In this document: positions 1-64,000 of the stretch, in pieces | Layout of the letters: each line of letters begins with the position of its first letter | How positions within the stretch are numbered: position 1 is the first letter of the stretch | NCBI RefSeq assembly: GCF_026988655.1 | Contig: NZ_JALSKT010000083.1 | Location: forward strand, 18,426-82,425 | Source: Sulfurimonas sp. | Lineage (GTDB): Bacteria; Campylobacterota; Campylobacteria; Campylobacterales; Sulfurimonadaceae | Length of the DNA: 64,000 bases | Direction of reading: 5' to 3' | Program-made: the position numbers and the translations under genes | The notes under the pieces: model-generated | The model's database searches: none | What the model saw: the letters and a program-made list of their open reading frames with translations, nothing else | Told to the model about the DNA's origin: nothing

Positions 1-300
1 GCAGAGTTAATGGAAAAATATATCACAGATAATTTTGAAGCAGCTGTTATATCTAATGTTACAACACTAGCATATGCTACAAAGTCAGAAGCTGTTACTC
101 TTTTAAAAGATCAGCTTGTTAATCCTGTAAAATACAAACAATCTATTCAAGCCATAGCACCTAAAGTTGATATGGCTATTGAGTTTGGGAATGGAGTTGT
201 GCTTAAAGGTCTTAATAGAAGAATTGCAAAAGATTTAAAAACAGTAAATATCTCAGATATTGCTTCTCTTGAAAAAGTAACACAGGAAGTTTGCTCTTAA
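1..300 (+). CDS. fabD: Malonyl-CoA:ACP transacylase FabD, C-terminal fragment
   Basis: The reading frame is open from base 1 and ends with TAA at 298-300, so this is the last 99 or so codons of a gene starting outside the window. The fragment fits the C-terminal part of FabD, the cytosolic enzyme that moves malonyl groups from CoA to acyl carrier protein to feed fatty-acid elongation. Supporting features are the AVISNVTT stretch, the LVNPVKYKQSI segment and the closing IEFGNGVVLKGLNRRI, where the family has an E-x-G-P-G-x-V-L-x-G-L pattern. The active-site Ser and His lie upstream and cannot be seen. The ATG at position 10 in the ORF track is internal, not a start. One base separates the stop from the next gene, so they are probably co-transcribed. 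Confidence 0.8.
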   Translation, partial: AELMEKYITDNFEAAVISNVTTLAYATKSEAVTLLKDQLVNPVKYKQSIQAIAPKVDMAIEFGNGVVLKGLNRRIAKDLKTVNISDIASLEKVTQEVCS

Positions 301-301
301 T

Positions 302-1018
302 ATGAGAGTAACATTGGCACAAACTTCTCCGAAATTAAATCGGACAAATCTTGATGATATTGTTGAAATAATTCAAGTTCTAAAAGAGAGTTCAGATTTA
401 ATTGTATTTCCAGAGCTCTCTTTAAGTGGGTATCTCTTGCAAGATAAACTCTTTGAAGATGCCTATACTCTTGATGAGTTAGACGTCTTGAAAGATTTAA
501 GTAAAGATATTGACATTGTTGTTGGCGCAGCATTAAAAGATGGCAATATGTTTCGAAATAGTGCTTTATATTACAGCGATGGTAAGTTTATTTCTAAGCA
601 TATAAAAGTACACCTTCCAAATTATGGTATGTTTGAAGAGGCTCGATATTTTGAAGGTGGAGAGAGTTTTGAATCTTTTGAAGTTAATGCAAAGAAAATT
701 TCTATGCTGGTATGTGAAGATTTATGGCATACAAGTGTACATGAAGAGTTAATAAGATTAAATCCAGATATTATTATTGTTTTAGTGGCTTCTCCGGCTA
801 GAGGTTTTAACGCTGATTCTCTTGATATAGAACAAAAATGGTATAGCATAATCAAGCAGGTTGCTAAGGAGTGTCAAGCAAAGCTTCTTTTTGTAAATAG
901 AGTTGGCTTTGAAGATGGATTAGGATTTTGGGGTGGTAGCTGCGTTGTTGATCAAAGTGGACAGATTATGGATAAACTAGCGCTTTTTAAAACACAAATA
1001 AAAACATTTGAAATATAG
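302..1018 (+). CDS. Carbon-nitrogen hydrolase (nitrilase superfamily)
   Basis: This 238-residue protein has the Glu-Lys-Cys triad of the nitrilase superfamily in the right order: Glu in FPELSLSGY (about residue 39), Lys in KVHLPNYG (about 100) and Cys in LVCEDLWH (about 138). Such enzymes hydrolyse or transfer C-N bonds in amides or nitriles. The substrate cannot be told from sequence; the ELSLSGY and CEDLWH contexts recall the glutaminase domain of glutamine-dependent NAD synthetases, but there is no synthetase domain. No signal peptide is seen, so it is cytosolic. It starts one base after the fabD stop with no strong Shine-Dalgarno sequence, suggesting translational coupling, and precedes mtnN by 9 bases. 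Confidence 0.75.
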   Translation: MRVTLAQTSPKLNRTNLDDIVEIIQVLKESSDLIVFPELSLSGYLLQDKLFEDAYTLDELDVLKDLSKDIDIVVGAALKDGNMFRNSALYYSDGKFISKHIKVHLPNYGMFEEARYFEGGESFESFEVNAKKISMLVCEDLWHTSVHEELIRLNPDIIIVLVASPARGFNADSLDIEQKWYSIIKQVAKECQAKLLFVNRVGFEDGLGFWGGSCVVDQSGQIMDKLALFKTQIKTFEI

Positions 1019-1027
1019 GAATTAAAA

Positions 1028-1720
1028 ATGAAATTAGCAATCATGGGAGCAATGCCTGAAGAAATAGCTCCAATACTCCAACGAATAGGAACATACACAA
1101 CAAGTGAATATGCTGGAAATAAGTACTATGAAGCGAGTTATAAAGATGTCGATCTTGTTATAGCGTATTCTAAAATAGGAAAAGTATTTTCAACACTAAC
1201 AGCTACTACAATGATAGAACATTTTGGTGCACAAAGACTTCTTTTTTCTGGTGTAGCAGGTGCTATTAGTGCAAGTTTAAAAGTTGGAGATCTGATCGTT
1301 GCAACGAAGCTTACGCAACATGATTTAGACATTACTGCGTTTGGACATCCTTATGGCTACGTTCCAGAAGGAAGTGTCTTTGTTGAAGCTGATAAAGAGA
1401 TGATAGAACTCTCTAAAATAGTTGCCAATGAAATGGGAAAAACTATACAAGAAGGCATTATAGCTACTGGTGATCAGTTTGTTGCAGATGAAGCTAGAAA
1501 AAACTGGATAGGTAAAACTTTTAGCGCTGATGCATTGGAAATGGAAGGTGCAAGTGTTGCAGTCGTTTGTGATGCTTTAGACGTGCCATTTTTTATTCTT
1601 CGTGCTATTAGTGATGCAGCTGATATGGATGCTAGTTTCTCTTTTGATGAATTTTTAGAGACAAGTGCAGTTGAGTCTGCAGAATTTGTTATGAAAATGG
1701 TGGATAAACTTGTCCGTTAA
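1028..1720 (+). CDS. mtnN: MTA/SAH (and aminodeoxyfutalosine) nucleosidase
   Basis: A 230-residue PNP/UDP-phosphorylase-fold nucleosidase. It begins MKLAIMGAMPEEI, as the family does, and has the GVAGAI loop near residue 76, the FVADEARKNW region, the nucleoside-contact motif ALEMEGASVA (about 170-180) with the conserved Met-Glu, and the catalytic Asp in RAISDAAD. It cleaves methylthioadenosine and S-adenosylhomocysteine. In Campylobacterota the same enzyme is known to act on 6-amino-6-deoxyfutalosine in the futalosine route to menaquinone, which is likely but not shown here. AGGAATTAAAA precedes the ATG as ribosome binding site. The last 11 bases overlap the following ttcA-like gene. Confidence 0.92.
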   Translation: MKLAIMGAMPEEIAPILQRIGTYTTSEYAGNKYYEASYKDVDLVIAYSKIGKVFSTLTATTMIEHFGAQRLLFSGVAGAISASLKVGDLIVATKLTQHDLDITAFGHPYGYVPEGSVFVEADKEMIELSKIVANEMGKTIQEGIIATGDQFVADEARKNWIGKTFSADALEMEGASVAVVCDALDVPFFILRAISDAADMDASFSFDEFLETSAVESAEFVMKMVDKLVR

Positions 1721-2459
1721 ACTCTCTAAAAAAATCATGTCAAAACTTGGTAAAACGAATGCCGAGTTTCAACTTATAGAAGAGGGTGACAAAATACTTG
1801 TTGGGCTTAGTGGTGGAAAAGATTCACTTACAATGATTCATGCAATGAAAGAACAACAACGACGTGCACCTTTTACATTTGAGTTCATAGCTGTTACAGT
1901 AGGTTATGGCATGGGTGAAAACTTTGAAAAACTCTCTAAGCATTGTAAAGAACATGGCATAGAACATGTAGTTCGTGATACAAAAACATATGAGCTTGCG
2001 AAAGAAAAAATCCGTAAAAATTCATCATATTGTAGTTTTTTTTCTCGTATGAGAAGAGGCTATCTTTATAGCGTAGCACAAGAGCTTGGATGTAACAAAG
2101 TAGCGCTTGGACATCATATGGATGATGCTGCTGAGAGCTTTTTTATGAACTTTATATATAATGGGCAAATGCGGAGTCTTGCACCTAAGTATACGGCTGG
2201 AAATGGACTTGTAGTTATTCGTCCCCTGATTCAAATGCGTGAGCGTCAGTTAGCTGCGTTTGTAAAAGAGAATGAGATAGAAGCCATAGGAGATGAAGCT
2301 TGTCCTGCTATGCGTTTTGATGTGAAGATGCCACATGCAAGAGCAAATACAAAAGAGATGCTGGCTAAGATGGAAAAAGAGTTTCCTTCTCTTTTTACCT
2401 CTTTAAACGCAGCGTTTAAAAATATTTCAGTAGATAGCTTTTTTATGCTTGAAGATTAG
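1710..2459 (+). CDS. TtcA-like tRNA thiolation PP-loop ATPase, altered cysteine pattern
   Basis: This 249-residue protein of the TtcA group (2-thiocytidine at tRNA position 32) carries the PP-loop SGGKDSLT at about residue 35 that binds ATP, plus SRMRRGYLY and ALGHHMDDAAE, which match TtcA. Escherichia coli TtcA uses three cysteines, two in a C-x-x-C, to hold a 4Fe-4S cluster. Here the equivalent reads YCSFF, so the second cysteine is Phe, and the C-terminal PCNLC-type motif is reduced to a single Cys in EACPAM. The cluster must be held differently or be missing. The chosen TTG start at 1710 overlaps mtnN and has GGTGG upstream; ATG at 1737 is an alternative. It converges with and overlaps the RDD gene by 17 bases. 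Confidence 0.75.
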   Translation: MSVKLSKKIMSKLGKTNAEFQLIEEGDKILVGLSGGKDSLTMIHAMKEQQRRAPFTFEFIAVTVGYGMGENFEKLSKHCKEHGIEHVVRDTKTYELAKEKIRKNSSYCSFFSRMRRGYLYSVAQELGCNKVALGHHMDDAAESFFMNFIYNGQMRSLAPKYTAGNGLVVIRPLIQMRERQLAAFVKENEIEAIGDEACPAMRFDVKMPHARANTKEMLAKMEKEFPSLFTSLNAAFKNISVDSFFMLED

Positions 2460-2943
2460 CGTCTTTATCATAAATAACTAGAGTTCCTGCTAGTAAATCA
2501 TGAAGCCCACGTTTGTCTTTTCTCAAAGCAACCATTAAAAAACCTATAAAAAAGAGTGCCATTGAAACGATATATCCTAGTGAACGGGTAATGGCTTGTG
2601 TATTATCTAAATCTTGCAGAGTTTTTGCATCAACAATTTTAATATGAACAAACTTCTTTCCAGGTGTAGCGCCACGCCATTTTTTCCAAAATAATATAGT
2701 TATAATTAAAACAGAAAATTCAAAACCAAGTTCCCAAGCAAAAGATGTTTGTGGTTGATGATTGAGTGCGTGAGGATTACCACTCATTGCCATTTGTATA
2801 TTTTGTTGATATTGAGAGAAGTCAAACCAGTTCCCATCACTTAAAAAGTATATAAGGATGGCAACTGGAAGAGCGACAAAGAGAGTATCTAAAAATGAAG
2901 CAACAAATCGAATCCAAAATCCAGCATATCTTACTTCATTCAT
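2443..2943 (-). CDS. RDD family membrane protein
   Basis: A 166-residue membrane protein. It opens with RYAGFWIRFVASFLDTL, the Arg- and Asp-containing first helix that gives the RDD family its name. About three membrane segments are visible: residues 10-33, 69-88 and 125-145. Between the second and third is WRGATPGKKFVHIKIVD, the typical RDD linker. The molecular function of the family is mostly unknown; some members have been linked to transport or stress tolerance. It lies 7 bases downstream of guaB on the same strand, so it may be read from the guaB transcript. It converges with the ttcA-like gene, overlapping its 3' end. Confidence 0.75.
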   Translation of the reverse strand: MNEVRYAGFWIRFVASFLDTLFVALPVAILIYFLSDGNWFDFSQYQQNIQMAMSGNPHALNHQPQTSFAWELGFEFSVLIITILFWKKWRGATPGKKFVHIKIVDAKTLQDLDNTQAITRSLGYIVSMALFFIGFLMVALRKDKRGLHDLLAGTLVIYDKDANLQA

Positions 2944-2950
2944 AGACTAG

Positions 2951-4420
<1,470 letters not shown>

Positions 4421-4437
4421 TTATACCTTTGTTGTTG

Positions 4438-4869
4438 TTAAAAAGAGGTAAAATCAAGAAACATAAATTGGGAAAGTAAGATAATAATTATAACAAGTAT
4501 GAAAGGGAAGAGGTGGCTTTTAAATACCCAAGGTTGAATACCAAAAAAGACTTGGTTAACACCACGAAATCCTAGCCATAAACCTAAAAATCCTTTGATT
4601 GAAAGCGCTATTTGAAAAGTGCTTAAACCATCTTCTGTAATCTCTCCAAAAACTTGTGTAAATAGATACATCCCTGAAAGAACGGCAACTATTAATGCTT
4701 TAGGAACAACCTTTCTTACATGCATCATAATAGCTTCGCGAGCTTTTTTATGCTCTTCTTCATTGAGAGACTGCTTCATTTTTGCTATAAAGAGATTATC
4801 TGTGATTAGAAAACCTCCATATATAAATACGGCAAAAATATGAATGGTATGGATGATAGTATAAAGAAT
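4438..4869 (-). CDS. Conserved membrane protein with probable ATT start codon
   Basis: The ORF track gives 113 residues from ATG 4779, but the frame is open 31 more codons upstream and the added residues (TIIHTIHIFAVFIYGGFLIT) form an obvious first membrane helix. No ATG, GTG or TTG exists in that extension. The only well-placed start is ATT at 4869-4867: AAGGA lies six bases upstream, and the upstream gene's stop overlaps it as TAATT, the same geometry as the common TAATG junction. That gives 143 residues with four membrane segments (about 3-23, 45-70, 85-102 and 118-140). The general look is of small CopD-like or DUF integral membrane proteins of Campylobacterota. Function unknown. Confidence 0.6.
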   Translation of the reverse strand: MLYTIIHTIHIFAVFIYGGFLITDNLFIAKMKQSLNEEEHKKAREAIMMHVRKVVPKALIVAVLSGMYLFTQVFGEITEDGLSTFQIALSIKGFLGLWLGFRGVNQVFFGIQPWVFKSHLFPFILVIIIILLSQFMFLDFTSF

Positions 4870-5279
4870 TATTTATCCTTTTTTGGTGCTTTTCTAAAAA
4901 GGTGATAGTTTTCAAGCTCAAGCATCTCTTCAACATAACTGACTATACATTTGGCGCAATCTGTCCAAACACCAGAGGGAAGTCTTACTTCTAACTTTTT
5001 CTTTTCACGAAGTTTAATGATTTTTTTAGGTGATAAGACTTTTGTAACAGGTGAAAAATCTACATCAGTTAAATCTATGTCGTTTTTATAAAATATAGTT
5101 TGCTTCTTGAAATTTCCCCAACCAGGAATACCATCTTCAGTATACGGTACTTCATGACCATTTTTAAATTTTACCATCATTTTATAATGAGAGTCTTCAA
5201 AGACTTGGGAAACTTTCCCCGCACCAAATACTAAACCGTAGAGTTTATCTTTTACTTTTACATCATCAAAATATGCCAT
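4869..5279 (-). CDS. Conserved hypothetical protein, basic, possible N-terminal beta-barrel
   Basis: A 136-residue soluble protein I do not recognise. The first half (VKVKDKLYGLVFGAGKVSQV, then YKMMVKFKNG and PYTEDG) alternates short strands and glycines in the way small SH3- or KOW-like barrels do. The second half is Lys-rich (PKKIIKLREKKKLEVRLPSG) and includes a CAKC cysteine pair at about residues 107-110 that could bind metal or form a disulphide. The context suggests nucleic-acid or ribosome association, but this is only a guess from fold-like pattern and charge. GAGAAG precedes the ATG. It is translationally coupled to the downstream membrane protein through TAATT. Confidence 0.6.
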   Translation of the reverse strand: MAYFDDVKVKDKLYGLVFGAGKVSQVFEDSHYKMMVKFKNGHEVPYTEDGIPGWGNFKKQTIFYKNDIDLTDVDFSPVTKVLSPKKIIKLREKKKLEVRLPSGVWTDCAKCIVSYVEEMLELENYHLFRKAPKKDK

Positions 5280-5308
5280 TTCTTCTCCTTTATTTCTTTG
5301 TAAATTGT

Positions 5309-5573
5309 AAGTACCTCTCCATAAATAACTCCAATTTCAGAAGCTTAAAAAGAGGGCTAATACAAGGCGAAATTCCGCATGAGCTACTAGTAGCTTAAAG
5401 GATTTTCAACGAAGTAGTAGCCCTCTTTTTAAACTTCCCTTCGGGCAAAGAGCAAATAACCCTATTGCGTCGTTAGATTCCTTTGGATTAACCAGTTAGT
5501 CCTGCAGAAATCTGCCTAGCACTAGAGCTATTTGCTCTTTGCTGAATCTGGGGTTATTTATGGAGAGGTACTT
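5309..5573. repeat. Nested-palindrome element, MITE-like or structured RNA
   Basis: Nearly all of the 327-bp gap between the 136-residue gene and gatA is one symmetrical element. The outer arms are 32 bases (5309-5340 and 5542-5573), start AAGTACCTCTCCATAAATAA, and match as an inverted repeat with three mismatches. Inside are two separate perfect stems: TTAAAAAGAGGGCTA at 5345-5359 pairs with 5418-5432 (15 bp), and GCAAAGAGCAAATA at 5445-5458 pairs with 5529-5542 (14 bp). The first loop contains the 14-bp palindrome AGCTACTAGTAGCT (5382-5395); the second contains a GCAGA-AA-TCTGC hairpin (5504-5515). No coding frame or transposase is present. A non-autonomous mobile palindrome is the leading reading; a structured RNA is the alternative. 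Confidence 0.75.
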
Positions 5574-5606
5574 CACTACATTATATCTCATAGTGGTTAC
5601 AATGAG

Positions 5607-6950
5607 TTAAGCCTTGTACGCTACAGCATTTTCTAAGCTTAATGAGCCATCAAAAAGAGTTTGTTCATCGTAAGCTTTTGCAATGAATTGTAGTCCTACA
5701 GGTATGCCATCACTGTTTTTCATGATTGGCAGTGAAAGGGCAGGGAGTCCTGCAAGGTTAACACTAATAGTATAAATATCGCTTAGATACATTTGCATAG
5801 GGCTTGAGAGTTCTCCAAATTTTGGTGCTACAGTTGGTGCAACAGGAGATAAAATCAAATCAACATCTTGAAATATTTTTGCATATTCATCTTTGATGAT
5901 ATGACGTGTTTTTTGTGCTTTTACATAATAAGCTTCATAGTACCCGCTTGAGAGCACAAAGTTTCCGAGTAAGATACGGCGTTTTACTTCATCACCAAAA
6001 CCTTCACTTCTTGTTTTGAAGTAGGTCTCTTCAAGGTTTTTGCCTTCTACTTTATTACCGTAGCGAACTCCATCATAACGCCCAAGGTTTGTGGTCGCCT
6101 CTGCTGTTGCTGTGATGTAGTAAGCTGAGATGTCGTATTTTGCATCCATCATCTCTTTTTCAACGATAGTATGTCCCTGTGATTTGAGTGCTTGGATAGC
6201 TTTTGCATACGCTTCTTTGATAGCATCACTTGCATTTTCAATATACTGAGGCAATACCGCGATAGTAAGCTTGCGAGCTGCGTTTAGATTTGGGACAACT
6301 TTATCATCCATCATTGCGTTTGTAGAATCTTTTTCATCGCTTCCACTTATGATGTCATAGAGTATCGCTGCATCCTCAACATTTTGTGTCATAGGACCGA
6401 TCTGATCAAGACTTGAAGCATAAGCACCAAGACCATAGCGACTCACTCTTCCATATGTTGGCTTCATTCCAACTATACCACAATATGCAGCAGGTTGACG
6501 GATAGAACCACCTGTATCTGAGCCCAAGGCTGCTATGGCTAGACCAGCACCAACAGCAGCAGCAGATCCTCCAGAACTTCCACCAGGAACATGCTCTGGG
6601 TTTATGGGGTTGAGTGTTTTACCATAGTAACTTGTTTCTGTTGTTGAGCCCATTGCAAATTCATCCATATTTGTACGACCAAAAGGAGAGAGTCCTGCGT
6701 CTAAAAGTTTGTTTATAACTGTCGCATTGTATGGTGCGATGTAGCCTTGAAGAATTTTAGAGGCTGAGGTAACAGACCAGTCTTTTACTTGAATGTTGTC
6801 TTTGATAGCAATAGGAATTCCCTCTCCAACATACTTTACGTCAATATATGCGTTAAGTTCTTTATTTTCATCTATCTTTGTTTTTAAGTTATTTGTAAAT
6901 TTGTTGAGTTCATCTTTTGATAATTGTAATGCTTCTTTGAGTGTGATCAC
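5607..6950 (-). CDS. gatA: Asp-tRNA(Asn)/Glu-tRNA(Gln) amidotransferase subunit A
   Basis: GatA is the amidase subunit of GatCAB, which releases ammonia from glutamine to convert Glu-tRNA(Gln) and Asp-tRNA(Asn) into the correct aminoacyl-tRNAs. The 447-residue protein shows the amidase-signature triad: Lys in [10 protein letters not shown] (about 53), cis-Ser in [14 protein letters not shown] (about 128) and nucleophile Ser in [12 protein letters not shown] (about 152). The 340-420 region with [13 protein letters not shown] and [13 protein letters not shown] is also typical. The start is GTG at 6950 with AGGA six bases upstream. gatB and gatC are not adjacent, as is common in this phylum. The nested-palindrome element lies just beyond its stop codon. 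Confidence 0.95.
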
Positions 6951-7087
6951 TGCTTTTCCTATGTAGATAAATTAGTAAGAGTATTATAACAAAATGTGTT
7001 TATCTTTTTCTTTTATCGCATTTATGCAAAGCAATTGAAATGCAAGAGTTGATTTTTCCCTCTTCTTAAAAGAGTTTTCCAATTTTT

Positions 7088-7951
7088 TTAAATCCATACC
7101 AATTGTACAAAAACACCAACTGTTGGATAGTAAGAACTTTTTGCAAGTTTTATTTGACTCTCTTGTTCTTTTAACATTGTCCGTAAAGCTTTTATGTCTG
7201 GACGATTTTCCAGTGCTTTTTGTGTGAGTGAATTAAGCGAAAATGTCTGATATTTTGGTAGTGGGGCAAGATCTGTTATCTTTTGTTGTGTCATAAGGGA
7301 GAGTTGACTAAGAGCAATGTCATAACTATTTTTTGTCTGAATAAGTTTTGCTTTGATTGCATTTTGACCTGCATCTATTCGATAGAGTTCAGCTTGAGAT
7401 ATCATGCCCAAATCAAAAAAAGCTTTTGCCTTTTTATAGCTTTGTTGTGTGGCTTGATAAGCTTCTTCTTGTGAAGTGATAAGATGTTGTAAAGCTAAGG
7501 CAGTTGTATAGGCTTGTACTACATTCATGTAAAGATTGCGTTTGGCATTTTCTACATCAAGGAGTGCGCGATATTTACGTAAGTTTGCTTTGTCGATACT
7601 CGCACTTATAGCAAAACCGCTAAAAAGAGGGTAGGTCAGCTTTAGTGTTCCGATATAGAGGTTTTGTGCTTGCATCTGTACTGGAGGTGTTGAAGGTGGA
7701 AAGCCTGGAAATGAACCTTGCAGATACATAACCGGCTCTTCATAAAGATAGGTAGCCCCATAAGAGAGATCAAGACTTGGGTATTGTGCTGACTTTGCAA
7801 CTTCGCTAAGTTGTTCATAAACTTTTGCTTTTTTAGTGGCAGCTTGAATTGATGGATTTTGTTCACTCAGTTCAATGGTTTGACTCAAGGTACCCGCGTA
7901 AGTGATAAGAGCACAACAAGAACTTAAAAATAGAGTTTGTAAAAGTCGCAT
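7088..7951 (-). pseudogene. TolC-family outer-membrane factor, 3'-truncated
   Basis: The 287-residue product starts with a signal peptide (cleavage probably after ALITYAG) and follows the TolC outline: a first beta strand pair near residues 60-115 ending in YIGTLKLTYPLFSGF, long helices to about 215, then a second repeat ALENRPDIKALRTMLKEQE. It stops right after SSYYPTVGVFVQLVWI, where complete members (about 420 residues) enter the second pair of barrel strands and final helices. Without them a TolC trimer could not form. I translated the 137 bases beyond the stop in the same direction and found no remainder. A deletion or rearrangement scar is most likely. No fusion protein or pump gene is adjacent. 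Confidence 0.65.
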
Positions 7952-8075
7952 AATGTCTATATTCTTTGTAATGAAGATATTATAACAGTTATTTTTATTT
8001 TTTGCTTATTTATATGTGTTAGAAGTTTAGTGAGAAGATAAAAAGAAAAAGGTACTTGTAAGAATGTTTAGTCTC

Positions 8076-8186
8076 TTAGGGCTTAAACTTCTTAACAAGT
8101 AAAACCCCGATGCCTATGACGACAAAGATAAGAGCTACAGTAGCTCCTACAAATGTCAGGCTTACGGGTTCACTGAAGTTAGGCAT
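8076..8186 (-). CDS. Small single-span membrane protein overlapping ileS
   Basis: This 36-codon gene is absent from the ORF track because of its length. Its ATG (8186-8184) lies eight bases inside the end of ileS, and GAGG sits six bases before the ATG within ileS codons. The product starts [12 protein letters not shown], has one helix (about residues 9-30, [19 protein letters not shown]) and ends with a basic tail KKFKP, so the likely topology is N-out, C-in. The overlap means it is co-transcribed and probably coupled to ileS. No function is known to me. The good ribosome site, the clean hydrophobic helix followed by positive charges, and the tight packing support a real gene. Confidence 0.6.
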
Positions 8187-10947
8187 TTATGACCTCATTA
8201 CAACGGCTACATAAAGCGTCTTCTTTTTGGGCTTGGTATTTCCAACATCTTGGACATTTGTGTGCTGTTGCTTTTGCAATGCTAAATGTGTCATCATTGA
8301 CTTTGAAACTCTCTAAGATGTCTTCTTCTGGTTTATCTTCTAAGATTCCAGAGACAACAAACCAATCTTCAGCATCTGCATTATTCATATCTAAAACAGT
8401 TTTTGATTCTGTGTAGATGACAAGTTCAAGTGTACTTTTGATGATTTTTTCTTTTTTAAGCTTATCTACTGCTGCACCAAAACCTTCTCTTGCTTTTACC
8501 ATATACTCTGCATCAAAAGGCATTGCACCGGCTTCGATTTTTGCATAAGTCATATCAAAAACATCTTCAGCATCACCTTTAATAATTGCAGGTGCATTTT
8601 CTACTATTTCATCTGCTGTATAGGTGAGGATAGGTGCCATCAAAAGAAGTAGTGCTTTGGTTATGATTGCCATTGCGCTTTGGCTTGCTCTTCTTCTTTG
8701 ACCCTCTTTCTCGTTACAGTAAAGGTTGTCTTTTGTCATATCGATATACATACCACTCAACTCATTCACGATGAAGTTATTAAGTGTACTCATACCGTTC
8801 ACAAAGTTATATTCACTAAACTGCTTATGCACTTCATTGAATGTATCTTGAGCAACATTGAGTATCCATTTGTCAAGATTACCCATATCTTCATAAGAAG
8901 TTAAGCTCTCTAGGTCATTGATATTGGCAAGCATAATTCTAAAAGTGTTTCTTAATTTTCTATAGCTTTCTGAAGTCTGTTTTAAAATACCTTGAGAAAT
9001 TTTCAAATCACCTTGGTAATCAGAAGAAGCAACCCATAAACGCAGTATCTCACTTCCGTACTCTTTTAAAACTTTTTCCGGTGCGATAACATTGCCTTTA
9101 GATTTAGACATTTTTTCGCCTTTTTCATCTACTGTAAAACCATGGGTTAAGACACCTTTGTATGGTGCTTGATGCTCAACCGCAGAAGATAAAAAGAGTG
9201 AAGACTGGAACCAACCACGATGTTGGTCAGAGCCTTCTACATATAAATCAGCAGGGTATTGACCTGCATCATAGTTACGAGATTTTAAAACACTGTTCCA
9301 AGTAGAACCAGAGTCAAACCATACATCTAAAATATCTGTAACTTTTTCAAGTTCTTCTGGTTTATAAGCACTTCCTGGATAAAGAAGTTGTGCAATATCC
9401 ATAGAATACCAAGCATCACTTCCTTGCATTTCAAAAATCATCGCAGTAAAATTGAGAACTTTTTCATCTAAAAGTACTTCGCCTGTTTCTTTTATTCTAA
9501 AAAAGGCGATAGGCACACCCCAGTCACGTTGACGAGAGATACACCAGTCAGGACGATTTGCTACCATAGAAGTAAGACGATTACGCCCACTCTCAGGGAC
9601 AAAAAGAGTTTTTTCTATTGCATCAAGTGCAATGTTTCTCAGTGTTTTATCTTGTCCTACAGGTTTTTCATCTACAGAGATAAACCACTGTTTTGTAGCA
9701 CGATAGATAAGTGGTGTATGACTTCTCCAACAATGAGGATACGAGTGCATAAATTTACTTACTTGTAAAACACTCTCACCCATCATCTCTACGATATCTT
9801 CATTTGATTTGAAGATATGACGACCTACGAAGTCCTCTGCGTTTGGAATTAAAGCATCACGAACAACAGTCGCATCATAACACCCAGTCTCATCAACAGG
9901 CATCACAACTTCTAAGTCATATTTTAAACCAACACGGTAGTCATCTTCACCATGCCCTGGTGCTGTATGCACACAACCTGTACCATTTTCTATAAGAACA
10001 TGATCTCCTAAAACGATACGCGAAGCTCTACCATTAAGTGGATTTACCGCGTTTAGATTTTCAAACGCAGTAGCTTGAAATGTTTTTGCAATAGTGCCAC
10101 TTAGCACACCGCTCTCTACTAAAGAGTTCAGCAGTTCTTTAGCTACGATATACCCATCAGTAGTAAGCACATATTCTTCCTCAGGATTGAGTGAAATACC
10201 AGTATTTGCTGGAATAGTCCATGGTGTTGTTGTCCAGATAACTGGAGCAGCTTTTTCATCTTTGTTTATGCCCAGTTTCTCTTTTGCTTCATCGCTCAGC
10301 TCAAACGCAACAAAGATAGAGTAATCTTCTTTGTCTTCATACTCAACTTCTGCTTCTGCAAGAGCCGTTCTCTCTGCCCATGACCAAAACACTGGTTTGC
10401 TACGCTCTATCAAAAGACCTTTTTTTGCAACACTACAAAGTGTTCTATAGATATTTGCTTCAAATCTATAGTCCATAGTTACATAAGGCTTTTCCCAGTC
10501 TGCGATGATACCAAGCTCTTTAAATTCACCTTTTTGAATATCTACAAATTTACGTGCATGTTCACGACAAAGCTTTCGTATCTCGTGCGTTTGGAGAAGT
10601 TCTTTTTTCTTTTTTCCACCAAGTTTTTTTTCAACTTGTTGTTCAATCGGAAGACCATGACAATCCCAACCTGGAGTAAAACGAACAGATTTGCCATTGA
10701 AATAATTGTTTTTGATGATAATATCTTTGAGCACTTTGTTCAGCGCATGCCCGATGTGAATATGACCATTTGCATAAGGAGGACCGTCATGAAGAGTGAA
10801 GCTGTCTGCATCTTTGCGTTTGGCTTTCATTTTTTCATAAACTTTTTTTTCATCCCAAGCAGCATAACGCTTTGGTTCATTGTTTATTAAATTGCCTCTC
10901 ATGGCGAACGTGGTTGTTGGTAAAAGTAGTGTGTCTTTGTAGTCCAT
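8179..10947 (-). CDS. ileS: Isoleucyl-tRNA synthetase
   Basis: IleRS charges tRNA(Ile) and edits misactivated valine. At 922 residues it is full length. The class I HIGH motif appears as [16 protein letters not shown] (about 55-70) and KMSKS as [10 protein letters not shown] (about 600). Between them is the CP1 editing domain with [18 protein letters not shown] and [10 protein letters not shown]. After the anticodon-binding helices, the C-terminus carries the zinc-binding CPRCW and CSRC pairs, which marks the bacterial type. The start ATG at 10947 sits near the divergent cinA-like gene. The 3' end overlaps a small membrane protein gene by eight bases. Several plus-strand ORFs opposite are shadows. 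Confidence 0.98.
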
Positions 10948-11017
10948 CTATACCCCAAAATATTATTATAAAGTTTTGCATTGTACCTTTAATGTGTTTA
11001 AAAGCTGATAAAAGTGC

Positions 11018-11023
11018 TATAAT
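11018..11023 (+). promoter_or_regulatory. Probable -10 element for the cinA-like gene
   Basis: TATAAT lies 39 bases before the ATG at 11062, in the divergent gap between ileS and the cinA-like gene. No clear -35 is present at 17 bases; the upstream tract is T- and A-rich, as is common for promoters in this phylum, which often lack a recognisable -35. Confidence 0.45.
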
Positions 11024-11061
11024 AAGGCTAATAAAATTCTCTGAAGAAGGCTTACAACAGC

Positions 11062-12150
11062 ATGAAAACACATCTGATATTTATAGGAAATAAGTTTATA
11101 TATAATGCACCACTCAAAGAGTACATTTTGCGAAATATAGAAAAAAATAGTGGCTTTATAAATGAGATAACTTACCTAAAAGAGAGTGAGAATGCTCTGT
11201 TTTTATATATAGAAGAAGAGTTAAACGCAGCTGATAGAGTTATCCTTATAACATCAAAACAAAATTTCTCTACAATTGGTAAGGTTATCTGTACGGCTAC
11301 GGGAGATAATCAAATCCTTCAAGATGCTATGTTGATTCCCCAAAAAGCGACTATTTATGCTGAGCGTTCTTATCTACTTGAACATCAAAACACTTCTGTC
11401 AATGTATTACAAATAGATGAAGGGCAAAAAATGCCAGAGATTTTGTTCACAAATGAAGAAACAAAAGCTACTGTACATGTTTTTGAAGAAGAAAAAGAGG
11501 TGCTTATCAGTATCTTGAATCCTATAGCTCAGATGTATGAAGTAAACTTTTTTGTGACACAAGAAGTTGATGGTTGGTTACGTGTGGATATCGCAAGCAA
11601 TAGATATGGGGATATTTCTAAGTTTATTCATGCATGTAAAAATTTATTGCCTAAAAAACTTATCACTTCAGCGAACATTGTAGAATATATCATAGATAAG
11701 CTATCTCATCATGGGAAAAAAGTAAGCTTTTCTGAGAGCTGTACGGGTGGACTACTTGCTTACTATTTTACTAAACATAATGGGGCTTCAAAAATTCTTG
11801 ATGGTTCTCTTGTGACATACTCTAATGCACTTAAGGAAAATTGGCTTGCTGTAAGTCATGAAGTACTTGAAGCCAATGGTGCAGTAAGTGCTGAGGTAGT
11901 GGCTGAGATGAGTGAGGGCGCTTTAAATGTTAGTGGAGCAGATTATGCACTCTCCATCAGTGGTATAGCAGGTGATACAGGTGGAACAAAAGAAAAGCCG
12001 GTAGGGACAGTTTATATCGGTGCAAGAAGTCAAACAAAACATAAAGAGCGACATCTTCAGTTTCAAGGTGATAGAAACTATGTTCAACATCAAAGTGCTT
12101 TATATGCGATAAAAATGTTGCTTATGATTGATAAAGAGACTTTTTTCTAA
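11062..12150 (+). CDS. CinA-family protein with nicotinamide-nucleotide amidase domain
   Basis: A 362-residue protein. Residues about 205-355 form a CinA C-terminal domain: VSFSESCTGGLLAYYFT, then LDGSLVTYSNALKENWL, GAVSAEVVAEM and the glycine-rich ISGIAGDTGGT...PVGTVYIG. This domain deamidates nicotinamide mononucleotide in pyridine-nucleotide salvage. The N-terminal 200 residues do not show the usual MoaB/Mog-like molybdopterin-binding signatures of standard CinA, so they are either strongly divergent or another domain. CinA is often co-regulated with competence in other bacteria, which is interesting here given the repeated uptake-like word in this window, but nothing direct links them. 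The tRNA array follows. Confidence 0.8.
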   Translation: MKTHLIFIGNKFIYNAPLKEYILRNIEKNSGFINEITYLKESENALFLYIEEELNAADRVILITSKQNFSTIGKVICTATGDNQILQDAMLIPQKATIYAERSYLLEHQNTSVNVLQIDEGQKMPEILFTNEETKATVHVFEEEKEVLISILNPIAQMYEVNFFVTQEVDGWLRVDIASNRYGDISKFIHACKNLLPKKLITSANIVEYIIDKLSHHGKKVSFSESCTGGLLAYYFTKHNGASKILDGSLVTYSNALKENWLAVSHEVLEANGAVSAEVVAEMSEGALNVSGADYALSISGIAGDTGGTKEKPVGTVYIGARSQTKHKERHLQFQGDRNYVQHQSALYAIKMLLMIDKETFF

Positions 12151-12167
12151 ATTTATCGCTAAATGTC

Positions 12168-12196
12168 TTGACAATTAAGAATCATTTGCCTATAAT
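12168..12196 (+). promoter_or_regulatory. Consensus sigma-70 promoter of the tRNA array
   Basis: TTGACA (12168-12173), a 17-base spacer and TATAAT (12191-12196) are a perfect match to the sigma-70 consensus, rare in this AT-rich phylum. Transcription should begin near 12203, about 22 bases before tRNA-Lys. The sequence after the -10, TTTCGACCT, nearly repeats at the tRNA-Met promoter (TTCCGACCT at 45178), suggesting a shared stable-RNA discriminator. Confidence 0.85.
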
Positions 12197-12224
12197 TTCG
12201 ACCTCTTAACAATAAGAGGAAAAC

Positions 12225-12300
12225 GTCTTGTTAGCTCAGCTGGTAGAGCACGTCACTTTTAATGATGTGGCCGATGGTTCGAATCCATCACAGGACACCA
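12225..12300 (+). tRNA. tRNA-Lys (anticodon TTT)
   Basis: 76 bases with encoded CCA. The acceptor GTCTTGT pairs with ACAGGAC; the anticodon stem CGTCA/TGATG holds the loop CTTTTAA with anticodon TTT. The T arm contains GGTTCGAATCC. It is the first gene of the array and lies about 22 bases after the predicted transcription start. Confidence 0.97.
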
Positions 12301-12317
12301 TTTTTACAGTTTTAAAT

Positions 12318-12393
12318 GGGCGTTTAGCTCAGTTGGTAGAGCGCTACCCTTACAAGGTAGATGTCACTGGTTCGAGTCCAGTAATGCCCACCA
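12318..12393 (+). tRNA. tRNA-Val (anticodon TAC), copy 1
   Basis: 76 bases with encoded CCA. The acceptor GGGCGTT pairs with AATGCCC; anticodon stem CTACC/GGTAG with loop CTTACAA gives TAC. It is identical to the second valine tRNA at 12493. Confidence 0.97.
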
Positions 12394-12410
12394 TTTAAAA
12401 CATTATATGC

Positions 12411-12487
12411 GCGGTGGTAGTTCAGTTGGTTAGAATACCTGCCTGTCACGCAGGGGGTCGCGAGTTCGAGTCTCGTCCACCGCGCCA
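12411..12487 (+). tRNA. tRNA-Asp (anticodon GTC), copy 1
   Basis: 77 bases with encoded CCA and G discriminator. The acceptor GCGGTGG pairs with CCACCGC; the anticodon stem CCTGC/GCAGG holds loop CTGTCAC, anticodon GTC. It is repeated at 12715 together with the preceding ATTATATGC. The ORF at 12414-12596 in the track is an artefact of the tRNA sequence. Confidence 0.97.
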
Positions 12488-12492
12488 TTTTC

Positions 12493-12568
12493 GGGCGTTT
12501 AGCTCAGTTGGTAGAGCGCTACCCTTACAAGGTAGATGTCACTGGTTCGAGTCCAGTAATGCCCACCA
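12493..12568 (+). tRNA. tRNA-Val (anticodon TAC), copy 2
   Basis: Identical over 76 bases to the tRNA-Val at 12318, with encoded CCA. It starts only five bases after tRNA-Asp, so processing must separate two tightly packed tRNAs. Confidence 0.97.
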
Positions 12569-12604
12569 TTTTTGTTTACAAACCTTTTGTTTATGAAAGA
12601 CAGT

Positions 12605-12680
12605 GACCCTTTCGTCTAGTGGCCAAGGACACTATCACTTCATGGTAGTAACAGAGGTTCAAATCCTTTAGGGGTCGCCA
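12605..12680 (+). tRNA. tRNA-Glu (anticodon TTC)
   Basis: 76 bases with encoded CCA. The acceptor GACCCTT pairs with AGGGGTC (one G-T); the anticodon stem CTATC/GGTAG with loop ACTTCAT gives TTC. This tRNA is also the substrate mischarged and corrected through GatCAB for glutamine in such bacteria, only in its Gln counterpart. Confidence 0.95.
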
Positions 12681-12714
12681 CATATTGGTGTTAGAAATTA
12701 CTTTTATTATATGC

Positions 12715-12791
12715 GCGGTGGTAGTTCAGTTGGTTAGAATACCTGCCTGTCACGCAGGGGGTCGCGAGTTCGAGTCTCGTCCACCGCGCCA
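12715..12791 (+). tRNA. tRNA-Asp (anticodon GTC), copy 2
   Basis: Identical to the tRNA-Asp at 12411, 77 bases with CCA, last gene of the array. It is followed at once by ACTCTTTTTT, whose T run may serve as a weak terminator. Its 3' end borders the AT-rich two-gene cassette, a typical position for integrated DNA, but I found no repeat of the tRNA 3' end on the far side. Confidence 0.97.
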
Positions 12792-12914
12792 CTCTTTTTT
12801 AAAATCTTCAAATATTAACATTTACTAATACAAATCTAAAATTGTGTGATAAAATACAAATTTTAATAGTCTAAAAAACTTAATATTACTTCAAGTATTT
12901 AAAAGGGAATTATA

Positions 12915-13253
12915 ATGCCAAAAAATAGATCAAATTATATTAATGAAATTAAAGAGAAGTTTGATGAAGGGGATAAAAATGCACTTATTGAAGCTGCTAT
13001 TCGTATTAAAGAACTTGAATGTGAATACAATCAATTACAAAAAAAGTTAAGTGAAGATAAAAAAACAAAAGAAAGTAAGTGGACATTTTGGAACAATATC
13101 TCTTACCTTTCTACATTAGTTATAGTATTTTCTTTTATTGTTTTGATTTTATATTATTTTATACCCTATAAGCAAAATATCATTACTCAGCAAAATAATC
13201 AAATAAAAACTTTACAACAACAAATTAAAGATTGTAATTGTACGCATCAATGA
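12915..13253 (+). CDS. Small coiled-coil membrane protein, first gene of tRNA-adjacent cassette
   Basis: A 112-residue protein I do not recognise. The first half is charged and helical with a heptad-like stretch (about 25-50, AAIRIKELECEYNQLQKKL); one membrane helix follows at about 62-85 (SYLSTLVIVFSFIVLILYYF); the end is another Gln-rich coiled coil (QNNQIKTLQQQIKDC) with two cysteines close to the C-terminus. AAAGGGAATTATA precedes the ATG. It overlaps the next gene as ATGA, so the two are translated together and the products probably work together in the membrane. The DNA is clearly more AT-rich than the flanking core genes. Not a known family as far as I can see. Confidence 0.65.
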   Translation: MPKNRSNYINEIKEKFDEGDKNALIEAAIRIKELECEYNQLQKKLSEDKKTKESKWTFWNNISYLSTLVIVFSFIVLILYYFIPYKQNIITQQNNQIKTLQQQIKDCNCTHQ

Positions 13254-15058
13254 ATAACAAAATAAGTAAAAAAAATAATTTATTGCTTAAACGCTCTGTC
13301 AAACAATATAAACTTTTAAAAACTAGTAAAGCACATGATTGCTCTTTCAAAGACTGTCAGTTTAATGCTTTTTTAAATTTACAAAAAAATGTGCCAAACT
13401 TTATCCATAACATCAATAATAATGATACCTATTGTCTTTTTCATACGCCTAGAGAATTACAAAATAAATTAAGTTTATTTGATATAAATAATTTACAGTT
13501 ATTAATAGAAGATTATGTCACATTTTGTATATCTCATAATATACAGGTTGACTTTTCGGGAGTTGTCTTACATAACTTTGTTTTTCCCACTAAAAATAGA
13601 AAATATAAAGATGTACTATTTAACAAGGCTTACTTTATTGGTTATCCTGATTTTGATAATTTATGTTGTGAAAACTTATTTTTAGAAGATTGTATATTTG
13701 AAAGAGGAGCAAGGTTTAAAAATATTCAAATAGATAATATGATTTTTAAACCAAAGAAGCTAAAAGAAGCTGTTGTATTTGAAGCAGGTGGCTATATAAG
13801 TTCTAGCACAGGACTAATATTTGACAATAAAGATTCTTATATCCATAATATAAAAATATTTAAAAACCATGTGGAAGGGGATGGAAAAGTTTTTTTTGTA
13901 GGATGTAACTTTCAACAAGCTAACTTTACTAATGGCATGTTAGACCAACTTGTTTTTCAAAACTGTAACTTAACAAATACTCGTTTTTTAAATTCAAAAG
14001 TTGATGAAACGGAATTCAGAAATTGTAAGTTTCCTTCAAACTACGAAAGAAAGTATTTAAATGACATACAAGGAAAAGAAAAGTATTTGGTCTATATTGC
14101 ACCTTTATTAATAATATCACCTTATTTTATATACCCCTCTCAGTTTACTTTATGGTCTTTATTCTTTGCTATTTTGTTAGTACCTCTTTTATGGTTTCTT
14201 TTGTATTATATAGGTGCTTTTACTCATATATTTTTCCATTATTTGAATAAAGCATTAAGAAAAAATATTAAAACTAACGCCTCATTAAACACTTTATCCA
14301 CAGGTGACCATATATGTACTCAAGATGAATTCTTATTATATGAGCAAATGTCGCTACTAAATGAATCAAATAAAAATTTTCGTGATCTAAAAGAAAATAT
14401 TCAACTTTCCTTGCAATCACTATCTGAAGTTTATCAAAACCTACGGAAAAATTTTGAAAATTCTAAAGAAGTACAAAAAGCAGGGGACTTTTTCTTTTCT
14501 CAACGATATATGGAACTTATTTCTGGGAAGAAAAATCTTATAGAAACAAGCTTATTAAGTTTTCATTATTTTGTTAATGGCTTTGGTGAGAAATTTATTA
14601 GACCTTTGATTTGGTTAGTCATTACTGTATTTTCAGTAGCTTTTTCCACAGTACCAAATATAGATTATATTGCGACATCAAATACTCCCTTATTTTTACT
14701 CAAAGACTATAATGAGACCATTATGGATAATAATATGAACCTTCCTTATGTAATTAATAGTAATAACATTCACGTAAAATACAAATTAAATCTTCAAAAC
14801 AATTTGAAAGTTCCATATATAAAAGGAGATTCTAATACTACTTTTTACACTTTAACACTAAAAAATAAAAATAAATCTAATATTGGCATTTATTATTCTT
14901 TAGCAGGAGTCGTCTCTTTTGTAACTCCAGAAAGCAAGCAATGGTTTAAAAATAGGACAGAAAAAGCAAGTAAGTTGCAACTTTTTGAAGGGATATTATC
15001 TTGGTTTTTTTTAGGAGCTTTTGTATTATCAATTAGAAATAGAATCAGAAGACAATAA
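13250..15058 (+). CDS. Pentapeptide-like membrane protein with possible channel-like C-terminus
   Basis: About 602 residues. The track's TTG at 13238 is less likely than ATG 13250, which overlaps the previous stop as ATGA. Residues about 90-265 form a beta-helix-like region with pentapeptide-like steps (CNFQQANF, CNLTNTRF, VDETEFRNCKF). Two helices follow (about 280-330). A charged helical segment contains AGDFFFSQRYMELISGKK, and then YFVNGFGEKFIRPLIWL, which matches the AGDFYY...GYGERP core I know from pentapeptide membrane proteins. A last helix pair brackets IGIYYSLAGVVSFVTPES, in the place where two-TM channels have the pore loop (YFSL-TTxGYGD-P), though without the filter. Function unknown; channel-like effector is an inference. 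Confidence 0.7.
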   Translation: MNNKISKKNNLLLKRSVKQYKLLKTSKAHDCSFKDCQFNAFLNLQKNVPNFIHNINNNDTYCLFHTPRELQNKLSLFDINNLQLLIEDYVTFCISHNIQVDFSGVVLHNFVFPTKNRKYKDVLFNKAYFIGYPDFDNLCCENLFLEDCIFERGARFKNIQIDNMIFKPKKLKEAVVFEAGGYISSSTGLIFDNKDSYIHNIKIFKNHVEGDGKVFFVGCNFQQANFTNGMLDQLVFQNCNLTNTRFLNSKVDETEFRNCKFPSNYERKYLNDIQGKEKYLVYIAPLLIISPYFIYPSQFTLWSLFFAILLVPLLWFLLYYIGAFTHIFFHYLNKALRKNIKTNASLNTLSTGDHICTQDEFLLYEQMSLLNESNKNFRDLKENIQLSLQSLSEVYQNLRKNFENSKEVQKAGDFFFSQRYMELISGKKNLIETSLLSFHYFVNGFGEKFIRPLIWLVITVFSVAFSTVPNIDYIATSNTPLFLLKDYNETIMDNNMNLPYVINSNNIHVKYKLNLQNNLKVPYIKGDSNTTFYTLTLKNKNKSNIGIYYSLAGVVSFVTPESKQWFKNRTEKASKLQLFEGILSWFFLGAFVLSIRNRIRRQ

Positions 15059-15419
15059 ATTAACTCAACAAGAAGATTCATGTAAGTTTTGTAGGGGACT
15101 ATTCAAAAATCTGTGTCAATCGGGTAAAATAACAAATACCCAAGGAAATCATCCAAATAGTGAGCTTTCAAAGAATGGATAATTTTACTTTTATTAAATA
15201 TAAGGCTCATATTTTCTTAAAACTATTTTTTCCATTGTTTGAAACTTGCTTATAGAACTGTATAGGCACTTGTAACCTCATTATTGTCTTTTGCCCTCTA
15301 AACTTTAAGAATTAATTTTGCTTTTAACTTTGCACTACTTTTGCTAATTTTTCATCCCTATATTTTCTATTTCAATTGTAATATTTTGAAATTAAAATAG
15401 AAATTTTTTTTGATTCATT
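15059..15419. other. Gene-poor gap with a possible insertion-sequence end
   Basis: These 361 AT-rich bases hold no coding frame I can support. Near its left end, at about 15091-15121, is GGGGACTATTCAAAAATCTG followed by TGTCA. This resembles, from memory, the inverted ends of IS256-family elements, but no partner end or transposase is present. The remainder shows only AT-rich sequence and T runs that could terminate the histidine kinase operon or the upstream cassette. The IS reading is weak and needs comparison with a database. Confidence 0.25.
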
Positions 15420-17447
15420 TTAAAAAGACAATTCAACTAAAACACCTTTACCAAGACCTTCACTTTGTATCTTTATATCTCCACCCAAAAGGTGAGCCAT
15501 TTTTTTACTGAGGGAGAGTCCAAGACCTGTTCCTTTATGCTTTTTTTGCATAATATTTTCAACTTGGACAAAGTCGTTAAAGAGGGAGTTGAGGTGCTTT
15601 TCTTCTATGCCTATTCCAGTATCTCGGATGCTGATGCAAGTTTTTTTATCTTCTGTGTAAATATCCACGATTATAGAACCTTTTTGAGTAAACTTTACTG
15701 CGTTTGAGAGGAGGTTGATAAGGATTTGCTGCACTATTTTAGGATCAGTTTTTATCTGATTTACTGCGTTTGGAGCTGCGTTTAGCTCGAACGCTAAGCC
15801 TTTGTCTTGTAAGAGCGGTAAGATAAGGTTTGTACTGTTTTTTACAAGATCAACAAGGTTTACTTCTTCAAGTTTGACATCCATTTTTCCTGCTTCTATC
15901 TTCGCTATATCTAAGATGCCGTTTATCATTTCAAGAAGATAGTGTGCAGATGACTCAATGTTGGCAATGGTGTCTTGCTGCTCATCGCTTAAGGCTTCAT
16001 ATCGCATCATAAACTGCGTCGCACTCAAGATTGAATTCAGAGGTGTTCTAAGTTCATGCGACATATTTGAGATGAAAGCGGACTTTGCTTTTGACACTGA
16101 GAGGGTGTTGTTGATAAGACGGATTCGCTCAAGCTGGAGTGTTACCATCTTTGCTATGGCATTATAGAGTTTTTGCTCATTTGCATCATAATAATGGCTA
16201 AAACCTAAAGAGATAGAGCCGTAGTATGTTTTTTGGGCATTTTGAAAGTCTGTTACATAAAGGTCTATGTATTGTTCTTCTGATTTTTCAGGTTTTTGTT
16301 TTTCAAAAGATAAAGTATGCCTATCTGTTAAGAGCTTTATCTCGTTGATAGAACGCCTTATGCACTCTTTTTCATCCTGCGTTTGAATGATGGTATTGAA
16401 GACGTTAATGAGTTGTATATACTGTTTTAGTCTACGCTTATTTTCTTCTTCAAGGTTTTTCAAGGCAGAGGAAGTTGTCTGTAGCATTGTGTTAAAAGCA
16501 TTGCTAAGGAGTTGAATTTCATCATTGGAATTGCATAGAAGTTTTCTTGAATAATCCTGTGTTTTTGTGATCTCATGGGTGACTTGGGTTAACTCTTCGA
16601 TGGGTTTTATAATCCCTTTGGCATATTTCAAAGAGAGAAAAAGGACAAACAAAAAGATGACTACAGCAGCAACACTCATAAATCTTGTAAATTCATAGAG
16701 AGTAGCAAGTGCGGTACTTTTGTCAACTCCGTAGATAAGATACCAATGATTGGGAAAAAATTTGAGTCTGTTATAGACAATGACATAGTCATCATTTATG
16801 ATGTGATTTGTCTTTTCATTGAAAGATAGATTTAAAGTTAGTGGTTTTCCTATTGTTGTGCCATTAGCTGCGTTTAGAATGTAAGAGTGTATACTTTTTT
16901 GTTGCGATAAAAAGATATCAAGGTTTTGTAAGTTATACTTTAGCACAAGGTAGCCCAATGCCTTTGTTTTATCAAAAGAAGCAAAAACTTTAGAGTAAAA
17001 AATAAGAAATTTATCTTGAATATAGTAAGCACTTTTTTGATTATATTCTTTGAGATAAAAGTTTTGTAGCAGATTATTTGTCTGCGAAGAGGCTAAGATA
17101 CGAGAGTTGTTGTCAATGAAAAAAAGTATATTTTTCTTGTTAATATCTTTTGCTTTTTGCTCCAATAAATGAGATATTTTTTTATCTATATCATCTGCTA
17201 AAATATCATCCATAACATCGAGTGAGCTGAGAAATTTTAGATCGTTTTGCAGTGTGTTGATTTGTCTATCTATAAGCTTCGTTGTAACTTGCATCTGAGC
17301 GAACTGCTCATCTATGGTCTGCTTTACAAGTTTTGACTCTGTGAGATACATTGTGTAGATAAGTAAGATAAAAAAAGGAAAAAATCCAATAAATAAAAAA
17401 GTAAAAAAAAGTTTTCTGCGTAAAGATTTTTTAAAAAAGTTTAGCAT
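15420..17447 (-). CDS. Membrane sensor histidine kinase (double-Cache-like sensor, HAMP)
   Basis: About 675 residues. Order: helix 1 (about 12-35), a periplasmic sensor of about 220 residues that looks like a Cache/PDC domain, helix 2 (about 253-275), HAMP (KGIIKPIEELTQVTHEI), a GAF-like or linker segment, HisKA with the phospho-acceptor His in FISNMSHELRTPLNSIL, and HATPase with NLLSNAVKFT, DTGIGIEEKHL and GTGLGLSLSKK. There is no receiver domain. ATG 17447 is chosen over the track's TTG 17462 because AAGGA lies six bases before it. It ends a five-gene operon whose first gene is an OmpR-type regulator, its likely partner. The ligand may be what the neighbouring binding protein or porin handles. 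Confidence 0.9.
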   Translation of the reverse strand: MLNFFKKSLRRKLFFTFLFIGFFPFFILLIYTMYLTESKLVKQTIDEQFAQMQVTTKLIDRQINTLQNDLKFLSSLDVMDDILADDIDKKISHLLEQKAKDINKKNILFFIDNNSRILASSQTNNLLQNFYLKEYNQKSAYYIQDKFLIFYSKVFASFDKTKALGYLVLKYNLQNLDIFLSQQKSIHSYILNAANGTTIGKPLTLNLSFNEKTNHIINDDYVIVYNRLKFFPNHWYLIYGVDKSTALATLYEFTRFMSVAAVVIFLFVLFLSLKYAKGIIKPIEELTQVTHEITKTQDYSRKLLCNSNDEIQLLSNAFNTMLQTTSSALKNLEEENKRRLKQYIQLINVFNTIIQTQDEKECIRRSINEIKLLTDRHTLSFEKQKPEKSEEQYIDLYVTDFQNAQKTYYGSISLGFSHYYDANEQKLYNAIAKMVTLQLERIRLINNTLSVSKAKSAFISNMSHELRTPLNSILSATQFMMRYEALSDEQQDTIANIESSAHYLLEMINGILDIAKIEAGKMDVKLEEVNLVDLVKNSTNLILPLLQDKGLAFELNAAPNAVNQIKTDPKIVQQILINLLSNAVKFTQKGSIIVDIYTEDKKTCISIRDTGIGIEEKHLNSLFNDFVQVENIMQKKHKGTGLGLSLSKKMAHLLGGDIKIQSEGLGKGVLVELSF

Positions 17448-17449
17448 CT

Positions 17450-17863
17450 CTAGTCCTTCCAACGGTAGATGACATGGATGGTATCATCAAGATTTACTGC
17501 GTTTATATAGCCAATGGCACCATCAACTTTTTTGACAAAAAGCTTGATGCTCTCCTGCGAAGTCATGCTGTGTGGTGGTCTGTGTCCAAGATAATGTTGT
17601 GTCATCCAGTAGCGTTTGAGATGTGATGGAGTCATTTGCAGTATATGTTTGTTAAAACTTTTTCGTATCTTATTGTTGGCTTCAAGGTTGAGAGGAATAA
17701 TTTTAATGTTATCAATAAATGAGAGTTTTTTAAGATAGAGTGCTTTGAGTTGGTTTTTTGTTAGGTTTTTAATCTTTGAATGTGTTACTACGATATACTC
17801 ATCAGCCTGTGCAAAAAGAGACAATATTTGTAGTATTAGGACTATTTTCACAAGGGCTTTCAT
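17450..17863 (-). CDS. Small periplasmic PstS-like binding protein
   Basis: A 137-residue secreted protein: signal peptide to about FAQA (residues 1-20), then a single short lobe with LTKNQLKALYLKKL, IIPLNLEANNKIRKSF, YWMTQHYLGHRPP and the closing VDGAIGYINA. That pattern (LKAIFLGK...G-IGYI) is characteristic of PstS-like phosphate-binding-protein relatives, but at half their length. Such stand-alone domains are often found next to porins and sensor kinases in this phylum. The product may present an anion or other ligand to the kinase two bases downstream. The start overlaps the porin gene stop by one base. No ABC transporter genes are nearby, so uptake is unlikely to be its role. Confidence 0.75.
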   Translation of the reverse strand: MKALVKIVLILQILSLFAQADEYIVVTHSKIKNLTKNQLKALYLKKLSFIDNIKIIPLNLEANNKIRKSFNKHILQMTPSHLKRYWMTQHYLGHRPPHSMTSQESIKLFVKKVDGAIGYINAVNLDDTIHVIYRWKD

Positions 17864-18927
17864 TAAAAAAGTACCGAAAAAGAGAGCTGGAGTTTATTGT
17901 CTATGGGGCGTTTATGAAATTGATATTCGGCTTTAAAAGCGATAGGGTAAAGTGGTCGGTAGGTATATCCAAAGATGGCAAAGTTGTCTTGTTTATTTTT
18001 TACTTTGTCTTCATAACTTTCTAAACGCAGTATAGCCATATGTTGTGGGGTCATTCTGTAGAGTCCTTGAACATAAGCTGCATAAGGTGTTGTTAAGCCA
18101 TTTGTTGATTCTTGATGTCCAATTTCACTTAAAAATTGATACTTTTCGTTTTCATATTTTGCACTTAAAAGGATGTAGTACAAATCCTGTACAGTGTTAG
18201 ACTTTTCTATGTACTCATCATCATAATCACTCTCTTCTTCATATTCATTTTCTGTGCCATCATCATCTATATAAGAGTGAAGTTTATTAAAGTAGCCTAC
18301 ATTGAGTTTAAAAGTGTACTGCGATTTTGCATAGCTGATGCCAAGACCATAGTGACGATTTGTGCGATAGTTGTTGTATTTGCCGTCTATATCTTCATTG
18401 TTTTGTAGCATTACATCTACTTTGAACTCAGTTTGTGAAAACTTTGTATAAGAGGCATAAAGCCCTGTTGTGGACTCTGGGAAGATGATGTTTGTGCTTA
18501 TTGGGTCTGAGGTTGTATCTCTTAAAACATTGATGGGTAAAAGGTTCCAAAAGCCTATGGGTGAGATATATTTTCCAACTCTTGCCATATAGTTTTCATT
18601 AAAAGTATAATCAACATAGAGGCGTTCAATGTAAAGGTTAGTGTCGTTGTTGACGAGAGAGGTGTCATTTTCTTGTTTTTCTGTGTAAAGATTTTTGTAT
18701 TCTATTTCTGTTAAATAGGAAAAATTATTTGAACTACCATATCCCAAAAGAGCAATATCTCCTATCTTGTAGCGATCTTGCACCTTTGTATGTCTATACT
18801 CAGTGGAAATGTAACCGCCAAGATAAAAGGGTAATGATGCCACTTGTACACCATCACCTAGTTCGTAAGAGTTATCGGCGCGCAACAGAGAGATGAGCAC
18901 GCCAAATAAAATGATAACTTTTTTCAA
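17863..18927 (-). CDS. Outer-membrane beta-barrel porin-like protein
   Basis: 354 residues with signal peptide (cleavage about residue 17, LLRADNSYEL) and a barrel pattern throughout: alternating aromatic and polar strands separated by turns, ending in KLQLSFSVLF with a C-terminal Phe needed for BAM-dependent insertion. Strands YLGGYISTEYRH, NLYIERLYVDYTF and YMARVGKYISPIGFW recall the phosphate-selective porin / DcaP type. A loop near residue 225 is extremely acidic (DDDGTENEYEEESDYDDEY), which would favour cations or metal ions. In the operon it follows the multihaem cytochrome, so it could act as the porin part of an outer-membrane electron conduit, but it could equally import the sensed compound. 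Confidence 0.75.
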   Translation of the reverse strand: MKKVIILFGVLISLLRADNSYELGDGVQVASLPFYLGGYISTEYRHTKVQDRYKIGDIALLGYGSSNNFSYLTEIEYKNLYTEKQENDTSLVNNDTNLYIERLYVDYTFNENYMARVGKYISPIGFWNLLPINVLRDTTSDPISTNIIFPESTTGLYASYTKFSQTEFKVDVMLQNNEDIDGKYNNYRTNRHYGLGISYAKSQYTFKLNVGYFNKLHSYIDDDGTENEYEEESDYDDEYIEKSNTVQDLYYILLSAKYENEKYQFLSEIGHQESTNGLTTPYAAYVQGLYRMTPQHMAILRLESYEDKVKNKQDNFAIFGYTYRPLYPIAFKAEYQFHKRPIDNKLQLSFSVLF

Positions 18928-18964
18928 AGAGAGCCTTCTGAGTAAACTTTATTTATATTATACC

Positions 18965-21169
18965 CTATGGATTTGGTCCGTTATGACAATCGTAACAACT
19001 TACCTGATGTCCTTTGGCAAATGATTTACTTCCATGCTCTACTTGAAGTGTTCTATCACTAAATGTTTCAGAGAGTGCCGAACCGCGATAATCTGCACCG
19101 TGACATGCTTTACATTGTGCTGAGTTGTTCTCTGCTACATCTTGATGCATTGATACCCAGTTTTGTCCCACAGTATGCATTCCATGCGGTCCGCCTGTAT
19201 TTGTATTTGGCATTGTTGTGTGACAAGATGTACATTCTGCGATTGTTCCGCTATGTCCTTGGACGTTAATACTTTGAAGATTATCAACGGCATGACTTGT
19301 TGGAAAGATTGCATGTGTTGAACCATGACAAGCTGAACATTGTAAGTCTCCATGTCCTGTTGAATATCTGTACATACTTACACCAACTTCAGGCGTATCT
19401 AGGTTTGTTGCAAATCTTCTATCTACTGCGTTTCGAAGTACACCGTTTTGTAAGGCTGAAGTGTATCTTTGTCCATCTTGATGACAGGCTTGACAGTTTG
19501 GTTCGTCTTTCCATCCTGTTCTACTTGAATTTCCAACATCATTGAGTGTACCGTGACAACTTTGACATTGCATTGTAAGATTACCATTTGCATCTTTTGC
19601 ATCACCCATAGCCCCTCTTAAACACTGTGTACTTGAACCAGGATGACAACTATAACAAGCGTTTCTGTTGTTTGAGTCATTTAAACGTAGTCCGTTACTT
19701 GGGTCGATTACACCGGCATGTTTTGAATGAAGTGCCGTAGTTAAAGGTTGTGCATTTCCTACACTTGAAGTTCCTAAAGCATTTGAGCTATGACATGCTG
19801 CACAAAGTACTGGAGTTTTATTGACAACAACCGTATCATAAAGACTAGAATTATAATCATAACCTTTTGCTTTAAGTGTATCAAGGTCAGCTGTACTGAT
19901 GACATGATTTTGATCATGTAATTTCAAGATATTTAATTTAAAATCTTTAATTGTGTTTGCATCGTTTACCCATCCTGAGATAGGTTTTGCATCACTCGAA
20001 CCACCAACACTTGCGTGACATTTTGCACAATCCATTTCATCACTTACAGGTAAAACAATATTTGCTGTTGCTAAGGTTGTTCCTGCTGTATCTTTTGCTA
20101 CAACTTTAACCATAGGGTAGTAGTTTGTGACATTGTCATCATCTCGGTTGATGATAGGAATACCAGTCGCTTCAAACCAGTTCTCAGTCGCGTTAAAAGT
20201 CATAGGCTGAGGTGCCAATGAAGGTGTTTTGTTTCCTGTAAGACCTACATCTACAACATTTGTAGCACCTGGAAAAAGAGATGTTACATAAGTCCAAAAG
20301 TTTGTTTTTGTACTACTTGTTGTGTTGATATGACCATTATAATTATATGATTCATATGTGATTATAACACCACTTGTTATGTGTTTATTTGATGTGCCTA
20401 CTTTGTTTATAAGTTGTGCATTGAGGTTGTTGTAGGGTGGCAAGATAGTAAAAACAGAAAACTCACTTCCATCCATACAGTGCATTCCTAAATCATTCCA
20501 TGCTAAAAGAGTGTATGTTCCATTGTTTGTTGGTGTTGTTCCACCTCCGGTTGTACCACCATCAGTAGTCGTGTCATCATAGTCATCATCATGCTCATCG
20601 TCATCATTTTTCAAATCTTGTTCGTACTGGTCTTTATTGTCTAATGAGTCCTGAAAATGAGTTTTGGCATCATCTTTTGAGACAACATCTGTTGTACTTT
20701 TTGATGTCAGTTCGGCAATTTGCGTATCACTTAAGTCACTGTTTTCTTCTGAAAGATTTACAGTATCATTGGATGGTTTTTCGACTATATCTATTCCGTT
20801 AGAAACATTTTTATCTGCATCTAAAGTTTGAATAACTCGTAAAATATTAACAACTCTTGGGTCATCTATAGTGCTGTTATCAACCAACTCTAGTGGTGTT
20901 ATGACACTATTAGCTGTTTGGATTTTTGCACTGCCTAAGATAATGTTTCCAACTTTGAAAGTTGTTTCTTCACCAACTTTATAATCAAAGTAGCCATTAT
21001 CATCGGTAACGCCGCTATATGAAGTTGACTGATAGTCAATGCCTTTTACAGGACTATCAAGAAACAGACCTGTACTCTGTAGGGAAGTAGAACTTTTAGA
21101 TGAGTCATTTGTTCCACATCCACTTAGAGATATGAGTAGTGTGAGTATGAAAAATGCGAAGTATTTCAT
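18965..21169 (-). CDS. Nine-haem c-type cytochrome, outer-membrane lipoprotein
   Basis: About 734 residues with nine CXXCH motifs, all in the C-terminal half: CAKCH, CAACH, CYSCH, CQSCH, CQACH, CSACH, CTSCH, CKACH and CYDCH. ATG 21169 is chosen over 21199 because GAGGAG precedes it and it yields a clean lipoprotein signal (MKYFAFFILTLLISLSGC). Residues 25-130 match the DSPVxGxxY...G.F.Y..G repeat often seen at the start of secreted proteins; residues 150-215 are low-complexity and acidic; then comes LLAWNDLGMHCMDG, which I know from cytochromes of metal-reducing bacteria. A surface-exposed or outer-membrane electron carrier is likely; the acceptor or donor is unknown. Confidence 0.88.
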   Translation of the reverse strand: MKYFAFFILTLLISLSGCGTNDSSKSSTSLQSTGLFLDSPVKGIDYQSTSYSGVTDDNGYFDYKVGEETTFKVGNIILGSAKIQTANSVITPLELVDNSTIDDPRVVNILRVIQTLDADKNVSNGIDIVEKPSNDTVNLSEENSDLSDTQIAELTSKSTTDVVSKDDAKTHFQDSLDNKDQYEQDLKNDDDEHDDDYDDTTTDGGTTGGGTTPTNNGTYTLLAWNDLGMHCMDGSEFSVFTILPPYNNLNAQLINKVGTSNKHITSGVIITYESYNYNGHINTTSSTKTNFWTYVTSLFPGATNVVDVGLTGNKTPSLAPQPMTFNATENWFEATGIPIINRDDDNVTNYYPMVKVVAKDTAGTTLATANIVLPVSDEMDCAKCHASVGGSSDAKPISGWVNDANTIKDFKLNILKLHDQNHVISTADLDTLKAKGYDYNSSLYDTVVVNKTPVLCAACHSSNALGTSSVGNAQPLTTALHSKHAGVIDPSNGLRLNDSNNRNACYSCHPGSSTQCLRGAMGDAKDANGNLTMQCQSCHGTLNDVGNSSRTGWKDEPNCQACHQDGQRYTSALQNGVLRNAVDRRFATNLDTPEVGVSMYRYSTGHGDLQCSACHGSTHAIFPTSHAVDNLQSINVQGHSGTIAECTSCHTTMPNTNTGGPHGMHTVGQNWVSMHQDVAENNSAQCKACHGADYRGSALSETFSDRTLQVEHGSKSFAKGHQVSCYDCHNGPNP

Positions 21170-21204
21170 AAGATCTCCTCTTGGTGTTTTTATATTCAAG
21201 GAGC

Positions 21205-21242
21205 AGTATAAAATAGTTAAATGAAGATTTTATGAAGATTTA
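21205..21242 (-). promoter_or_regulatory. Probable OmpR/PhoB-type tandem site and -10 before the cytochrome gene
   Basis: ATGAAGATTTT and ATGAAGATTTA stand in direct repeat at 21221 and 21232 (plus-strand reading), with the 11-bp period used by OmpR-family dimers. On the minus strand, ten bases further downstream, is TATACT (21210-21205), so the repeats take the place of a -35 as PhoB boxes do. They overlap the stop of the response-regulator gene. The natural inference is that this regulator switches on the cytochrome-porin-sensor operon. Confidence 0.5.
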
Positions 21243-21898
21243 TTAATTTTGTAACCAATGCCTCGAACATTGATGATAAAGTCCTTAATAGCAATCTTTT
21301 TACGTAAATTTTTGATGTGAACATCAACGACATTACTTTGTTTAATGGCATAATTGTCCTTGTTGATATGTTCGCTGAGTTGGTATCTACTGAGTACGAT
21401 ATTTTGGTTTTGCATAAAAAGTTCAAGTAGGTCAAATTCGGCTGTGGTGAGCTTGATAGGCTTTTCATCTACAAAAAGCTCGTGCGTTGTAAGGTCGAGA
21501 AAAACTTTACCAATACGTATCTGAGAAGACTTCTCCTTTGCTCCTTTACGAAGAAGAACTCGCATACGTGCAAGTAGTTCGATATTTGAGTAGGGTTTAG
21601 TCAGATAGTCATCCGCTCCAGAGTCCAAAACTTTTACACGGTCGTCTATTTCAGAGTTTGCAGAAAGCATCAGAACAGGAACATCTATCTGCGTCGCACG
21701 AATCTCTTTGAGAAGCTCAAGACCATCTCCATCTCCTAAGTTCCAGTCAAGTAAGATAAGCGCATAACTATTTTTGTCTATAAATTCTTTTGCATTACGG
21801 TAGCCTGAAGCTATGTCACAACTATATTTTTCACTTTTTAAAAGTTTTTGTAGCTGTTTTGCGGTTTGAGTGTCATCTTCTACTATTAAAATATGCAT
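21230..21898 (-). CDS. OmpR-family response regulator
   Basis: 222 residues. Receiver domain 1-115: acidic pair EDD at 7-9, phospho-acceptor Asp in LILLDWNLGDGDG (about 51), switch Ser in LMLSANS and Lys in YLTKPYS. DNA-binding winged helix 125-220: LTTAEFDLLELFMQ, VVDVHIKNLRKKI and RGIGYKI. The order of genes on this strand is regulator, cytochrome, porin, binding protein, kinase, so the two-component pair frames the genes it probably controls. It starts 17 bases after the rodA stop and may be partly read from the rodA transcript. A tandem repeat that could be its binding site overlaps its own stop codon. Confidence 0.95.
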   Translation of the reverse strand: MHILIVEDDTQTAKQLQKLLKSEKYSCDIASGYRNAKEFIDKNSYALILLDWNLGDGDGLELLKEIRATQIDVPVLMLSANSEIDDRVKVLDSGADDYLTKPYSNIELLARMRVLLRKGAKEKSSQIRIGKVFLDLTTHELFVDEKPIKLTTAEFDLLELFMQNQNIVLSRYQLSEHINKDNYAIKQSNVVDVHIKNLRKKIAIKDFIINVRGIGYKINKSS

Positions 21899-21915
21899 CT
21901 AAGTACCTTTCCTTA

Positions 21916-23028
21916 TTAAACAAAACTTTTTTTACCACTTCTATCATACATATCTTTATACCTGAAGGTGATAAGATTTTCCATGATAGCAAAAAGAACG
22001 ATAAAGTTTAAAAAACTACTTCCTCCATAACTAAACATTGGGAGTGGAACTCCAACGACAGGAGCATAGCCTATGGTCATTGAGATATTTACACCCATAT
22101 AAATAAATATCATAAAAGATATGGATATGGTAACAACTTTGATGAAGTAATCTTTGTTAAAAATACTTAAACTCATAAGATGTAAAATGAGCATAGCATA
22201 CAAAGCGATAAGGGCTAAAGCTCCTAAAAATCCTGTCCGCTCAACCACAAAAGCAAAGATGAAGTCACTCGTAGCAATAGGCAAAAATTTCATCTGCGTT
22301 TGTGTGGCATCTTCTTTGTTTTTTCCTGTCCAGCCACCTGAGCCAATGGCAATGATAGACTGCTGTACGTGATACGATGGTTTTTCACTTAAAAAGTCCG
22401 TGATTCTTGTTCTTTGATAATCATGGAGTAAAAACTTGTAGGCGATGGGCGAAAAGATTAATATTACTGTAGCAATGGTCGCTACAATCTTCCAGTAAAC
22501 ACCTACATAGAACAAAACGCCATAACCGATGAGCAAGAGAACAAGTGCTGTTCCTAAGTCTGGCTCTTTAGCAATGAGAATAAAGGGGAGTAAAATATAG
22601 GCACTCAGCTTTAAAAACTCTTTAAGTCTGTAGCCGTGAACAGGAGGAGGATTTTTATGTATAAGATAAGCTAGCATCAAAATGAGAGCAGGTTTTACAA
22701 ACTCTGAGGGTTGTATGGTTGCATTGATAAAAGGAATATCTATCCATCTTTGTGCGCCTAAACGCGAATGTCCAAAAAATTCCACCCCAAGCAAAAGAGC
22801 AATATTTCCCCAATAAATAAAAGGAATAAGCCAACTCATGCGACGAATAGGCAAAAGAAAGACGATAAGAAATGTGATAAATGCGATGCCGACATAAGCA
22901 AGCTGCTTTTGTGCAAGTGCTGGAACCGCTTCACCAATCAACCAATGTGACATACTGACAAGCGGTATGAGAAGAATGATAGAAAGAAAGTCAAATTGTG
23001 ATAAAATACTCTTATCAAATCTCCACAA
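21916..23028 (-). CDS. rodA: Rod-shape peptidoglycan polymerase RodA
   Basis: RodA (SEDS family) polymerises glycan strands from lipid II with a class B PBP during lateral wall growth. The 370-residue protein has about ten membrane helices. Diagnostic features are GAQRWIDIPFINATIQPSEFVKPALI (with the QPSE motif), KEPDLGTALV with the essential Asp, and near the end the APVVGVPLPMFSYGGSS loop. The sequence favours RodA over FtsW because of its length and the IPFIN..IQPSE form. No pbp2 or mreBCD gene is beside it. The start is ATG at 23028, and the gene is divergent from the rluD-type gene with only 54 bases between them. Confidence 0.93.
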   Translation of the reverse strand: MWRFDKSILSQFDFLSIILLIPLVSMSHWLIGEAVPALAQKQLAYVGIAFITFLIVFLLPIRRMSWLIPFIYWGNIALLLGVEFFGHSRLGAQRWIDIPFINATIQPSEFVKPALILMLAYLIHKNPPPVHGYRLKEFLKLSAYILLPFILIAKEPDLGTALVLLLIGYGVLFYVGVYWKIVATIATVILIFSPIAYKFLLHDYQRTRITDFLSEKPSYHVQQSIIAIGSGGWTGKNKEDATQTQMKFLPIATSDFIFAFVVERTGFLGALALIALYAMLILHLMSLSIFNKDYFIKVVTISISFMIFIYMGVNISMTIGYAPVVGVPLPMFSYGGSSFLNFIVLFAIMENLITFRYKDMYDRSGKKSFV

Positions 23029-23082
23029 GTTTGTAACTCCAAATTAAAATTATATATGATTGTAACATAAAGGGCGTAAAAA

Positions 23083-24057
23083 ATGATAAATACAAAAGAG
23101 TATCTGTGTGAAAATCCAGAAAGATTAGACACATTTTTAACAACACAGATAGGACAAACACGCTCGCAAATAGCAGCACTTATTAAAAATGACTCTGTTT
23201 TTGTTGATGGAAAAAAAGTTGCCCGTCCGGGTGTAAAGTTAAAAGCAGGGCAAACTGTAAAAGTTGAATTTCCTGAAGCAAAAAAACAAAAAGCACTTGA
23301 TGTTGATTTTGACGTTGAAGTTCTTTATGAAGATGATGATGTTTTAGTTATCAACAAACCAAGCGGTGTGACAGTACATCCCGCACCTAGTGTCAAAGAA
23401 GCGACATTAGTTGACTGGCTCAAACATAAAGGCATCAGACTCTCTACCATTAGTGGTGAGGAGCGTCATGGAATAGTGCATCGTTTAGATAAAGGAACGA
23501 GCGGCACAATGGTTGTTGCAAAAAACAATGAAGCACATGAATTTCTCTCCAAACAGCTGCAAGATAAAAGTATGGGAAGGTATTATATCGCTGTTGTTAC
23601 TCCTCCTTTAAAAGAAGATGTTACAATTATTGAGTCAAAAATAGCTAGAAGTCCACACAATCGTTTGAAGATGGCTTCAGGCATTGCCAATGGTAAAACG
23701 GCTAAGACTATGTTTAAACATTTGGCACTAAGCCATGATGAAGATTCGCAGTTGATTGCTTGTAAACTATTTACTGGGAGAACACACCAGATTAGAGTGC
23801 ATTTAGAGAGTATGAACCGTCATATTTTGGGAGATCATATCTATGGAATAAGCCCAAAACAAGAGAAGGCGGAACGTATTTTGCTTCATGCTTACTTAAT
23901 TTACTTTATTCATCCCAGTACAAAAGAGAAGCTCTATTTTAAAGCTGAATTTGATGAAACAATGCAAGAGATAATATATAAAAAATTTGATACGGAGATT
24001 TTAAATGAAGTTATTAACACTGAGTACATTATGCACAGTTTCACTGCTAATTCTTAG
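23083..24057 (+). CDS. RluD/RluC-type 23S rRNA pseudouridine synthase
   Basis: A 324-residue member of the RluA family, which isomerises uridines in rRNA or tRNA. An S4 RNA-binding domain covers about 13-75 (RLDTFLTTQIGQTRSQIAAL); then the catalytic domain with VLVINKPSGVTVHPAP and the active-site Asp in HRLDKGTSGTMVVAKN (about 139), and RTHQIRVHLES later on. The S4 domain and HRLDKGTSG point to RluC/RluD rather than RluA, but the exact target uridines cannot be read from sequence. The 3' end overlaps the FN3 lipoprotein gene by 53 bases, unusually long for this region. Confidence 0.9.
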   Translation: MINTKEYLCENPERLDTFLTTQIGQTRSQIAALIKNDSVFVDGKKVARPGVKLKAGQTVKVEFPEAKKQKALDVDFDVEVLYEDDDVLVINKPSGVTVHPAPSVKEATLVDWLKHKGIRLSTISGEERHGIVHRLDKGTSGTMVVAKNNEAHEFLSKQLQDKSMGRYYIAVVTPPLKEDVTIIESKIARSPHNRLKMASGIANGKTAKTMFKHLALSHDEDSQLIACKLFTGRTHQIRVHLESMNRHILGDHIYGISPKQEKAERILLHAYLIYFIHPSTKEKLYFKAEFDETMQEIIYKKFDTEILNEVINTEYIMHSFTANS

Positions 24058-25393
24058 TGGTTGTACTACGACACCAACGCCTGAGAAAAAGGCAGTCATA
24101 GACTCTACACTTCCAGTTGTTACTTTGACAAAAAATGGAATTATTACAGATATGAAGACTGTTGCGTTTGAGTGGAAAAGTATTCAAGACCCAAGAGTGA
24201 GTGCGATATACCTTTATAAAAGAGATCCAAAAGATACAGAGGTAAAAGGTTTACAGTTTTTAACAAGTATAGAAAATAGATATAAAACACATTATGTAGA
24301 TATCACAAATGAACCAAACTCAAGATATGAGTATGCCTTTCGTACAGTAAGTAAAAATGCAGAGGGCAAGCTCAGTCAGATATATAAAGTCAGCACACTT
24401 CCTGTTTTACGCTCAGTTGCATGGATTCATTCTATCGTTGGACTTCCAAGAATGGCGAAAATAATTTGGCGACCGCATCAGAGTGAGCGAGTTGAATCTT
24501 ATATCATCGAGAGAAAAACTTTAGAAGATCAAAAATGGGAAGAGATAGATAGACTCGAGGGAAGACTCAACGCAGAATATATTGATACAGAGTTAGAAGA
24601 TAATCATGTCTATTTTTATCGTATTAGAGTTGAAACCTTTGATGGTATAGTCTCTACTCCTTCAGAGATTGTAAAATCAGTCACAAAAGCTTTGCCTAAA
24701 GGTGTTTCTCATATCACCGCTACAAAAGATCTTCCTAAAAAGATCAAAATTGATTGGGAAGCTTCAAAAAATAAAGATTTTAAAAGATACTATCTTTATA
24801 GAGCAGATGCAATGCATGGTCGTTATGAACTCATAGCCAAACTGTACAACAATACTTTTTTAGACAAAATAGATAAAGATGGTCAGTCCTACTTTTATCG
24901 TGTGAGCGTAGTAGATAAAGATGGACTTGAGAGCAAACATGATAAACATACAATTATGGGAATGACACTTAGTAAACCTGAAGCACCTGCTATAGCAGAA
25001 GCAAAGTTACTCGGTAATGTAATCAAGTTGACTTGGAAAAACACAGATCCAAGAATCAAATCTTTTATTGTTGTAAGAAAGCACAAAGATGGTTGGTTTA
25101 AAGAAGATGTGAAAAGATTTAAAAACATTAAAGCAAATGTATTTATAGATAAAAACATTCAGCCAGAGAGTACGTATACTTACATAGTTTACGGTGTTGA
25201 TAAAAACAATATTATTTCCAAAGCAAGTAGTGAGATTAAGATTGAGACGCCTGAGTCTGATAAAATCATAGAAGCTCCAAAAGTAAACGCAGTAGAAAAA
25301 AAAGTAGCTACAGAGCCTAAGCCTGTAAAAAAAGAACAAATAGTGCAGGAGATTATCTCTCCTACTGATGATTTAGATTTAAACGAGATTTAA
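24005..25393 (+). CDS. Lipoprotein with fibronectin type III repeats
   Basis: 462 residues with lipoprotein signal [20 protein letters not shown] (Cys at 20). The mature part holds about four FN3-type domains of 90 residues each, visible from repeated phrases: [12 protein letters not shown] / [18 protein letters not shown] / [20 protein letters not shown] / [20 protein letters not shown] / YTYIVYGVD. The last 40 residues are a Lys/Glu/Pro tail. GGAG sits seven bases before the ATG. Such lipoproteins are common in the phylum and are found near cell-envelope genes; a scaffold role in the periplasm is plausible but unproven. It shares its stop with the trmB start as TAATG. Confidence 0.85.
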
Positions 25394-26568
25394 TGCCACA
25401 TTTACATATAAAAGAATTTACACAGATACAAACCCCAAGTAGTAAAGATGGAGTCTCTTTTAACTTCATCGCTCAGAATGTAAACCATGAGGATGAGAGA
25501 CTCATCTCAACAACTGTGGATGGAGAAGATTTCTTTTTACTTGTAAAAGAAGAAGAGAACAGAAGCCTGCTAAAAACAGATAAGTTGACACGTCCAGCCT
25601 CTATTCACAATGTGCATCGTGCCTTACTTGCTTATGCAAACGCAGCTAACTTAGATGTCATAGCTTCAAATGTTCCGCCTCAAGCGCAAAAAAACATCCA
25701 TCTTCAAGAAGAGACAGCTCTCAAGAAGATAGAGCATTTTGCTAGTGACTTTCCTTCTGATAAAGAGGTTCGCATCGAAGTAGGTTTTGGCTCAGGCAGA
25801 CACCTTTTACATCAAGCAGCGAGTAATCCTGATGTTTTGTTTATCGGGATTGAGATTCATCGTCCTTCTATAGAACAAGTGCTAAAACAAAGTGTTATTC
25901 AAAAACTAGACAACCTTTTAATATTAGATTATGATGCACGTCTTTTTATGGAACTTATTCCTTCTAATCTTGTAGGCGCTATTTATGTGCATTTTCCTGT
26001 TCCTTGGGATAAAAAGCCACACCGTAGAGTGATATCTACCTCCTTTATCCAAGAGGCACGTCGTGTTTTAAAAGTTGGTGGAACGCTAGAGCTGAGAACG
26101 GATAGTGAAAACTATTATGCTTACTCTTATGATACTTTTATCGCGTTTAATAAAACGATATTGCATATAAATAAAAACAAAGAGATTGCTGTAAGTTCAA
26201 AGTATGAAGATAGATGGAAAAAGATGCAAAAGAACATTTATGATGTGACAATGATAAATGAAGAGGAGTCTGAAGCTTTAAATATCGAAGGTGACTTCTC
26301 TTTTGCAGGAAAGATCTTAGCTCAAGATGAACTGCTGAAATTGCATAAGCAAACTGTTAGATTTGAGAATGGTTTTATCCATTTTGAGAGAGCTTATAAA
26401 ATAGTTGATGGAATAATGCTGCGTTTATCTATGGGAAGTTTTGACAGACCAGAACACCTCTATATCTTGGTAAAAGGTGATGAGGTTTCCTATTATCCAG
26501 AATTGCCACTCAAATCAAGAAGTAATCTCAATGCTCATAAAGAACTCAATAAGGTTTTAAATGGATAA
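25393..26568 (+). CDS. trmB: tRNA (guanine-N7-)-methyltransferase
   Basis: TrmB methylates G46 in the tRNA variable loop using SAM. The SAM site is [15 protein letters not shown] (about 138) followed by [15 protein letters not shown], and the catalytic segment includes [18 protein letters not shown] and [12 protein letters not shown]. At 391 residues it is well above the 210-250 of most bacteria; in Campylobacterota the protein has extra N- and C-terminal regions, so this length fits the group. It begins at the TAATG overlap with the lipoprotein gene, and its last eight bases overlap ftsE. Confidence 0.92.
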
Positions 26569-27232
26569 AGTAATAATTGCACAAAACTTATCGCTTGCTT
26601 ATTCTGATGAAGATACTATCATTAATAAGGCAAATTTTTCTATTGACTCAGGTAGTTTTGTCTTTATTACTGGTGCAAGTGGAAGTGGAAAGTCAACGCT
26701 TTTGAAGTCACTCTATGGTGCATTAAAGCCCATAGAGGGGAGTTTAGTCGTTGGTGGAGTTGAACTCAAAGGTGTTTCAAACAAAAAGCTTAACTTTTTG
26801 CGTAAACATCTCGGCATAGTGTTTCAAGATTATAAGCTTGTCAAAGAGTGGACAGTTGAGAAAAATATCATGCTACCGCTTATCATCAATAGCTATGAAA
26901 AAAGTGTAACACAAACGCAGGTAGACTCACTCTTAAAACATGTTCGTCTTAAACATCAAGCAGGAAAATATCCTTTAGAATTAAGTGGTGGAGAACAGCA
27001 ACGCGTTGCAATGGCAAGAGCTTTAGCACATAATCCTATCTTAATTTTAGCAGATGAGCCAACAGGAAACTTAGATGACTACTCCTCACAACTTATTTGG
27101 AACCTACTTGAAGGTGCAAATGAACAGCTTAACACTACGGTAATCGTGGTGACTCATCATATTCCTGAGACAATGAAGGTAGAGTATAAGCACTATCACA
27201 TAGAGTTTGGAGATATTCATGAAGTCCTTTAA
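26561..27232 (+). CDS. ftsE: Cell-division ABC ATPase FtsE
   Basis: 223 residues with a complete ABC ATPase set: Walker [10 protein letters not shown] (about 38), Q-loop in [10 protein letters not shown], signature [15 protein letters not shown] (about 140), Walker [13 protein letters not shown] and switch His in VVTHHIPE. FtsE with FtsX is not a transporter; it transmits ATP hydrolysis across the membrane to activate a peptidoglycan-amidase activator at the septum. The next two genes, ftsX and an EnvC-type gene, overlap in series, which supports that reading strongly. The start overlaps trmB by eight bases. Confidence 0.93.
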
Positions 27233-28031
27233 AAATCATCTCTCTCTTATTGTTGCGCTTGTTAGTATCTTATTTTCACTTCAGATTTTTACTATAGTTG
27301 AGCGTTCTATAGATGCATATAAAGATAAACTTGCAACAAATTATTCACTTGTGATTGTGAGCCAAAAAAAGCTTGAACAACAAGCCTTATTAAAAAAAGT
27401 ACCGACTATAGCGACTATGGAAGAAATATCGCCTGATAGTGTCATAAAAAAACTAGATACTAAAATAAGCAAAAAAAATATGGATTTACTTAAAGTTACT
27501 CTGCCGAAGTTTTATAAGCTGCGTTTGAAAAAGTATCCAACGCCTGATGAGGTTGAAGGTATTACAAAAAAATTGATGAGTATTGCTTCTATCACAAAGG
27601 TGGAGACGTTTTCAGCTACACATGACACGATTTATAAGCTTTTGTTACTTTTTAAAACTGTTATTTTTGTCCTTGCTTTTACTATTCTTGTTGTGACTGT
27701 TTTACTTATCTTTAAAGAGCTTCGCATATGGCAGTTTAAACATAATGAACGCATGAGCATTATGAGTCTTTTTGGTGCGCCTACGTGGTTGCGTTCAGCC
27801 GTACTGTTTCGTCTTGCTATTGTTGATGCACTTATTGCAGCATTCATTAGTTTTGTGATTTTTGCTTACATATCTTCTACTGAGTGGGTAAGCCAACAAC
27901 TGCATACTATTGGAATTCAAATTATTGTTTTTGACAAAGGGTATGACTTTTTGATGATGCTTGGTGTTTCTATCATTGTCTCAGTTTTTCTTGCAGGTTT
28001 TATAGTTTTGGGACATAAAGAAGAGGTATGA
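27219..28031 (+). CDS. ftsX: Cell-division membrane protein FtsX
   Basis: About 270 residues. ATG 27219 with GGAG six bases upstream is preferred over the TTG at 27207. Topology fits FtsX: helix 1 at about 8-27, a periplasmic domain of about 120 residues, then helices at about 140-163, 187-212 and 241-263. The permease signature before helix 3 is ERMSIMSLFGAPTWLRSAVLFR, the normal place for the FtsE-contact segment. It overlaps ftsE at its 5' end and the EnvC-type gene at its 3' end. Sequence similarity in this family is low, so neighbours and topology carry most of the assignment. Confidence 0.88.
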   Translation: MKSFKNHLSLIVALVSILFSLQIFTIVERSIDAYKDKLATNYSLVIVSQKKLEQQALLKKVPTIATMEEISPDSVIKKLDTKISKKNMDLLKVTLPKFYKLRLKKYPTPDEVEGITKKLMSIASITKVETFSATHDTIYKLLLLFKTVIFVLAFTILVVTVLLIFKELRIWQFKHNERMSIMSLFGAPTWLRSAVLFRLAIVDALIAAFISFVIFAYISSTEWVSQQLHTIGIQIIVFDKGYDFLMMLGVSIIVSVFLAGFIVLGHKEEV

Positions 28032-29257
28032 TGCATAAGATTTTTCTCGCTTTTGTACTTCTTTCTTCTGTGCTTTTTGCACGTGCAGAGATCGATACAA
28101 AGATAAAAAAGACGCATACAAAGTTAAGCTCATATAGTAAAAACTATGCCAATATAAGTAAAAAAATGTCAAATACAGCTAGAGCTATTTTAAAACAAAA
28201 AGCAAAACTTCAAAAACAGATGAAGTATCTGGAAAAATTAAAAAATGACCTAGCCTCTAAAGAGTTGACTTATGGTGAAAATACAAAACAACTCCAAGAG
28301 TTAAAAAAAGCACAAAGCAAACTACAAGAACAAAAAAACAAGCTTGAAGAAGAGCTTGTGTTTGTCATAGCTCAAAGTGTTTCACTCTCTGTTATCTTGG
28401 AAGAAGAGTACCCTGAAAATGAAGAGTCTCTAATACAGATAGAAGTTCTAAAATCAAAACTAAAAGTTTCCAAGGAAAAAGCAAAAGAACTAGGAAATAA
28501 ATTTTTTGAGTATGAAAAAACTATTGGGCTCTTAAATTCACATGCAAGTTCTTTAGAAAAAAGTATCTCCTTTATTGATAAAAAGAGAAAAAAACTGCTC
28601 GCTACAACAAAAGCAAATAAACTAGCACTGAAAAAACTTGAACGAGCAAAGGCATCGTATAAAAAAGAGTTGAAAAAATTGTTACAAAGACAAAGGGCAC
28701 TTAAAAGTACTCTTGAAAAACTTAACCTTGTAAAAAAAGATGAAAGAAGAAAAGCAAAATTAGAGAGAGAACGAAAACGTGCTTTTGCCGAAAAAAATGT
28801 TAATCTTAATGAAAATCTTCCTAAGGTGAAAAAACATGGCAGTAGCTATCAAAGTATGAAAACCATTCGGTATAGAGGTAGAAAAACGATAGCCCCACTT
28901 GATCGTTATACGATTACAAAAAAATATGGAACATATACAGACCCGATATATAACATTAAAATCTTTAACGAATCTATCTCACTTAAAGCGAAAAAACCAA
29001 ATGCTAAAGTGAAAAATGTACTCAATGGGAAAGTAATCTATGCAGATAATACCGCAGTCCTTGATAACATAGTCATCATAGAACATAAAAATGGACTTCA
29101 TACTATTTACGCAAATCTTTCTCAGATTGCCCCAAATATCAAAAGAGGGAAGAAGGTTAAACGGGGAGCGGTGATAGGGCGTATACAAAATGAACTTGTG
29201 TTTGAAGTAACACAAAAATCGTATCATATCAACCCGATACGTTTATTTAAATATTAG
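28028..29257 (+). CDS. EnvC-type murein hydrolase activator (degenerate LytM)
   Basis: 409 residues: signal peptide (about 1-19, VLFARAE), a long coiled coil from about 25 to 255 rich in Lys/Glu/Leu, then a LytM/M23 domain at 295-409. The metal site of active M23 enzymes is missing: the H-x-x-x-D position reads YNIKIFNES, and the H-x-H is HTIYANLS and ELVFEV. Loss of these residues is the hallmark of EnvC, which binds FtsX and activates amidases without cutting itself. It overlaps ftsX as ATGA. The stop codon lies in the left arm of the terminator hairpin. Confidence 0.88.
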   Translation: MMHKIFLAFVLLSSVLFARAEIDTKIKKTHTKLSSYSKNYANISKKMSNTARAILKQKAKLQKQMKYLEKLKNDLASKELTYGENTKQLQELKKAQSKLQEQKNKLEEELVFVIAQSVSLSVILEEEYPENEESLIQIEVLKSKLKVSKEKAKELGNKFFEYEKTIGLLNSHASSLEKSISFIDKKRKKLLATTKANKLALKKLERAKASYKKELKKLLQRQRALKSTLEKLNLVKKDERRKAKLERERKRAFAEKNVNLNENLPKVKKHGSSYQSMKTIRYRGRKTIAPLDRYTITKKYGTYTDPIYNIKIFNESISLKAKKPNAKVKNVLNGKVIYADNTAVLDNIVIIEHKNGLHTIYANLSQIAPNIKRGKKVKRGAVIGRIQNELVFEVTQKSYHINPIRLFKY

Positions 29258-29305
29258 ACTTCATGCATAATCTAAATATATATATTTAGGTTATGCATGA
29301 AGTCT
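29256..29305 (+). terminator. Intrinsic terminator after ftsE-ftsX-envC
   Basis: Arms 29256-29279 and 29282-29305 are a 24-base inverted repeat, AGACTTCATGCATAATCTAA against its complement, with one G-T pair and a very short loop; ATTTTTA follows. The left arm starts inside the envC stop codon. The symmetrical A- and T-rich flanks could let it work in both directions. Confidence 0.85.
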
Positions 29306-29314
29306 ATTTTTAGA

Positions 29315-29320
29315 TATAAT
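29315..29320 (+). promoter_or_regulatory. -10 element of thrC
   Basis: TATAAT nine bases after the terminator hairpin, 28 bases before the thrC ATG. A -35 at the normal distance would lie inside the hairpin (TATGCA), so promoter and terminator share DNA. Confidence 0.55.
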
Positions 29321-29348
29321 TTCAAAAATAAAATTATAGAGAAATAAT

Positions 29349-30821
29349 ATGAACTTTATTCAAACTCGTGGTGTTGATAGTGCTAAATCTGAAAAGGTAA
29401 CTTTTTCAGAAGCGATTTTAAGTCCAATAGCCTCTTTTGGCGGTCTTTATGTACCGGAGAGTCTTCCTGATTTAGGGGAAGAATTTTTAAACAAACATCT
29501 GAACTCTTCATACAAAGAACTAGCAAAAGATATGCTTTCTCGTTTTGAGATAGATATAGATAGTGCTGTTATTGATGAAGCCTTACAGTTATATGATAAG
29601 TTTGATGATGCGTCAAATCCTGTTCCTGTTGTTAAAGTAAAAGAAAATCTTTATATCAGTGAACTTTATCACGGACCAACCCGCGCATTTAAAGATATGG
29701 CATTGCAACCTTTTGGTGTTGTTTTATCTTCCATTGCACAAAGATTAAATCAAAATTATCTTATCCTAGCTGCTACAAGTGGAGATACTGGTCCTGCTGC
29801 TTTAGAAACATTTAAAAACCGTAAAAACATTAAAGTGGCTTGTCTGTATCCTGATGGTGGAACAAGTGATGTACAACGTTTACAAATGGTTACAGAAGAT
29901 GCTGCTAACCTGAAAGTGATTGGAATCAATGGCGTTTTTGATGATGCACAAAATGCACTGAAAAGACTTCTGGCTTCTGAGAGTTTTAAAAAAGCATTGC
30001 ATGAAAAAGATACAAAACTCTCAGCTGCAAACTCTGTGAATTTTGGGCGTATCATTTTTCAAATCATTTATCATATTCACTCTTATTTGGAGCTTGTGCG
30101 TCAAGATGCAATCTCTATGGGAGAAAAAGTTTACTTAAACGTGCCAAGTGGAAACTTTGGAAATGCTCTTGGTGGTTACTATGCTTGGAAGATGGGTCTG
30201 CCGGTTGAAAAAATCATCATCTCATCAAATGAGAACAATGTCCTTACTCGCCTTATTCGTGATGGAAAATATGACCTAAGAGATTCAAAAGTCATTGGGA
30301 CAACTTCTCCTGCTATGGATATTTTAAAATCTTCCAATGTTGAGAGAGTTTTATATGATCTTTTTGGAGAAGCAAGAACGAAAGAACTTATGGAGAGTCT
30401 TGAGACGGAGCATATGTATGAGCTAAACGCAGTAGAACTTAAAAAACTTCGAGAATATTTTGATGCAGATTTTTGTATAGGCGCAGAGGGCAAAAAGTAT
30501 ATAAAAGAGACATTTGAGAACTACAACTATCTTATGGATCCACATACTGCAACTTGTATGAAGTCTTATGAGACTTGTTCTAAGCCTGAGATAAAAACTA
30601 TTGCATATTCAACTGCAGAGTGGACAAAATTTTCACCAGTCATTGCAAATGCCTTAACAGGGGAAGTAGATACTAAAGACATTAAAGCTTTAGAGTCCAT
30701 CTCTCAAGTGGCACATCTTGAAATTCCAGCTATGATAAAGGAATTGTTTACAAAAGAGATAGCACAAAAAACTGTTATCGAAAAAGAAAATATTGAAGAA
30801 GAGATACTGAAGTTTTTATAA
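29349..30821 (+). CDS. thrC: Threonine synthase
   Basis: ThrC converts O-phosphohomoserine to threonine with PLP. The protein is 490 residues, of the longer class. It begins FIQTRGVDSAKSEKVTFSEAI, has the PLP-binding Lys in LYHGPTRAFKDMALQPFG (about 114), the phosphate loop ATSGDTGPAALE, and VPSGNFGNALGGYYA, all standard. It appears to be a single-gene unit with its own promoter just after the ftsEX-envC terminator. Other thr genes are not in the window. It converges on the MORN-like gene with only 23 bases between the stop codons and no clear terminator. Confidence 0.96.
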   Translation: MNFIQTRGVDSAKSEKVTFSEAILSPIASFGGLYVPESLPDLGEEFLNKHLNSSYKELAKDMLSRFEIDIDSAVIDEALQLYDKFDDASNPVPVVKVKENLYISELYHGPTRAFKDMALQPFGVVLSSIAQRLNQNYLILAATSGDTGPAALETFKNRKNIKVACLYPDGGTSDVQRLQMVTEDAANLKVIGINGVFDDAQNALKRLLASESFKKALHEKDTKLSAANSVNFGRIIFQIIYHIHSYLELVRQDAISMGEKVYLNVPSGNFGNALGGYYAWKMGLPVEKIIISSNENNVLTRLIRDGKYDLRDSKVIGTTSPAMDILKSSNVERVLYDLFGEARTKELMESLETEHMYELNAVELKKLREYFDADFCIGAEGKKYIKETFENYNYLMDPHTATCMKSYETCSKPEIKTIAYSTAEWTKFSPVIANALTGEVDTKDIKALESISQVAHLEIPAMIKELFTKEIAQKTVIEKENIEEEILKFL

Positions 30822-30844
30822 CTTTCGTATCTACAACTTTGAGT

Positions 30845-31432
30845 CTACTCTAAACCATATTTCTTCAAATCTACTTTAATCTCTTTAGCTTTATCTTTTA
30901 ATATTTTTTGAATTACAGGATTTCTATCCATCTTGTAGGTTTCAGTTTTAACAACTTTTCCACTGTGATCATAGTACTTTTTAAGACCGACTTTGTAGTT
31001 GTTTTTGTAATAAACGTCAGATGATTTGTAACCATCTTCATCCCAGTCCGTCATTACACCTTCTCTTTTTCCGTTGATATAATTGACTTGTGAACCTAGT
31101 TGTCCATTATCATAGTACATTTTTTGGATTCCATCTTTTTGTCCATTGAGATACTTTACAACAAGCTTTTTTTTGCCATTGTCATAGTAAGAAGTGTAGA
31201 TGCCATTTTCTTTGCCATCTTTAAAGTTTACTTTTGATTTGATATGACCATCATCAGTGTACCAAGTTGTCATTCCTTCTCTTTTACAGTCTATGTAGGT
31301 TGATTCTTGTGTAGAGTCTTTGACAATATGTTTGCCAGGATTTTTACATAAAAGTGCACTCTTTTCTTGCGCATAAAGTGAAACAGAAGAAAATAATAAA
31401 CTAGAACTCAATAATATATGAAGTGTTTTCAT
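30845..31432 (-). CDS. Secreted MORN/YwqK-type repeat protein
   Basis: About 195 residues. ATG 31432 is preferred over the TTG at 31438, with AAGG seven bases upstream. A signal peptide ends near SLYAQ (about 22). The mature part has about five repeats of 22-23 residues in the MORN/YwqK style: GMTTWYTDDGHIKSKVNFKDG, NGIYTSYYDNGKKKLVVKY, DGIQKMYYDNGQLGSQVNY, EGVMTDWDEDGYKSSDVYY, VGLKKYYDHSGKVVKTE. Such repeats form beta-hairpin ladders and are often labelled antitoxin YwqK, but the signal peptide places this one in the periplasm or at the surface. Specific function unknown. Confidence 0.8.
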   Translation of the reverse strand: MKTLHILLSSSLLFSSVSLYAQEKSALLCKNPGKHIVKDSTQESTYIDCKREGMTTWYTDDGHIKSKVNFKDGKENGIYTSYYDNGKKKLVVKYLNGQKDGIQKMYYDNGQLGSQVNYINGKREGVMTDWDEDGYKSSDVYYKNNYKVGLKKYYDHSGKVVKTETYKMDRNPVIQKILKDKAKEIKVDLKKYGLE

Positions 31433-31574
31433 AGCCAAACCTTTTTGTTTTAATATTAAAAATAATTATAGCATACTTGTTTTAGAATAAAGTTTTACTA
31501 TTCATATAATAATATCTAACATATTAAGGCATAGCTAATTATTACTAATGTAAAATATAGTCATAGGGATAATT

Positions 31575-31982
31575 ATGAATGATTCAATGGAAGAAGAACT
31601 AAGAAAAAAACGGGATATGCTTTATTATAACCAGTTGGTAACAAATGAAAGAAAGGCAGAAGCTAAGCGTAACAAAAAATTGAAAAAAAAGAGAAGCACA
31701 AGTTTTGGCTCTCAAAAAGTTGATTTTAAAGATTACATATACGTTCCTGAAGAGTGGGAAGGTTTGGCGTATGCTATTTATTTTGTACTAGTTCCTTATA
31801 TAACGGGAGCTATCTTTCTTTTCTTGGTGGTTGCCCGTGGAAGTTATGAAAATTTTATGCTTCTAAACTTAAATGCTTTTCCTATTGTATGGATAATAGG
31901 CTATGAGATAGTTGCGGTTTGTCTCTTGGTATGGATACTCGTACTCTTTCTTAATTATGATCCCGAGGATGATGATTATTAA
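31575..31982 (+). CDS. Conserved hypothetical two-span membrane protein
   Basis: 135 residues. The N-terminal 50 are very basic and helical (EEELRKKRDMLYYNQ, KAEAKRNKKLKKKRS), then two membrane helices at about 64-86 and 101-126, and an acidic end DPEDDDY. No family is recognised. The basic cytoplasmic tail could bind nucleic acid or lipid head groups. AGGGATAATT is upstream of the ATG. The stop is followed immediately by a copy of the repeated AAACGCAG word, which pairs with another copy inside proC. Confidence 0.6.
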   Translation: MNDSMEEELRKKRDMLYYNQLVTNERKAEAKRNKKLKKKRSTSFGSQKVDFKDYIYVPEEWEGLAYAIYFVLVPYITGAIFLFLVVARGSYENFMLLNLNAFPIVWIIGYEIVAVCLLVWILVLFLNYDPEDDDY

Positions 31983-32004
31983 CTAAACGCAGTAGCGTGA
32001 ACTT

Positions 32005-32763
32005 TTACAGTTCAACTGCTTTTTTATAGGCGCTCTCTACTGCGTTTATACACGCACTTCTTACATTTCCATCTTCAAGTGCTCCATATCCTGCTGCTGT
32101 CGTGCCACCAGGACTCATCACTCCATCTTTGAGCAAAGCAGGATGGATATCTTGAATAAGTGTCCCAAAACCATCAAATAAACCTCTCATAATAGCCATA
32201 GCATCATCACGTTTGAGTCCTTGTTTTACTGCACCATCAGCGAGGGCTTCTGCTACAAGTGCAAGATATGCTGGACCACTTCCGGCAAGTGCTGTGGCAA
32301 TATCTATCTCTTTTTCACTTCCAAGCCAACGAGTTGCCCCAATAGCACCTAAAAGTTCTAAGGCTTCATCTTTAAACGCAGTATCACCTGTTAAAGTAGT
32401 CATAGATTTCCCTACACTTGCAGCAAGATTTGGCATGGTGCGAACTACTGCGTTTGTGTTGAGATTTGATTGTAATTTTTCTATGCTTGTTCCTGCTAAT
32501 ACTGAGTAGATTATCTTTGCAGTACCTTGAAGTTTGTGTGAAATCTCCTCTACATTTGCTGGTTTGACACACAGCATGATAGTCTTGTCGTTTATGTCAA
32601 AGTTATCAAGAAGATGCTTTTGTATCTCCACACCTAGTGCATTTTCAAACGCAGTAAGCTTGCCTAAATCTCTTCCTACTACTTCGATTTTATAATTGTT
32701 TTTAAGTCCCTTGGCAATGCTTAAAGCCATATTTCCATTTCCAATAAATGTGATAGTTTTCAT
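32005..32763 (-). CDS. proC: Pyrroline-5-carboxylate reductase
   Basis: ProC reduces pyrroline-5-carboxylate to proline, the last step of proline synthesis. 252 residues. The NAD(P)-binding start is TITFIGNGNMALSIAKGL, and the family signature is seen as MSPGGTTAAGYGALEDGNVRSACINAVESA near the C-terminus. The active-site region ALAGSGPAYLALVAEALADGAVKQGL is intact. It is divergent from proA (gap of about 85 bases), so the two proline-pathway genes share a control region. It contains four copies of the AAACGCAG word, an unusually high density for 759 bases. Confidence 0.95.
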   Translation of the reverse strand: MKTITFIGNGNMALSIAKGLKNNYKIEVVGRDLGKLTAFENALGVEIQKHLLDNFDINDKTIMLCVKPANVEEISHKLQGTAKIIYSVLAGTSIEKLQSNLNTNAVVRTMPNLAASVGKSMTTLTGDTAFKDEALELLGAIGATRWLGSEKEIDIATALAGSGPAYLALVAEALADGAVKQGLKRDDAMAIMRGLFDGFGTLIQDIHPALLKDGVMSPGGTTAAGYGALEDGNVRSACINAVESAYKKAVEL

Positions 32764-32848
32764 AAAAGTCCTAAATATTTTTCTAGAAGTATAGCATATG
32801 GCAAATATGAGTGAAGGATAAAGTCAAAATAATCTAAAGTGTGTTACT

Positions 32849-34120
32849 ATGACATTCTTAAAATTTAACGTTAAAATGAGCAACAAAATGGAACAATTTT
32901 TACAAGAAGCAAAATCTTCAAGCAGAGTATTAAATACTTTGAGTGGACATGAAAAAAATAGAATCCTTAAAGAGATGGCAAATTCTTTGCGGGCAAATAC
33001 TATGAATCTTATAGAAGCCAACGCAATAGATATGATGGAAGGGGAAAAGAACAAACTCTCTTCGGCTTTGATGGATAGACTTTTTTTAGATGAAGAGCGT
33101 ATAGAGTCTATGGCTGTGGCTATAGAAGAGATAGCGGCACTCAAAGAACCTGTAGGTCGGGTACTTGATGGCTGGGTAACTGATGATGGTTTAAAGATTG
33201 AAAAAGTAAGTATTCCTATCGGAGTGATTGGGATTATTTATGAATCCCGTCCAAATGTGACGAGTGATACCGCAGCGCTTTGCTTTAAAAGCTCAAATGT
33301 TTGTGTGCTTAAAGGTGGAAAAGAAGCTGAACACTCAAACAAAGCTATTGCACTCGCACTAAAAGCTGTGTTGGAGAATAATGACCTGCCAAGTTCATTG
33401 ATCTCGCTTATTCCAGACAGTTCACGTGAGGGTGTTGCCAAACTTATCAAGATGGATAAGTATGTTGATCTGATTATTCCACGTGGTGGAGCAGGGCTTA
33501 TCAAGTATGTGAGTGAAAATGCAACTGTGAGTGTTGTCAAGCACGATAAGGGGCAGTGTCACACTTACATCGACAAAGATGCGAACATTTCAAACGCAGT
33601 AAAGATTGCTATCAATGCAAAAGTGCAAAGACCGGGTGTTTGTAATGCTATGGAGACTTTACTTGTCGATAAGGCAATAGCAAAAGAGACATTACCAATT
33701 TTAAAAGAGGCTTTTGATAAAACACATACAGAGTTAAAAGGTTGTGTCAATACACAAGAGATTATAGAGGTTGCAAATGCAACAGATGAAGATTATGATA
33801 CTGAATATCTGGCAAATATTTTAAATCTTAAAGTAGTGGAGGGCGTACAAGGTGCTATAGAGCATATCGTACGCTTTGGTTCGGGACATTCTGAGTCTAT
33901 CATCACTGAAAACATAACAACAGCAGAAGCATTTTTGAACAACATTGATGCAGCTGCAGTTTATGTTAATGCTTCGACACGTTTTACTGATGGTGGTGCA
34001 TTTGGTTTTGGTGCGGAAGTAGGTATCAGCACCAACAAACTTCATGCACGTGGACCGATGGGAATAGAAGGCCTAACAACGTATAAGTACAAAATCTATG
34101 GTCAAGGGCAAATAAGATAA
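32849..34120 (+). CDS. proA: Gamma-glutamyl phosphate reductase
   Basis: ProA makes glutamate-5-semialdehyde with NADPH. The protein is up to 423 residues. Family features: YESRPNVTSDTAALCFKSSN, LKGGKEAEHSNKA, IIPRGGAGLIKYVSENATVSVVKH, the catalytic Cys in KVQRPGVCNAMETLLVD (about 270) and ARGPMGIEGLTTYKY at the end. The start is uncertain: ATG 32849 (track), ATG 32876 (MSNKMEQ) or ATG 32888 (MEQFLQEA, the usual family start); none has a strong ribosome site. The 3' end meets the Crp/Fnr gene as TAATG. proB is not here. Confidence 0.95.
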   Translation: MTFLKFNVKMSNKMEQFLQEAKSSSRVLNTLSGHEKNRILKEMANSLRANTMNLIEANAIDMMEGEKNKLSSALMDRLFLDEERIESMAVAIEEIAALKEPVGRVLDGWVTDDGLKIEKVSIPIGVIGIIYESRPNVTSDTAALCFKSSNVCVLKGGKEAEHSNKAIALALKAVLENNDLPSSLISLIPDSSREGVAKLIKMDKYVDLIIPRGGAGLIKYVSENATVSVVKHDKGQCHTYIDKDANISNAVKIAINAKVQRPGVCNAMETLLVDKAIAKETLPILKEAFDKTHTELKGCVNTQEIIEVANATDEDYDTEYLANILNLKVVEGVQGAIEHIVRFGSGHSESIITENITTAEAFLNNIDAAAVYVNASTRFTDGGAFGFGAEVGISTNKLHARGPMGIEGLTTYKYKIYGQGQIR

Positions 34121-34764
34121 TGCTCTGTATAGAAGAACTTAAAAAGGTTAGTTTCTTTGAAAACTTAGATGAGAAAGAGTTAAAACTTTTACTTTCTATA
34201 TCTAGAAAAAGAAACTTTTCTCAAGGTGAAGTGGTTTTTTATGAAAAAGAGATGCCAAGGCATCTTACTATGGTGCTTCAAGGAACTATAAAAATATATA
34301 AAATTGATCCTAAAAACAATGAGATAGTTTTACACCGTTTCATCCCTTCAAACTTTGTAGCTGAAATGGCTGTTTTTGAGGGTATCTGCTACCCAGCGTC
34401 TGCTGCGTTTGAAACAGAGGGCAGTGTACTAGAGATTGATTTTGAAAAGTTTAAGCAGCATTTTTTAAAAAATGAAGATATAGCCTTAGCCCTTTTTCGT
34501 TCTTTGACACAAAAAATAAAATATTTAGATAATGTAATCAATCTCAATGTCATACTTGATTCAACCGCAAGAGTTGCGAAGTATATTTGTGAAAACGATG
34601 ATGCTTTGAAGATGAAAAACAATCAGCTTGCACAGTACTTGCATATGACACCTGAAACGCTCTCTCGCATCCTTAAAAAGTTTGTAAAACTTGGGTTTGT
34701 AAAAAAATCAAAAAACACTTTTATGATTATAGATAAAGAAGCACTGACAATTCTTTACGAATAA
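34120..34764 (+). CDS. Crp/Fnr-family transcription regulator
   Basis: 214 residues. Effector domain at 8-125 in the cyclic-nucleotide-binding fold (FSQGEVVFYEKEMPRHLTMVLQGTIKIYK), a dimer helix, and a helix-turn-helix at 165-190 (NNQLAQYLHMTPETLSRILKKF) whose recognition helix contains E-T-x-S-R as in Fnr/Dnr-type proteins. It lacks the N-terminal cysteine cluster of oxygen-sensing FNR. Its position directly before a TTGAT-N4-GTCAA palindrome and a probable NO-response cluster suggests a DNR/NNR-type nitric oxide or haem sensor, an inference. It is translationally coupled to proA (TAATG), but the downstream genes have their own promoter. Confidence 0.88.
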   Translation: MLCIEELKKVSFFENLDEKELKLLLSISRKRNFSQGEVVFYEKEMPRHLTMVLQGTIKIYKIDPKNNEIVLHRFIPSNFVAEMAVFEGICYPASAAFETEGSVLEIDFEKFKQHFLKNEDIALALFRSLTQKIKYLDNVINLNVILDSTARVAKYICENDDALKMKNNQLAQYLHMTPETLSRILKKFVKLGFVKKSKNTFMIIDKEALTILYE

Positions 34765-34774
34765 TCTTACCGTA

Positions 34775-34816
34775 TTGATATAAGTCAACTTTTTTTTACC
34801 CTTTGTGTTTTACAAT
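34775..34816 (+). promoter_or_regulatory. FNR/DNR-type box and -10 upstream of the DUF2249-like gene
   Basis: TTGATATAAGTCAA at 34775-34788 is one base from the FNR/DNR consensus TTGAT-N4-ATCAA. TACAAT (34811-34816) follows, so a start near 34823 would put the box at -41.5, the standard class II activation position. The regulator gene ends 10 bases upstream of it. AAGAAGGA is the ribosome site of the gene at 34847. Confidence 0.75.
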
Positions 34817-34846
34817 TGCACAAATTATTAAAAGAAGGATTGAATT

Positions 34847-35194
34847 ATGTCACATATTCCAAACGAAGCACAAAAAGTAGAAATTGAAGGTGCTACTGTA
34901 GATTTTTATAAATTAGAAAAAGATGGACAAAGTACCTATTACTTTGACACTTCAAAAGAGGGTCCCCCACATCCAATGGTTAATGCAATGGCAGGAATTG
35001 CTGCAATTAAAGGCACAAATGGTACAGTAGTAATGATAAATCATAAAGCACCAGGTGGACTTTTTGCAAAACTTGAAAATGATGTACAGTACGTTATAGA
35101 AGAGTTGTCTGATGGACTTGTCAAAGTTGTTTTTTCTTACAATCCAAATGCAACAGCAGAAACAGATTTGACGCAAACATCTTGTGCAGGATAA
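34847..35194 (+). CDS. DUF2249-like small protein of the NO cluster
   Basis: 115 residues, soluble. The core GPPHPMVNAMAGIAAIKGTNGTVVMINHKAPGGLFAKLE followed by YVIEELSDGLVKVVF matches the pattern of DUF2249/SirA-like (TusA-fold) proteins: P-x-P-M helix, L-V-x-x-N-x-x-x-P-x-x-L strand-turn, then D-G-x-V-x-V. The C-terminal CAG may be significant since TusA-like proteins work with cysteines, but its position is unusual. DUF2249 proteins often lie beside denitrification and NO-detoxification genes. The predicted FNR-type box governs it, and the membrane protein begins 10 bases later. Confidence 0.7.
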   Translation: MSHIPNEAQKVEIEGATVDFYKLEKDGQSTYYFDTSKEGPPHPMVNAMAGIAAIKGTNGTVVMINHKAPGGLFAKLENDVQYVIEELSDGLVKVVFSYNPNATAETDLTQTSCAG

Positions 35195-35203
35195 GCAAAC
35201 AAG

Positions 35204-36439
35204 ATGAACAGCATCTCGCAAGATTTTGCCCCTCCCTTTAAACTTATAGCTCCCTTTTTTATTATTGGGGGGTTTTTCTATATCCTCTCTAGTTTAGCTG
35301 TTTTCTTATTTGATGTTGATGATTTACTCTTTAGTTCCCCAGCTGTCATTAGTTTTATGCATCTCTTTTTATTAGGATTTGTTATGATGACCATCTTTGG
35401 CGCGATGGCTCAGCTTGTTCCAGTTGTTCTTGAAGTAGGGCATTTTGGTGTAGAGCTTTTTTATGCTATTTGGCCCTTGCTTCTCATAGGTACACTTTTG
35501 ATGGTATTTGGATTTTTATATTCGGCTGCCTTATTGCCCTATGGAGGGATGATTGTCCTTATCAGTATGATGATATTTGTTGGTGAGATATTTTTAACTA
35601 TAAAAAAAGTAGAGAAGCTTACACTTGTGATGAGTAGTGTTTTAATATCAAATACTTTTTTATTTTTTGGGATTATATTTGGCTTGCTAATGGCACTTGC
35701 GTATGCAGGGACAATTTCATTAGATATCTCACAAATGCTTCGTGCGCATATCTATTTAGTTGTGGGTGGTTACATTGGTGTTACTATCATGGGACTCTCC
35801 ATCGTCCTTGTACCTATGTTTACACTCTCACATAGTTTTTCATTAGTACCATTGAGAATTTCGATAAGTCTAATGAGTGTGGGTGTCGTAAGTGTCGTGC
35901 TATCATCCCTCTTTAATGCGAATGCTTTAGCATATCTAGGTTACTTTTTATCATTTTCTTCTTTGCTTTTTTATTTTTATATTATTTACATTATTTATAA
36001 AACGCGACCAAGAAAAGAGAACGATATTTATGCTATTTCTTTGATGTTTTCCTACTCTGCAATGCTCGTAGGCTTAGTCTTTGCCGTGCTTTATTTTATA
36101 CTCAATGAAGAGCGATTTATGTTAGCGTCTGCTTGGGTATTTTTCTTTGGCTTTTTTGGCTTTTTGATAACAGGGCATATCTATAAAATAATCCCATTTT
36201 TGGTATGGTTTGAGCGATTTTCTCCTCTTGTTGGAAAACAAAAGATTCCGATGCTCGCAGATATGATACCTCAAAAAAGTTCACAGGCACAGTTTGTTTT
36301 TTCAAGTGTTGGTGTAGTCTTGGTGACTATTGCTATAGTAACAAAGAGCGATATGCTTTTACATGGAGGTGCATCATTTTTATTTATCGGTGCGCTTGCT
36401 TTTGTAAGAAGTATGCTCTATATGATAAATTTTAAATAA
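35204..36439 (+). CDS. NnrS/haem-copper-oxidase-I-like membrane protein
   Basis: 411 residues with about twelve membrane helices. Three His-containing stretches line up with haem-copper-like or NnrS proteins: SFMHLFLLGFVMMTIFGAMAQ (about 50), RAHIYLVVGGYIGVTIMGL (about 183) and TGHIYKIIPFLVWFERFSPL (about 325). Proteins of this type in Campylobacterota are often annotated as cytochrome c oxidase subunit I-like and occur in nitrogen-oxide clusters; NnrS is a haem- and copper-containing protein that relieves NO stress. No CuA or CXXCH partner is encoded. It is the second gene after the FNR-like site. The assignment is by pattern, not by search. Confidence 0.65.
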   Translation: MNSISQDFAPPFKLIAPFFIIGGFFYILSSLAVFLFDVDDLLFSSPAVISFMHLFLLGFVMMTIFGAMAQLVPVVLEVGHFGVELFYAIWPLLLIGTLLMVFGFLYSAALLPYGGMIVLISMMIFVGEIFLTIKKVEKLTLVMSSVLISNTFLFFGIIFGLLMALAYAGTISLDISQMLRAHIYLVVGGYIGVTIMGLSIVLVPMFTLSHSFSLVPLRISISLMSVGVVSVVLSSLFNANALAYLGYFLSFSSLLFYFYIIYIIYKTRPRKENDIYAISLMFSYSAMLVGLVFAVLYFILNEERFMLASAWVFFFGFFGFLITGHIYKIIPFLVWFERFSPLVGKQKIPMLADMIPQKSSQAQFVFSSVGVVLVTIAIVTKSDMLLHGGASFLFIGALAFVRSMLYMINFK

Positions 36440-36450
36440 AGGATAGAAAA

Positions 36451-36753
36451 ATGATGTACACAAAAGATGAAATATTTCAAGCTATCTCAACTGTAATTGA
36501 TCCTGAAGTTGGTTTTAACCTTGTAGAGATGGGGCTTATATATGATGCCTCAAGCGATGATGAGGGAAATGTAAAAGTAACGATGACGCTCTCAACAAAA
36601 GCCTGTCCACTACATCAAATGATCCTTCAATGGGTTAAAGAAGCAGTTGAAAAACTACCTAATGTTAAAGATGTTGACATTGAAGTCGTTTGGGAACCAG
36701 CATGGAATATCTCAATGGCAGATGATAATGTTAAAAAAGCACTTGGTGCTTAG
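36451..36753 (+). CDS. MIP18/DUF59-type iron-sulfur assembly protein
   Basis: 100 residues covering one DUF59 (MIP18/PaaD-like) domain: VIDPEVGFNLVEMGLIYDAS at the start, the conserved Cys in TLSTKACPLHQMILQWVKEAVEKL (about 48) and IEVVWEPAWNISMM-like closing segment (the sequence has NISMAD). These proteins help fit iron-sulfur clusters into targets. Here it lies 12 bases after the NnrS-like gene and would be expressed with it, consistent with repair of clusters damaged by NO. GGATAG is upstream of ATG ATG; the first ATG is used. Confidence 0.85.
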   Translation: MMYTKDEIFQAISTVIDPEVGFNLVEMGLIYDASSDDEGNVKVTMTLSTKACPLHQMILQWVKEAVEKLPNVKDVDIEVVWEPAWNISMADDNVKKALGA

Positions 36754-36814
36754 TAGGTCTTAATTCTTCTTAAACTATGTTATTATTGTGAAAATATAGC
36801 GAAAAGGCTAAAGT

Positions 36815-37384
36815 ATGAGTTATTTTCCAGCTTTTTTAAAGCTTGAGGGCAAAAAAATTTTGATTGTCGGTGGTGGAAACATTGCGTATGAAAAACTAGA
36901 GAAGCTTTTAGACTTTACTACAGATATTCACATTGTCGCAGTGGAGTTTTCTCAAATGATGACTGCAAAGATAAAAGAAAAAGGGCTGACTTATGAGCAA
37001 AGAACTTATAAAAAAGGTGATATTGCTGAGGTGGCTATTGTTATCATAGCAGTAGATGACATCTCCTTACAAGCTGAAATATTTGAAGAGTCAAAAGAGT
37101 ATAAATGTTTATGCAATGCTGTGGATTCGGTAAATTATTGTGATTTTATTTTTCCTTCATATATGAAAGAGGGTGATTTAACCATCGCTGTTTCAACATC
37201 AGGTGCATCACCTGCAATGGCAAAATACTTACGGACTTATTTGCAAGAGTTAATACCCAAAAATATTGGAAGATTTTTGCAGGAGATGAAGGTACTGCGT
37301 TTGACTTTGCCAAAAGGAAAAGAGAGAATGAAAACCTTAGATGAAAAAGCAAAAAACTACATCCAAGAGTGGAGTAAATTTTAA
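36815..37384 (+). CDS. Precorrin-2 dehydrogenase / sirohydrochlorin ferrochelatase-like
   Basis: 189 residues matching the N-terminal CysG (Met8) domain: FLKLEGKKILIVGGGNIAYEKLEKLL for NAD binding, then NYCDFIFPSYMKEGDLTIAVSTSGASPAMAKYLR, which contains the catalytic Asp segment and the ISTxGxSP loop. It oxidises precorrin-2 to sirohydrochlorin; whether it also inserts iron cannot be told. The methyltransferase half of CysG is encoded separately by cobA at 38297. Sirohaem serves sulfite or nitrite reductases, and the haem d1 route also passes through precorrin-2. It ends exactly one base before the convergent TrpD-like gene stop. Confidence 0.88.
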   Translation: MSYFPAFLKLEGKKILIVGGGNIAYEKLEKLLDFTTDIHIVAVEFSQMMTAKIKEKGLTYEQRTYKKGDIAEVAIVIIAVDDISLQAEIFEESKEYKCLCNAVDSVNYCDFIFPSYMKEGDLTIAVSTSGASPAMAKYLRTYLQELIPKNIGRFLQEMKVLRLTLPKGKERMKTLDEKAKNYIQEWSKF

Positions 37385-38293
37385 TTATAAATCAGTCGTA
37401 CATCCAAGTAAATCATATCCATCTTCTATACTTTGTGTTTTTTTTGCGACAAAGAGATAGATGGCTGCGTTGAGGCGAGCAAGTTTTATGTACTCATCTG
37501 AAGGGTTTTTTAGTTCTTGAAGTGAATCTTCGAGAGTGATCTTATCCCATGATTTCTTATAATGGATACCAAAATATTTCGGATCTATTGTAAATTCGCT
37601 AATATCATCATTAGCAACAATCCATAAATTTCCTTTACTAAATAGCTCTGGTGTTCCCTCGTTTCCCTGAATAAGTGCAAAATTTTTATATCTTTTAGAA
37701 AAAACAGCTGCATATTTTTTTACATAGGGCTTGTGAAATACACCTGTAATGGCATAATCACTTTGTGCAACACCAGAAAGCTTTTCTATAGTGTTAAACG
37801 CAGTACGTAAACCAAGTTTATTTCTAATGTCAGTAAGTTTGTGGAGCTTGTGAAAAAATTTTTCTCTATCGAAATAATGGATATTATGTTCAAGGTTCGT
37901 TTCATTTATAATCTCTTTAATAGGTATACCATTTTTTGCAGGTTGTTTATCATCACCAACTAGAATGAGATTGAGGTTTTGTTTTTGAAGTGCTTGTGCT
38001 GCGAGTGAAAAAATATAAGGATTTTTTACTTTACCATCAAACGGATAACCAAGTTCTATGGAGTTTTCAACTTTACTTTTGGTGGTGTTTTTATCAAAAG
38101 CTGCCAATGAGCCACGAAATTCATCAATTGTTTCAGGTTTTAGTCTCCATCCTAGCAAAAAAGCAGCGATTTGTTCACTTGAAACACTCTGGTTCAAAAT
38201 CTGTTGCATCATATCTTCTGCTTCATCAAAGCTTAAATCTCTGTTCCCTTTTGGTCCGGTACCCACTGCACGTATATAGTTAAAAAAATCCAT
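37385..38293 (-). CDS. TrpD-like glycosyl/phosphoribosyl transferase (family 3)
   Basis: 302 residues related to anthranilate phosphoribosyltransferase: N-terminal helices GNRDLSFDEAEDMMQQILNQSVSSEQIAAFLLGWRLKPET, a FDGKVKNP segment in place of the D-x-x-G-T-G-G-D loop, and LGLRTAFNTIEKLSGVA near residue 160. The classic GTGGD and anthranilate-binding residues are changed, so it is not the tryptophan enzyme; it fits the TrpD2/YbiB-like group of unknown substrate, some members of which bind nucleic acid. It starts three bases after the cobA stop, so the two are co-transcribed. Its stop abuts the sirohaem gene stop. Confidence 0.75.
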   Translation of the reverse strand: MDFFNYIRAVGTGPKGNRDLSFDEAEDMMQQILNQSVSSEQIAAFLLGWRLKPETIDEFRGSLAAFDKNTTKSKVENSIELGYPFDGKVKNPYIFSLAAQALQKQNLNLILVGDDKQPAKNGIPIKEIINETNLEHNIHYFDREKFFHKLHKLTDIRNKLGLRTAFNTIEKLSGVAQSDYAITGVFHKPYVKKYAAVFSKRYKNFALIQGNEGTPELFSKGNLWIVANDDISEFTIDPKYFGIHYKKSWDKITLEDSLQELKNPSDEYIKLARLNAAIYLFVAKKTQSIEDGYDLLGCTTDL

Positions 38294-38296
38294 AGT

Positions 38297-39037
38297 TTAC
38301 CTCTCAAACCATTGTAGTTGCTCTCTAAGTGTAACAACTTTACCCACAATAATAAGTGCAGGGGTGGGAAGTCCTTTAGCTTTTTCAACGATATCCAAGA
38401 GTGTTCCTGTGACAACGCGTTGCTCTTTTGTTGTACCTCTTGATATAACAGCACAAGGATAATCATTTGGTTTACCTATTTCTCTAAGTTTAGAAGATAT
38501 TTTTTTGAGGTTGTGTAGCCCCATTAAAAAGACAATCGTCTCATCTGTTTTAAAGTTTTCCCAAGGGATTTGAGAAGTCTCTTTGTTTGGTGATTCATGT
38601 CCTGTAACTACTCTAAAACTCACCGCTACACCACGATGTGTAACAGGGATACCTGCATAAGCAGGAACACTGATAGCAGAGCTTATCCCTGGGATAATAT
38701 CGTACTCTATATTTCTTTTATGAAGATATGCACCCTCTTCACCACCACGACCAAAAACAAATGGATCTCCTCCTTTTAAACGGACGACTATACTATGCTT
38801 GAGGGCATTTTGATAGATAACTTCATTTATCTCATCTTGAGGGAGTGTATGCCGACCATCTTCTTTACCAACATAAACAAACTCACAGCCATCTTTTGCT
38901 ATTTCAAGTATTTCTGGATTGGCAAGTCTATCGTAGATGATGACATCTGCTTGTGTGATCACTTTATGGGCTTTAAGTGTCAAAAGCTCAATATCACCAG
39001 GACCTGCGCCTGTTAAGTATACTTTTGTAGTTTGCAT
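38297..39037 (-). CDS. cobA: Uroporphyrinogen-III C-methyltransferase
   Basis: 246 residues. CobA/SUMT methylates uroporphyrinogen III twice to precorrin-2 using SAM, the branch point to sirohaem, cobalamin and haem d1. Signatures: VYLTGAGPGDIELLTLKA (start), YDRLANPEIL, VVRLKGGDPFVFGRGGEEGAYL (about 85), and IPGISSAISVPAYAGIPVTHRG. With the precorrin-2 dehydrogenase at 36815 it supplies sirohaem. The ATG at 39037 is preceded by AGAGAG. Upstream are about 80 AT-rich bases before the REC gene. Confidence 0.95.
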   Translation of the reverse strand: MQTTKVYLTGAGPGDIELLTLKAHKVITQADVIIYDRLANPEILEIAKDGCEFVYVGKEDGRHTLPQDEINEVIYQNALKHSIVVRLKGGDPFVFGRGGEEGAYLHKRNIEYDIIPGISSAISVPAYAGIPVTHRGVAVSFRVVTGHESPNKETSQIPWENFKTDETIVFLMGLHNLKKISSKLREIGKPNDYPCAVISRGTTKEQRVVTGTLLDIVEKAKGLPTPALIIVGKVVTLREQLQWFER

Positions 39038-39120
39038 GCTATTCTCTCTTTTGATTTTGCTTGAGTAATATACTATTTATATGATTTAAAAAAGTTTAGA
39101 ATTGAAAAATTAAAGAATTA

Positions 39121-40236
39121 CTAATGTTTAGCTAAATATTCTTTAATCTTTTCAACAGTTTTTCTGAGTGTTTCTTTATAATTAGCCAATGAATTTTCTA
39201 GATTCTCAAAGGCATTGTTTTTGATATATTGTTTTGCTTCTTGTGCTATTTTAGTGATTTGTTTAGCTCCGATGTTGGCACCCACTCCTGATATATCTAA
39301 AAGTAAAATATCCGCTTCATTGTATTTTGCTTCTTTGAAGAGTATTGCAAGTGCATCATCTGAATGGGCATAATCTTGAAGAAATTCATTTAAAATATCT
39401 GTGTAAAAAGCATTATCATTACCACATACATCAAGCCCTTTTTTTGTATTTAAAATTTCTATGCTTGTGGAACTTGCAGAAGATGATTGTGTTTTATCTT
39501 CTGTACTTACTGCGTTTAGAGTGTTGTATGCATATAATACGTCATATAAAGAATCCATTTTTAAAGGTTTTTCAAGATGCTCACTCATTCCTGCATCTTT
39601 CATTTTTTTGACATCATCTGCTGCAGTATCACCACTGAGAGCTACAATGACTATATGACTGTACTCAGGATTTTGTCTGATGATATTTGTTGCTTCAAAA
39701 CCATCGATATTTGGTATATGCGCATCCATAAGTATCATCATAAAGTTTGTATCTTTTTCTAAAGTATCTAAAACTTCTTGACCATCATTTGCTACGACTA
39801 TTTCTATCCCACTATCAGCTAAAAGTGCTAAGATTACTTTTTGATTGATTAGATTATCTTCGGCTAAGAGAATTCTTTTTCCGGAGAATTCTTTAAAATC
39901 GTCTTTTGTGATTTTTGCATGTGGAGGAACAGGTCGTTTTGTAAATGTAAGAGGCGCTGTTTTTTCTTCTTTTTCAAGTTCTTTCTCTTCTTCTTTTATT
40001 TCAGCAGCTGCATTTTGTGTTTGCACTGTTTTTTGAGGCATATCAAAAACATCTTCTGCATGTGTTTTTTTCTCAGTTGTATTTGTGTCATATTCATCTT
40101 CAACAATTGCTTCTATATCTAACTCAATTATCTTTTTTTTAGGTTCTTTTTTAAAAATTATATAAAGAATAATAATGATAAATATACCTAAAGCTGCGAG
40201 GATTTCATTTTGATAAGCTGCAATTTGAGAAAACAT
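39121..40236 (-). CDS. Membrane-anchored response regulator with degenerate HPt domain
   Basis: About 371 residues. ATG 40236 (MFSQIAAY, AAGG upstream) is preferred to 40269. One membrane helix at about 10-27 is followed by an acidic and Glu-rich linker to about 115. Receiver domain 120-240: RILLAEDNLINQK, phospho-acceptor Asp in ILMDAHIPNIDG, LSGDTA and HLEKPLKM. The C-terminal 100 residues fold like an HPt (LLLDISGVGANIGAKQI), but where the phosphorylated His is expected (AHTLKG) the sequence has Leu, so it should not carry phosphate. No kinase is adjacent. A receiver fixed to the membrane with a dead HPt suggests docking rather than relay. Confidence 0.8.
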   Translation of the reverse strand: MFSQIAAYQNEILAALGIFIIIILYIIFKKEPKKKIIELDIEAIVEDEYDTNTTEKKTHAEDVFDMPQKTVQTQNAAAEIKEEEKELEKEEKTAPLTFTKRPVPPHAKITKDDFKEFSGKRILLAEDNLINQKVILALLADSGIEIVVANDGQEVLDTLEKDTNFMMILMDAHIPNIDGFEATNIIRQNPEYSHIVIVALSGDTAADDVKKMKDAGMSEHLEKPLKMDSLYDVLYAYNTLNAVSTEDKTQSSSASSTSIEILNTKKGLDVCGNDNAFYTDILNEFLQDYAHSDDALAILFKEAKYNEADILLLDISGVGANIGAKQITKIAQEAKQYIKNNAFENLENSLANYKETLRKTVEKIKEYLAKH

Positions 40237-40339
40237 AAAAGACCTTTTTTTATTATTTTGCTCAATCATACAGTATAAAAAATTAAACCTAAATCAATTT
40301 TGCTGTATAATCACTTAAAATATTTAGATAGGGTTTATT

Positions 40340-41263
40340 TTGCAAAACATTCCACACATACCAGTGCTTTACAGAGAAGTTATAGAAACTTTTAAAGATA
40401 TAGAAGATGGCATAATTATTGATTGTACAATGGGCTACGGTGGACACTCTTCAATGATTTTAGATGCAAACCCAAATATCAAACTCATAGGCATTGATCA
40501 AGATCAGACTGCCATTGACTTCTCAAGGGAGCGCTTAGAAAAATATGGTGAGCGCGTAGAGATAAGAAAAGGGCGCTTTTCAAATGTCATCAAAGAGATT
40601 TTGAGTGAGGTAAACGCAGCTGAGATTAAAGGGATACTCGCAGACATAGGTGTTTCATCTTTGCAGCTTGACCAAAAAGAGAGAGGCTTCTCTTATGAGA
40701 GCGAAAACCTTGATATGCGTATGGATAAAGGTGCCTCTCTTAGTGCGTCAAATGTTGTAAACGAATATGCAAAGTCTGAGCTTGAAAACATACTATTAGA
40801 GTATGGTGAGCTAAGAAACTACAAAAAGATTGCAGATGTCATCGTTCAAAATCGTCCTTTTACTTCAGCAAAAGAACTGAGTGAAGCAGTAAAGCCACAT
40901 ATGCCAAGAGGAAAGAAAATTCATCCTGCAACACTTTTAATGCAAGCCATACGCATAGAGGTCAATGATGAGCTAGGTGAATTAAAAACACTCTTGAAAA
41001 ACATCGAAGAAGCAGAACTTCCAGAGGCGAGAGTTGCCATCATCTCTTTTCATTCACTTGAAGACCGTATAGTAAAAAAAGAGTTTGTACGCTGGTCGAA
41101 GTCATGTATCTGTCCTGCGGAAGCTTTTCGTTGCAGTTGTGGTAATGATCACCAGCTTGGAAAGATTTTGACTAGAAAACCAGTAATGGCTCAAGATGAT
41201 GAGTTAAAAGAAAATGCAAGAAGTCGCAGTGCAAAAATGCGAGTATTTCAAATGGATAGATAA
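40340..41263 (+). CDS. rsmH: 16S rRNA (cytosine1402-N4)-methyltransferase
   Basis: RsmH (MraW), 307 residues, methylates C1402 in the ribosomal P site. Start is TTG at 40340 (product MQNIPHIPVLYREVIE), which fits the family N-terminus; TAGGG lies upstream. Conserved pieces: IIDCTMGYGGHSSMIL for SAM, IGIDQDQTAIDFSRERL, GILADIGVSSLQLDQKERGFSY, and near the end IISFHSLEDRIVKKEF and TRKPVMAQDDELKENARSRSAKMRV. As in most bacteria it leads a division-gene group: the next gene has the FtsL pattern. They overlap as TAATG. Confidence 0.95.
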   Translation: MQNIPHIPVLYREVIETFKDIEDGIIIDCTMGYGGHSSMILDANPNIKLIGIDQDQTAIDFSRERLEKYGERVEIRKGRFSNVIKEILSEVNAAEIKGILADIGVSSLQLDQKERGFSYESENLDMRMDKGASLSASNVVNEYAKSELENILLEYGELRNYKKIADVIVQNRPFTSAKELSEAVKPHMPRGKKIHPATLLMQAIRIEVNDELGELKTLLKNIEEAELPEARVAIISFHSLEDRIVKKEFVRWSKSCICPAEAFRCSCGNDHQLGKILTRKPVMAQDDELKENARSRSAKMRVFQMDR

Positions 41264-41541
41264 TGAGTGAAAAAGATGAACTTTTAGATGAGGTTGATGA
41301 TCTTTTTAGAGCTAAACGCAGCTTAGATTTCAACTACTTTCTTTATGTACTTTTAACCTTAGTCTTTGTTGCTATGTTTGCTTTTCCTAAGATTTATATT
41401 ACAGAGCAAATTTACTTTAAAAGTAGGGATATCTCAAAATTAAAAGTAGAGTATGATACGCTTAAAGAAGAAAATAAAATCATTAATGCTTCAGTAGAGT
41501 CGATAAAATTCAAAAACCAGATACTAGATACACTTTTTTAA
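41263..41541 (+). CDS. FtsL-like small division protein
   Basis: 92 residues: a short acidic cytoplasmic segment, one helix at about 25-46 (FLYVLLTLVFVAMFAF), then a periplasmic coiled coil (SKLKVEYDTLKEENKIINASVESIKFKNQILDTLF). FtsL proteins have little sequence conservation; the assignment rests on topology, length and the place directly after rsmH, where ftsL normally lies. FtsL would join FtsB and FtsQ to activate the septal synthase. No ftsI follows; instead an RND pump gene begins 15 bases later. Confidence 0.7.
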   Translation: MSEKDELLDEVDDLFRAKRSLDFNYFLYVLLTLVFVAMFAFPKIYITEQIYFKSRDISKLKVEYDTLKEENKIINASVESIKFKNQILDTLF

Positions 41542-41556
41542 AATAAAGGAATACGT

Positions 41557-44500
41557 TTGATCCGTAAATTTATACAGTTTGCTATAGAAAAACCACTTTT
41601 AAATCACATACTTCTTATATTTATCTTTATGCTTTCTATTTTTGCATATGTAAATATTCCAAAAGAGATATTTCCTCCTATGAATATGGATAAAATCACT
41701 ATCAATGGTGCTTATGCGGGAACATCAGCTGACATCCTTGATAAGATGGTTGTTCAAAGTATTGAAGATGATTTACAAAATATTGATGAACTTGAAGATA
41801 TAAAAAGTAGCATTAAAAATGGCTCTTTTAATATAACGGCTGAGATTAAAACGGGTTCTGATAATATTCTTGTACTTAATGATGTCAAGGATGTTGTCAG
41901 CGGGGTAAAAAAAGATCTGCCAGCAGATATGAATGAGCCTGTGGCTAAGATACAGACACATGCTTTTCCTCTTGTGCTTATCGCTCTCTCTGGTAATGTA
42001 TCTAAGGCCGAACTTTTAGATAGAGCGGATGAGCTTAAAAGTGAGCTGAGTAAGTTTAAAGATTTGAGTGATATTACTGTTCGCGGTGATGCAGAAGAAG
42101 AACTCTCTATAAAACTCAATCCTGAAAAAATACGAGCTTATGGACTCTCTGCCAAGCTTGTAGTAGCACAGATAAGTAAAATAAGTTCAATCTTCCCAAT
42201 AGGGACGATAAAAGAAAAAGCAAATCATCTCTATATCTCAACCTACAATGGTGAAAAAACCAAAAAAGCCATAGAAAATACCACGATAGTTGTGGGTGAT
42301 GTAAAGCTAAGGATAGGGGATGTCGCTGATGTTGCCTTTAAGCTGAGTGATGAGGTGGAACTCTCTCATTATAATGGTGTACGTAATGTCTCTGTTAATG
42401 TGACTAAAAGTAAAGATGGCAATGCTATTGCTCTAGTTCGGGATATACGCAAGCTTTTAAAAGAGCAAAAGTTAAAACATCCCGAGCTCAATTATAATAT
42501 CTACACAGATACTTCTATCTGGATTAAAAATCGTCTCAATGTTGTTTTCTCAAATATAGCTTTTGGACTTGCTCTTGTCTTTTTAGCAATGTTGATTTTT
42601 ATAAACAAAGGTATTGCTTTTGTTGTGGCACTTGGTATTCCTGTGAGTTTTATGATAGGGCTTATAGCGACTGAATTACTTGGTGACAGTTTAAATATGC
42701 TTTCTCTTTTGGGTGCGCTTATAGCCCTTGGAATGCTCGTGGATGAGGCCATAGTAGTCGCTGAAAATATCTACCGCCATCTTGAAGAGGGGATGGATAG
42801 AAAAGAGGCAGTGATAAATGGAGCGGCTGAGATGTTTCCTGCCGTCCTCACTGCTACATTGACGACAGTTTTTGCATTTTTACCAATGCTTTTGATGACG
42901 GGTGAGATGGGAATGTTTATAAAAATTATTCCTATTATGATTACCGTTTTATTACTTTCCTCACTTTTTGAAGCTTTTTATTTTCTTCCTCTCCATGCGC
43001 ATGACTTTTTAAAAGTCTCCAAAAGTGGAAGTTTTACAAAAAGATTTTGGGATAAAATGTACACTTGGTATAGTAAAGTTTTACATTTTGTTTTTAAAAG
43101 AAAGATTACTTCTTTACTTCTTATCGTTGTGAGTATTTTGGCACTTGAATTTGTTATGATTAAAAATGCTAAGTTTCAACTGTTTCCTGATTTTGATAAC
43201 ACTCAAATATATGTTTATGGAAAAGTGAACATCAACAATGAGCTTAGAGATACGGAAAAAATAGTCTCAGATCTTGAGGGTATCATCTTAAAAAATGTGG
43301 ATAAAGAGAATGTATCATCTGTTACTTCTGTTATCGGTTTTAAAATGGACTCTAAAAACAGAGCCGAACTTGGCGAAAATATGTTTCACATTTTTGTTGA
43401 TTTGCATGAGAGAGCACCTGTAAACTTATTTGATAAATATATCAGTCCTTATCTTTCTATAGAATACGACGCAAGTGTGCAAACAAGACAAGTAGATGCA
43501 AAAGATATAGCAAAAAACATCAAAGCAGAACTTGCAGCTATAAAAGAGCGTAAAGATAAAGAAGGGAAGCCTCTTTTTGAAGAACTTGTTGTCAAAGTTC
43601 CTGGAGCTGGTGTTGTAGCAAATGATGTTGAGATAGGACTAAGCTCTAAAGATGGCAAAGATGTTGTTCCTTATCTCAAATCTTTAGAAAAAGAGTTAGC
43701 AAAGATACAAGGTGTCTTTAACATTTCTGATGATGCGACTTTGGGTGAAAAAGAGCTCAAACTGCGAGTGAATAGCTACGGACAAGAGTTAGGGTTTAAT
43801 GAAACAGATATTTCAAATGAACTCAGAGCCTATTATCTCAAAGGTGAATATGGAAAACTCTTTAATGACAAAGGTCTGATTCGTATCAGAATTGAAAGTG
43901 ATTTGGATAAGAGCATTGATTCTATACAAAACATAGAACTCCAAGTACCTTCTTCAAACAAATATGTACAACTCAGAGATATTTGTGATTATAAATATAT
44001 TCAAAGTTTTGTAACTTTAAAAAAAGAGGATGCAAAACGTGTGCGTAGTTTGTACGCTTCCATAGATAAAAAAGTCATCACTTCTTCAGAAGTAATGCAA
44101 AAGATTAGACCGTTTTTGAAAAAAGTAGAAGATGCAGGTATAAGTGTAGATATAAAAGGTGAAGAAAAAGAGAACAATAAAAATAAAAAAGAGATGATGC
44201 AGTCTGGACTTATAGCAATATTTTTGATATTTATCACACTTGTTTGGCTGTTTGATTCTATCAAAAAATCACTTATTGTTATTAGCACCATTCCTCTTGT
44301 TTTGCTTGGTGTTTATGTCGGGCACTGGTTGATGGGGCTCAACCTTACTATGCCGGGACTTATAGGTATCGTTGGACTTGCGGGAGTTGTTGTCAATGAT
44401 GGACTCATCATGGTGGACTTTATAAAAAATGCAAAAGATACAGAGGAGTTGATGCGTCGCGCAAAAACACGACTCAGACCTATCTTGCTGACATCATTGA

Positions 44501-44694
44501 CAACTGTTCTTGGACTCTTGACACTGATATTTTTCGCCTCAGGTCAAGCAAAGATTCTCCAACCAATGGCAGTTTCACTTGGCTACGGAATAGCATGGGC
44601 AACAGTGCTTAACCTTATCTATGTACCACTTCTGTATGCCGTTATATATAGAATCAAAGTACCTAAAAATATACAAAACAAAATAGAAGGATAA
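41557..44694 (+). CDS. RND-family efflux transporter (HAE1-like), orphan
   Basis: 1045 residues, complete. Start is TTG with AAGGA seven bases upstream. Standard RND layout: helix 1 at about 15-33 (HILLIFIFMLSIFAYVNIPKEIFPP), a periplasmic porter loop, helices 2-6 at about 325-480 with LGMLVDEAIVVAENIYRHLEEG (proton-relay acidic residues in helix 4) and FPAVLTATLTTVFAFLPMLLMTG, then a repeat with helices 7-12 after 515, including GLAGVVVNDGLIMVDFI and RLRPILLTSLTTVLGLL. A membrane-fusion protein and outer-membrane channel are not adjacent, and the tolC at 7088 is broken, so partners must lie elsewhere. Substrate unknown. Confidence 0.88.
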   Translation: MIRKFIQFAIEKPLLNHILLIFIFMLSIFAYVNIPKEIFPPMNMDKITINGAYAGTSADILDKMVVQSIEDDLQNIDELEDIKSSIKNGSFNITAEIKTGSDNILVLNDVKDVVSGVKKDLPADMNEPVAKIQTHAFPLVLIALSGNVSKAELLDRADELKSELSKFKDLSDITVRGDAEEELSIKLNPEKIRAYGLSAKLVVAQISKISSIFPIGTIKEKANHLYISTYNGEKTKKAIENTTIVVGDVKLRIGDVADVAFKLSDEVELSHYNGVRNVSVNVTKSKDGNAIALVRDIRKLLKEQKLKHPELNYNIYTDTSIWIKNRLNVVFSNIAFGLALVFLAMLIFINKGIAFVVALGIPVSFMIGLIATELLGDSLNMLSLLGALIALGMLVDEAIVVAENIYRHLEEGMDRKEAVINGAAEMFPAVLTATLTTVFAFLPMLLMTGEMGMFIKIIPIMITVLLLSSLFEAFYFLPLHAHDFLKVSKSGSFTKRFWDKMYTWYSKVLHFVFKRKITSLLLIVVSILALEFVMIKNAKFQLFPDFDNTQIYVYGKVNINNELRDTEKIVSDLEGIILKNVDKENVSSVTSVIGFKMDSKNRAELGENMFHIFVDLHERAPVNLFDKYISPYLSIEYDASVQTRQVDAKDIAKNIKAELAAIKERKDKEGKPLFEELVVKVPGAGVVANDVEIGLSSKDGKDVVPYLKSLEKELAKIQGVFNISDDATLGEKELKLRVNSYGQELGFNETDISNELRAYYLKGEYGKLFNDKGLIRIRIESDLDKSIDSIQNIELQVPSSNKYVQLRDICDYKYIQSFVTLKKEDAKRVRSLYASIDKKVITSSEVMQKIRPFLKKVEDAGISVDIKGEEKENNKNKKEMMQSGLIAIFLIFITLVWLFDSIKKSLIVISTIPLVLLGVYVGHWLMGLNLTMPGLIGIVGLAGVVVNDGLIMVDFIKNAKDTEELMRRAKTRLRPILLTSLTTVLGLLTLIFFASGQAKILQPMAVSLGYGIAWATVLNLIYVPLLYAVIYRIKVPKNIQNKIEG

Positions 44695-44696
44695 AT

Positions 44697-45134
44697 ATGA
44701 ATTTAGAAATAAGTCAAGCACAGTTTGGTGTAAGACCACCAGTACAAAAACCGATACCAGAATTTTTACTTGAAGTAGGAGAAGAGGGCATACGTGAACT
44801 TATCTCAAAACATTATGATGCGATAAAAAAAAGTGACATTGTGCATCTCTTTCCTTTAGATGAAGCTGAGTTTGAAAAAGCAAAAATAAACTCTGCAGAT
44901 TTTTTCATACAAATATGTGGTGGACCAAAATACTTTAACACTAACAGAGGTGCGCCACAGATGGTTGGTCGTCATGCACGATTTAGAATTGATGCAAAAG
45001 CAAGACTCACTTGGCTAGAGCTTTATAAGCCACTTTTACAAGAGCTTAAAGAACAAGGTGTAACTGAGACTTCTTTGAAGTCATTTTGGGGATATTTGGA
45101 TATCTTTTCTATATGGATGATAAATACAAAATAA
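44697..45134 (+). CDS. Truncated haemoglobin-like protein
   Basis: 145 residues with features of bacterial truncated globins: GEEGIRELISKHYDAIKKSDIVHLFP, then the E-F region with a QICGGPKYFNTNRGAPQMVGRHARFRID stretch in which the proximal His lies in GRHARF, and WLELYKPLLQEL afterwards. Group II or III cannot be settled by eye; the GGPxYF...GxPxM.xRHxxF form favours group II. Such globins bind O2 or NO, which would fit the NO-linked genes at 34-36 kb, though they are 9 kb apart. It starts two bases after the RND gene stop and probably shares its transcript. Confidence 0.8.
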   Translation: MNLEISQAQFGVRPPVQKPIPEFLLEVGEEGIRELISKHYDAIKKSDIVHLFPLDEAEFEKAKINSADFFIQICGGPKYFNTNRGAPQMVGRHARFRIDAKARLTWLELYKPLLQELKEQGVTETSLKSFWGYLDIFSIWMINTK

Positions 45135-45171
45135 CAGCTGTATAATAAGCATTATATAAGGAATCTCCTTG

Positions 45172-45177
45172 TATAAT
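45172..45177 (+). promoter_or_regulatory. -10 element of tRNA-Met
   Basis: TATAAT followed by TCCGACCT, nearly the same discriminator as the six-tRNA array promoter. No good -35 is at 17 bases (GCATTA); a second TATAAT is at 45141. Confidence 0.5.
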
Positions 45178-45198
45178 TCCGACCTACCAACAAAAAGT

Positions 45199-45275
45199 GG
45201 GTTCTTAGCTCAGTTGGTTAGAGCTCTCGGCTCATAACCGAGCGGTCGAGTGTTCGAGTCACTCAGAACCCACCA
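45199..45275 (+). tRNA. tRNA-Met (anticodon CAT), elongator type
   Basis: 77 bases with encoded CCA. The acceptor GGGTTCT pairs fully with AGAACCC, and the anticodon stem CTCGG/CCGAG with loop CTCATAA gives CAT. The full first pair and the absence of three G-C pairs below the loop rule out the initiator. A lysidine-modified tRNA-Ile2 also has CAT and cannot be fully excluded. The capsule locus begins directly after it. Confidence 0.93.
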
Positions 45276-45330
45276 CTTTTATACAACTATCGTTTTCTTT
45301 GTAAAATTTTCTACTAATAAAGGTGGAACC

Positions 45331-46185
45331 TTGCTATCAAAATCATTATTCTTAATAATACTTATAGCTTTTCAAGCACTTCATGCAGACTTGATTCTAA
45401 CTACAAATAAAACTACAAAAACCATAAATGACTATACACTTATCACAAAAAAACCTGTAATGGGAGCCGTCATTGATAATCTCGCAACAGATGCTATGAT
45501 AGCTGCTTGGGGATTTACATATTGGGATTGGGGAAATAGGTCTTTGCATTCTAAAACAGAGCCATGGTTTGAAAAAGATTCACAAACTGGTGGATCTGAT
45601 AAAACAGGACACTTTTATATGACTTATCTTCTTTCTCGTGTTTTAGCTTCTCGCATGCAAGATCGCGGGTGGACTTTGGAAGAATCTTCGCTCTATGGTG
45701 CACTCTCCGGTATGCTCTCTATGACATTGCTGGAAGTTGGAGATGGAACTAGCAACTACGGTTTTTCAAAAGAGGATTTGGCTGCAGATGCTATAGGTGC
45801 TAGTTTAGCTTATTTGATTCGAGTCTACCCAAGGGTTGATGACTTTGTAGATGTAAGACTGGAGTATCTACCGACAAGTGACTATTTAAAAGGTGGGGAC
45901 AACACTACTGACTATTCAGGAATGAAGCATCTTGTTGCGTTTAAGATGGCAGGATTTGAATCACTTGAGCATAGTTATTGGAGTTTACTCGAGTTTCAAG
46001 TCGGTTATTACGCTAGAGGATATCGCTCTTTTGATACACAGCCACGTAGTCAACATCTTTATGCTGGTGTAGGTATTAGTTTGGCAAATTTGGCTAAGAG
46101 AAGCCAGATCAATGTACTCAAAAATTTGTTTGAATTTTATCAACCGGGACATACTTACATCGAAAAAGATTTATGGAATCGTTAA
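45331..46185 (+). CDS. YfiM/DUF2279-type periplasmic protein, first gene of capsule locus
   Basis: The track's start at 45250 is inside tRNA-Met; TTG 45331 with AAAGGTGG upstream gives 284 residues and a good signal peptide (MLSKSLFLIILIAFQALHA). The region SDKTGHFYMTYLLSRVLASRM...GWTLEESSLYGALSGMLSMTLLEVGDG...YGFSKEDLAADAIGASLAYL matches DUF2279 (YfiM-like) with its conserved D-K-x-x-H-F, E-x-x-D-G and D-x-x-A-D. The second half seems to be beta-strand rich (LEYLPTSDYL, YWSLLEFQVGYYARGY). Such proteins often stand beside surface polysaccharide genes. Function unknown. Two bases separate it from the next gene. Confidence 0.75.
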   Translation: MLSKSLFLIILIAFQALHADLILTTNKTTKTINDYTLITKKPVMGAVIDNLATDAMIAAWGFTYWDWGNRSLHSKTEPWFEKDSQTGGSDKTGHFYMTYLLSRVLASRMQDRGWTLEESSLYGALSGMLSMTLLEVGDGTSNYGFSKEDLAADAIGASLAYLIRVYPRVDDFVDVRLEYLPTSDYLKGGDNTTDYSGMKHLVAFKMAGFESLEHSYWSLLEFQVGYYARGYRSFDTQPRSQHLYAGVGISLANLAKRSQINVLKNLFEFYQPGHTYIEKDLWNR

Positions 46186-46186
46186 A

Positions 46187-47158
46187 TTGTCTTTTTTGAT
46201 TCGTATATCTTTTATTATGTTATTTGTAACAAAAGAGCTAATGGCTCAAAGTTTTACAACACCAATTCACTCTACAAATCAATATATAAACCAAGTTATT
46301 ATGTACCGTCCTTATACTAGTGCCGCTGTAATTCAGGAACAAGAAGATGTTACTATGAGCATCTCACAATCTAATGTATTTCAAAAAAGTACAAATCTGA
46401 CTGCTGATTTTGGATTAACAACATTTGATCTTACATACTCTACTCCAGTTACAAGAAGTTTCGCTTTTTCTTTTGAGTTTCCTCTTTATTATGTTTCAAG
46501 GGGATTTTTGGATAAACCTCTTGATTTTGTCCATAAAGGGCTGGGCATAACCACAACACGAGAAAATGAAGGGCATGTTGATGATCAAATGACCTATACC
46601 ATTACCGATAAAATAGAAAAATATGACCCTTATTTTGCTGCTGGAAATCCACAAATCGAGATAAAATACCTCCTTTATTCTGATGCAAAACTTTCTTTTG
46701 CTATGAATGCAGGTATCAAGTTACCTTTAGAAAAAACAAGTGATGGTTTTACAAATGGCAGAGTTGATTATATGTATGGGCTTGCATTACAAAGAGAGTA
46801 TGACTCTATCGCATGGATAACAAATGTTGTTATCACTTACAATGGAGAGAGAAGACTCTCACCAGATATAGTCTCCAAACAAATACGCTATTTTTTCTTT
46901 TTGGCAAATCAATTTTCTTTAAAACCCTTGTTGCCTTTTGCATTTTTTGACAGATGGAAGTTTCTATTTGCTTATCAATACTCCTCTGCTCCTTATGCAA
47001 GTCAAGATAAAAAGTTTAGCAGTTATACGCATTTGTTACAATTTGCACTACGGAATTATCTTGAGAGTAAGCGGTATGTAGAGCTGTTTTTCAATCAAAA
47101 CACGATACCAAGACACAATGAAGCAGATGTGACTTTTGGTCTCTCTTATCATTTTTAA
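46187..47158 (+). CDS. DUF3187-like outer-membrane beta-barrel protein
   Basis: About 323 residues from TTG 46187, two bases after the previous stop; the track's 46112 start lies inside that gene. A signal peptide runs to about KELMAQ. The mature part is an antiparallel barrel pattern (ADFGLTTFDLTYSTP, FAFSFEFPLYYVSRGF, IEIKYLLYSDAKLSFAMNAGIKLP, VDYMYGLALQREY) ending with DVTFGLSYHF and a C-terminal Phe. The phrase GFLDKPLDFVHKGLGI matches the DUF3187 family as I remember it. Placed between a YfiM-type gene and kpsC, it may be a lipid- or polysaccharide-related envelope protein. Confidence 0.7.
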   Translation: MSFLIRISFIMLFVTKELMAQSFTTPIHSTNQYINQVIMYRPYTSAAVIQEQEDVTMSISQSNVFQKSTNLTADFGLTTFDLTYSTPVTRSFAFSFEFPLYYVSRGFLDKPLDFVHKGLGITTTRENEGHVDDQMTYTITDKIEKYDPYFAAGNPQIEIKYLLYSDAKLSFAMNAGIKLPLEKTSDGFTNGRVDYMYGLALQREYDSIAWITNVVITYNGERRLSPDIVSKQIRYFFFLANQFSLKPLLPFAFFDRWKFLFAYQYSSAPYASQDKKFSSYTHLLQFALRNYLESKRYVELFFNQNTIPRHNEADVTFGLSYHF

Positions 47159-47170
47159 AGGTTTTTAGCA

Positions 47171-48262
47171 GTGCATTATTTTTTTGGATTTTCATATTGG
47201 AAACATCAGTTTGTAAGACCTTTTTTCCCTGAAATAGATAAAAAAGAGATATGTTTTATCAACCCTTTTTTCAAAAAGAACTATTTTAAACAGGCGAAAA
47301 AAAAAGGTCTTGACAAAAATGCTACTGTATATATCTGGGGTAAAAAAAGCTTTCCGCTTGTCGAAGCGTATGCAAAAACACACAAGCTTAAGATTTACAG
47401 AGTAGAAGACGGATTTATCCGTTCGGTTGGGCTTGGCTCAGACTTGACGCAACCTTACTCCCTTGTTGTTGATTCAAGAGGTATTTATTTTGATCCAACA
47501 CAAACAAGTAATCTTGAGTATATATTGCAAACTTATGACTTTGATGCAAAGCTCTTACAAAGAGCGAAAAAAATTCAGAACTATCTTATACAAGAGAAAC
47601 TTTCTAAGTACAACCTTTATGAAAATATCCAACTCGATGTTCCAAAAGATAAAAAAATCGTTTTAGTACCGGGGCAGGTAGAAGATGATGCTTCTATACG
47701 TTACGGTGCTAATGGCATGACAAACTTGAAGCTTTTAAAACTTGCCCGTCAAAATGCTGAGGATGCCTACATCATATACAAGCCACATCCAGATGTTCTT
47801 GTAGGTAATAGAGTGGGCGACATACAAGAAGCAACAGCGTTGCAGTTTGCTGATAGGGTAGTAACAGAAGTTGGGCTTGAGAGCGTTTTAGCAGTTGCTG
47901 ATGCGGTGCATACGATGACTTCTCTTGTTGGCTTTGAAGCACTTATGAGAGGTAAAGATGTTTTTACTTACGGTATGCCTTTTTATGCAGGATGGGGGCT
48001 TACCCAAGATATGCTGCACAGCAGTAGACGAGAGAGAAAACTAAGCTTAGTAGAGCTTGTTGCAGGAACCCTCATCATATATCCACGTTATCTCAATCCA
48101 GAAAAAAAAGTGCTTTGCGAGATAGAAGATGTACTTGATTTGTTAAAACGAGAGAAAGAACTTTACAGTAGTGCCCCCTACAAAAAGATAAAAATTAAAC
48201 TTCGTAATTATATCAGTAGAAAATTGCAACTATTTTTGCGTATAATAACACTGAAAGGTTGA
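47171..48262 (+). CDS. kpsC: KpsC-like Kdo transferase, single-module form
   Basis: 363 residues from GTG 47171, AAAGG upstream. KpsC makes the short beta-Kdo linker that joins group 2-type capsules to lipid. Known KpsC proteins (about 670 residues) have two related transferase modules; this one has a single module with RVEDGFIRSVGLGSDL, SLVVDSRGIYFDPTQ, VLVPGQVEDDASIRYGA, YKPHPDVL and HTMTSLVGFEALMRGKDVFTYGMPFYAGWGL. Either one linkage is made or a second module is elsewhere; the protein at 60519 has a similar C-terminal motif set. It is followed by kpsS after one base. Confidence 0.85.
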   Translation: MHYFFGFSYWKHQFVRPFFPEIDKKEICFINPFFKKNYFKQAKKKGLDKNATVYIWGKKSFPLVEAYAKTHKLKIYRVEDGFIRSVGLGSDLTQPYSLVVDSRGIYFDPTQTSNLEYILQTYDFDAKLLQRAKKIQNYLIQEKLSKYNLYENIQLDVPKDKKIVLVPGQVEDDASIRYGANGMTNLKLLKLARQNAEDAYIIYKPHPDVLVGNRVGDIQEATALQFADRVVTEVGLESVLAVADAVHTMTSLVGFEALMRGKDVFTYGMPFYAGWGLTQDMLHSSRRERKLSLVELVAGTLIIYPRYLNPEKKVLCEIEDVLDLLKREKELYSSAPYKKIKIKLRNYISRKLQLFLRIITLKG

Positions 48263-48263
48263 T

Positions 48264-49460
48264 ATGAATAATATAGGAACAATTAAGCACAAAAACATAC
48301 TTTTTTTACAAGGTCCTATGGGAAACTTTTTTAAGAAGTTGGATAGTTTGTTTGTAAAACAGGGTGCTACAACGTATAAGATTGGTTTTAATATGGGTGA
48401 TAGTTTCTTTGCAAATCATTCAAACTATGTTGCCTATAGAGACACACGAGAGCATTTTACTGCGTTTATAAAAAACTTCTTAGATGAAAAAAAGATTGAT
48501 ATGATCTTTCTCTTTGGGGATTGCAGGTATTATCAAAGAAGGGCTATTCAAACTGCCATGAAGCTTGGTTTAGATGTTTTTGTTTTTGAAGAAGGTTACA
48601 TCCGTCCAAACTATATAACTATGGAACGCTATGGCGTGAATGACTTTAGTAAGATTAGCCGAAAACGAGCATTTTATGATAGCTTAGATCTGCAAGAGAT
48701 ACCAAAAGCTGAAGATGTTAACTATTCAAAACTACAGATGGTGTATAGTGCCGTTGTATATTATCTAGTATCTAGTTTATTTCAACAAAGATATCCAAAT
48801 TATATTCATCATAGAGAGTTTGCTGCGTTTAAAGAGGCATTTTTTGGACTAAGAAGTCTTACAAGAAAGTTTATATATCCCTTGCATGAACACAAATATC
48901 TGAATATTATTCAAAATGAACTCTCAAAAAGATACTTTTTCGTACCCTTACAAACCTACAATGATTTTCAAATCCTAGAACACTCTGAGTACAAGTCGGT
49001 TGAGAAGTTTATCATAGAAGTGTTAGAATCATTTGCACACTCAAATACAAGTGCATGGCTTGTCTTCAAACATCATCCTGTTGATAGAGGGCGTAAAAGA
49101 TATACAAAGTTTATCATTGATCAGGCAAAACTTTTAAAGATAGAAAAAAAGGTTTTGGTCTTGTACGATACACATCTTCCTTCTCTGCTGAAAAATGCCA
49201 TAGGTACTGTTACCATTAACAGTACAGTGGGACTCTCTTCACTTTATCATGGTACGCCAACTATAACACTGGGTAATGCCATCTATGATATAGAAGGGCT
49301 TACTTGTAAAGGTTTGTCTTTAGATGCATTTTGGCACAAACAATTAGAACCAGATAAAGAGCTTGTACAAAAATATAGAAAGTTTTTGATTGACAACACA
49401 CAACTAAATGGTAGTTTTTATGGGAAACTCCCAAGGGAATTTAAAACCTTGAAATCATAG
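48264..49460 (+). CDS. kpsS: KpsS-like capsule lipid-linker Kdo transferase
   Basis: 398 residues. KpsS adds the first Kdo to phosphatidylglycerol, founding the lipid anchor of the capsule. Features: NILFLQGPMGNFFKKLDSLF (the QGPxGxFFxxL start of the family), FGDCRYYQRRAIQTAMKLGLDVFVFEEGYIRPNYIT, VFKHHPVDRG, and TINSTVGLSSLYHGTPTITLG. It closes the plus-strand run YfiM-type, DUF3187-like, kpsC, kpsS. The last six bases overlap the convergent MNT antitoxin gene. Two AAACGCAG copies occur in it, so this part of the locus appears long resident. Confidence 0.9.
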   Translation: MNNIGTIKHKNILFLQGPMGNFFKKLDSLFVKQGATTYKIGFNMGDSFFANHSNYVAYRDTREHFTAFIKNFLDEKKIDMIFLFGDCRYYQRRAIQTAMKLGLDVFVFEEGYIRPNYITMERYGVNDFSKISRKRAFYDSLDLQEIPKAEDVNYSKLQMVYSAVVYYLVSSLFQQRYPNYIHHREFAAFKEAFFGLRSLTRKFIYPLHEHKYLNIIQNELSKRYFFVPLQTYNDFQILEHSEYKSVEKFIIEVLESFAHSNTSAWLVFKHHPVDRGRKRYTKFIIDQAKLLKIEKKVLVLYDTHLPSLLKNAIGTVTINSTVGLSSLYHGTPTITLGNAIYDIEGLTCKGLSLDAFWHKQLEPDKELVQKYRKFLIDNTQLNGSFYGKLPREFKTLKS

Positions 49461-49748
49461 TGTTTTCAATACAACATATGATTTTAATATTTCTTTTTCT
49501 ATACTTCTGTTAAAATTTTTGTGAACAATAATATCTACTGGTTTATGTAGTAAACGCTCTAGTTTGGCTAATGTCCTTATCTTCTTTTCATAAAGATTTG
49601 AGTTCTCATGTGGTACAATAAACAAATCTATATCACCACCTTTTTTACTATTATCTACTCTACTACCAAAAAGAGAAATACTCACCATACCAAAAATATT
49701 TTCTACTGTATTGATAATGATATCTTTTTCATACTTCTCTAATCTCAT
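49455..49748 (-). CDS. MNT nucleotidyltransferase antitoxin (MntA-like), pair 1
   Basis: 97 residues. The minimal nucleotidyltransferase signature is present: SLFGSRVDNSKKGGDIDLFI, that is G-S-x(9-10)-D-x-D, with a later acidic strand VDIIVH. In known type VII systems MntA transfers AMP onto the HEPN toxin and so disables it. It is second in the pair: its start overlaps the HEPN gene by 20 bases on the same strand. It lies between kpsS and kpsD, inside the capsule locus. Confidence 0.88.
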   Translation of the reverse strand: MRLEKYEKDIIINTVENIFGMVSISLFGSRVDNSKKGGDIDLFIVPHENSNLYEKKIRTLAKLERLLHKPVDIIVHKNFNRSIEKEILKSYVVLKTL

Positions 49749-50184
49749 TATATCTTTCCTGTAATTTTGAACTTATCTCTAACAGTAGAGGAGTTTTGCG
49801 TATAAGCAACTCCAATGCATCCATCAACTCATCCTCTTCACCAGGGTATTCATGTGCTATATTATTACGTACTTTTCTTAATTCATCCCAAGTGTCAATA
49901 TCAACAATACCCTCTTTCTCTATCTCTTTGAGTAGCAATAAAAAAGATTTATCCTGCACGTCAAATCTATTAAACTCCAAAAAAGCTCTAAAAATTTTAC
50001 TTCCTATAAGGTCTTGAAGCTTAGAAAAGCGAAAAACCAAAGCATTGATAGCAAATTTCTCAAGACTTGGAAGAGTATCATAATCTTGTATAGGTAAGCT
50101 AATAGCACTATTTGCTTCTTCTATGAGGGCTATATGTTTTTTTGCTTCAGTAAAATATGCATCCAATCTTTTTTCTATTAACAT
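49729..50184 (-). CDS. HEPN-domain toxin (HepT-like), pair 1
   Basis: 151 residues, all helical. The HEPN RNase motif R-x4-H is RNNIAH in DELRKVRNNIAHEYPGEED (about 113-118), at the usual place. FSKLQDLIGSKIFRAFLEF is also shared with the second HEPN protein of this locus (FSKLQDCMGAKLFKSILLY). HEPN toxins cleave RNA, often tRNA, and are held inactive by MntA-type AMP transfer. The toxin comes first, in the order HEPN then MNT. kpsD lies 29 bases upstream on the same strand, so it may be read from the capsule export operon. Confidence 0.88.
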   Translation of the reverse strand: MLIEKRLDAYFTEAKKHIALIEEANSAISLPIQDYDTLPSLEKFAINALVFRFSKLQDLIGSKIFRAFLEFNRFDVQDKSFLLLLKEIEKEGIVDIDTWDELRKVRNNIAHEYPGEEDELMDALELLIRKTPLLLEISSKLQERYNEIREV

Positions 50185-50213
50185 TTTATATCCTTAAAAC
50201 CATTGTATTATAC

Positions 50214-51836
50214 TTAATATCGTAGGACGATAGCTGCACCGACTGCTATTTGGTAAACGATTTGTGTTATGTCTTTTATGACCTGAAGATATTTTGTATC
50301 TACTTTTCCTAAAACTAAGATGGAGTCTCCTGGCTTGACATTGTACGTGTCACCAAAGAGAGTATTGTCATCGTAAGTAACGACTTTTCCATTTTTTTGT
50401 ATTATTAAGACCTGATCACTGTTGGCTCTAAAGTTAAATCCACCACAAGCATTGATATAGTCATCAAATGTCATATCTTTGACATAGGTCTGCGCACCTG
50501 GAAGCATTACCTCTCCTTGTACTATAACCATACGATTTTTCTTAGGGATATATATCGTGTCACCGTCTTCGAGATATATTTGCGATAAATTACTATCTTT
50601 GTTGATGATGACCTGTCCTTTAAACTCTACTTTTCGTGCTCGATCTATAAAGTTCATAACGAGTTGGGATTCCTGCTTTCGTATCATCGCCTCTTCTGTT
50701 GTCAAAGAACCGGCTGTGAGTGTTTTTGCTGCCAAATCATCAAGCTGAGCGTTAAGGAGGTTTTTTTGCTTTTGCGCGATGCTTTTTCTATAAAGCTGAA
50801 AAGAGTTCTCATCTGAGAGATCTGTCATCTTGATTTTGTCAAACACCTCTTGCAGTGTTGTACCTTTTTTTACTACAAGGTTATGAATGTTTGCGTGTTC
50901 TCCGCTGATCTCAATTTTGATATCTTTTGAGTTGTGATCAGGGATAAAGTTTACACTCTCACCACTATATATCTTCATATCCAAATTGTTTTTTATGGCA
51001 TATATATTTATGCTTTGTTCATTGTCTTGATTGTATTTAGTGACAGTGAAGTTTGTTAAAGTAGGGTTGGGTAGAACTACTTGAAGTATATCTCCTAAAG
51101 TCACCCAGTCACGTAGCATCTCAAACCTATAGGGTCGCTTGACATCCCCTGTAATTTCTATGTAGTTTTTGACACTCTCAACTACGATGACATCTCCCAT
51201 ATGAAACTGAAAAAGTTTTAAAGAACCACTCAGTAAAAATGTGTACAAATCTACATCATATATCTCTTTGTTTTGTCGTAGGACTTTAATATTTCTGTAG
51301 CTTCCACTTTTAGCATCAATGCCTCTTGCCTTATCTATAAACTGGATGATAGAGTCAGAAGAAAGCCCCTCATAGAGTCCTGGCTTATTCACTGCACCTG
51401 TTACAAAGATACTTACTGGCTGGTAAGACTCTAAGTCTGCATAGACAAAGACGCTTTTTTTGAAGACTTTTTTAACAGCTTCTTGTAGTGTTTGACTGAG
51501 TTGATCGTTACGAATACCGGCTACATGGACAGTACCAACTCTAGGAATGAAAATATTACCTTGAGAATCAACATTCACTTTCGTTTGAAAATCGAATGAG
51601 CCCCATAGTTTGAGATTTATCGTATCGCCTATACTTATGAGATAGTCAGGATTGTATCTGTACTGTCTGTTTTTTGAAAAACTGCCATTGAAAAGGTTGT
51701 ATCCAAAAACACGAGTAGAAGCATCAACAAAGGAGTTGTTCATATCTTGTGATATTTCTTCATTGTTAAGGTTAGATAACTCAACTCCAAAAAGAGAAGA
51801 GGTGAGCATAAAAGCAAAGAGTAGTTTTTTTATCAT
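50214..51836 (-). CDS. kpsD: Capsule polysaccharide export protein, KpsD/Wza-like
   Basis: 540 residues. Signal peptide 1-17 (LTSSLFGVE). The polysaccharide-export domain at about 60-150 (YRYNPDYLISIGDTINLKLWGSF...VDSQGNIFIPRVGTVHVAG) is followed by at least three SLBB domains (VFVTGAVNKPGLYEG, EITGDVKRPYRFEML, VIVQGEVMLPGAQTYVKD). The end LQVIKDITQIVYQIAVGAAIV is an amphipathic helix that would cross the outer membrane. It should form the periplasm-to-surface conduit for the capsule exported by KpsM/KpsT. It starts two bases after kpsE. Confidence 0.92.
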   Translation of the reverse strand: MIKKLLFAFMLTSSLFGVELSNLNNEEISQDMNNSFVDASTRVFGYNLFNGSFSKNRQYRYNPDYLISIGDTINLKLWGSFDFQTKVNVDSQGNIFIPRVGTVHVAGIRNDQLSQTLQEAVKKVFKKSVFVYADLESYQPVSIFVTGAVNKPGLYEGLSSDSIIQFIDKARGIDAKSGSYRNIKVLRQNKEIYDVDLYTFLLSGSLKLFQFHMGDVIVVESVKNYIEITGDVKRPYRFEMLRDWVTLGDILQVVLPNPTLTNFTVTKYNQDNEQSINIYAIKNNLDMKIYSGESVNFIPDHNSKDIKIEISGEHANIHNLVVKKGTTLQEVFDKIKMTDLSDENSFQLYRKSIAQKQKNLLNAQLDDLAAKTLTAGSLTTEEAMIRKQESQLVMNFIDRARKVEFKGQVIINKDSNLSQIYLEDGDTIYIPKKNRMVIVQGEVMLPGAQTYVKDMTFDDYINACGGFNFRANSDQVLIIQKNGKVVTYDDNTLFGDTYNVKPGDSILVLGKVDTKYLQVIKDITQIVYQIAVGAAIVLRY

Positions 51837-51838
51837 TT

Positions 51839-53104
51839 TTATTCCTTATGATCTTTGATTATTTGTACAAGCATTGAAAAGATACCATACAGGAGAAGTA
51901 TCCCGATAAGTAGTGTAATGAACATTTTTAATTTCTTAGGATACGTATACCCATCAGGTAGGTTTGGTTTGGTAACAATGCTAAGTGTTTTAGAATTTTT
52001 AAGGACTTCAAGCTTTGTTGTTTCAAGCTGTATAAGGGCATTTTTATAGACTTCAGTGCTAAACTCAAACTGCATTTTGAGCTTGTTGTATGCAAAAAGT
52101 ATTTTGTTGAGTCTGTTTTTACTCTTTCCAGTTAAAGCTTCTTTTGCATTTTTTATGGAAGCCTCGATCTCTTTTATCTCAGATTTTAATGCTAGCAATT
52201 CATAGTTGTTTTTGTTAAGATAGTTGCTTTTTGTTTTGTACTCAATCTTTTTTTGTGTAAGCGCTGACTGTAAACCTGCAATAATCTCACTTGAAGATGT
52301 TGCATTGCTTTGTGGGTTGAGTAAAAGATGCTTGTCTTGGTATGCTTCTAATGCTTTTGCTGCCATATCCATTGCATTTTTACTTTTTTTGTATTCTAGC
52401 TCCACAAAAGCAAGCTGTTTTTTTGCTTTTTTTCTGTTAAATTTGTTTAACATATCGTCAACGGCTTTGATGGTAAATTTCAAAATCTCTTGCGCTTTTT
52501 TTGGATCTGTATGGAGATAACTAATGTGTAAAAGAGCTGAAGTTTCATCATACTCAACAAGCATTCTTTTTTTATAAAACTCTAATGCATCTTCTAATGT
52601 AGCATCACTGCTGAGTCTACTGATAAAATCTAAGTCATCACTTTTGTAGTGCTTAATTAGAGCAAACTTTTTGTCAAGCGTTTTAAACATATCTAAAGAG
52701 AGGAGATACTCTTTGACGACCATAGAATCTTGCAACTGAGATGAAGAACCAACCCCTAAAAGGCTCAGTCCTAGAGTAGAAGCCGAAGGCGTAGAACTAA
52801 GATCTCGTACCATGAGTGTTGTTTGTGACTCATATAGTTCAGATTCGATAAACATCGTATAAGTAAAAGCCGAGAGAAAGATAAAAAGAAAAAAGAGTCT
52901 TGTGACAAAGGTCGAGTACTTTTTGCTTAGTTGGCTATGGACTATGTAGTCTTTTTCTATCTTAGTATAGTCTTTGTTAAGTCTTTCATGCATACCACGA
53001 AATCCATGCTTAGTAAAACGAGCATAAGATTTTCTAAATGTTCGGTGTTCTTGTGTTTTATCTGTTTTTTCGTACCAGTAGAGTTGTATTATCTTTTTTA
53101 TCAT
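51839..53104 (-). CDS. kpsE: Capsule export inner-membrane protein, KpsE-like (PCP-3)
   Basis: 421 residues. Two terminal helices (about 65-85, RLFFLFIFLSAFTYTMFI; about 390-412) enclose a periplasmic domain with long coiled coil (230-360), the polysaccharide co-polymerase plan. LYESQTTLMVRDLSSTPSAS after helix 1 and PNLPDGYTYPKKLKMFITLLIG before helix 2 are typical of KpsE/BexC. The cytoplasmic N-terminus is unusually long, about 60 residues with many basic residues, and shares the RFTKHGFRGMHERL segment. It would couple the ABC exporter to KpsD. It lies seven bases after kpsT. Confidence 0.9.
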   Translation of the reverse strand: MIKKIIQLYWYEKTDKTQEHRTFRKSYARFTKHGFRGMHERLNKDYTKIEKDYIVHSQLSKKYSTFVTRLFFLFIFLSAFTYTMFIESELYESQTTLMVRDLSSTPSASTLGLSLLGVGSSSQLQDSMVVKEYLLSLDMFKTLDKKFALIKHYKSDDLDFISRLSSDATLEDALEFYKKRMLVEYDETSALLHISYLHTDPKKAQEILKFTIKAVDDMLNKFNRKKAKKQLAFVELEYKKSKNAMDMAAKALEAYQDKHLLLNPQSNATSSSEIIAGLQSALTQKKIEYKTKSNYLNKNNYELLALKSEIKEIEASIKNAKEALTGKSKNRLNKILFAYNKLKMQFEFSTEVYKNALIQLETTKLEVLKNSKTLSIVTKPNLPDGYTYPKKLKMFITLLIGILLLYGIFSMLVQIIKDHKE

Positions 53105-53111
53105 ATATATC

Positions 53112-53777
53112 TCATTGTTTATTTATTTTATCGTATGTTTTTATCGCATCGTTTATATCTTCAAAGTAGTACATCTGTCCTGCGTTTACAACGATACCAG
53201 CGTGACAAATCTCTTTAAGTATTGGCATTGAGTGACTCACAAGAAGGACATTGCAGTTTTCTATCTTTTTACGCAAAGCTTTTTTAGATTTCACTTGAAA
53301 GTTCTTATCTCCGACTGAAAGCGTTTCATCAATGATTAGATAATCAAAGTCAAACATCAAGCTCAGTCCAAAACTCAAACGTGACTTCATCCCTGAAGAG
53401 TATATTTTGATAGGCATATCAAAATAGTCACCTATCTCAGCAAACTCTTTGACCCCTTCGATGGCATGCTCTATCTCAGCATCTGTTTTGCCGTAAATAC
53501 GACAAACAAATTTAACATTTTGTCGTCCTGTCATGGAGCCTTGAAATCCACCTGCAAGCCCCATAGGCCATGAAAAAGAGTTAGGCGATATGATAGCACC
53601 AGAGTTTGGAAAGTCTATACCCCCAAGCATACGAAGCAGTGTTGACTTCCCAGCTCCATTTCTTCCTAATATACCAACATTTACATCAGATGGAATAATC
53701 TGACTTACATTGTTAAGAATGTACTTTTTACCATTGGCTGTTTTGTAGTATTTTGTTACATTTTTTAGTTCTATCAT
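53112..53777 (-). CDS. kpsT: Capsule ABC transporter ATPase KpsT
   Basis: 221 residues of ABC ATPase: Walker A GRNGAGKSTLLRMLGG (about 38), then FSWPMGLAGGFQGSMTGRQN, which is diagnostic of KpsT/polysaccharide exporters, signature YSSGMKSRLSFGLSL, Walker B YLIIDETLSVGD and H-loop LLVSHSM. It energises capsule export with KpsM. It is separated from kpsM by the second HEPN-MNT pair, an unusual split since kpsM and kpsT normally overlap. It holds the last AAACGCAG copy in the window (53180). Confidence 0.95.
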   Translation of the reverse strand: MIELKNVTKYYKTANGKKYILNNVSQIIPSDVNVGILGRNGAGKSTLLRMLGGIDFPNSGAIISPNSFSWPMGLAGGFQGSMTGRQNVKFVCRIYGKTDAEIEHAIEGVKEFAEIGDYFDMPIKIYSSGMKSRLSFGLSLMFDFDYLIIDETLSVGDKNFQVKSKKALRKKIENCNVLLVSHSMPILKEICHAGIVVNAGQMYYFEDINDAIKTYDKINKQ

Positions 53778-53778
53778 T

Positions 53779-54255
53779 TTATTTTAGCATTTCTTGAATA
53801 GTATCTAAAATTTGTTTGAGTCTGTGTTTACGTTGGTAAAGTGTATTTATCATATCAACAGTAATATTACTATTGTCCTCATAGTCATGAGCAATCTCGT
53901 TTCTTATGTCTCTAAACTCAAACCATTCATCTACATCAATTATGCCCCATTTTTCAAGCTGATTGAGTATGTCTAAAAATGGTTTATCTGTATTTTCACC
54001 TTGATAAAGTAAAATAGACTTAAAAAGTTTTGCACCCATACAATCTTGTAGTTTTGAAAATCTGTAAATTATTTGGTCACTGTATGCTAAATATTCTATA
54101 TCATGTATAATTTTGCTAAATTTTTTTTCATCTAATGGAAAGAGATTGATCTTCTCAAGTTGTTTGTATGCATCATTTAATCTTTGTAAATGTTTATATG
54201 CTTCATTTAAATTGTCTAAAACCTTCTGTTTGTATATTAGAGTTTTATTCCCCAC
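53779..54255 (-). CDS. HEPN-domain toxin (HepT-like), pair 2
   Basis: 158 residues from GTG 54255, which has a perfect AAGGAGG seven bases upstream inside the MNT gene. The R-x4-H motif is RNEIAH in EFRDIRNEIAHDYEDNSN (about 118-123). It is a clear but distant paralogue of the HEPN protein at 49729 (shared FSKLQD, LFK/IFRA and LEKWGIIDVDEW versus IEKEGIVDIDTW segments). Gene order is MNT then HEPN, the reverse of pair 1. Its stop is one base from the kpsT start, so toxin, antitoxin and capsule exporter share a transcript. Confidence 0.88.
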   Translation of the reverse strand: MGNKTLIYKQKVLDNLNEAYKHLQRLNDAYKQLEKINLFPLDEKKFSKIIHDIEYLAYSDQIIYRFSKLQDCMGAKLFKSILLYQGENTDKPFLDILNQLEKWGIIDVDEWFEFRDIRNEIAHDYEDNSNITVDMINTLYQRKHRLKQILDTIQEMLK

Positions 54256-54524
54256 TTTCGTGCCTCCTTTTCTATAAGTCTTGTTTTGTCTTGATTGAAA
54301 ATAATATCTATTTTTTGCTCGCCTAGTTGCTTTTTTATGCTTGAAAGAAATTTTATCTTTTTTTGAAAAAGATTACTATGATCTTGAAGAACAAGATACA
54401 AATCTATATCGCCACCTTTTTGAGAATCATCTACTCTACTTCCAAAAAGATAGATCTCACCATTTTTAAAAATGGTTTCAAAATTTTGCTTAATTGTTTC
54501 AATGTAATTTGCATTTAATCTCAT
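54237..54524 (-). CDS. MNT nucleotidyltransferase antitoxin (MntA-like), pair 2
   Basis: 95 residues with YLFGSRVDDSQKGGDIDLYLV, the G-S-x(10)-D-x-D signature, and IDIIF as the third acidic strand. It resembles pair 1 closely in this core (GSRVDNSKKGGDIDLF) but differs outside it, suggesting an old duplication or two related arrivals. Its stop region overlaps the HEPN start by 19 bases. It begins four bases after the kpsM stop codon, so it sits inside the exporter operon. Confidence 0.88.
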   Translation of the reverse strand: MRLNANYIETIKQNFETIFKNGEIYLFGSRVDDSQKGGDIDLYLVLQDHSNLFQKKIKFLSSIKKQLGEQKIDIIFNQDKTRLIEKEARKWGIKL

Positions 54525-54528
54525 TATG

Positions 54529-55311
54529 TTACCTCGAAGAGATGATCTTCTTCTCTGCTCTTGTGTAAAAATAGAGTCCTAAAAAGAGTGGTATAAAAGT
54601 CCAGTAAAACATATACTCATAATCCACATACTGAGTATCTAAGGCATTGAAGTAGTTTCCATGTATCATCTCTATAAAATGAACAAGAGGATTGTAGAGA
54701 ATAATCTCTCTTAGAACTGGAGGAAGAGAGTCCACTGTGTACATCAGAGCCGATACAAAGAGTAGAGGAGCCATGATGACATTGACTATCTTGACATAAG
54801 TCTCATAAAACGCACCTATGACAGCACTGAGTAGCCCAAGTGAAAACCCAAAAAGGCACATCCAAGCAACAGCTAAGATGACCATGTTGAAATTTTTGAC
54901 ATGCAGATCAAATCCAAAATATAAACCAATGCCGATAAAAACTAAAGTAGCAGCGATACTGACCAAAATCTCAACTAAAAAACGAGTGATAAGCGTGTCG
55001 ATAGGCTTTACCTGTATGTAACTAAATAGCGCCTGATTTGCACTAAAAGCATTCAGAGAACGACTGACAATATTTTTCCAAAGAAAAAATGCCAAAAAAC
55101 CAGTCGCTAAAAAAACTGGAAAATCGATACCGGGCATGGAGTTACTAGCTACAGCAGACTTGAGCCCTGCAAACACAAGCACCATAAACATAGCATCAAA
55201 GAGAGCCCAAAAGTAGCCAAGCTTTTGAGAACCAAAGCGTGTTTGAATCTCTCTCAAAAAAAGGGCAGTGATAACAGACTTGAAAATTGTAAAAGGAGTT
55301 CTTTTAATCAT
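54529..55311 (-). CDS. kpsM: Capsule ABC transporter permease KpsM
   Basis: 260 residues with six membrane helices in ABC-2 arrangement: FLREIQTRFGSQKLGYFWALFDAMFMVLVF at the N-terminus is characteristic of KpsM/Wzm (conserved R-T-R-F-G-x-x-x-L-G-Y-x-W), helices at about 30-52, 65-85, 110-135, 143-170, 175-195 and 230-250. LYTVDSLPPVLREIILYNPLVHFIEMI near the end is also a family landmark. With KpsT it exports the completed lipid-linked capsule to the periplasm. It is divergent from kdsD, about 120 bases apart. Confidence 0.94.
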   Translation of the reverse strand: MIKRTPFTIFKSVITALFLREIQTRFGSQKLGYFWALFDAMFMVLVFAGLKSAVASNSMPGIDFPVFLATGFLAFFLWKNIVSRSLNAFSANQALFSYIQVKPIDTLITRFLVEILVSIAATLVFIGIGLYFGFDLHVKNFNMVILAVAWMCLFGFSLGLLSAVIGAFYETYVKIVNVIMAPLLFVSALMYTVDSLPPVLREIILYNPLVHFIEMIHGNYFNALDTQYVDYEYMFYWTFIPLFLGLYFYTRAEKKIISSR

Positions 55312-55378
55312 AGTGCTATTTTAGCGTAAATATCTTAATAAATATAAACTTAAAAGTTTTTGTTAATAGCTAATGGTG

Positions 55379-55384
55379 TATAAT
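55379..55384 (+). promoter_or_regulatory. Possible -10 of the kdsD operon
   Basis: TATAAT in the divergent kpsM-kdsD gap, 50 bases before the kdsD ATG; no -35 at a normal distance was seen. Confidence 0.35.
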
Positions 55385-55433
55385 TTCTAAAAAATTGATA
55401 TTCTGTAAAAGCATATGTAAGGAAATACTATTA

Positions 55434-56387
55434 ATGAATGTTATTAAAATAGCTAAAGAAGTTTTTGAACTAGAAGCAGAGGCAATAAAAGGACTATGCG
55501 AAAAGTTGGATGATAATTTTACTCAAACAGTAGAATTGATTTTACAATCTAAGGGTCGTTTAGTTATAAGTGGAATGGGTAAATCAGGTCACATTGGAGC
55601 TAAGATTGCAGCAACGCTGGCAAGTACAGGAACACCTAGCTTTTTTATGCATCCTGCTGAAGCATTTCATGGTGATTTGGGTATGCTTACTCAAAATGAT
55701 ATTCTACTTGCTATTTCTAATTCCGGTGAAAGCGAAGAAATTGTTAAAATCATACCATTTGTGAAAAAAAGAGGTATCACGCTGATAGGAATGGCCGGAG
55801 ATGAAAAGTCTACTTTAGCAAGAGAATCAGATTATTTTTTAAATATAAGTATTGAAAAGGAAGCCTGTCCTTTACAACTGGCACCTATGTCATCGACTAC
55901 AGTTAGCTTAGCGATGGGGGATGCATTGGCAGCTGCTTTAATGAAAAAACGAAATTTTAAACCAGAAAACTTTGCTATGTATCATCCTGGTGGAAGTTTA
56001 GGTAAGAAACTTTTGACAAATTTAAAAGATATAATGACATCGAAAGATTTACCAACTGTTGACTTAAAGAGTGATTTTCAAGATGTTATTACAACAATTA
56101 CAAGAGGAAAGCTTGGCTTGTGTATTGTTGTGGATGATGGGCTTATTAAAGGGATCATAACAGATGGAGATTTGCGAAGAACTTTACAAGAAACAGATAA
56201 AATCAGATTTGACTTGTCGGCTCAAGAGATGATGACAAAAAACCCCAAAACAATTCATGAGAATAAAATGGCTGTCGATGCGGAAGCATATATGATAGAA
56301 AATAAGATAAAAGAATTGTTGGTAGTGGATGATGATGAAAAATTGGTCGGTGTTGTGCAACTATTTGATACAGGGAGTATCTTTTGA
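55434..56387 (+). CDS. kdsD: D-arabinose-5-phosphate isomerase
   Basis: About 317 residues from ATG 55434 (AAGGA upstream; the track start at 55395 lacks one). KdsD/KpsF interconverts ribulose-5-phosphate and arabinose-5-phosphate, the first step to Kdo. An SIS domain (40-175) carries VISGMGKSGHIGAKIAATLASTGTPSFFMHPAEA and AISNSGESEEI; two CBS domains follow (210-317). A capsule-linked second copy (KpsF) is common beside a housekeeping one. It leads a plus-strand operon that makes CMP-Kdo. The end overlaps kdsB as TTGA. Confidence 0.95.
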   Translation: MNVIKIAKEVFELEAEAIKGLCEKLDDNFTQTVELILQSKGRLVISGMGKSGHIGAKIAATLASTGTPSFFMHPAEAFHGDLGMLTQNDILLAISNSGESEEIVKIIPFVKKRGITLIGMAGDEKSTLARESDYFLNISIEKEACPLQLAPMSSTTVSLAMGDALAAALMKKRNFKPENFAMYHPGGSLGKKLLTNLKDIMTSKDLPTVDLKSDFQDVITTITRGKLGLCIVVDDGLIKGIITDGDLRRTLQETDKIRFDLSAQEMMTKNPKTIHENKMAVDAEAYMIENKIKELLVVDDDEKLVGVVQLFDTGSIF

Positions 56388-57142
56388 AGAGTGTAGTTGT
56401 TATACCAGCAAGGCTGAATTCATCAAGACTACCAGGCAAAGTATTGTTAGATATTTGTGCAAAACCTATGGTTCAACATGTATATGAAGCATCCAAAAAA
56501 GCTGAAACAATAGAAGATGTATATATAGCTACCGATTCTTTAGAAGTCAAAGAGGCATGTCTAAAGTTTACAGACAACATCATCATGACAGACGACTCAC
56601 ATGAATCTGGTACCGATAGACTAGCAGAGGCTTCAAAATATATAGAGTGTGACAATATTATCAATGTTCAAGGGGACGAACCTTTGATAGACCCGATGCT
56701 TATTACACAAATGGCTGATATTTTAGAGTCTCAAGATAGCATAATGGTAAGTGCTATGCACAAGATAAAAACAACTTCCGAATTAAAATCTCCTAACTCT
56801 GTAAAAGTGGTGGTAGATAAAAACTCAAATGCACTTTATTTTTCAAGATCAATTATCCCTCATCATAGAGATGAATGGGAAGCGCTTCTTAAACATCATA
56901 CAACTATTCCAGAACAACTAAAGTTTTACAAGCATATAGGAATTTATGGATATAAAAAAGAGTTTCTTAAAACATACGCTACTCTGGAGTCTACTTATCT
57001 GGAGAAATTAGAGAAATTAGAGCAGTTAAGAGTTTTAGAAAATGGCTATAAGATTAAAATGATAGAGAGTGATTATCATCCGATAGGTGTTGATGTTCTA
57101 GAAGATTTAGAAAAAGTAAGAAAGATTATACAATGTCATTAA
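56384..57142 (+). CDS. kdsB: CMP-Kdo synthetase (3-deoxy-manno-octulosonate cytidylyltransferase)
   Basis: 252 residues from TTG 56384, overlapping the kdsD stop as TTGA with GGGAG upstream. KdsB activates Kdo with CTP. Motifs: VVIPARLNSSRLPGKVLLDICAKPMVQHVYE, IDDVYIATDS-like (here IEDVYIATDS), SGTDRLAEA, NVQGDEPLIDP and HIGIYGYKKEFL. The direct donor it makes is used by KpsC and KpsS. The last ten bases overlap kdsC. Confidence 0.96.
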   Translation: MKSVVVIPARLNSSRLPGKVLLDICAKPMVQHVYEASKKAETIEDVYIATDSLEVKEACLKFTDNIIMTDDSHESGTDRLAEASKYIECDNIINVQGDEPLIDPMLITQMADILESQDSIMVSAMHKIKTTSELKSPNSVKVVVDKNSNALYFSRSIIPHHRDEWEALLKHHTTIPEQLKFYKHIGIYGYKKEFLKTYATLESTYLEKLEKLEQLRVLENGYKIKMIESDYHPIGVDVLEDLEKVRKIIQCH

Positions 57143-57675
57143 AACAAAAAGCAAAACTTATTAAAGCTATTGTGTTTGATGTGGATGGTGTTCTGACGGA
57201 TGGTGGTATTATTTACGATAATGCTGGAATGGAGATAAAACGTTTTAATGTTAAAGATGGACAGATTATTTCACATCTCAAAAAAGCTGGTTTTGTTGTG
57301 GGTGCTATCACTGGTCGAGACTCGCAGGTCGTTAAAAATCGATGTGAAGAGTTGAAACTTGATTTTCATTATCATGGAAGTTCAGATAAATTGGTGCAAT
57401 ATGAAAAGATAAAAGAGAACTACAGCCTAAAAGATGAACAGATAGCCTACATAGGTGATGACATCATTGACTTAGGTATTTTAAGTAGATGTGGTCTTGG
57501 TGCAACACCACAAGATGCAAGGTCTTACATGAAAGAAAATGTAGACTATGTGACACCTTCAAAAGGTGGAGAAGGTGCTTTAAGAGATTTTGCTGACATG
57601 ATTTTAGATGCACAAGACCTGCTAGAAAGTATAATAACCCAACAATTGGCAAGGGCAGTAGATGCTACTAACTAA
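57133..57675 (+). CDS. kdsC: Kdo-8-phosphate phosphatase
   Basis: 180 residues, HAD superfamily without cap: nucleophile Asp in KAIVFDVDGVLTDGGIIYD, then FNVKDGQIISHLKKAG, AITGRDSQVVKNRCEEL and IAYIGDDIIDLGILSRCGLGATPQDA. It dephosphorylates Kdo-8-phosphate, between KdsA and KdsB in the pathway. The gene overlaps kdsB upstream by ten bases and the DUF1016 nuclease downstream by 14. Normally kdsA would follow or precede directly. Confidence 0.94.
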   Translation: MSLKQKAKLIKAIVFDVDGVLTDGGIIYDNAGMEIKRFNVKDGQIISHLKKAGFVVGAITGRDSQVVKNRCEELKLDFHYHGSSDKLVQYEKIKENYSLKDEQIAYIGDDIIDLGILSRCGLGATPQDARSYMKENVDYVTPSKGGEGALRDFADMILDAQDLLESIITQQLARAVDATN

Positions 57676-58705
57676 CGAGTATAAAGATTTTATAGTCTCT
57701 TTAAAACAGAAGATTTATAGTGCGAAGTCAAAGGCAATTATCTCTGCAAATAGATTGATGATAGAGCTTTATTTTGAGATAGGTAGAGAGATTGTTTTAA
57801 GTCAAGAACTACAAGGCTGGGGAAAATCGGTTGTTGAGAAGATGTCTAAAGACTTAACTGATGAGTTTGGTAAGAAGAATGGCTACTCTTCTCAAAATCT
57901 TTGGTATATGAGACAATTTTACAACGCTTATAAAGACAACTCAAATCTCCAACAGCTTGTTGGAGAAATTCCTTGGGGTTCAAATATTGTTATATTTACA
58001 AAATGTAAAGATACAGAGCAAAAAGAATACTACATAAGAAATACTATTGAATTTGGATGGAATAGAAATGTACTTACTCATCATATACAAACAAATCGTT
58101 TTAATAGAGATGACAAGAGAAAGAAACTAAATAATTTTGAGACCACTTTAGAAAATGAACTTTCAGAACTAGCTACTGACATAGTAAAAAGTGAATACAA
58201 CTTAGCGTTCCTTAGTATTTCTGATGGCGTACATGAAAGAGAAGTTGAAAGCACTTTGGTGGAAAACATCAAAAAGTTTTTACTTGAACTTGGATATGGG
58301 TTTAGTTTTATAGATAACCAATACAAACTAACACTTAATGAAAACGAATACTTTATAGATTTACTCTTCTTTCACAGAAAGTTAAATGCCTTAGTTGCCA
58401 TAGAGCTAAAGCTAGGAAAATTCAAACCAGAGTACGCAGGTAAAATGAACTTTTACTTGAATCTTCTCAATGATACTGTAAAAATGCCACATGAAAATCC
58501 ATCTATTGGGATTATACTTTGTAGCGATAAAGAGAGTTTAGAAGTAGAGTACTCTTTATTAAATACAACACAGCCTATGGGTGTCTCAACCTACACTACA
58601 AATGCTACATTACCAAAACAACTAAAAGAGACACTTCCAACAAAAGAAGAACTTTATAAAACACTACGAAAACTAGACAAAAAGGAAAGAGATGTTAACA
58701 AATGA
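57662..58705 (+). CDS. DUF1016 / YhcG-like PDDEXK nuclease inside the Kdo operon
   Basis: 347 residues. N-terminal helical DUF1016_N part (about 1-150): YFEIGREIVLSQELQGWGKSVVEKMSKDLTDEFGKKNGYSSQNLWYMRQFY and PWGSNIVIFTKCKD. The C-terminal nuclease core (about 225-300) shows YFIDLLFFHRKLNALVAIELKLGKFKPEYAGKMNFYL, i.e. D-x(13)-E-x-K in a PDDEXK fold, followed by PSIGIILCSDK. Such proteins occur in defence islands, restriction loci and near toxins. The ATG overlaps kdsC by 14 bases and the stop overlaps kdsA by 14, so it is fully embedded in the operon; it has AT-rich, low-complexity composition like nearby capsule genes. Confidence 0.88.
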   Translation: MLLTNEYKDFIVSLKQKIYSAKSKAIISANRLMIELYFEIGREIVLSQELQGWGKSVVEKMSKDLTDEFGKKNGYSSQNLWYMRQFYNAYKDNSNLQQLVGEIPWGSNIVIFTKCKDTEQKEYYIRNTIEFGWNRNVLTHHIQTNRFNRDDKRKKLNNFETTLENELSELATDIVKSEYNLAFLSISDGVHEREVESTLVENIKKFLLELGYGFSFIDNQYKLTLNENEYFIDLLFFHRKLNALVAIELKLGKFKPEYAGKMNFYLNLLNDTVKMPHENPSIGIILCSDKESLEVEYSLLNTTQPMGVSTYTTNATLPKQLKETLPTKEELYKTLRKLDKKERDVNK

Positions 58706-59483
58706 TGAACTATATGAAAAACTAAAGCAAGGAAGATTTCTTCTTGCAGGGCCTTGTGCCATAGAGAGCGAAGCACTTGTGATGCAAGTAGCAGAAGAGG
58801 TGAAAAAGATGAGTGAAGAGTTAGGGATTACTTATGTGTTTAAGTCTTCATTTGATAAGGCAAATAGAACTTCGCTGAGTAGTTTTAGAGGTCCTGGGCT
58901 AGAAGAGGGATTGCGTATCTTAGAGAAGGTAAAAATGGAGTTTGAACTTCCCATAGTTACTGACATCCATGAACCTTCTCAAGCACAACCCGTAAGTGAA
59001 GTTGCAGATATCTTACAGATTCCTGCATTTTTATGTAGACAAACAGACTTGTTGGTAGCAGCTGCAAAAACTAACAAGATAATCAACATCAAAAAAGCAC
59101 AGTTTTTAGATGGAAAAGACATGTTTTATCCTGCTCAAAAAGTAAAAGATGCTGGAAACAGTAAAATAATGTTGACTGAAAGGGGTACACTTCTTGGATT
59201 AGGACGGTTAGTTGTAGATATTACACAAATAGTGGATATGAAAGAGTTTGGCTATCCAGTAGTAATGGATGTTACACATTCTACGCAAAGACCGGGTGGT
59301 GGAGCAACAAGTGGCGGTAATCCTCATTATGCACCTTATATTGCCAAGGCAGCAGCAGCTGTTGGGGTTGATGGTTTCTTTTTTGAAGTTCATCCTGAAC
59401 CTAGTGAGGCTTTGAGTGATGGGAGTAATATGGTTAAATTAGATGAGTTTCAAGAATTGATTAGAGGAATATATAATGATTAA
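58692..59483 (+). CDS. kdsA: Kdo-8-phosphate synthase
   Basis: 263 residues. KdsA condenses PEP with arabinose-5-phosphate. Signatures: LAGPCAIESEALVMQVAEEV, FKSSFDKANRTSLSSFRGPGLEEGLRIL, VTDIHEPSQAQPVSEVADILQIPAFLCRQTDLL, NIKKAQFLDGKDM, VMDVTHSTQRPGGG and FFEVHPEPSEALSDGSNM. The ATG lies in the end of the nuclease gene. With kdsD, kdsB and kdsC it completes the route from pentose phosphate to CMP-Kdo. The last eight bases overlap the next glycosyltransferase gene. Confidence 0.97.
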   Translation: MLTNDELYEKLKQGRFLLAGPCAIESEALVMQVAEEVKKMSEELGITYVFKSSFDKANRTSLSSFRGPGLEEGLRILEKVKMEFELPIVTDIHEPSQAQPVSEVADILQIPAFLCRQTDLLVAAAKTNKIINIKKAQFLDGKDMFYPAQKVKDAGNSKIMLTERGTLLGLGRLVVDITQIVDMKEFGYPVVMDVTHSTQRPGGGATSGGNPHYAPYIAKAAAAVGVDGFFFEVHPEPSEALSDGSNMVKLDEFQELIRGIYND

Positions 59484-60519
59484 GTTTTTATATATCAGTA
59501 CCACAGGACGATTAGAACGACCTTATTTAGACCCATCCGTTAGATATAGATGTTACAACCCAGCAGAGGACCTAGAAACTTTAGGACATCTTGCCGATGT
59601 TGTTTCTTTTCACGACTTTCAAATTGCTATGATTAAAAATTATGATGTCTTTATATTTCATAGACCACCATATGATGAGAAGTTGGAGATAGCACTTGCA
59701 GTCATGGACAGGTACAAAAAACAGTATTATGCAGATTATGATGATCTAATCTTTGCTCCAGAGTACGCGTTGCAGTCGTCTTTGTATAAAACAGGGAGAG
59801 CGGATAAAAAGAAAACTTTAAAAATTTTTAAAAATAATTTTAAAGCAATGAAATTGTTTAAAAACTTTACCGTTTCAACGACTCCATTGAAAGATGTGAT
59901 TTTACATTTAAATAGAAAAGCGAATGTAAAAGTGATTCATAACGGTCTATCGCAATCATGGTTAAATAGGGCTAATTTAAATTTCGTTCCAAATACATCT
60001 AGTTTTAAGACAATGAGTTATCTTTCTGGAACAAAAAGTCATGATCATGACTTTGAAATTGTAGAAAATATTATGGCGAAACAGTTAGCGAGCAAAAAAG
60101 ATTTACATTTAATGTTAGTCGGTCCACTTGAATTTAATAAAGACCTTTTAAATGACAAGGTAAGACATCTTCGCTATGTTGAATACCAAAACTTGCCTCA
60201 ATTAATTACTAAAAGTTGGCTCAATATTGCACCATTAGAAGATAATATATTTAATAAATGTAAATCAGGTCTAAAATTTTTTGAATCAGCAATACTTGGT
60301 ATTCCTTCTATTGTTTCTTCTCTACCAGATTTTGAAAGATTTGATGATGCAGTTTTCATTGCCAAAGATGAAGAGAAATGGAACTATTATATTGATAAAC
60401 TTTACAATGATGAAGAATTTTATAAGAAGAAATCATTAGAAGTAAAACAATATGCTCAAGAAAAATGTATGTCACTGCATCAAACAAATAAATTTATTAA
60501 TATAGTCGAGGAAATATAA
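59476..60519 (+). CDS. Capsule glycosyltransferase (GT-B, GT4-like)
   Basis: 347 residues. It begins IKFLYISTTGRLERPYLDPSVRYRCYNPAEDLETLG and has the GT-B nucleotide-sugar half: YLSGTKSHDHDFEIVENIM (about 175), LMLVGPLEF, then PLEDNIFNKCKSGLKFFESAILGIPSIVSSL near residue 250, where retaining GT4-type enzymes have the E-x7-E region. YYADYDDLIFAP near residue 92 is also characteristic of a group of polysaccharide transferases. Sugar and linkage unknown. It overlaps kdsA upstream and shares its stop base with the next start (TAATG). This stretch is more AT-rich than the kds genes. Confidence 0.75.
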   Translation: MIKFLYISTTGRLERPYLDPSVRYRCYNPAEDLETLGHLADVVSFHDFQIAMIKNYDVFIFHRPPYDEKLEIALAVMDRYKKQYYADYDDLIFAPEYALQSSLYKTGRADKKKTLKIFKNNFKAMKLFKNFTVSTTPLKDVILHLNRKANVKVIHNGLSQSWLNRANLNFVPNTSSFKTMSYLSGTKSHDHDFEIVENIMAKQLASKKDLHLMLVGPLEFNKDLLNDKVRHLRYVEYQNLPQLITKSWLNIAPLEDNIFNKCKSGLKFFESAILGIPSIVSSLPDFERFDDAVFIAKDEEKWNYYIDKLYNDEEFYKKKSLEVKQYAQEKCMSLHQTNKFINIVEEI

Positions 60520-62018
60520 TGAAGGTACTTTTTTATTTAGAACCACATCCCATTAGAGAACGTTATGAATCTTTTAGTTGGATAGGCAAAGAAGTATGTA
60601 AAATGCTACAAGACAAGTACGTGCATACTCAATTTAATAAAAAGAAAACTTTACTTGATATGAGAATAATGACCTCAAGGCATTATGCTCCTTTAATGAA
60701 AGAATTTCCAAAAATTAGAAAGGCTTTTATTGGATTGACTTCAAAAGAAAATGATTCTTTGTCTTACTTTTATGATGATTGGAATCAACAATCTATTGCA
60801 ATATGGAAAGAACTAATGCATGGTGAGGGAGAAGTGTCGAAATTTTATAATGACATACTTAGCAGGGTTAAAAATAATGTATTTGATTTTGATGTAATTA
60901 TATATTGGAGTACAAATGGTGCAGTTAAAAAATTCGCATTAGATCATAATGTACAAAGTATTTCAATGGAGCTTGGATGTACGAGAATTCCTTTTTTTGA
61001 GTCTGTGTATATGGACTTTTTGGGAGTTAATGGAAATGCTATAACTAGAAAGTTAGATATAAAACTTTTACCTGATTGTGATATTGATGAAATCATAGAA
61101 AATTTACCATTTAATTTAGCAGGAAATAAAGGTAAAGATGGAAAACACAATGTTTTAAAGACATCTTTTATAGAAGAAATCTATAAAAATCCATTAAAGA
61201 ATATTTTAATACCAATGCAGTTAGATGATGACTCCAATATATTGATGTTTTCTAAATATGCAAATATGTTAGAATTTTTAGAGGAAGTATTACCTCCATT
61301 AATTAACAAAGGTTATAGATGTTTTATTAAACCACATCCTGGTGCAAAATCTAGAAAGTTAACAGAACTTGGGCATAAAACATGTGAAGACTATTGTAGT
61401 GATTTAAAAAATGTATTTTGGGTTGATGATATAGATAATAAAAGAGATTATTTATCCTTGCTTAATAAAATGACAGCTGTAGTTACAGTAAATAGTTCTG
61501 TTGGGTTTGAAGCACTTTTATTGAAAAAAGTGGTTGTTACTATGGGTGATGGTGCATATAGTATAAATAGCTTACCTACTCTAACACAACTTGTAGATGG
61601 AACTATTAATTTAAAAGAATATTATATAAATATTGGTAAGATAGCAAATGTTATGTTGTATAACTATCTTTTACCTAAAGAATATGTTTTTGAACAAAAC
61701 TTTTTTGTTGAGTATTTATTGCGGCAGATTAGATTAAATAATGCTTATTTAACATTAAACAATAGAGATTTTACACATTATTTTCTCAAAGAAGAAAATA
61801 ATATGAAAAACTATTTCATACTATATGATAGTGATCAAAGTTTTTTAACTCAATATCAGCAGCGCATAGTTTCAAAACAGAACACAGTTCCAATTGAAAA
61901 TATTGAAAAAAGAACATCTTTATCTCAAAAGCATATTCGTAATAGAAAAATGAAAAAACTATTTGATTCGCCAGTGCTTTTTTTTAGTGATGCAATTAAA
62001 AACATTTTAAAAAAATGA
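60519..62018 (+). CDS. Capsule biosynthesis glycosyltransferase-like protein (KpsC/KpsS-type domain)
   Basis: 499 residues without clear family name. Residues 200-370 contain LIPMQLDDDSNILMFS, CFIKPHPGAKSRKL and VVTVNSSVGFEALLLKKVVVTMGDGAYSI, the KPHP and N-S-x-V-G-F-E-A motif pair seen in KpsC and KpsS transferases in this locus. The N-terminal 190 residues look like a second Rossmann-type half (MKVLFYLEPHPIRERYES, FDVIIYWSTNGAVKKFAL). It may extend the polysaccharide or supply the missing second Kdo activity of the single-module KpsC, which is a guess. It overlaps the next gene by four bases. Confidence 0.65.
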   Translation: MKVLFYLEPHPIRERYESFSWIGKEVCKMLQDKYVHTQFNKKKTLLDMRIMTSRHYAPLMKEFPKIRKAFIGLTSKENDSLSYFYDDWNQQSIAIWKELMHGEGEVSKFYNDILSRVKNNVFDFDVIIYWSTNGAVKKFALDHNVQSISMELGCTRIPFFESVYMDFLGVNGNAITRKLDIKLLPDCDIDEIIENLPFNLAGNKGKDGKHNVLKTSFIEEIYKNPLKNILIPMQLDDDSNILMFSKYANMLEFLEEVLPPLINKGYRCFIKPHPGAKSRKLTELGHKTCEDYCSDLKNVFWVDDIDNKRDYLSLLNKMTAVVTVNSSVGFEALLLKKVVVTMGDGAYSINSLPTLTQLVDGTINLKEYYINIGKIANVMLYNYLLPKEYVFEQNFFVEYLLRQIRLNNAYLTLNNRDFTHYFLKEENNMKNYFILYDSDQSFLTQYQQRIVSKQNTVPIENIEKRTSLSQKHIRNRKMKKLFDSPVLFFSDAIKNILKK

Positions 62019-63130
62019 GATATTTAATAGCTGGTCCAAGCCATACCGCTAGATGGTGGCAACGTATTAATTGGAAACAGTTTCCACAACCTGATAGCAT
62101 GCAATATATTTATTATGCAGCAGGAGAATCATTGTTTTGTAAAAGGATGTTTAATTCTATAAAGAAGAATGCTGATAAAGTAGATATGATATATCTTTTT
62201 GTACCAGATTTTAGGTTTGGAAATAATATATTTGAAAAATATGAAGATTTTCCAGAGCTTTTTATAGATGGATATACCCATCCTCATAATGAATATATAA
62301 GTAAAGAAAATGATAAAAAACTTTACAATCATGGATTGCAAGTGCTTGATGAATATGAAAAAATATTCAAGGGAAAAATAAAATTTATTTTTTGGTGTTT
62401 GAATTATCGAGAAGCAATGAATATAAAAAATAAAAAATATATGAATGAGGAAGGGGAATATAGACATCCTGTCTGGAATCTATCAGACTTATATACACGT
62501 TATGAGAATGCAATAAATTTAATAGATATTCAAAATAGGATACAAGAATTTACTCTAGATGGTCAAGGTCACCCCTCTTTGAAAGCATATTCATTTTTAA
62601 GTCATCTTTTTAGACTTTCTTCTGAAAAGGAAGCATTGGAAATAGTTGATAAAAGCTATAATGAAATAGTATCTTTGCTCTTTGTAGAATCTGAAATAAA
62701 TCTTAATGATTCTCTTTTCCTCCTGAAGAATAATATGCATAGTTTCAAGTTAAATACTTCTTGCAATGGTTCAAAATTGTTTCAAAAAGCTTTGGAGTCA
62801 TATAGAAATGGAAAATTTCACCTTTCAATTGACTATCTTAATGAATTATTAAGAGATGAGAAATGGAAAATAAATTGGGAAGTTTATTTTTATTTGGGAT
62901 TGGCTTATATGCAAATAAGGAATTACCTTTTATCTGAATCAATGTTCAAAATAGGTATTAAGCTGAATGCGAATAAAAGTGCTATATTTACTCAATTAGG
63001 AGTATGCTTTAGGAAGAAAGGTGAACTCAAAAAGAGCAAGAAATGTTTTTTAAAGTCGTTGAAAATTAATCCTGCTGATAGTGGCGCAAAATTAGAATTG
63101 AATAAAATAATGAAAGAGGAGAATAGATGA
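62015..63130 (+). CDS. SGNH-like hydrolase domain fused to TPR repeats
   Basis: 371 residues. The N-terminal domain starts [21 protein letters not shown] would place a Ser as in the SGNH block I, and the C-terminal D-x-x-H of block V is in [14 protein letters not shown] (about 183-188). Blocks II and III are not clear. SGNH domains in polysaccharide loci often add or remove acetyl groups. From about 245 to 371 there are at least two to three TPR units ([83 protein letters not shown]). The combination is not one I know. It overlaps rfbA as ATGA. Confidence 0.65.
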
Positions 63131-64000
63131 AAGGCATAATACTAGCAGGGGGAAGCGGCACACGCCTCTACCCAATTACAAAAGGTGTAAGTAAACAACT
63201 TGTTCCTATCTATGATAAACCAATGATTTATTATCCATTGTCAGTTCTAATGTTGGCTGGTATAAAAGAGGTCTTAATCATCTCAACACCGCATGACTTA
63301 CCAAATTTTGAAAAGCTTTTAGGTGATGGCAGTGATATCGGTATGAACTTCTCATATAAAGTCCAACCCTCTCCTGATGGACTTGCACAAGCATTTATAC
63401 TTGGCGAAGAGTTTATTGGCAATGATGATGTGTGTCTTGTACTAGGAGATAATATTTTTTATGGTCATGGACTTACTGAGCTTTTAGCTAAGAGTGTAAA
63501 AAATGCAAAAGAGAAGCAAAAAGCGACTATATATGGCTACTATGTAAGTGATCCAGAACGTTATGGTGTTGCTGAGTTCAATGAAAGTGGTGAAGTGATT
63601 TCCATAGATGAAAAACCACAAGAGCCTAAAAGTAATTACGCTGTAGTTGGACTCTACTTTTATCCAAATGATGTAGTACAAAAAGCAAAAAATGTTAGAC
63701 CGAGTGATAGAGGTGAGTTAGAAATCACGACACTTAATCAAGCTTATTTGAAAGAAAAAAGGTTACGTGTGAAGTTAATGGGACGAGGCTATGCTTGGTT
63801 AGATACTGGAACACATGAAAGTCTTCTAGAAGCAAGTATGTTTATCCAAACAGTTGAAAAGCGTCAGGGTCTGAAAGTTGCATGTATAGAAGAGATAGCT
63901 CATGAGATGGGATACATCAATGCTGATGACTTAGTAAGATTAGCACAACCACTGAAAAAAAATCAATATGGACAATATTTACTTAAACGTGCCCAAGAAG
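63127..64000 (+). CDS. rfbA: Glucose-1-phosphate thymidylyltransferase, cut by window end
   Basis: The frame is open from ATG 63127 (overlapping the previous TGA) to the window end, about 291 codons; the family is about 293, so almost nothing is missing. RfbA makes dTDP-glucose, the first step towards dTDP-rhamnose and related sugars. Motifs: [76 protein letters not shown] and [19 protein letters not shown]. It suggests that rfbB/C/D lie just outside and that the capsule contains a deoxyhexose made from dTDP-glucose. Confidence 0.96.

Follow-up and report, generated by a model that had tools for sequence, protein, structure and literature searches.

A TA-flanked palindromic repeat beside gatA in Sulfurimonas, probably an IS630-mobilised MITE, has an interior of two covarying hairpin modules

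The window analysed here, a 64,000-nt stretch of a Sulfurimonas sp. genome, contains a layered palindromic element of about 270 bp just beside the end of gatA (5607–6950, minus strand), which raises the question of whether such symmetry reflects a mobile repeat, a structured RNA or an ordinary palindrome. The element is flanked by gatA and a 136-aa ORF (4869–5279), all on the minus strand, and in relatives the same gene neighbours occur without it. Together with its flanking target dinucleotides it spans 5308–5574 (no strand), with TA on the left (5308–5309) and TC, probably a decayed TA, on the right (5573–5574). The outer arms, which have the form of IS630-type terminal inverted repeats (TIRs), occupy 5309–5340 (plus) and 5542–5573 (minus) and are complementary at 29 of 32 positions, exactly the three mismatches that a preliminary description of this DNA had given for an outer 32-base inverted repeat. 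The independent perfect stems of 15 and 14 bp that it placed inside are the longest uninterrupted runs of two pairs of 24-nt inner arms, 5340–5363/5414–5437 (two mismatches, perfect run 15) and 5445–5468/5519–5542 (three mismatches, perfect run 14).

These inner arms close two hairpins, the first (5340–5437, plus; 22 of 24 stem positions paired) enclosing core module 1 (5347–5431, plus) and the second (5445–5542, plus; 21 of 24 paired) enclosing core module 2 (5451–5535, minus), which is the same module on the opposite strand. Module 1 runs from a variable stem through CAAGGCGAAA and, further on, TTTTCAACGAAG to the other side of the variable stem, and the two modules match R1, a covariance model of the 85-nt inner module, with 94.7 and 84.7 bits, respectively. 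The small hairpin of the preliminary description is the mini-hairpin CCCTTCGGG between the two arms (5437–5445, no strand), and its 14-bp palindrome, AGCTACTAGTAGCT, is also present. A single strand takes up a three-way structure, in which a 32-nt outer stem surrounds two long hairpins with CCCTTCGGG between them. Folding of the element as RNA, one of the checks that had been proposed, gave −126.9 kcal/mol (z = −12.4), with none of 100 shuffles equally good. No ORF of at least 80 aa crosses the element, in agreement with the claimed lack of a coding frame, and no Rfam family matched it above its gathering score. Elsewhere in the window, six tRNA genes are clustered in a row (12225–12788), one of them low-scoring (45 bits).

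The element occurs in about a dozen copies in its own genome, a 1.97-Mb draft assembly (96% complete, 87 contigs), where BLAST gave 49 matches and the R1 model 27 modules; it is thus neither single-copy nor, as set out below, lacking in covariation, the two features by which the preliminary description would have abandoned its reading. Besides the window copy there are two more full copies, 97–98% identical, and partial copies at or near the ends of contigs C50, C24, C87, C15 and C68, as expected since repeats break assembly. The genome also holds diverged copies and subfamilies (76–77% identity) and arm-only remnants. Arm-only matches on C37 (in coding sequence), C41, C39 and C76, considered as the same ends around a gene, proved to be chance matches or decayed copies. 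One 55-bp palindrome (G000:C76:3522–3576; L020, L269) contains nothing but the two outer arms, which meet at a short AATTT repeat, apparently after slippage deletion of the whole interior there.

Sulfurimonas MAGs make up nearly all relatives found by pattern. Element length is tight (median 269 nt among 64 distinct elements). With the R1 model, modules were detected in 82 of 135 genomes of the genus and, in a sample across the phylum, in 33 of 298 genomes and 14 of 58 genera. Apparent cases of cargo between modules in L178, L177 and L088 are really pairs of separate or degenerate elements; at L178:1484–2240 (G100:C14), a gene pair resembling a HEPN/nucleotidyltransferase toxin–antitoxin lies between two decayed elements. 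Searches of plasmid and phage collections by blastn gave no match, and no description of the family was found in the open literature, which excludes most subscription journals; a sequence-string search returned only primers.

Mobility was assessed by joining the flanks of 13 own-genome insertions without the element, 11 of them in the query run, and searching for empty sites. Uninterrupted sequence was found in relatives for nine insertions: C83 (the window copy), C46, C26, C10, C18, C74b, C80, C74a and C57a. The site beside gatA is empty in genomes G054, G044 and G038 and at loci L229, L230 and L231. The junction alignment is loose for C83 and C46 (intergenic, 74–79% identity) and tight for C10, C74a and C80. 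The cleanest case is C74a, where the filled site AATAAAT-TA-AGTGCC..GGCACT-TA-TTCAA aligns with the empty site AATAAATTATTCAA in L233 and fits insertion at a TA that was duplicated; the empty sites of C10 and C80 deviate by 1 nt from strict TA duplication. Target-site duplications, whose presence the preliminary description had asked about, are TA-like for most elements, clean at C74a and TA/TC at the window copy itself. Among 45 elements with AAGT/AAGC ends, a T precedes the motif in 37 at each end and at both ends in 30 (binomial p 1.5e-11 per side, T = 0.33). The element family is, then, repeated, precisely inserted and mostly TA-flanked.

The insertion target of IS630 elements is TA, which becomes duplicated (PMC2170065). 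IS630-type transposases were sought across the genus with PF13358, and the element ends were then inspected. Transposase domains of this type were found at L260, L261, L263 and L267, with TIRs beginning TAAGTACCCATCC, TAAGTGCCTAACC, TAAGTACCTATCC and ATACCAATCCCC, and the four IS630 elements, 1069–1126 bp long, have the terminal repeats TAAGTACCCATCCAAAAACAACCCCAA (G369), TAAGTGCCTAACCAAAATTAATGTCATA (G424), TAAGTACCTATCCAAAAATAAAACCAA (G370) and ATACCAATCCCCATTAAA (G371). In 38 of the 64 distinct elements, the outer arms match one of these four ends better than 99% of their own shuffles (G370, 16; G424, 11; G369, 9; G371, 2), while the ends of the other 26 match no IS630 end seen. The window arm, TAAGTACCTCTCCATAAATAACTCCAA, belongs to the G369/G370 type and scores 21 against the G370 end, the 99th percentile of shuffles being 14. 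A candidate partner transposase with matching ends, as had been suggested for the search, is present in congeneric genomes, not in the element's own assembly: neither PF13358 nor an IS630 protein query (a 193-aa fragment) detected an IS630 transposase in the 96%-complete draft. Transposases in the same genome are a usual, not a defining, requirement, and orphan MITEs exist. Among the sequence-level features of an IS630-type MITE that were examined, the enzyme in the same draft genome is the only one missing. PF13358 occurs in only 20 genus genomes against the 82 with modules, and the two show no clear link, modules being present in about 11 of the 20, so that either the enzyme is gained and lost over time or a further one serves as well. 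None of eight IS630 loci contains a module, which indicates that the interior of the MITE is not an IS remnant.

We consider it very probable that the element is a non-autonomous MITE mobilised in trans by an IS630/Tc1-mariner-type transposase. The mobile MITE put forward in the preliminary description is borne out by the dispersed near-identical copies, the empty orthologous sites, including the gatA locus, the TA-flanked ends and the IS630 elements with matching ends. Mobilisation in trans by an IS630-type enzyme is what we infer from these sequence comparisons: a transposase supplied in trans would bind the outer arms of about 30 bp, excise the element and insert it at a TA dinucleotide, with duplication of the TA. 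One element, in L088, has ends of IS5 type: its tips (ATTGAACCCTCTGAACAA/TTGTTCAGAGGGTTCAATTA) are identical to those of an IS5-type IS of the own genome (G000:C39, DDE_Tnp_1 + DUF772), and it has two arms and one recognisable module. That one interior occurs between different ends suggests that it is a payload, although this single IS5-type case is thin evidence.

The interior consists of two inverted copies of the 85-nt hairpin module, in which a CAAGGC/AACGNAG internal loop is conserved and the stems vary freely but stay paired. Folded relatives follow one plan (outer stem, module arm, mini-hairpin, arm with the opposite-strand module, outer stem), with freely differing sequences. In an alignment of 117 distinct module sequences, which was fitted to the model and so leans towards structure, 96.2% of module cells are paired versus 65.9% when shuffled, 969 cells are changed on both sides versus 268 in shuffles, and the covariation score is 0.808, compared with 0.229 for shuffled and at most 0.162 for slid versions. 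Double changes were already present in 25 of 29 pairs in the initial MAFFT alignment, for which the model was not used.

Because a G-U pair becomes an A-C mismatch when read from the opposite strand, the ratio of the two shows whether one strand folds. The module helices of the 117 sequences contain 412 G-U against 29 A-C (222 against 21 in a second set), an excess part of which may stem from fitting, given that the alignment permits G-U. The G-U pairs concentrate beside the conserved internal loops, and the distal stem is nearly devoid of them. The outer arms, scored in a way that treats both mismatches alike, contain 29 G-T and 38 A-C; without a G-T bias, they behave like plain DNA inverted repeats, and the modules, with G-U far exceeding A-C, behave like structures in which one strand folds on itself. 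From these counts, the module appears to function in a folded, single-stranded form, as RNA or ssDNA. Since module 2 is the reverse complement of module 1, each strand carries exactly one sense module.

These properties bear on three other explanations of the locus. A transcribed structured RNA, the other possibility raised in the preliminary description, here taken as a gene or cis-element under selection at its own site and copied by duplication, would account for the very strong fold and covariation, for module stems with G-U but not A-C, and for the modules that adjoin SRP RNA in several genomes. We nevertheless regard it as very unlikely for the element as a whole, given the empty sites and unrelated insertion places, the lack of an Rfam match, the outer arms without strand preference, and a module 2 that is antisense on the strand where module 1 is sense; it may hold for the inner module only. 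Even less likely is a repeat of the REPIN/REP type, mobilised by a RAYT or another Y1 (HUH) transposase that works on single-stranded hairpins. A pair of inverted, imperfect hairpins whose unpaired motifs are conserved, and the strand-specific module fold, would suit such a repeat, and an IS200-like Y1 gene is slightly commoner in module-bearing genomes (15/82 versus 3/53, p = 0.04). However, the ends are TA-flanked and match IS630 TIRs, and we rejected a RAYT/Y1 partner: Y1_Tnp was not found in the own genome, carrying any Y1 gene shows no association with modules (p = 0.29; p = 0.83 for high-copy genomes), and modules are absent beside the 11 Y1 loci scanned. Most improbable is an ordinary long palindrome with arms made alike by template switching (quasipalindrome correction) only, without selection, which agrees with an outermost stem that pairs almost purely by Watson–Crick rules with mismatches symmetric between strands, and which may contribute to arm identity, but which is already contradicted as a complete account, leaving unexplained the CAAGGC/AACGNAG loop conservation, the G-U-only mismatches beside the loop, the TA insertion and the IS-matching ends.

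In G136, an insertion of about 270 nt that bears a module (L179:2874–2958) is present in all three 16S rRNA genes, the 16S match being 1806 nt long and the insertion without AAGT ends; G327, G076 and G093 have none. The G136 insertion is a candidate for the origin of 16S intervening sequences in Campylobacterota. A long module variant of about 105 nt lies about 15 nt from the SRP RNA gene, on the opposite strand, at L186:1773–1877 and in L174 (both G260) and at L185:1684–1787 (G356), possibly as an old insertion fixed there, and matches of the same long-variant length occur at G005:C1:249717 and G204:C1:498314. Beyond the phylum, modules are few, with two loci (L098 and L114) in one Ruminococcus MAG from roe deer cecum. 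There, L114:2170–2345 and 3550–3740 and L098:2715–2795 are single-module elements with their own outer stems, and the neighbouring genes are Ruminococcus-like (dockerin-type repeats). An uncultivated viral contig (L277:5870–6030) has a strong match (42.7 bits) of the same layout, a single module inside AGAGCCTGTTTA-type ends. The resemblance to repeats of marine gammaproteobacteria that the preliminary description had proposed retains one weak lead, a 22-bit module match on a phage contig (L259); the family is found mainly in Campylobacterota.

Among known systems, the element resembles TA-duplicating IS630/Tc1-mariner MITEs in being short, non-coding, TA-flanked and dispersed as near-identical copies with long IS630-like TIRs, but differs from the usual ones in its conserved, two-module folded payload, common to elements with different ends. 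Like Correia and ERIC elements, it is a small palindromic mobile repeat that would fold in transcripts, although its sequence differs and its architecture is three-armed. Correia-element transcripts are processed by RNase III (PMC10969869), and by analogy, transcripts of the present element are probably RNase III substrates. Head-to-head imperfect hairpins are shared with REP/REPIN and CGTC-tagged repeats; REP dimers inside longer palindromes have been described, and CGTC repeats have no known transposase (PMC3733652). REPs, however, are 20–40 bp long with a terminal GTAG or CGTC tag (PMC3733652), whereas here 85-nt modules with an internal-loop motif lie inside IS630-type ends, and CGTC occurs only in module 2 of the window subfamily and is not conserved in the consensus. 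The Coxiella 23S IVS is an rRNA intervening sequence excised by RNase III (PMC4990558), a class that the G136 relative resembles through its location in 16S rRNA genes, unlike the window element, which is intergenic.

Bacterial MITEs are usually regarded as passive ends plus junk. The novelty here is the interior modules, as their strong covariation and recurrence in different ends are not explained by MITE status. Our best guess, inferred only, is that the modules are not a transposase recognition site but work at the level of the transcript or of DNA that is transiently single-stranded, where they might serve, for example, as a processing site or a host-factor site that makes insertions tolerable. 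More tentatively, the inner module could be a motif in its own right, of ancient conservation, that folds strand-specifically as RNA or ssDNA and has become the payload of several unrelated DNA transposons, a reading based on its occurrence in several IS630-type ends, an IS5-type-end element, 16S insertions, Bacillota and possibly Gammaproteobacteria. If true, the module would serve bacterial MITEs in common as a device for tolerance or mobility and would have a cellular partner. The analysis also yields a candidate enzyme behind a large repeat family of Sulfurimonas and a possible source of rRNA intervening sequences in Campylobacterota. That a strongly covarying module absent from Rfam recurs inside MITEs whose ends differ, and in distant bacteria, points to a function under selection within MITEs.
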